A stretch of DNA of 22,801 bases, taken from a virus. Shown one piece after another: positions 1 to 22,801 of this stretch (positions are counted from its first letter, which is position 1; the number at the start of each line of letters is the position of its first letter). The position numbers and the translations under genes are program-made. The notes beneath the pieces are model-generated. The model saw only the letters and a list, made by a program, of their open reading frames with translations, was not told the origin of the DNA and searched no databases. The stretch lies in the IMG/VR virus record IMGVR_UViG_3300002231_000541, positions 92,141-114,941 of that record. The stretch is one strand, 5' to 3'.

Positions 1-1398
1 GACTTCACCCTTGACAGATCACGTCTCGGCTCAACGGCTGGCGATTCTGTATACGGCGGTGGCGTTGTCGGTGCACAAATCACTGGCGGTGTCTCCCTCG
101 CAGGCCCAGGCGGAAACTCTGAAACAAGCTTCTACGCCTTGAACAACGGCTATTCAAGTCCGACTGGCTCTACACTTGTAGCCGCCTCTGGCTTGACTAT
201 TCGTGCAACGGGTACGGTTGGCGGTGACGGTTCGGACTGGACTCCAGGATGCGACATCGACTCATTGGTCCGTTACGACCCAGATATCGCTTCTGGTACT
301 TTTGCAGTTATCTCATCTCTTTCGGCTTCCTCTTTGGGTCAGCTAAATAGAAAAGACTATGTTGGTATTACTGCACAGACTGCAGCAGGCGCAGGCAATC
401 AATTGGCCGGCCAAGTTCGCCGTCTCACCGCAGACACTAACCTTGTTACTTTGACTTCGGGCTCAACTGCAGCTACTGATCAGCTTCAGATTGTTAACGT
501 TAGTACCGTTTCTCAAGCACAAGCTGTTACGGACTGGGGCACTATCGCGGCCTTCACCTTCCCAATCGATGACGACTTCACGAACGCTGAAATCGGCGCC
601 GTTGTTGGTGCACCTATTTGGGGCTTGGAAGGAAGCGTACAGATCCCAGAGATCGACATCAAGGTTGACTCTGTGTCTATCACAGCGAAGACCAAGAAGC
701 TCAAGGCTAAGTGGACACCAGAATTGGCTCAAGACTTGAACGCATACCATAACTTGGATGCCGAAGTCGAGTTAACTTCTATCTTGTCCGAGCACATCGC
801 TCTCGAAATCGACCAAGAAATCTTGGAAGACCTCGTGAAAGGTGCTACTGCTTCGACTCTTTACTGGTCACGCCTCCCAGGACGCTTCCTGGATCGCGCA
901 ACCGGTACTGCTGTTCCAGTCGTTGGCGCATCTCCAGACTTTACTGGTAATGTTTCTGAATGGTATGAGACTCTTGTCGAAACCATTAACGACGTATCTG
1001 CACAGATTCACCGCAAGACTCTTCGCGGCGGAGCAAACTTCATCGTGTGTTCACCTGAAATTGCAAACCTCCTTGAGTTTACTGCTGGTTTCCGTGGAAG
1101 CGTTACTCACGACGATGATCGTGGTACCGTGGGTGCAGTTAAGGTTGGTAACTTGAGCAAGAAGTTCGACGTTTACGTTGATCCTTACTTCCCAAGAAAC
1201 GTAGTCTTGGCAGGTCGTAAAGGATCCTCTTTCCTTGAAAGCGGATATGTATACGCACCGTATGTGCCTCTCCAAATGACTCCTACCATCTTTGGTACAG
1301 AGGACTTCGTGCCTCGTAAAGGCGTCATGACTCGCTATGCAAAGAAGATGGTCCGTCCAGATATGTATGGCCTCGTCATCGTTGAGGACCTCGTGTAG
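1..1398 (+). CDS. gp23: Major capsid protein, T4 gp23-like (5' end outside window)
   Basis: The reading frame is open from base 1, so this is the C-terminal 465 residues of a longer protein (T4 gp23 has 521). It forms the hexameric shell of the head. Family identity rests on the central block at about 655-840, where a KVDSVSITAKTKKLKAKW stretch leads into an ELAQDL-x4-NLDAEVEL segment and an EIDQEILEDL helix. This is the typical gp23 pattern of a Lys-rich strand followed by the E-loop/spine helix region. The C-terminal YAPYVPLQMTPTIFGTEDF and GVMTRYAKK segments are also gp23-like. A TTG near base 139 is only an internal codon, not the start. A terminator follows 31 bases after the stop, so the gene probably ends a highly expressed transcript. 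No frameshift was seen in the visible part. Confidence 0.95.
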   Translation, partial: DFTLDRSRLGSTAGDSVYGGGVVGAQITGGVSLAGPGGNSETSFYALNNGYSSPTGSTLVAASGLTIRATGTVGGDGSDWTPGCDIDSLVRYDPDIASGTFAVISSLSASSLGQLNRKDYVGITAQTAAGAGNQLAGQVRRLTADTNLVTLTSGSTAATDQLQIVNVSTVSQAQAVTDWGTIAAFTFPIDDDFTNAEIGAVVGAPIWGLEGSVQIPEIDIKVDSVSITAKTKKLKAKWTPELAQDLNAYHNLDAEVELTSILSEHIALEIDQEILEDLVKGATASTLYWSRLPGRFLDRATGTAVPVVGASPDFTGNVSEWYETLVETINDVSAQIHRKTLRGGANFIVCSPEIANLLEFTAGFRGSVTHDDDRGTVGAVKVGNLSKKFDVYVDPYFPRNVVLAGRKGSSFLESGYVYAPYVPLQMTPTIFGTEDFVPRKGVMTRYAKKMVRPDMYGLVIVEDLV

Positions 1399-1429
1399 TC
1401 AAACACCGAGATTATCTCTAAAATTAATG

Positions 1430-1460
1430 CCCTCCCACTTTTTGTGGGGGGGTTTTGTTT
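1430..1460 (+). terminator. Rho-independent terminator after capsid gene
   Basis: A 9-bp GC-rich stem (1430-1438 with 1444-1452, one T-G pair) closes a TTTTT loop and is followed by TTTTGTTT. The core CACTTTTTGTGGG recurs in the terminator at 18304-18336, so the two belong to one terminator family in this genome. Confidence 0.9.
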
Positions 1461-1468
1461 ATTTGGAA

Positions 1469-1476
1469 ACTATTTA
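1469..1476 (+). promoter_or_regulatory. Candidate phage late promoter motif ACTATTTA
   Basis: The octamer ACTATTTA lies just after a terminator and 21 bases before the gp13-like start. The same ACTAYTTA motif recurs upstream of three other structural genes (18342, 18793, 21721). T4-type late promoters carry only a -10-like TATAAATA element, and CTATTTA would be a variant of it. Function is inferred from position and recurrence. Confidence 0.5.
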
Positions 1477-1496
1477 GTTCAAGGAGGTGTTTTTTA

Positions 1497-2769
1497 ATGG
1501 CCCTACCAACACTGACACCCGCTAGTCAAATGAGTAAATCGATTCTAGCGGTAACTGGCACAACGGCTGACGTCGCTGCAACGCTACCATTGGGGATCTA
1601 CTCTGGATCCGCCGCTTTTATCTCGGGCGCTGCTGACCAAGTGGCTTACACCTATAAGAAATTGGGGGGAGATGTCCTTGACATCGAACTCAAAACAGAC
1701 AATGTTTATGCAAATTATGAAGAAGCTTGTCTCGAATACAGTTATTTGATCAACCTGCATCAATCGAAAAACGTCTTGTCGGACGTACTGGGACAGGCTA
1801 CAGGTACTTTTGATCAAGATGGTAACCTGACGAGCGGACCGACTAATGTTAACCTCAAGTTTCCTCGGGTGATGTTTGAGTATGCCCGCCGCGTCTCGGA
1901 TGGGTTCTCGTTCGAGGCTGATGTAGGGGGAACAATCCCCGTTTATTCAGCCTCTTTTGCACTTCAAAAAAATAGACAAGATTATGATTTACAAGAGATC
2001 ATATCTGGCTCGTCTGCTACTGGTATTGACCCTGCCGGCGGCCCAAACGCTCCCTATGCGGGCGTCGTAGGAGATAAAAGGGTCATTATTAAAAAAGTTT
2101 TTTACAAAACTCCCGCTGCAATGTGGCGCTTTTTTGGTTACTTTGGGGGCTTAAACGTTGTGGGAAACTTACAAAATTATGGCCAATACACTGATGACTC
2201 CACTTTTGAGATTGTTCCCGTATGGCAAAATAAGATGCAAGCCATGGCTTATGAAGACCATTTGTATACGCGACTATCCCATTATTCTTTTGAGCTGAAA
2301 GATAACAAGCTGCGCATTTTCCCAAGTCCTGCTTTATTGAGTACCTATCGCTACATGTGGGTACAGTTTTCAGTTATTCCTAACAGTTGGGACAATAACG
2401 CTAACTACGATAATGGAGTAGATGGCATTAATAATATGAATACTATTCCCTTTGATAATGTCCCTTATGAAAATATCAATGCCATTGGCAAGCAGTGGAT
2501 TCGCCGCTTCGCGCTGGCACTTTCGAAAGAGACATTAGGCCAAAATTCGTGGAAAGTTTCAGACCATACCGATTCCGGGAGAATCAGTGAACCTCAATGC
2601 AGACGCCCTCTTATCGCAAGCAAAAGAGGAGCAAGAGGCCTTGCGAACCGAGCTTAAAGAGGTGCTCGACCAGCTCACCTATGTGCAAATGGCTAAGGAT
2701 GATGCAGAAAGAGCACAGGCCGTGCAAGATGTGCAAGACAGAGTACCAAGATTAATATTCCAGGGGTAA
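1497..2769 (+). CDS. gp13: Neck protein, T4 gp13-like (one +1 frameshift near 2542-2545)
   Basis: Predicted head-completion (neck) protein joining portal and tail, about 423 residues once a single base is removed; T4 gp13 is shorter (309). The start ATG at 1497 has an excellent AAGGAGGTG ribosome site at 1481-1489. An in-frame upstream start at 1455 lies inside the terminator T-run and is rejected. The C-terminal part resembles gp13 of T4-like phages: a KQWIRRFALALSKETLGQ helix, then IRGKF-x-TIPIPGESV-x-LN, then a long acidic helix ending near IFQG. The reading frame jumps inside that block. GGC CAA AATTCG continues in family-like sequence only if one A is dropped from the AAAA run at 2542-2545. 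The first 100 residues (VYANYEEACLEYSYLINLHQ) are not clearly recognisable. It is followed by the gp15-like gene after 7 bases. Confidence 0.65.
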
Positions 2770-2776
2770 AAAAAGA

Positions 2777-3652
2777 TTGTCAAGCGAAGAAGAAAAATTT
2801 AAAGGTTATCGCCCGTATTTCAAGGCAGAGCCAACTCCTACGGATGACCCAGAGCTAAAAGAGATAGCTTTTATGCCGTCTACTATCGAGACTATTGATA
2901 TGGCTTTGAGTGATTGGTTAACCGAAGAAATGGATATTTTTTGCACCACCAATGAAGGGTGGCGAAAAGTGCCACTCATTTGGTCAATGCCCGAAAGGTC
3001 ATTTCAGATAAAAGACAATAAAGACTTGCGAAGTTCTAAAAACATGTTTACGCTCCCTGTCATCTCGATTGAGCGAACCTCATTGGTAAAAGACCCTAAT
3101 GTTAAGGGCGTTGCGTGGGCCCATTTACCCCAATATAACGATGCACGAGGGGGCAGAATAGAGGTGGCACGAACCATCAACCAAGACAAAACGGGCAATT
3201 TTGCAAATGCAACTTCGGAGCGCCGCTTCAAGCAACAAAATTTCCCCTTCAAGAACAAGAAAGTGGTGTACCAAACGATGTCTATGCCGATGCCAACCTA
3301 TGTTGTGGCCGACTACACCCTGATCATCCAGACTGAATTTCAACAACAAATGAATGAAATCTTCGCCCCATTTATCGTGGCTACTGGGCAAATAGACAAC
3401 TTCTTTATTCACCGCGATGGCCATCGTTTCGAAGGCTTTTTAAAAGGGGACTTTTCTTTAGAGAACAACCTTTCTAATCTTGCTGAAGAAGAAAGAACTT
3501 TTAAGACTCAAGTAAATATCCAAGTTTTGGGATATCTATTAGGATCAGGAAATAATGACGAGCGCCCCAAAATCTCTATTCGGGAGAATGCAGTAGAAGT
3601 ACAAATTCCTCGTGAACGTGTCATCTTTGGCGATAAAAAGGATTTTGAATAA
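2777..3652 (+). CDS. gp15: Tail sheath stabiliser / tail terminator, T4 gp15-like
   Basis: A 291-residue protein close to the size of T4 gp15 (272), which caps the tail tube and sheath and docks the tail to the neck. The order of segments matches gp15. An N-terminal helix (ETIDMALSDWL) is followed by a strand pair around WRKVPLIWSMPERSFQI and by LPVISIERTSLVKDP. Then come a long insertion, YTLIIQTEFQQQMNEIFAPFI at about residues 180-200, and the C-terminal LSNLAEEERTFKTQVNIQVLGYLLG strand block. The most upstream plausible start is TTG at 2777, with AGGGG 10 bases before it; no ATG lies near. The stop TAA overlaps the next ATG by one base (TAATG), implying coupled translation with the gp14-like gene. 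The match is by architecture, not strong identity. Confidence 0.65.
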   Translation: MSSEEEKFKGYRPYFKAEPTPTDDPELKEIAFMPSTIETIDMALSDWLTEEMDIFCTTNEGWRKVPLIWSMPERSFQIKDNKDLRSSKNMFTLPVISIERTSLVKDPNVKGVAWAHLPQYNDARGGRIEVARTINQDKTGNFANATSERRFKQQNFPFKNKKVVYQTMSMPMPTYVVADYTLIIQTEFQQQMNEIFAPFIVATGQIDNFFIHRDGHRFEGFLKGDFSLENNLSNLAEEERTFKTQVNIQVLGYLLGSGNNDERPKISIRENAVEVQIPRERVIFGDKKDFE

Positions 3653-4533
3653 TGGCGAGCGATGATAACAAATGGTCTAAACCATCAAATCCTCCTCCTC
3701 CTTTATTTTTAGGAGAAAAAGAGCGTAATTTAGTCAAGCAAGTTAATGATGAGCTTCTCGAAAGAGTAATAGGCCAAGATATTCTCTATATGCCGATATC
3801 TATGGCACGCACTAATTTTCACCCCCTTTATGGCGAGAGTATCGAAAAGAGTTTTCTCCCACCGGTCCGCGTATATGCCCTGGTGGAATTTAGTGGTATA
3901 GACACAACCACGACTCACTATGGATTGGATAAGGAATCTTCCATTACCGTTCGCTTTCACAACAGGCGCTTATTTGAAGATCAGGACCTCTATGTCAGAG
4001 AAGGCGACTACGTGCGCTATGGAACATCATTTTATGAAATTGTCACCCTTAAAGAAAATAGACAACTTTTTGGCCAAATTGAGCACATTTTTCAAATCGA
4101 GGCCACATGTATTAAGACAAGGAAAGGACTTATCGATATCGACGTGCTTCCGACAGCTACCGCCAAAGCCATCGCAGCCGGCGTGAGCAGTACCGAAGCG
4201 GCAGAATTTTCCTCGGACGATTCCGAAGGATCAGGCGACGGAGGCGGCGAAGGCGGCGGAGGTGGAGGGAGTCTCACTGGAGATGTGGTACGCCTCGTCT
4301 ATACAGCCACAACACCATCTACCCAAGCTGCGGGAACTATGCTAAATACCCTATTGGCCGCCCCTGCACTCGAACTAGAGCCAACCGCCATTTGGGAGGA
4401 TGGGCTGCGAAAAACCCTAAGCACCACCTACCCCACGACGGGGGAGTTTTACTTGATCGGTGGAAAAATTTATAATAATTTTGAAATCTTGTCCGGAACC
4501 AAGCTGATCCTGGAGGTATTGACTATAGTATGA
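3652..4533 (+). CDS. gp14: Neck protein, T4 gp14-like, with Gly-rich linker and extra C-terminal domain
   Basis: A 293-residue predicted neck protein. Residues 1-165 follow the gp14 layout: GQDILYMPISMARTNF (the conserved strand near the N-terminus), YALVEFSGID, ESSITVRFHNRRLFED, REGDYVRYGTSFYEIVTLKE, and a final strand IFQIEATCI. After about residue 170 an Ala/Ser-rich segment runs into an acidic, then almost pure glycine linker (about 190-207). An extra domain of roughly 85 residues ends in FYLIGGKIYNNFEILSGTKLILEVL. T4 gp14 (256 residues) has no such linker. The tail domain has a beta-rich, capsid- or fibre-decoration look, but I cannot name it. The gene overlaps its upstream neighbour by one base and its downstream neighbour, the yeaH-like gene, by four (ATGA). 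Confidence 0.65.
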   Translation: MASDDNKWSKPSNPPPPLFLGEKERNLVKQVNDELLERVIGQDILYMPISMARTNFHPLYGESIEKSFLPPVRVYALVEFSGIDTTTTHYGLDKESSITVRFHNRRLFEDQDLYVREGDYVRYGTSFYEIVTLKENRQLFGQIEHIFQIEATCIKTRKGLIDIDVLPTATAKAIAAGVSSTEAAEFSSDDSEGSGDGGGEGGGGGGSLTGDVVRLVYTATTPSTQAAGTMLNTLLAAPALELEPTAIWEDGLRKTLSTTYPTTGEFYLIGGKIYNNFEILSGTKLILEVLTIV

Positions 4534-5739
4534 GTATTTTTCGAGAACACAAATCTTCTGCCGACCGTTCCGCTGCAGACCGTAAAAGACACAAAGCAAA
4601 GATTGACAAGGCTATCCGCGAGGGCATCAAAGACGTCATTGCAGATGAGTCCATTATTGGCCAAGATGGCAATAAAAAGGTCAAAATCCCAGTCAAAGGA
4701 ATAAAAGAATATCAGTTTGTTTATGGGGAAAATGATAAAAATCAAAAAGCTGGAGCCGCCGGCGATAAGCAGATTAAACGCGGCCAAGTTCTCCGAAAAA
4801 AGAAGGGGAAAGCTAAAGGGAAGCCCGAAAAGGCCAGCGATAAAGCTGGCGAAGAATATTATGAAGTCGAGGTAACTCTCGATGAACTGGCGGAGTATCT
4901 TTTTTCCGACCTAGAGCTTCCGGATCTTGAAAAAAAGAAGTTTAAATTTATCAAAGATAAAAAGCCCAAGCGTTCTGGATACCGCAAGAAGGGTCTGCGC
5001 TCCAAACTTTCTAAAAAAGAAACCATTAAGAGAAAAATACGTCGCAAAAAACGCGCCATTGCTGCAGGTACTTGGGACCCCGAAAATGGCGAAAGATTTC
5101 CTTTCCACGAAGACGACTTAAAATATAAACACATCAAACTGAAGAACGAAAATAACAACTCCGCAGCTATTCTTTTTCCTTATGGACGTCTCTGGCTCCA
5201 TGGGGAAGGAAAAAAAGTATTTGGCACGCAGCTTTTACTTTATTCTGTATCAATTCTTGCGCTATAAGTATGATAATGTAGAAGTAGTGTTCATCTCCCA
5301 CTCTACAGACGCCAAAGAAGTCTCGGAAGAGGATTTCTTCCAGCGCGCCACAATGGGCGGAACGGTTATATCTTCGGCCTTGGCACTAGAACAGGAAATT
5401 ATTCAGAAAAGATACCACCCTTCTTCCTGGAACATATACACTTTTTATTCGGGAGATGGCGAAAACTGGTCTTTTGATAATCCGAAGGCCGTGAGTATTT
5501 TTGAGAAACTAAAGCAATTAAGTCAGATGGTCTGTTACGCCGAAATCTCCCCCCAATCTTCGCTATCGGATCCATTCGCGGGCTCCTTTAACTTCGGAGG
5601 CAATAATCCTGGCCTCTCCGGAGATAATTTGTGGCATGCCCTTATCCCGCTGGTTGGGGAAGCTTTTAAACTAGTAAAAATTAACAAATCGAGCCAAATT
5701 TGGCCCGCATTTCAAGTAATGTTCGGAGGAAAGACATAA
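4530..5739 (+). CDS. yeaH: YeaH/YhbH family (DUF444) VWA-type protein (one +1 frameshift near 5173-5179)
   Basis: About 402 residues after removing one base. The first half is very basic and holds the DUF444 hallmark VTLDELAEYLFSDLELPDLE at about residues 114-133, followed by a KRSGYRKKGLRSKLSKKETIKRKI-type stretch. The second half is the VWA-like fold. A metal-binding DVSGSMG motif (DxSxS) begins near residue 219, followed by KKYLARSFYFILYQFLRYKY, VVFISHSTDAKEV, GGTVISSA (the MIDAS threonine loop) and WNIYTFYSGDGENWS. The two halves lie in different frames. Dropping one T or C from TTTTTCC at 5173-5179 gives AILFLMDVSGSMG, as the family requires. The ATG overlaps the gp14-like stop (ATGA), and the stop overlaps the spoVR start. 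In bacteria YeaH is the partner of PrkA/YeaG kinase. Its biochemical activity is unsettled. Confidence 0.92.
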
Positions 5740-7046
5740 TGAAAGACTGGACAGTAAAAGAGCTGCAAGAATGGGATGAAAAAATATGCAAAATAGCCAC
5801 TGAAAAATATGATCTTGATTGGTTCCCCATTGAATATGAAATTTTAGATTACAAAGAAATGCTCGGCGCCATGGCATACACCGGACTACCCACTCATTAT
5901 CGACATTGGTCGTTTGGGAAAACCTTTGAACGCACTGCAACTCGCTACAATCTAGGCATGGAAGGCTTGCCTTATGAGATGATCATTAACAGCAATCCAA
6001 GTATCGCATACTTGATGCTGGAGAATCCTATGAGCATTCATCTTCTTACTATGGCACATTGTGTAGGTCATTCCGACTTCTTTAAAAACAATCGTATGTT
6101 TAAGGACACGGACCCGACCAACATCTTGGGAAGATTCAAGGCAGCCGCAAAAAGAGTTCAGGGATACATCGAAGATCCAAGCATTGGCATCGAGAATGTA
6201 GAAAACATCTTAGATGCTTGCCACTCTATTCAATACCAGGTACCGCGAACCCCTGGAATCAAGCGCCCCGAAGGAAATATTTTTAAAGATCGGGTTCGAA
6301 GTAAATCTCTCCTTTGGGAAAAAGAGGACAATCTGTTTCTGGATGACAAAAAAGACTACAATTTATTAAAGTTTATTAGAAATCATGCCAGAAATTTAGA
6401 AGATTGGCAAAGAGACCTGATGGAGATGGTAGAGAGAAGAGCTTCCTACTTTATCCCTCAAGCTAAAACTAAAATTATGAATGAAGGCTGGGCTGTGACG
6501 ATTCATGAAAAAATCATGTTGGATTTAAATTTACCTGATAAATACCAATTGGCTTTTTACAAGTCGCACAATCAAGTTGTGCGCCCCGTCATTGGTCGCA
6601 TCAACCCTTATCACTTGGGGTATACCATCTTTAAGAAAATAGAAAGAGAGCACGGCTTTGAGGAGTGTAAGATCGCCCGCGAAGTACATGATGATGAATC
6701 ATTTATCCGAACTTATTTGGATGAAGAACTGTGTGCGGAACTTAACTTGTTTAGCTATTCTTACGAAAGAACACAGAAAAATTATGCTATAAATCACATT
6801 TCTGACAAAGAAGGGTGGAAAAGCGTTCGTGCCGCTCTAATTAACAATGTAGGACTTAAAAGTGTTCCGATAGTTTGTGTAACAGACTACGACAAAAGGA
6901 CTAATGCTTTGTATATCACCCATGAACATGATGGACGAGATTTAGATTTGAATTATGCCAATAAGGTCTATGATTACATTCGTTATTTGTGGGATGATGA
7001 CATATTTTTTACTTCTATAATAGAAGGTGAGGTTTGGGAATTTTAA
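5739..7046 (+). CDS. spoVR: SpoVR/YcgB family protein
   Basis: An intact 435-residue SpoVR-family protein, a little shorter than E. coli YcgB (510). Conserved blocks seen from the N-terminus: YEILDYKEMLGAMAYTGLP (about 33-51), HYRHWSFGKTFE (53-64), GLPYEMIINSNPSIAYLM (76-93), and LTMAHCVGHSDFFKNN (103-118), whose His and Asp residues are the family signature. The C-terminal GRDLDLNYANKVYDYIRYLW segment is also typical. ATG at 5739 was chosen because it has CGGAGGAAAG six bases upstream, overlaps the DUF444 stop by one base, and matches the family N-terminus; the frame extends to 5700 inside the upstream gene. SpoVR is needed for spore cortex formation in Bacillus. In non-sporulating bacteria it is co-regulated with YeaG and YeaH under starvation. 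Its molecular function is not established. Confidence 0.95.
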   Translation: MKDWTVKELQEWDEKICKIATEKYDLDWFPIEYEILDYKEMLGAMAYTGLPTHYRHWSFGKTFERTATRYNLGMEGLPYEMIINSNPSIAYLMLENPMSIHLLTMAHCVGHSDFFKNNRMFKDTDPTNILGRFKAAAKRVQGYIEDPSIGIENVENILDACHSIQYQVPRTPGIKRPEGNIFKDRVRSKSLLWEKEDNLFLDDKKDYNLLKFIRNHARNLEDWQRDLMEMVERRASYFIPQAKTKIMNEGWAVTIHEKIMLDLNLPDKYQLAFYKSHNQVVRPVIGRINPYHLGYTIFKKIEREHGFEECKIAREVHDDESFIRTYLDEELCAELNLFSYSYERTQKNYAINHISDKEGWKSVRAALINNVGLKSVPIVCVTDYDKRTNALYITHEHDGRDLDLNYANKVYDYIRYLWDDDIFFTSIIEGEVWEF

Positions 7047-7047
7047 A

Positions 7048-8991
7048 ATGACAAAAAAAACAAAAACTAATAAATTTTTAGAGATTGCGGAAAGCCATCG
7101 TTTGAATAAAAAGGCGGACAAATTTTCGGGTACTTTTGCCGAATATCTCCAACTTTTAGAGAAAGACAAAGGTCTTCCAATGTTGGCACATAAAAGATTG
7201 TACAACACGATTGTAGAGAAGGGTATAACACGCATGTCGGATGAAGACAGCCGCTGTAACAACTTGTTTAATGGCGAATCACTGCGAACTTATGATTACT
7301 TCCAGGACCGCTTTTTTGGTATGGAGCGAGCCCTAGCAAAAGTTATGCGCTACCTCCATTCTGCGGCCATGAAAGGTGAAGAGTCTCGTCAAGTGCTCCT
7401 CCTACTGGGCCCAGTTGGGGCAGGTAAGTCTGCTTTAGTAGAGCACATCAAGAGGGCCCTAGAGGCCTCTGGGCCGATTTACGCATTAAAGGGGTGTCCT
7501 ATTAACGAAGAACCAATCCACCTCGTTCCCAGGTCATTGAGAGACGAATTTTCCAAGATCTATGGAGTAAAAACAGAGGGCGATTTATGTCCTGTTTGCC
7601 GCCACCGTCTCTTAGAAGAATATGATGGTGATTATATGAATTTCCCCGTTGTTGAGACATCCTTTTCGATCCGAGGACGCCGAGGCATTGGCGTGGTTCC
7701 TCCGATGGATGCCAACACTCAAGACACCAGCATTCTGATTGGTACTGAAGATATTTCTAAGCTGGATTTGTATCCGGAAGATGACCCTCGTGTTCTTAGT
7801 TTAAATGGTGCATTCAACGTCGGCAATCGAGGTATTGTGGAATTTGTTGAGGTATTCAAAAACGAAATCGAGTTTCTGCACACGATGATTACAGCCACTC
7901 AAGAGAAGGCAGTCCCAAGCCCAGGCAAAGGCGCCATGATTTATTTTGATGGCGTTATTCTTGCCCATTGTAATGAGGCTGAATGGATCAAATTTAAATC
8001 AGAAAACACCAACGAGGCTATTCTGGACCGAATCGTGCGCGTCAACGTCCCTTATTGTTTGGAAGTTGGAGAAGAACAGAAGATTTACAATAAGCTTTTG
8101 AGCGAATCGGACTTTGATGCTCATATAGCTCCCCATACTTTAGAGGTAGCTGCCATGTTTGCAGTCCTTTCTCGCCTAAAAGAATCCAACAAAGTAGATC
8201 CTCTCACAAAAATGAAGATCTACAATGGAGACGAAATCGTCGAAAAGGGATATATCAAAAAGATTGATATCAACGATTTACGAGACGAAGCCCGTGATGA
8301 AGGCATGACCGGTATTTCTACCAGATTCATTATGAAGGCCATCGACGCTGCTTTGGCTGATTCTGACAGAAATATGGTAACTCCTATCTCTATTCGAGAG
8401 GCGCTCATTAAGCAAGTCAAGGAGCAAGTGATCGAAGACGCTAAGCGGGAAAAATACTTATCATTCTTGCAAAAAGATTTGCACGATGAGTATTTGAAAA
8501 TTCTCGAAACCGAGATTACAAAGGCATTTGTATCAGCCTACCAGGAACAAGCCGAATCGCTTTTCGACAATTATCTCGATCATGCCGAGGCGTATGTGAA
8601 CTCATCCAAGCTTAAAGATAATGTTACTAACGAAGAGATGATCGCCGACGAAGAGTTTATGTGCTCTATCGAAGAACAGATCGGCATCGTGGGATCGGCT
8701 AGGGAGAATTTCCGAGCTGATATTACTGCCTATATGTTTGCCAAGTTACGCCGCAAAGAGACTATCGATTGGTCATCTTACGGACCTCTCAAGGAAGCGA
8801 TTGAAAATAAGCTATTGACCTCCGTTAGAGATATTTCCCGTATCGTTACCAAATCCAAATCCCGCGATAAGAAGCAGCAACAAAAATATAGCGAGATGGT
8901 AAAGACTCTCATAGAAGAATACGGATATAATGAAGCTTCAGCTAACGAAATCATCAAATATGCTTCGAACAACTTGTGGCGAGATAGTTAA
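7048..8991 (+). CDS. prkA: PrkA/YeaG family serine protein kinase (AAA+ fold)
   Basis: An intact 647-residue protein, the full length of bacterial PrkA/YeaG. The N-terminal PrkA AAA-type domain has a Walker A loop GPVGAGKS at residues 121-128. It continues with the family blocks KGCPINEEPIHLVP (148-161), a CPVC pair (C181, C184), GVVPPMDANTQD, NRGIVEFVEVFKNEIEFLHTM, and DGVILAHCNEAEW-x-NTNEAILDRIVRVNVPYCL. The last third is the C-terminal domain historically described as cAMP-kinase-like. PrkA proteins phosphorylate proteins on serine; Lon-like protease activity has also been proposed for some members. ATG at 7048 fits the family start and lies 1 base after the spoVR stop. The gene closes the operon and is followed by a strong terminator. 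Nothing suggests loss of the ATP-binding site. Confidence 0.95.
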   Translation: MTKKTKTNKFLEIAESHRLNKKADKFSGTFAEYLQLLEKDKGLPMLAHKRLYNTIVEKGITRMSDEDSRCNNLFNGESLRTYDYFQDRFFGMERALAKVMRYLHSAAMKGEESRQVLLLLGPVGAGKSALVEHIKRALEASGPIYALKGCPINEEPIHLVPRSLRDEFSKIYGVKTEGDLCPVCRHRLLEEYDGDYMNFPVVETSFSIRGRRGIGVVPPMDANTQDTSILIGTEDISKLDLYPEDDPRVLSLNGAFNVGNRGIVEFVEVFKNEIEFLHTMITATQEKAVPSPGKGAMIYFDGVILAHCNEAEWIKFKSENTNEAILDRIVRVNVPYCLEVGEEQKIYNKLLSESDFDAHIAPHTLEVAAMFAVLSRLKESNKVDPLTKMKIYNGDEIVEKGYIKKIDINDLRDEARDEGMTGISTRFIMKAIDAALADSDRNMVTPISIREALIKQVKEQVIEDAKREKYLSFLQKDLHDEYLKILETEITKAFVSAYQEQAESLFDNYLDHAEAYVNSSKLKDNVTNEEMIADEEFMCSIEEQIGIVGSARENFRADITAYMFAKLRRKETIDWSSYGPLKEAIENKLLTSVRDISRIVTKSKSRDKKQQQKYSEMVKTLIEEYGYNEASANEIIKYASNNLWRDS

Positions 8992-9026
8992 CGCTTATAA
9001 AATAATAAAATAGACTTTTAATTTAA

Positions 9027-9062
9027 AGCCTCGCATCTCATAGAAGCGAGGCTCTTTTTTTT
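9027..9062 (+). terminator. Rho-independent terminator after prkA
   Basis: A perfect 8-bp stem AGCCTCGC/GCGAGGCT (9027-9034 with 9046-9053), an 11-base loop, then C and eight Ts. It lies 36 bases after the prkA stop and marks the end of the neck-yeaH-spoVR-prkA transcript. Confidence 0.92.
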
Positions 9063-9085
9063 GCTTTATTTGATATCTTTTTTGC

Positions 9086-9151
9086 TTTTCGGGATAGGTG
9101 GGTATACCTATGGCGAACAGGTCTGTCTACAGACTCTGTTCATGTTTTTTT
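9086..9151 (+). promoter_or_regulatory. Conserved fibre-leader element, copy 1 (two hairpins plus T-run)
   Basis: This 66-base block aligns without gaps to 14250-14315. The shared core is CTATGGCGAACAGGTCTG, with a shared TTTCGGG at the 5' side and GTTTTTTT at the 3' side. Hairpin 1 pairs ATAGGT (9094-9099) with ACCTAT (9106-9111). Hairpin 2 pairs GAACAG-GTCTG (9115-9125) with CAGAC-CTGTTC (9130-9141), with loop TCTA and one bulged T at 9135. The T-run at 9145-9151 gives hairpin 2 a terminator- or attenuator-like shape. It could be an RNA processing, anti-termination or attenuation site; the function is unknown. It lies about 100 bases upstream of the fibre start. Confidence 0.6.
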
Positions 9152-9185
9152 GGAAAATTATGTTTTCTGAAAAGGCGCTTTTTTT
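9152..9185 (+). other. AT-rich hairpin pair in fibre-1 leader
   Basis: Two weak stem-loops follow the conserved element: GGAAAA/TTTTCT (9152-9157 with 9163-9168) and AAAAG-GCG-CTTTT (9170-9182), the latter running into a T-run to 9185. The second leader (14316-14363) has hairpins in the same relative place. They may be weak terminators or mRNA-stabilising structures. Confidence 0.35.
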
Positions 9186-9219
9186 CTATTATTTCTAGAA
9201 TAATTAAGGAGGAAAAAAT

Positions 9220-9264
9220 ATGAAATTAACAACTAACAAAGGGGGGATTAAATTATGGCTTTAA
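9220..9264 (+). CDS. Possible 14-residue leader peptide overlapping the fibre start
   Basis: ATG at 9220 has the strongest ribosome site in this leader (AAGGAGGAAAAA, 9206-9217). It opens a short frame, MKLTTNKGGIKLWL, that ends at TAA 9262-9264, ten bases into the fibre gene in another frame. The fibre ATG at 9255 has its own GGGGGG site at 9241-9246, inside this peptide. Translation of the short frame could couple to, or limit, fibre synthesis. It may also be chance. There is no homology evidence. Confidence 0.3.
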   Translation: MKLTTNKGGIKLWL

Positions 9265-12200
9265 TTTATCACGCAACACTTTCAGATCTACTGCCTACGG
9301 TGGGCGAGTTTGAACTTGTGGCCGGTAACGGCGCCGTTATAAATGTCGACCATTTAAGTCTCCCGAACTATAACAGTGGAGTATACCTGGAGACACCTCT
9401 TGTCTTGGGAAGCACGTACACCATCTCCATGTGGTTCAAAGATTTAAAAAACCGATCAGTCGCTGCCAGCGGCTGGATGCAGTTTGATGGCACGAGCGAA
9501 GGCGGAGGAACCAATGGAAACCACGCCGGCTTCGCAGCCAATTACACTGCTACCATCTACACCAACGATGAACTGGGTGCCTGGGATTCTGCATTCCGGA
9601 GTTCCGGATATGCCATGACCCAAGCAAACTTCACAGGCACTGGGTGGCATCACCTAGTGGCGTCATTTGATAATGGTACATTGACCTATTACATTGATGG
9701 TGCTCAAGTGGGAAGCCCTGTTGCGTATGCAGGAGGCTCCTCTATTGAGGTATTTGGATCCTGGTTGAATTACAGCTATGGCATAGCTGATTACATCGAT
9801 GATATTCAAGTATACGACAATGCTCTGTCTGCGGGTGATGTTTCGACATTATTTGCAGGTGGTAGAATGCAGTTGACTGACGGCCTCGTTGCAAAATATG
9901 CTCTGGATACTGATGGATCTGATTCTATTGGATCGAATGACGGAACAGCAACGGGGGTGACTTTTGAAAATGGGTATGCGTCTTTTTCTGCGGGTGATGA
10001 AATCACCACTGGACCAACAGCGTTTTTCGACTCAATGCCAGCAGGATCCACCAACAAGACGCTTTCGGCATGGGTTAAAATAGACTCCTACACTCCTGCT
10101 CAGTCTGCAAACGGTATGAACTCACCGGCTATTATCGCCAAAGGAGATCTGTCGAATGGAGCAATTTATTCTGTGATGGGCATCAACGACGGCTATCCTA
10201 GTTTTTACTGGTTTGATGGGTCGTCTGCTCGGGAGTTTAAATCAACCACCCGAATCAATCTTGGGGCCTGGGTCCACCTTTCACTTGTGATTGATGACTC
10301 GAACACCCTGACATACTATGTCAATGGAGTGGCAACTGGAGACAATGGTTTGGCGTTCAACGGTATGGCCTTCGCCAATGGAGGCAAATTCTCTATTGGA
10401 GCAGGGGTTACCCACTCAAACAGTCAGAGTATGCGTTTCGTGGGTGACATGGATGACCTTAGAGTTTGGTCGCGTGCTCTCGGAGCCTCGGAAATCGCAA
10501 CTCTACACGCAGCAGGAGCAGAACCATATGTTCCACCAGCTCTAACAGATGATCTTGTGGCAAAATATGCTCTGGATACTGATGCAACTGATTCTGTTGG
10601 CTCGAACGACGGAACCGCAACGGGGGTGACTTTTGATAGTGGATATGCGACCTTTGATGGTGCAAGTCACATCTCAATGGCACATGACGCAACATCCCAG
10701 CCCTTTCACGAAGAAAATTCGTCTGTTTCCATGTGGATTAAAACCTCTGCATCGGGTGAAGAAAGGCTCTTTTTTAAGGGATATGGTCCTTCATCGAATG
10801 AGTCGCTGTGGGATCACCGCGTAAAGGATGGCAAGGCTTATTTCTACTGGAGAGAAGAGACAGGGGCAACTTATGTTGATCTCACCTCAACTACTTCAGT
10901 AAATGATGGAAGTTGGCATCATGTGGTTATTTCTCGGAGCGGATCAGATATTTCAATGTATGTCGATGGGTCTCTTGAGGACACCACAACAGGTGCTATC
11001 GGAACATGGAGTTCCACCTATGAGGTGCATCTTGGCAAATGGGATCACCCTAGTTATGCTGCATCTCATCAATTCACAGGCGACATGGATGACCTTAGAG
11101 TTTGGTCTCGTGCTCTCGGAGCATCTGAAGTCACAGCTCTACATGCAGCAGGAGCAGAAGCAGCAGCTGCTGCACCCCCTGCGGGAAACACAGTGGATGT
11201 GACTTTCTTAATGCAAGACTCTTACGGCGATGGTTGGAATGGATCTACTTTCCAAATTTATGATGCAGACAGCAACATTGTTGAATCTCATACTTTGGCA
11301 GGCGGATATTCCCAGACTGTACAGTTTGATCTTGATGCAGAGCCTTATACTTGGGCTTTTGTGAATCAAAATTGGATGAGCGAAATCACGGCTACACTGA
11401 CAAGAGATGACACCTCCGAACAATTACTATTCAGTTCGGCTGGCAGTGTTCTAAGCGGCGCCTTCGACTTATCCCCGGCAACACCGGATATTTCGCCTAC
11501 TTTGTCGGCAAGCAACGGGGACATCACTGTTTCTGCTACTGTAAACGCCGAAGCAACTGCAGCAGGTGCAATCGGCTGGGCTTATTCACTCTCTCCCCTG
11601 GGAGCAGAGGGGCAGCCACATGGGGGAACATTGCTTGCCCTCGGTGTCGACGGCACAGTCAGTCCAACTCCGCATGGAGTACATACTGTCTATGTAGCAG
11701 CGGTAGACGCATCTGGCAATGTTATCGTATCTAATTCGTCTAGCATTGATAATACGCCATCTATTTCTATCACGATCGTAAAGGCTGACTCTTATAACGA
11801 CTCGTGGGACGGGTCTAGTCTGGTAATTACCAATTCTGGCGGAGTTGAAGTGTATAATGCCACTTTAGCCCACGGCGCCTCCCCGCAAACTATCACCGCT
11901 GATTTGCCATATGGCACTTACGATTGGGCGATGGTTGGTGGAAGCTACCATAATGAGCATACAGTGACAATTACTTTGACTTCTGATGGATCGCAACTTG
12001 CACATAGTGCAGGTCACTCTCCTTCAAGTGGGTCGTTTACTGTAGGCCCACCCGCAGCAGCTATTAGTGCCACTGTCTCCGTATCTGGTGCAGACATCAC
12101 TGTTACCGGAGTAGCCAACGCCACTGCCGTCTCGGAAGGAGCCGCCCTTTGGTCAGCTTCTTTGACGGAATACGGTGAAGTAGGCGCGCCGCTTGATGGT

Positions 12201-14104
12201 GCAAAAATGGTAACTGCTCTTGGAGTTGACGCCCGTAGTAACCGCTCCCAGGAGGCGGCATGCAAAACTGTGTATGTGGCAGTCGTGGATGCATCCGGCC
12301 TGATTATCGCCAAGTCAAGTGTAGACGCAAGTGTTTTCATTTTCGCAGCTAGAAGTTGGAGACCAGATGATTCTTATGACTTATCTTTCTCATCCATCTT
12401 TGTCGCCGGCAGGAACGCACGCTCAATTGACCAATGATGAAGGTGATCTCAAATGGGGTCCATTCTATGTAGGTGATTTGACAATCAAAATCTATCACTC
12501 CAGTCTCTTCTGACGAATTCGAGATCCTACAATCCATCACTTTTGATGATGGTTCTGGCGGAACCTTGAATCTTAACGAGTTGACTAAGGAGCTTATCAA
12601 GAAATATAACCTCAACATGTTGTTCGGCGATAATTCTAATGATGGTCTCTTTTTCCAATCTGTGATTGATGGTACTGCTCCTATTGATGGCGCAGGACAA
12701 TTATTGACATGGGATGGTTCTGATTCCCTCACCGTGATGCTTGAAGCACAAGGCGGCGGATGGGTCGCAAATTATGACACCATGGTGGATCCTTACGGAA
12801 ACGAAGTTTCTGAATTTCCACCGGGATCAGAAAGTGCATATGGCCCAGACGGTTCATCTTTCGTTGGTACGATCGCCCCAGGTGAAGTAGCTCCGGCTCA
12901 AGTAGTTGGTGCCCCAGCTAAGATTAGAATCAAGTTTGGTGGTGCTATCTATACTTCCTCTGTAGTGATCAAAGACGGAAATGGCGACTGGCTTGCTGCC
13001 TTTGCAGGCGAAGCTATGGCATATGGTAACAACTATTATCATGCAGATGCTCTAGCAGCTCGCGATGATGGGAAATTCATCCACATTGGCGATTCCAATG
13101 CATATAATAGCGATGGCAATGGCACTCCGAAAGGTTCTGCGATTGGCATCATGACTGCGTTGGATGGTGGCAACTCTTATGAAATTTCTGGCTATACATT
13201 TGAGTATGACATGGCATTCCCAGAAGGGGATTATACTATTCATGCTTACGCTGGCTATGATCAAAGCGCCCTACCTACATCTGTTTATATCTTAGATGCG
13301 GATGATAATTTGGTAGCACAGGTTGTCAGTGATGGAAGTGGCTTCGATAATACTTATTATCCAGTTACAATTGGTACTCCGGCACCAGCAGCTTATGAGT
13401 GGACTCATGGCGGCCAGTTGGTTAGTGTCAAGCACTTCGAAATTGGCGAAAGTATTGGGGGAGCTTCGGCTTACGGATATACCAAGAAAGAGCCAGGAGA
13501 GGGTACAACAACGGTGTACTTCGCTTCGGATTTTCAAACTTGGTCCACCTTTACTCAATATACAGCCCTTCAAAGCGGAATCGAAGGTGCCCCAATGTGT
13601 CTCACACATGGTGCGTCAAACCTTTGGCTCCTCGGAACAGATAGCGGAAAGGTGTATGAAATCGCACTTCTTGATGCTGATGCATCTTCGGCTACTTTCA
13701 CTGAAATTTGGTCTTCCCCAGTAGGGGAGGCAATTAATGCTGTGAAGTTTGATTCCGGCACAAGCCGCTGGATCTTTGAGAGCGCAGACGCCCTCTATAC
13801 CATAGATCAAGGTGGCGCTAATGTACAGAGTCAAATTGCACTTGCAGCAGGAGAAAAGGTCGTTGATATCCAAAGTGGCGAAGGATATATTGTATATGTG
13901 GTTCGCAAGGCGGATTTTAGTTTCGAACTTTTTGTTTGCGACTCCGCGTGGGGCAATGTGAAGGATTCTTCTTCCATGCAGCCAATCTTGGCAAGCCATG
14001 AAGCGATTGATGTCAACTATGACGCTCTTGCAGACTTGTGGACAGCTTCAAGCGCAGATGGCCAAGTCATCACAACTGATGATTTGGGTAACTGGCTGAT
14101 TTAA
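9255..14104 (+). CDS. Large LamG-domain tail fibre / adhesin-like protein (two +1 frameshifts)
   Basis: About 1615 residues once two single-base insertions are removed (TTTT at 12334-12337, AAAA at 12487-12490); the total length then divides exactly by three. Residues 1-205, 206-425 and 430-640 are three LamG/concanavalin-like beta-sandwich domains. They show recurring SxWxK, GxWHHLV and LTYYVDG motifs and end in DMDDLRVWSRALGASE. Two beta-rich modules with DSYGDGWNG (about 654) and DSYNDSWDG (about 844) follow, each trailed by an HTVYVAAVDASG-type repeat. The C-terminal third, from LNLNELTKELIKKYNLN onward, is rich in strands and ends in propeller-like WLLGTDSGKVYEI and WIFESADALYTI repeats. 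LamG domains bind glycans, so host surface recognition is the likely role. No signal peptide is visible. It could equally be a head- or baseplate-attached appendage. Confidence 0.75.
9891..11160 (+). repeat. Tandem LamG domain duplication visible in DNA
   Basis: Bases 9891-9980 match 10560-10649 (same 90-base length, starting GCAAAATATGCTCTGGATAC). Bases 10445-10523 match 11082-11160 (79 bases, GACATGGATGACC onward). The domain cores between them have diverged much more. This indicates duplication followed by divergence or exchange of the middle, binding part while the domain edges stayed conserved. Confidence 0.85.
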
Positions 14105-14151
14105 AACTTGAGTGCACCATCACTCTAAAATGGTAGTAGAAATACGAAAAT

Positions 14152-14257
14152 CCCGAAAGGAGGAAAATAAAAACTAAGATTTTAAATTAAGTGCTGAAGC
14201 TCTTTGAGATATTCTCATTTTTTTTGACATTAGTTACACAATTTTCTTCCTTTCGGG
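14152..14257 (+). repeat. 16-bp inverted repeat with 74-base loop
   Basis: CCCGAAAGGAGGAAAA (14152-14167) pairs with TTTTCTTCCTTTCGGG (14242-14257) over 16 positions, with a single G-T pair. The left arm contains a perfect Shine-Dalgarno AAGGAGG without a following start. The right arm supplies the CTTTCGGG that begins the conserved fibre-leader element. In RNA this would be a stable long stem, possibly an RNase III site or a switch competing with the element. Confidence 0.75.
14205..14225 (+). terminator. Weak terminator after fibre gene 1
   Basis: A TGAGA-TAT-TCTCA stem (5 bp, 14205-14217) is followed by eight Ts (14218-14225). It is short and AT-rich, so efficiency is doubtful, but it is the best terminator candidate downstream of the first fibre gene. 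Confidence 0.45.
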
Positions 14258-14315
14258 TACTCATAGAATATCTATGGCGAACAGGTCTGCCCGCAGATCG
14301 CGTTCACGTTTTTTT
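14250..14315 (+). promoter_or_regulatory. Conserved fibre-leader element, copy 2
   Basis: Gapless 66-base match to 9086-9151 with an identical core, CTATGGCGAACAGGTCTG. Hairpin 1 is changed in sequence but kept as a stem (CATAG 14262-14266 with CTATG 14272-14276). Hairpin 2 keeps GAAC/GTTC and GTCTG/CAGAT (one G-U pair), with loop CCCG and a less paired middle. The T7 run lies at 14309-14315. It sits about 150 bases upstream of the second fibre gene. Confidence 0.6.
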
Positions 14316-14363
14316 AAAAAACTTCGGTTTTTTTTAAGAACAAAAATCCTTTTTTCGGAAAGG
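14316..14363 (+). other. Two TTCG-loop hairpins in fibre-2 leader
   Basis: AAAAAAC-TTCG-GTTTTTT (14316-14333, then two more Ts) and CCTTTT-TTCG-GAAAGG (14348-14363). UUCG loops, especially the C(UUCG)G form in the first, are unusually stable and common in terminators and mRNA-protecting hairpins. Confidence 0.55.
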
Positions 14364-14378
14364 AAAAAACTTAGCTAA

Positions 14379-14398
14379 ACTGCAATTTATTTTGCAGT
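14379..14398 (+). other. Hairpin just upstream of fibre-2 ribosome site
   Basis: ACTGCAA (14379-14385) pairs with TTGCAGT (14392-14398) around loop TTTATT. There is no T-run after it, so it is not a terminator. It lies 15 bases before the GGAG ribosome site and may shape translation or protect the mRNA 5' end. Confidence 0.45.
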
Positions 14399-14427
14399 AT
14401 ATTAACTTAAAATGGAGAAATAAAAAT

Positions 14428-17400
14428 ATGGCTACTTACACTTTTGTAAACCCAAATGTCGATGCATACGAAGTATACTACGACATGTCACCAGTCGGTG
14501 GTGGAAACCAATTAGTGGCTTCTATCCCGGGGTTCTGGTGGATCCATCAACCTCGATGCAGCGACTGTCGCGGCAATTGGCGCAGATATCTCGGTGCTCG
14601 TGGGAGATGGGCGTTGTGTCATTCACAATGGTTCCAACTGGAATTGATCCAACTCTTGGAGCACCATTGCTTTTGACAAGCTTGGTTGATGGACAATCAT
14701 ACCAAATCGAAGCGGACTTCGGTTCACTTTTGGACGGCACCCCAGGTGCTTCTTTCGGCGCCGCAGCACCAGCTGCTATCGTCCCAACCCGTGTACGCGG
14801 TGGAAAACAGATCAATATGGGCTTCGCTCATGCTAGTGGTGCAACCTACGCAACCCTAGAGGAAGCTGCAGCCGCAGGTCACGACGGAGTTGGCGCTCTT
14901 ATATCTGACATGTTCGATATGGCATCAATGAAGGTTGACGCTTCTGTTGCTGACATTGACGCATATGGTGTTGGTGACGCAATGGTCAACTTAGAATATG
15001 TTGCTACCAAAAGAGCTGACGACGCAGCTGCTCGCGATGCTGCGGATGCTTCACTCGCTACATCTATTGCTGATGAGGAAGCTCGCGCCCTCGCTGCAGA
15101 AGTTGCACTTCAAGCTGACATCGATCAGAATGAAGCTGACGCTGACGCTGCAATCGCTGCCCTTCAAGCAGACGTTGATCAAAACGAAGCTGATTCCGAC
15201 GCTGCGGAACTATCATTGGCCACTCGCCTTGAAAACGAAGAAAATCGTGCATCTGATGCCGAAGCTTCTATCGTTGTAAAGTATGATGCCGAAATGGCCG
15301 CTCTTCAAGCTGATGTTGATCAGAATGAAGCTGACTCGGACGCTGCAGAACTCTCTCTCACTACTCGCATGGGTGTGGAAGAAGCACGCGCAGCTGCAGC
15401 AGAAGCTGCAATCCAGGCAGACGTTGATGCTAATGAAGTTTCAATGATTAATGCGGATGCATCTTTGACCACCCGTTTGGCGGCTGAAGAGGCTCGCGCT
15501 GCTGCTGCTGAATCCGCTGAAGAAGCTGCTCGCATTGCTGCAGACGCTTCTATCGTTGTAAAATACGATGCTGATATCGCAGCCCTTCAGGCTGATGTTG
15601 ATCAGAATGAGGTCGATTCAGACGCTGCAGAGCTTTCTTTGACCAACCGTTTGGCTGCAGAAGAAGGTGCACGCGCTACTGCTGATGCTTCTATTGTCAC
15701 CAAGCTTGACGCTGACATGGCAAACGAAGCACTTACTCGCGAAACCGCAGATATTTCACTGTCGACTCGCCTTGGTCTAGAAGAAGCAAGAATGGATGCA
15801 GTTCTACTTGCATCTGATGCTGATAAAGACTCATTTGCGGAGATTGTCAGTTTAATTAATGCTGTGGATCTTGAAAATGACAACGCTCTAGCTAGTGCTG
15901 TTCTAAGTCTTAGCAATTCAGTCACTGATGAAGAAACAGCTCGTATTGCTGGTGACGCATCTTTGACAACTCGTCTCGCTGCCGAAGAAGCCCGCGCTGC
16001 TGCTGCAGAAGCTGGAATCCAAGCAGATGTTGACGCTAACGAAGTTGCAATGGACGCTGCTGACGCTTCCCTCACAACTCGTCTCGCTGCCGAAGAAGCT
16101 CGTGCTGCCGCTGCTGAAGCTGCAATCCAAGCTGACGTCGACGCGAACGAAGCTGCAATGGACGCTGCTGATGCATCTATCGTCACCAAGTTTGACGCTG
16201 ATATCGCAACCCTTCAAGCTGATGTTGACCAGAACGAAGCAGACTCTGACGCTGCAGAACTTTCTTTAAGCACCCGTATGGGCGTTGAGGAAGGTGCTCG
16301 CGCTACTGCTGACGCTTCTATCGTCACCAAGTTTGATGCTGACATCGCAGCCCTTCAGGCTGATGTTGATCAGAATGAATCAGACGCAGACGCTGCAATC
16401 GCCGCTCTTCAAGCTGACGTCGATCAAAATGAAGCAGACTCTGACGCTGCAGAACTTTCTTTAAGCACTCGCATGGGTGTTGAGGAAGGTGCTCGTGCTG
16501 ATGCTGATGCTTCTCTCGTTGTCAAGTACGATGCTGAAATTGCTGCTCTTCAAGCTGATGTTGATCAGAATGAGGCTGACTCCGATGCCGCAGAACTTTC
16601 TTTGACTACCCGTTTGGCCGCCGAAGAAGTTGCTCGTGCTGCTGACGTCGACGCCGAAGAAGCTCGCGCTCTTGCAGCTGAAGCTGCAATCCAAGCTGAC
16701 GTTGACGCTAACGAAGTTGCAATGGACGCTGCTGACGCATCTTTGACCACTCGTGTCTCTGATGAGGAGAGTGCACGCGCTGTTGCTGATTCTTCCTTGA
16801 CAACTCGTCTTGGTGCAGAAGAAGTTGCTCGCGCAGCTGCTGATGCTTCTATCGTTACTATGTACGACGCGTCAATTTCTGCACTTCAAGCAGATGTTGA
16901 TCAAAATGAAGCTGACGCTGACGCTGCAATTTCTGCAGAAGAAGCCAGTCGCATTGCTGCTGATGCATCTTTGACAACTCGCCTTGCTGCTGAAGAGACT
17001 GCACGCTCCGCTGCTATCTCTGCACTTCAGGCTGATGTTGACCAAAACGAAGTTGATTCCGACGCTGCAGAGCTTTCGCTCTCAACTCGCATCGGAGATG
17101 AAGAGACTCGCGCTGCTGCTGCTGAAGCTGCCCTTCAAGCTGACATTGATCAGAATGAATCAGACGCAGACGCTGCCGACGCATCTTTGACAACTCGTAT
17201 TGCTGCTGAAGAATCCGCTCGCGCTGCTGCTGTCTCTGCTGAAGAGTTAGCTCGCATCACTGCGGACGCTTCCTTGCAGACTCGTTTGGCTGCTGAAGAA
17301 GCAAGAATGGACGCTGTTCTTTTGAGTGCTGACGCCGATAAAGACTCTTTCGCAGAGGTTGTGTCCTTAATTAATGCTGTGGATCTTGAGAATGACAATG

Positions 17401-18263
17401 CTCTCGCAACTGCGATCACCAACCTTCAGTCTGACATTGATCAGAATGAGGCTGACTCTGACGCTGCTGAATTGTCATTGCAAGTTCGTCTTGCTGCAGA
17501 AGAAAGCCGCGCTGCTGCTGCTGAAGCCGCAATCCAAGCTGACGTTGACGCTAACGAAGTGGCAATGGACGCTGCTGACGCTTCCTTGACTACCCGTTTG
17601 GGTGTTGAAGAGGCTCGCGCTGCCGCTGCCGAAGCTGCAATTCAGGCTGACGTTGATGCCAATGAAGCTGCAATGGACGCTGCTGACCTTTCCTTGACCA
17701 CTCGCTTGAGTGTTGAAGAAGGCGCGCGCGCTGATGCAGATGCATCTCTTGTCGTCAAGTACGATGCAGAGATCGCAGCCCTTCAGGCTGACGTTGACGC
17801 TAACGAAGCTGACTCCGATGCTGCAGAACTTTCTTTGACCACTCGCTTGGGTGTTGAAGAGGCTCGCGCTGCTGCTGCTGAAGCTGCAGAAGAAGCTCGC
17901 GCAATCGCTGCAGAAGCTGCAATTCAGGCTGACGTTGATCAGAATGAAGCAGACGCTGACGCAATGTTCGCTCTTCACTCTGCTGATATCGCTGCCCTTT
18001 ATGGCCGTGATGTACAGGTAGTAGACGTTCTAGCTCTGGACCTCCCAGCAGGTACCGCTGTTGACTTGTCTGCAACCGCCGGCTTCCCGCTTTCTAGCAT
18101 GACATTCGTCTCGATCAATGGTCTCATTATGCAGCCAGGTCTTGATTACGACTATATCAGCGACGTTGATGGAAACATCACCGGCTACATTCTTAATGTA
18201 GGTATTTATACTGGCGATGCAGTTGTTGTTAAAGGTCAGTCCGCAATTAGCCTTCAATCGTAA
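14428..18263 (+). CDS. Long coiled-coil fibre protein (two +1 frameshifts near the N-terminus)
   Basis: About 1277 residues after removing two bases (one G of GGGG at 14529-14532, one G within 14602-14611). The repaired N-terminus reads through SIPGSGGSINLDAATVAAIGADISV and then VGDGVVSFTMVPTGIDPTLG, which is smooth sequence in three successive frames. Residues 1-200 are a globular N-terminal part. About 200-1185 is an extremely Ala/Asp/Glu-rich repetitive coil built from units such as AIQADVDANEVAMDAADAS and SLTTRLAAEEARAAAAE. The last 80 residues form a beta-like cap (LPAGTAVDLSATAGFPL, FVSINGLIMQPGLDYDY). It is likely a trimeric fibre or whisker comparable in role to T4 fibritin or long tail fibres, but no specific homologue is claimed. 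The start ATG 14428 has GGAG at 14414-14417. A strong terminator follows. Confidence 0.75.
15040..17975 (+). repeat. Coding repeat array of the coiled-coil fibre
   Basis: Roughly 2.9 kb of imperfect repeats. A common unit is 36 residues (108 bases), for example AEAAIQADVDANE through TTRLAAEEARAAA, mixed with shorter modules (ALQADVDQNEADSDAAEL, DASIVVKYDAEI). A distinct non-repeat module DKDSFAEIVSLINAVDLENDNALA occurs twice, at about 15780-15897 and 17295-17410, dividing the array. Unit order varies, suggesting repeated unequal exchange. Confidence 0.85.
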
Positions 18264-18303
18264 GACTTTTTAAAAAAGATACATAATTTAATATTATTTA
18301 TCT

Positions 18304-18336
18304 GGCCCTCTCACTTTTTGTGGGAGGGCCTTTTTT
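18304..18336 (+). terminator. Rho-independent terminator after coiled-coil fibre gene
   Basis: An 11-bp stem GGCCCTCTCAC (18304-18314) with GTGGGAGGGCC (18320-18330), one T-G pair, a TTTTT loop and a six-T tail. The core closely matches the capsid terminator at 1430. Confidence 0.93.
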
Positions 18337-18341
18337 ATGAA

Positions 18342-18349
18342 ACTACTTA
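18342..18349 (+). promoter_or_regulatory. Candidate late promoter motif ACTACTTA
   Basis: One-base variant of the ACTATTTA motif at 1469, again immediately after a terminator of the same family. It lies 28 bases before the start of the small unknown gene. Confidence 0.4.
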
Positions 18350-18376
18350 AGTTTGTTGAAAGCATAGGAGGCTACA

Positions 18377-18766
18377 ATGTTTGACAAAATAAAAAAATGG
18401 TTAACCCCGGAACCACCCCCGGAACCAGAACAGGAGTTGCCATTGGAGCCAGAAGCGGAACCAGAACCCGAGCCTCCTCCGCCTCCACCCGATGTAATCG
18501 AAGTACCTTGGAAGTTTGCTGCAGCCCCAAAAAACTTTCAAGATGCAATTAACAAAATACACGCAGAATTGAAAGAGTTCTTATACGAGTCCAAACTAAA
18601 AGAGGTTAATGCACTTAAGACTGTGGATAAGTTTGTAGAACTCCAAGAGAAGAAGGTAGAGCAGCTAAAAGAGGCCTATGGCATCCCTAGCGATATGGAG
18701 TATGACTTTATATTGCCGGAGGGCACTGGCCGCCCCGGCTACTTGAAAAAGAAAGAAAGCAAATAA
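18377..18766 (+). CDS. Small unknown protein: Pro/Glu-rich N-terminus, helical C-terminus
   Basis: Not recognised. It has 129 residues and starts at an ATG preceded by a strong AGGAGG (18366-18371). Residues 11-40 are almost entirely proline and glutamate (repeats of PEPE and PPPPPP), an extended flexible acidic arm. Residues 50-105 form a predicted charged helix or coiled coil (INKIHAELKEFLYESKLKEVNALKTVDKFVELQEKK), ending in YGIPSDMEYDFILPEGTG. It sits directly upstream of the sheath gene, where T4 has the terminase genes 16 and 17, so a small-terminase or tail-assembly role is conceivable but unsupported by motifs. Clear start and stop signals and its position between two candidate promoters make it a real gene. 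Confidence 0.8.
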   Translation: MFDKIKKWLTPEPPPEPEQELPLEPEAEPEPEPPPPPPDVIEVPWKFAAAPKNFQDAINKIHAELKEFLYESKLKEVNALKTVDKFVELQEKKVEQLKEAYGIPSDMEYDFILPEGTGRPGYLKKKESK

Positions 18767-18792
18767 ATATTCCGACTTTGGAAAAAGACGAA

Positions 18793-18800
18793 ACTATTTA
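18793..18800 (+). promoter_or_regulatory. Candidate late promoter motif ACTATTTA before sheath gene
   Basis: Identical octamer to 1469, 42 bases upstream of the sheath ATG. An AT-rich stem TTATTA/TAATAA (18798-18803 with 18811-18816) overlaps it. Inferred from motif recurrence. Confidence 0.45.
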
Positions 18801-18841
18801 TTATGTGAAATAATAATCTAGATTTGAAGGAGAATCTTTAG

Positions 18842-21707
18842 ATGTCAGTTAAAAAATTTAAATTTGTATCTCCCGGAGTATTCCTAAGTGAAGTGGATAA
18901 TTCGGAGCTTCCTGCCGACCAAACGACAATCGGCCCCTTAATTGTAGGGAGAACTCCTTACGGCCCAGCTATGCGCCCGGTGACTGTAGAATCATTTTCA
19001 GAGTTTGTAGAAACTTTTGGAAACCCAGTTCCTGGCCAATCTGGCGGCGATGTCTGGCGGGAAGGGAATCTGCAAGGTCCCACTTATGCTTCCTATGCAG
19101 CACAGGCTTACTTAAAAGCAAATGTGGGTCCAGTGACCATGATGCGCTTGCTTGGGCAGGAAAATGCTAATTATGCTGGCACCACTGCGCTAGGCAGCAA
19201 AGGCGCCGCAGGGTGGACTACTGAAGGTGACGCTGCAGGCGGCGACGGCGGAGCATGGGGATTGATTCTCTGCAACTCCGGCTCTGGATCTCAAGATGCA
19301 TTCTTAGCAGCCACTTGGTACATTAATAGCGGAACTATCGAATTGACAGGAACCCTGGCCGGCCCAGGCGCCACCGTCAACTCACAGGGAGTCTACGGCC
19401 TCTTTAACAATGATGGAACGGCAACGCAGCCCGAATACCAAGTCGTAATTAGCAATGGTTCCACGGTTGTTCATAGAACAGCTTTTAACTTCGAACCTTC
19501 ATCTGACAAGTTTATTAGAGACGTATTTAACACAAATCCACAGCTGACAAATAGTGATGTTGTCGACCAAGCTAACTTAAAGCAAGGCGAACAATACTAC
19601 TGGCTTGGTGAAACTTCAGAGTATGCAGTCCAACGCCGAGCAGCTAACAATCCACATGCAATGATTATTGCTCTATCTAATGGGACGACTGATCGCTCCA
19701 TGATGAGAAAAAGTTATGAAATGGGTGCAACCGGATGGTTTATTGCTCAAGATTTGACCACCAACTGGGCAGCCTACAACCCAGCTTCTCAAACCAAACT
19801 ATTCCGCATCGTCGCCCGCGACGGTGGAGAATGGTCACAGGCTAACTTCAAGATTTCGATTGAAAATGTGAAAGCATCAACCTCCTTGTCTGATCCTTAC
19901 GGGACCTTCGATGTGGTTGTTCGCCGTGCACAAGATTCGGACAATGTAGTTCAATATGTAGAAAGGTTTTCCAACCTTACTTTGAACCCGGCATCCGAAA
20001 AATATATTGGTTTAGTGATTGGCGACAAATACACCGAATTCGACACTGCACAATCTCGCTTACGTGAGTATGGCGAATACGACAATCAGTCTAAATATAT
20101 TCGCGTAGAGGTCAAAGACGATGTGGCTTCCGGCCTTACAGATCCCGCATTTCTTCCATTCGGCGTTTTTGGCCCAGCAGCCCCAACTTCGGTAACTCTG
20201 ACGTCTGGGTCCAATAGCATGTCAACTGCAGCAGGCCTAGACTCCATTGTTATGAGTGGTACAGTTGCCAATATTTCAACTATTTCGTTGGCTGGTGGGG
20301 ACGCAGGGCTTTATAAATCAGGTAAATACACCGACCACACCTGCTCTATCTACTACCCTTCTTTATCGACTCGCCTCTCTGCATCTGCAGGCGGCTTGTC
20401 TAATCCGAAAGACGCATTCTTCGGAGCACAATCAGCACAGAATTTAAATAACGCAGGAAACGTCAAGTTTGACAAAGGTTGGTCTGGATATCTACGATCC
20501 TTCCCCGGCTGGCCTACAGAATACGCTTGCTCCTACTTGGGTGTTTTCACTCGATGATGTCTCGACTTCAAGTTCAGCGACAGCATACTGGAAGAGCAGT
20601 ACTATCACCGGAAGCGGTAATCGCATTAACGGACGCTCCGTTACTGCCATGAGCGGCGGATACTCCGCAGTTCTCGATGCAGGATATGACAGCTTTACTT
20701 CCCCGATGTTCGGCGGTTTCGACGGATTAAACGTCATGGAAATCGAACCTTTCCGTAACAGTGGTATGGGTGCAAGCGCCAATGAGTTTAATAACTACGC
20801 TTACAACAGTATCCAGCAGGCACTTCAAAGTGTTTCGGATCCCGAAGTAGTCGAGTACAACCTCCTAGCTGCTCCCGGACTCACTAATACAAAATTAACA
20901 CAACAAATGATTGACATCTGTGAAGACCGCGCTGACGCATTAGCGGTTATCGATTTGGAAAAGGTCTACACTCCTTTCACGGAGAACACCAACTCTTTCA
21001 AGAACAGAATTAGCACCCCGGATGAAGCAATCTTTTCTTTGAGATTACGACAGGTTGATAGTTCTTATGCATGTACCTATTTCCCATGGGTGCAAATCAA
21101 GGACACCATTTCTTCACGTACCTTGTGGGCTCCTCCTTCAGTCATCGCGCTCGGCACGATGGCCGGCTCGGAAGCAAAATCCGAACTCTGGTTCGCACCA
21201 GCTGGTTTCAACCGTGGTGGATTAACCGAAGGCGATGCTGGCGTCCCAGTATCTGGATTAACCTACAAGCTAACGTCAAAAGACCGCGACAATCTTTATG
21301 ATGCAAATATCAACCCGATTGCATCCTTCCCATCAGAAGGAATCGTTGTCTTCGGACAAAAGACAATGCAAACCCAGCGCTCTGCGCTCGATCGCATTAA
21401 CGTCCGTCGTCTCATGATTTATGTGAAGAAGCAAATCTCACGCATTGCATCCGGATTGCTCTTCGACCAAAATGTCAAAACTACATGGGCTCGTTTTACT
21501 GGACAAGTTAACCCATTCTTGGCGGGAATTAAGTCAGGATTAGGCCTCTCCGAGTACAAGGTTGTTCTCGATGAGACTACCACTACTCCAGATTTAGTAG
21601 ACCAGAACATTATGTATGCAAAGATCTTCTTGAAGCCAGCAAGATCGATCGAATTTATTGCAGTCGACTTTGTGATTACACGATCTGGCGCGTCTTTTGA
21701 AGACTAA
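18842..21707 (+). CDS. gp18: Contractile tail sheath protein, T4 gp18-like (one +1 frameshift near 20474-20486)
   Basis: About 954 residues after removing one base, clearly larger than T4 gp18 (659). The extra mass is in the middle, probably surface-exposed domains. The N-terminus has the sheath signature: KFVSPGVFLSEVDNS, TTIGPLIVGRTPYGPAMRPVTVES, then YASYAAQAYLKANVGPVTMMRLLG. The C-terminus has VKKQISRIASGLLFDQN, TWARFTGQVNPFLAGIKSGLGLSEY and the final IFLKPARSIEFIAVDFVITR strand that interlocks sheath subunits. The frame changes near 20474-20486; dropping one base joins NAGNVKFDKG to DIYDPSPAGLQNTLAPTWVF. The start ATG has AAGGAG at 18827-18832. The sheath contracts around the tube to drive it through the host envelope. 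Confidence 0.93.
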
Positions 21708-21720
21708 AAGCAAAACAGCT

Positions 21721-21728
21721 ACTATTTA
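21721..21728 (+). promoter_or_regulatory. Candidate late promoter motif ACTATTTA before tube gene
   Basis: Same octamer as at 1469 and 18793, 13 bases after the sheath stop and 26 bases before the tube ATG. It could give the tube gene extra transcription beyond read-through from the sheath gene; no terminator separates them. Confidence 0.45.
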
Positions 21729-21754
21729 ATAAGGTATAAGGAGTATTTAATACA

Positions 21755-22315
21755 ATGGCATTTTGGACAAACGCAACAGGGTTCGACCCGAAAAGAGGAT
21801 ATAGATTTACCGTAACATTGGGTAACATGCCTAGCGGCGCGCAATGGTACGCGAAAGCAGTCAAGAAGCCTGCTCTCACCGTCACAGAAGTTGACCACAG
21901 TTACTTGAATCACAAGTTTTACTATCCAGGTCGCACCGAATGGGAAACCGTAGAGGTAACTCTGGTAGACCCAGTTAGCCCAGATGCTGCTGCAAATACC
22001 GCAGCTATCTTAACTGCGGCTGGCTATCATCCGCCTAACGACATGAACGACACAACAACTATGTCAAAGGCAGCAGCCGTCGCTTCTCTAGGTGCTGTTG
22101 AAATTGAGCAGATTGACTCCCAAGGAAACTTCCTTGAGCGCTGGACCCTATGGAACGCTTTCATTACAGGTGTTACATACGGCGACCTAAGCTACGAAGA
22201 CGACGCTCTTACTGAAGTTACCATCACTCTACGCTACGATTGGGCAAAGCTCGAAACCCGCGTAGGCGCAGAAACACCTTTCCTCAAAGGTCAGCAGACC
22301 TTCTGGAAAGTTTAA
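21755..22315 (+). CDS. gp19: Tail tube protein, T4 gp19-like
   Basis: An intact 186-residue protein, close to T4 gp19 (163). It polymerises as hexameric rings into the inner tail tube through which DNA passes. Features seen: an N-terminal FDPKRGYRFTVTLG strand, AVKKPALTVTEVDHSYLNHKFYYPGRTEWETVEVTLVDP (the typical tube hairpin and strand pair), and a C-terminal WNAFITGVTYGDLSYEDDALTEVTITLRYDWA segment shared by gp19/phage tube families. ATG at 21755 has AAGGAG at 21738-21743. It follows the sheath gene directly, as in T4 (18 then 19). Confidence 0.95.
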   Translation: MAFWTNATGFDPKRGYRFTVTLGNMPSGAQWYAKAVKKPALTVTEVDHSYLNHKFYYPGRTEWETVEVTLVDPVSPDAAANTAAILTAAGYHPPNDMNDTTTMSKAAAVASLGAVEIEQIDSQGNFLERWTLWNAFITGVTYGDLSYEDDALTEVTITLRYDWAKLETRVGAETPFLKGQQTFWKV

Positions 22316-22346
22316 GATTTTTAACTAATACAATGAGAGGTGCCTT

Positions 22347-22801
22347 TTGGCAAGAAATAAGAATAGGGTAGGCTCGGACAAAAAAGCCCAAGCCACCGAT
22401 TCTGTAGCAGCAACGCAAATATCAGGAGATGGTCCACTTACCTTTTCCACTCCCTCTGAATTTGTAGAGTTGCCAACAGAAGGAAAGTTTTATCCAGAAA
22501 CTCATCCGCTTCATAACAAAGATCATGTGGAAATCAAACACATGACCGCCAAAGAAGAAGACATTTTATCTTCTAAGTCTCTTCTGAAGAAGTGTGTAGC
22601 TCTGGATAGATTTATGCAAAGCGTCATCGTCGATAATAATATCAATGTCCAAGATCTTTATATCGGCGATAGGAACGCAATTTTAATTGCAGCACGAGTG
22701 ACAGGATATGGTGAAGAATACACCACTCAAGTCACTTGCCCAGCCTGCGTGAACGTTTCTAAGTTCACGTTTGACCTAGAAGAAAAATCTATAGATAAAG
22801 G
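22347..22801 (+). CDS. gp26: Baseplate hub subunit, T4 gp26-like (3' end outside window)
   Basis: The first 151 residues of an open frame that runs off the window. The start is TTG at 22347, with AGAGG at 22336-22340 six bases upstream; the nearby ATG at 22333 reads into a stop after 12 codons. The protein has a low-complexity N-terminal 30 residues, then the conserved hub motif FVELPTEGKFYPETHPLHN, then VEIKHMTAKEEDILSSKSLLKK, INVQDLYIGDRNAILIAARVTGYG, and VTCPACVNVSKFTFDL. These blocks define the T4_baseplate (gp26-type) family found in most T4-like phages. One CxxC pair is visible; a second metal-binding pair, if any, would be outside the window. The protein takes part in hub assembly of the baseplate. 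Its place after gp19 fits a tail gene cluster. Confidence 0.88.
   Translation, partial: MARNKNRVGSDKKAQATDSVAATQISGDGPLTFSTPSEFVELPTEGKFYPETHPLHNKDHVEIKHMTAKEEDILSSKSLLKKCVALDRFMQSVIVDNNINVQDLYIGDRNAILIAARVTGYGEEYTTQVTCPACVNVSKFTFDLEEKSIDK

Follow-up and report, generated by a model that had tools for sequence, protein, structure and literature searches.

A conserved promoter-like site with tandem RNA hairpins precedes the fibre genes of uncultured, contractile-tailed phages

The DNA analyzed here (the window, 22,801 nucleotides) covers bases 92,141–114,941 of a 119,951-base virus record (IMG/VR IMGVR_UViG_3300002231_000541, here G000). It carries two large fibre genes, the first encoding a LamG-domain protein and the second a repetitive protein whose frame is broken close to the start. 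Genes for SpoVR and PrkA lie upstream of the fibre genes, and a small gene followed by the tail sheath and tube genes lies downstream. The SpoVR and PrkA (serine kinase) genes (window 5700–8991) thereby stand within the structural region of these phages, which are uncultured and contractile-tailed; the usual home of such genes is in bacterial sporulation or stress loci, and Thermus phages also carry PrkA genes. Both fibre genes look split (12437–12566 and 14428–14676), and the reading frames at 4530–5267 and 5182–5739 match consecutive parts of one PHROG; these three frame breaks (4530–5739, 12437–12566, and 14428–14676) are probably assembly or read errors. Downstream of prkA we identified an intrinsic terminator, the core of which folds at −11.4 kcal/mol (z −2.9), and nearly all relatives bearing the element described below have a terminator-like hairpin at the same place. 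Judged by its sequence, this terminator should isolate the fibre operon from upstream transcription. As the region in question follows the terminator and precedes the first fibre gene, the fibre operon would need a start of its own. The features of the locus are as follows.

9027–9061, + strand: prkA intrinsic terminator, GCCTCGC..GCGAGGC followed by T8, recognized from sequence
9077–9089, + strand: copy 1, T-rich, −35-like box TTTTTTGCTTTT ending in CTTTT, assigned by spacing and per-position conservation
9090–9104, + strand: copy 1, unconserved 15-nt spacer without pairing support, holding most of the proposed "hairpin 1"
9105–9110, + strand: copy 1, −10-like hexamer TACCTA (consensus TANNTA)
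9115–9141, + strand: copy 1, hairpin H2, GAACAGGTCTG-TCTA-CAGACTCTGTTC
9144–9176, + strand: copy 1, hairpin H3, with the T7 run (9145–9151) as its 5' arm
9220–9264, + strand: leader ORF MKLTTNKGGIKLWL, 14 codons, with its own Shine-Dalgarno sequence, overlapping the fibre start codon
9255–12437, + strand: first fibre gene, LamG-domain protein
14250–14254, + strand: copy 2, degenerate box TTCCTTTC, spacer of 14–15
14269–14274, + strand: copy 2, −10-like hexamer TATCTA
14279–14305, + strand: copy 2, hairpin H2, GAACAGGTCTG-CCCG-CAGATCGCGTTC
14308–14341, + strand: copy 2, hairpin H3
14428–18263, + strand: second fibre gene, ATG at 14428, frame breaks near 14540–14670, then an ORF at 14538–18263

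A preliminary description of the window had reported a 66-base noncoding element that occurs twice, at 9086–9151 and 14250–14315, and aligns without gaps. This is correct: by our count, the two copies are identical at 47 of 66 positions, share an exact 18-base core and are both closed by a T7 run. The core occurs exactly twice in the whole source record, and none of 100 shuffles gave two matches even at three mismatches. The copies were said to lie 100–150 bases before fibre genes, in agreement with the measured distances of 103 and 113 bases to the start codons at 9255 and 14428. We consider the repeat real and, from its sequence, under strong selection. Two features had gone unnoticed: the T7 run belongs to a third conserved hairpin (H3), of which it forms the 5' arm, and a CTTTT box stands 15 bases before TANNTA. 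From 5' to 3', the order is therefore prkA terminator, T-rich box ending in CTTTT, 15 unconserved bases, TANNTA, H2, H3, and a linker.

Among IMG/VR contigs outside the source record, the exact core was found only in the window's near-twin. Relatives were collected by a PrkA search, which gave first 18 and later 72 loci. Wherever PrkA shared at least 82% identity with the protein of the window (coverage permitting) and fibre-like genes followed directly, a related element was present, located just after the prkA terminator. At one locus (L055) prkA is directly followed by the sheath gene, and the element is missing; at more distant prkA loci, other genes occupy the site, and the covariance model R1 found no copy in 27 such contigs (E ≤ 0.001). 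R1 detected two copies in the source record, plus a single one per contig in 11 others, one of which is 167,580 bases long. Its matches always fell into the interval from prkA to the first fibre gene; at E ≤ 0.001 the most divergent forms escape it (G003, G009, and G013). The earlier statement that one copy precedes each giant fibre gene consequently holds for this genome, whereas relatives have a single copy at the prkA/fibre border. A looser core pattern gave 111 matches in 84,980 bacterial and archaeal genomes (chance estimate about 180), its extra viral matches did not score with the covariance model, and the named phages searched gave nothing above chance. In line with the earlier remark that no named RNA family has this core, the window had no match among 4227 Rfam families at curated thresholds, and 13 element loci had only weak, chance-level Rfam matches. 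We found no paper on the element or on the ACTATTTAT motif discussed below. A lack of further copies in related phages, or of conserved pairing, had been named as grounds for abandoning the element; it survived this comparison. Its constant position in more than 20 relatives, the compensatory changes, and the extreme conservation beside saturated synonymous sites support a structured RNA that is conserved and associated with fibre genes.

On the basis of folding and covariation, we regard H2 and H3 as real RNA structures, with mean folding z-scores of −2.6 and −2.1, respectively. In a model alignment of 19 sequences, which is fitted to the structure, 13 of 21 pairs in H2 and H3 were double-changed, corresponding to 35 double-changed cells versus 11.2 ± 2.5 when shuffled and at most 13 when slid. 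A MAFFT alignment of 14 sequences revealed 16 double-changed cells versus 5.3 ± 1.8. Alignment-free, single-sequence folds further showed that stems are swapped wholesale with pairing kept in L043 (ATACAC/GTGTAT), L047, L048 (CTTGGT/ACCAAG), L054 (GTGCAT/ATGCAT), and L059 (GTGTGCC/GGCATAC). Two successive hairpins had been proposed within the 66 bases, of which the second stands, as it folds in both copies and shows compensatory changes in relatives. The first, described as paired in both copies, was rejected: the folds of the window copies use different registers (9094–9100/9105–9111 versus 14262–14267/14271–14276), pairing over 14 relatives was at the shuffled level in both (41.8% versus 42.4% shuffled, and 45.1% versus 42.9% in the other register), the mean folding z was −0.28, and the sequence falls into the unconserved spacer between CTTTT and TANNTA. 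An alternative hairpin between the A-run of H3 and a later U-run is present in the window, L039, L040, and L045 and missing in L043, L052, and L105, and was for this reason not built on.

The preliminary description had listed an attenuator among the possible functions, i.e., H2 followed by T7 would halt transcription unless relieved. A run of T6–T7 does follow the hairpin in most copies, but the T-run columns pair with conserved A-run columns, and the distance from stem to T-run varies between 3 and 6 nt (3 in most, 6 in L048). In L105, the run reads TTTCTTT and its H3 partner contains GAAA, so that pairing is kept and the U-run is broken, and L064 and L066 have no U-run after H2. A simple terminator scan lists none at this position, but the same scan missed the prkA terminator. 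Owing to the variable distance, the broken run in L105, and the pairing with the A-run, a terminator tail is disfavoured on the sequence pattern, and we regard attenuation as improbable.

Downstream of H3, the window's leader ORF may be translationally coupled to the fibre gene, the start of which it overlaps. Leader ORFs of 11–17 codons running into the fibre start were found in 14 loci; they begin MK[LI].., are Asn/Lys-rich, have their own ribosome-binding site, and precede several unrelated fibre types. They were seen in the window and in L039, L040, L041, L042, L044, L045, L048, L050, L051, L056, L057, and L058; none was found before copy 2 or in L043, L047, L052, L053, L059, and L105. Furthermore, a conserved block, ACCTAACGGTAGGCAATT, with a small hairpin lies about 100 bases after H3 and before the leader ORF, and occurs in a subset of relatives, namely L005, L006, L008, L009, L010, L013, and L014.

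The hairpins differ from their surroundings in how they evolve. Among 11 core sequences, the PrkA protein was 90% identical, and prkA 4-fold sites (36%) and the spacer (about 37–39%) were near random, whereas the 38-base H2 region was 83% identical. H2 is therefore conserved in sequence and structure within the core group; outside this group it is replaced as a whole. A nearly fixed H2 next to saturated neutral sites, in an element confined to the fibre operon, would suit an operator bound by an RNA-binding protein of phage or host origin, through which the translation or decay of fibre mRNA would be repressed or timed. The hairpins, however, lie 70–150 nt or more from the ribosome-binding sites, and we found no candidate protein, which makes an operator unlikely.

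The box and hexamer point to a promoter. The gap from CTTTT to TANNTA was exactly 15 bases in 20 of 21 leaders, compared to a mean of 0.21 and a maximum of 3 in shuffled leaders, the pattern having been noticed first and then counted on the same loci. Hexamer variants were TATCTA, TACCTA, TAACTA, TACATA, and TATGTA. A fixed spacing around a free spacer marks a bipartite DNA–protein site, and for this reason we read the two parts as a putative bipartite promoter. In L046, L056, and L058, the box, the 15-nt spacing, and TACATA are kept although the hairpin there is unrelated (type B leaders: L046, 12049 region, or L011, 12040–12144; L056, 7046; L058, 7049), which suggests that promoter and hairpin are separable modules. 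TANNTA is a poor −10 element for sigma70, and a canonical sigma70 promoter (TTGACA/TATAAT) was looked for at the element and not found. Elsewhere in the genome, a near-perfect one (TTGACA-17-TATAAT) lies at G000 25440–25500; canonical host promoters thus exist there.

T4 middle promoters combine a MotA box, WWWTGCTTtA, in the −30 region with a good TATAAT at 12 ± 1 bp (PMC2988021). The box TTTTGCTTTT resembles this sequence and is also in the −30 region; by contrast, the G of TGCTT is unconserved, and the spacing of 15 bp and the hexamer TANNTA instead of a strong TATAAT set the site apart from the T4 middle promoter. MotA (PF09114) had no match in six contigs, where controls likewise went undetected and which may be incomplete, and a sigma region-4 domain was not found in the contigs, with the same reservation about completeness.

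The clade has another candidate promoter motif, ACTATTTAT. Across nine contigs it matches 70 times, and within each contig every match falls on the same strand (70:0), whereas control patterns had mixed strands. In the window record it lies on the coding strand, in many cases 10–35 bases before a Shine-Dalgarno sequence and often just after terminators (for example G000 90326, 90795, 110933, and 115576, and the window region 18185–18801). It is probably the late promoter of the clade, as its distribution suggests, and it is unlike the T4 late promoter TATAAATA. ACTATTTAT is absent from the prkA–fibre gap of the window and from the relatives' leaders alike, i.e., from all 25 element leaders.

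A promoter-like site in AT-rich DNA near a fibre gene also recalls T4 ori(34), which pairs a promoter with readily melting DNA ahead of a fibre gene. As a replication origin, however, the element would leave the compensatory changes unexplained, and in the 167,580-base relative it coincides with no shift in GC skew; we consider this very improbable. The PeSL cassettes of T4-type phages combine an early promoter with a stem-loop and occur in many copies per genome (secondary source: PMC4503421). The present element resembles them as an intergenic unit of promoter and stem-loop beside variable genes, and it could likewise be a mobile cassette that offers a homology site for fibre-module swaps, with regulation being secondary. 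In all relatives, it delimits the variable fibre region on the left, and the second copy of the window precedes an unrelated fibre and has an H3 resembling that of L048. On the other hand, the compensatory changes reflect selection on RNA structure rather than DNA identity, and other genomes have a single copy. PeSLs moreover have early sigma70 promoters, unlike the site described here, the hairpin of which lies downstream of the promoter and inside the transcript; with one or two copies per genome, the element falls outside the PeSL cassettes. A mobile cassette is accordingly a rather unlikely explanation.

We propose that the element is, somewhat more probably than not, a phage promoter dedicated to the fibre operon and joined to a structured 5' leader. 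The CTTTT box and TANNTA, 15 bases apart, would be recognized by RNA polymerase together with a specificity factor of phage or host origin, a step that we consider quite likely. With TANNTA as the −10 element, the transcript would start about seven bases later (6–8 bases past TANNTA, about 9115–9119 in copy 1) at the base of H2, which is reasonably probable, and the 5' end of the fibre mRNA would consist of H2 and H3 in tandem. An action of the hairpins at the RNA level, whether the transcript is nascent or complete, also has a good likelihood. Their most likely effect, proposed tentatively, would be to sequester the start of the long fibre mRNA and so shield it from 5'-end-dependent decay; in addition, they may contact RNA polymerase or a phage protein in a sequence-specific manner. 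5'-terminal stem-loops stabilize ompA and papA mRNA in E. coli against such decay (references in PMC3997798). The predicted hairpin at the extreme 5' end of a long-lived mRNA is similar, but here there are two tandem hairpins and a fixed phage promoter, and sequence is conserved as well. Since pure 5' protection needs no nearly fixed H2 sequence in the core group, a sequence-specific partner besides 5' protection is likely; the fixed core-group H2 fits such a partner, and its complete exchange in other relatives agrees with a structural role.

In phage HK022, put antitermination depends on binding of the zinc-binding domain of the beta' subunit. HK022 putL, about 70 nt long, forms two stem-loops just downstream of a promoter, and the contacts of put to polymerase depend on specific unpaired bases (PMC9378689). 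The element is built similarly, with two tandem stem-loops (about 62 nt, supported by covariation and folding) at the predicted start, just after a putative promoter and ahead of 5–9 kb of fibre genes, and its core group is under strong sequence constraint. These features suit the put-like antiterminator of the preliminary description, in which nascent H2 and H3 would stay on RNA polymerase and let it resist pausing and termination over the long fibre genes. However, R1 found nothing in HK022 20000–40000, nor was there sequence similarity in the HK022 regions searched, and HK022 put belongs to a temperate lambdoid phage, in which it is found on an early promoter. Moreover, stems and loops are exchanged freely in several relatives of the window, and other late operons have no such element. 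We therefore rate this reading as somewhat unlikely, albeit ahead of an operator.

Taken together, the sequences argue strongly for conserved promoter-like DNA and RNA structure, and only hint at how the RNA acts. Its function would have precedents in promoters, in 5' stem-loops, and perhaps in put, but the element is a member of no family tested. It is conceivable, if doubtful, that it exemplifies a new class of cis-regulatory RNAs in phages: leaders with tandem hairpins, tied to their own promoter and acting on RNA polymerase or a phage protein; such a class would give the fibre operon its own timing and processivity, apart from all other late genes. The work adds a well-supported RNA structure that Rfam lacks. 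Host range is set by the fibre genes, and no other part of these phages changes faster; the short region ahead of them is nevertheless conserved, although prkA synonymous sites are saturated. If confirmed, the fibre genes of these phages would have a private promoter and structured leader, and the covariance model could serve to recognize fibre operons of this clade in metagenomes.
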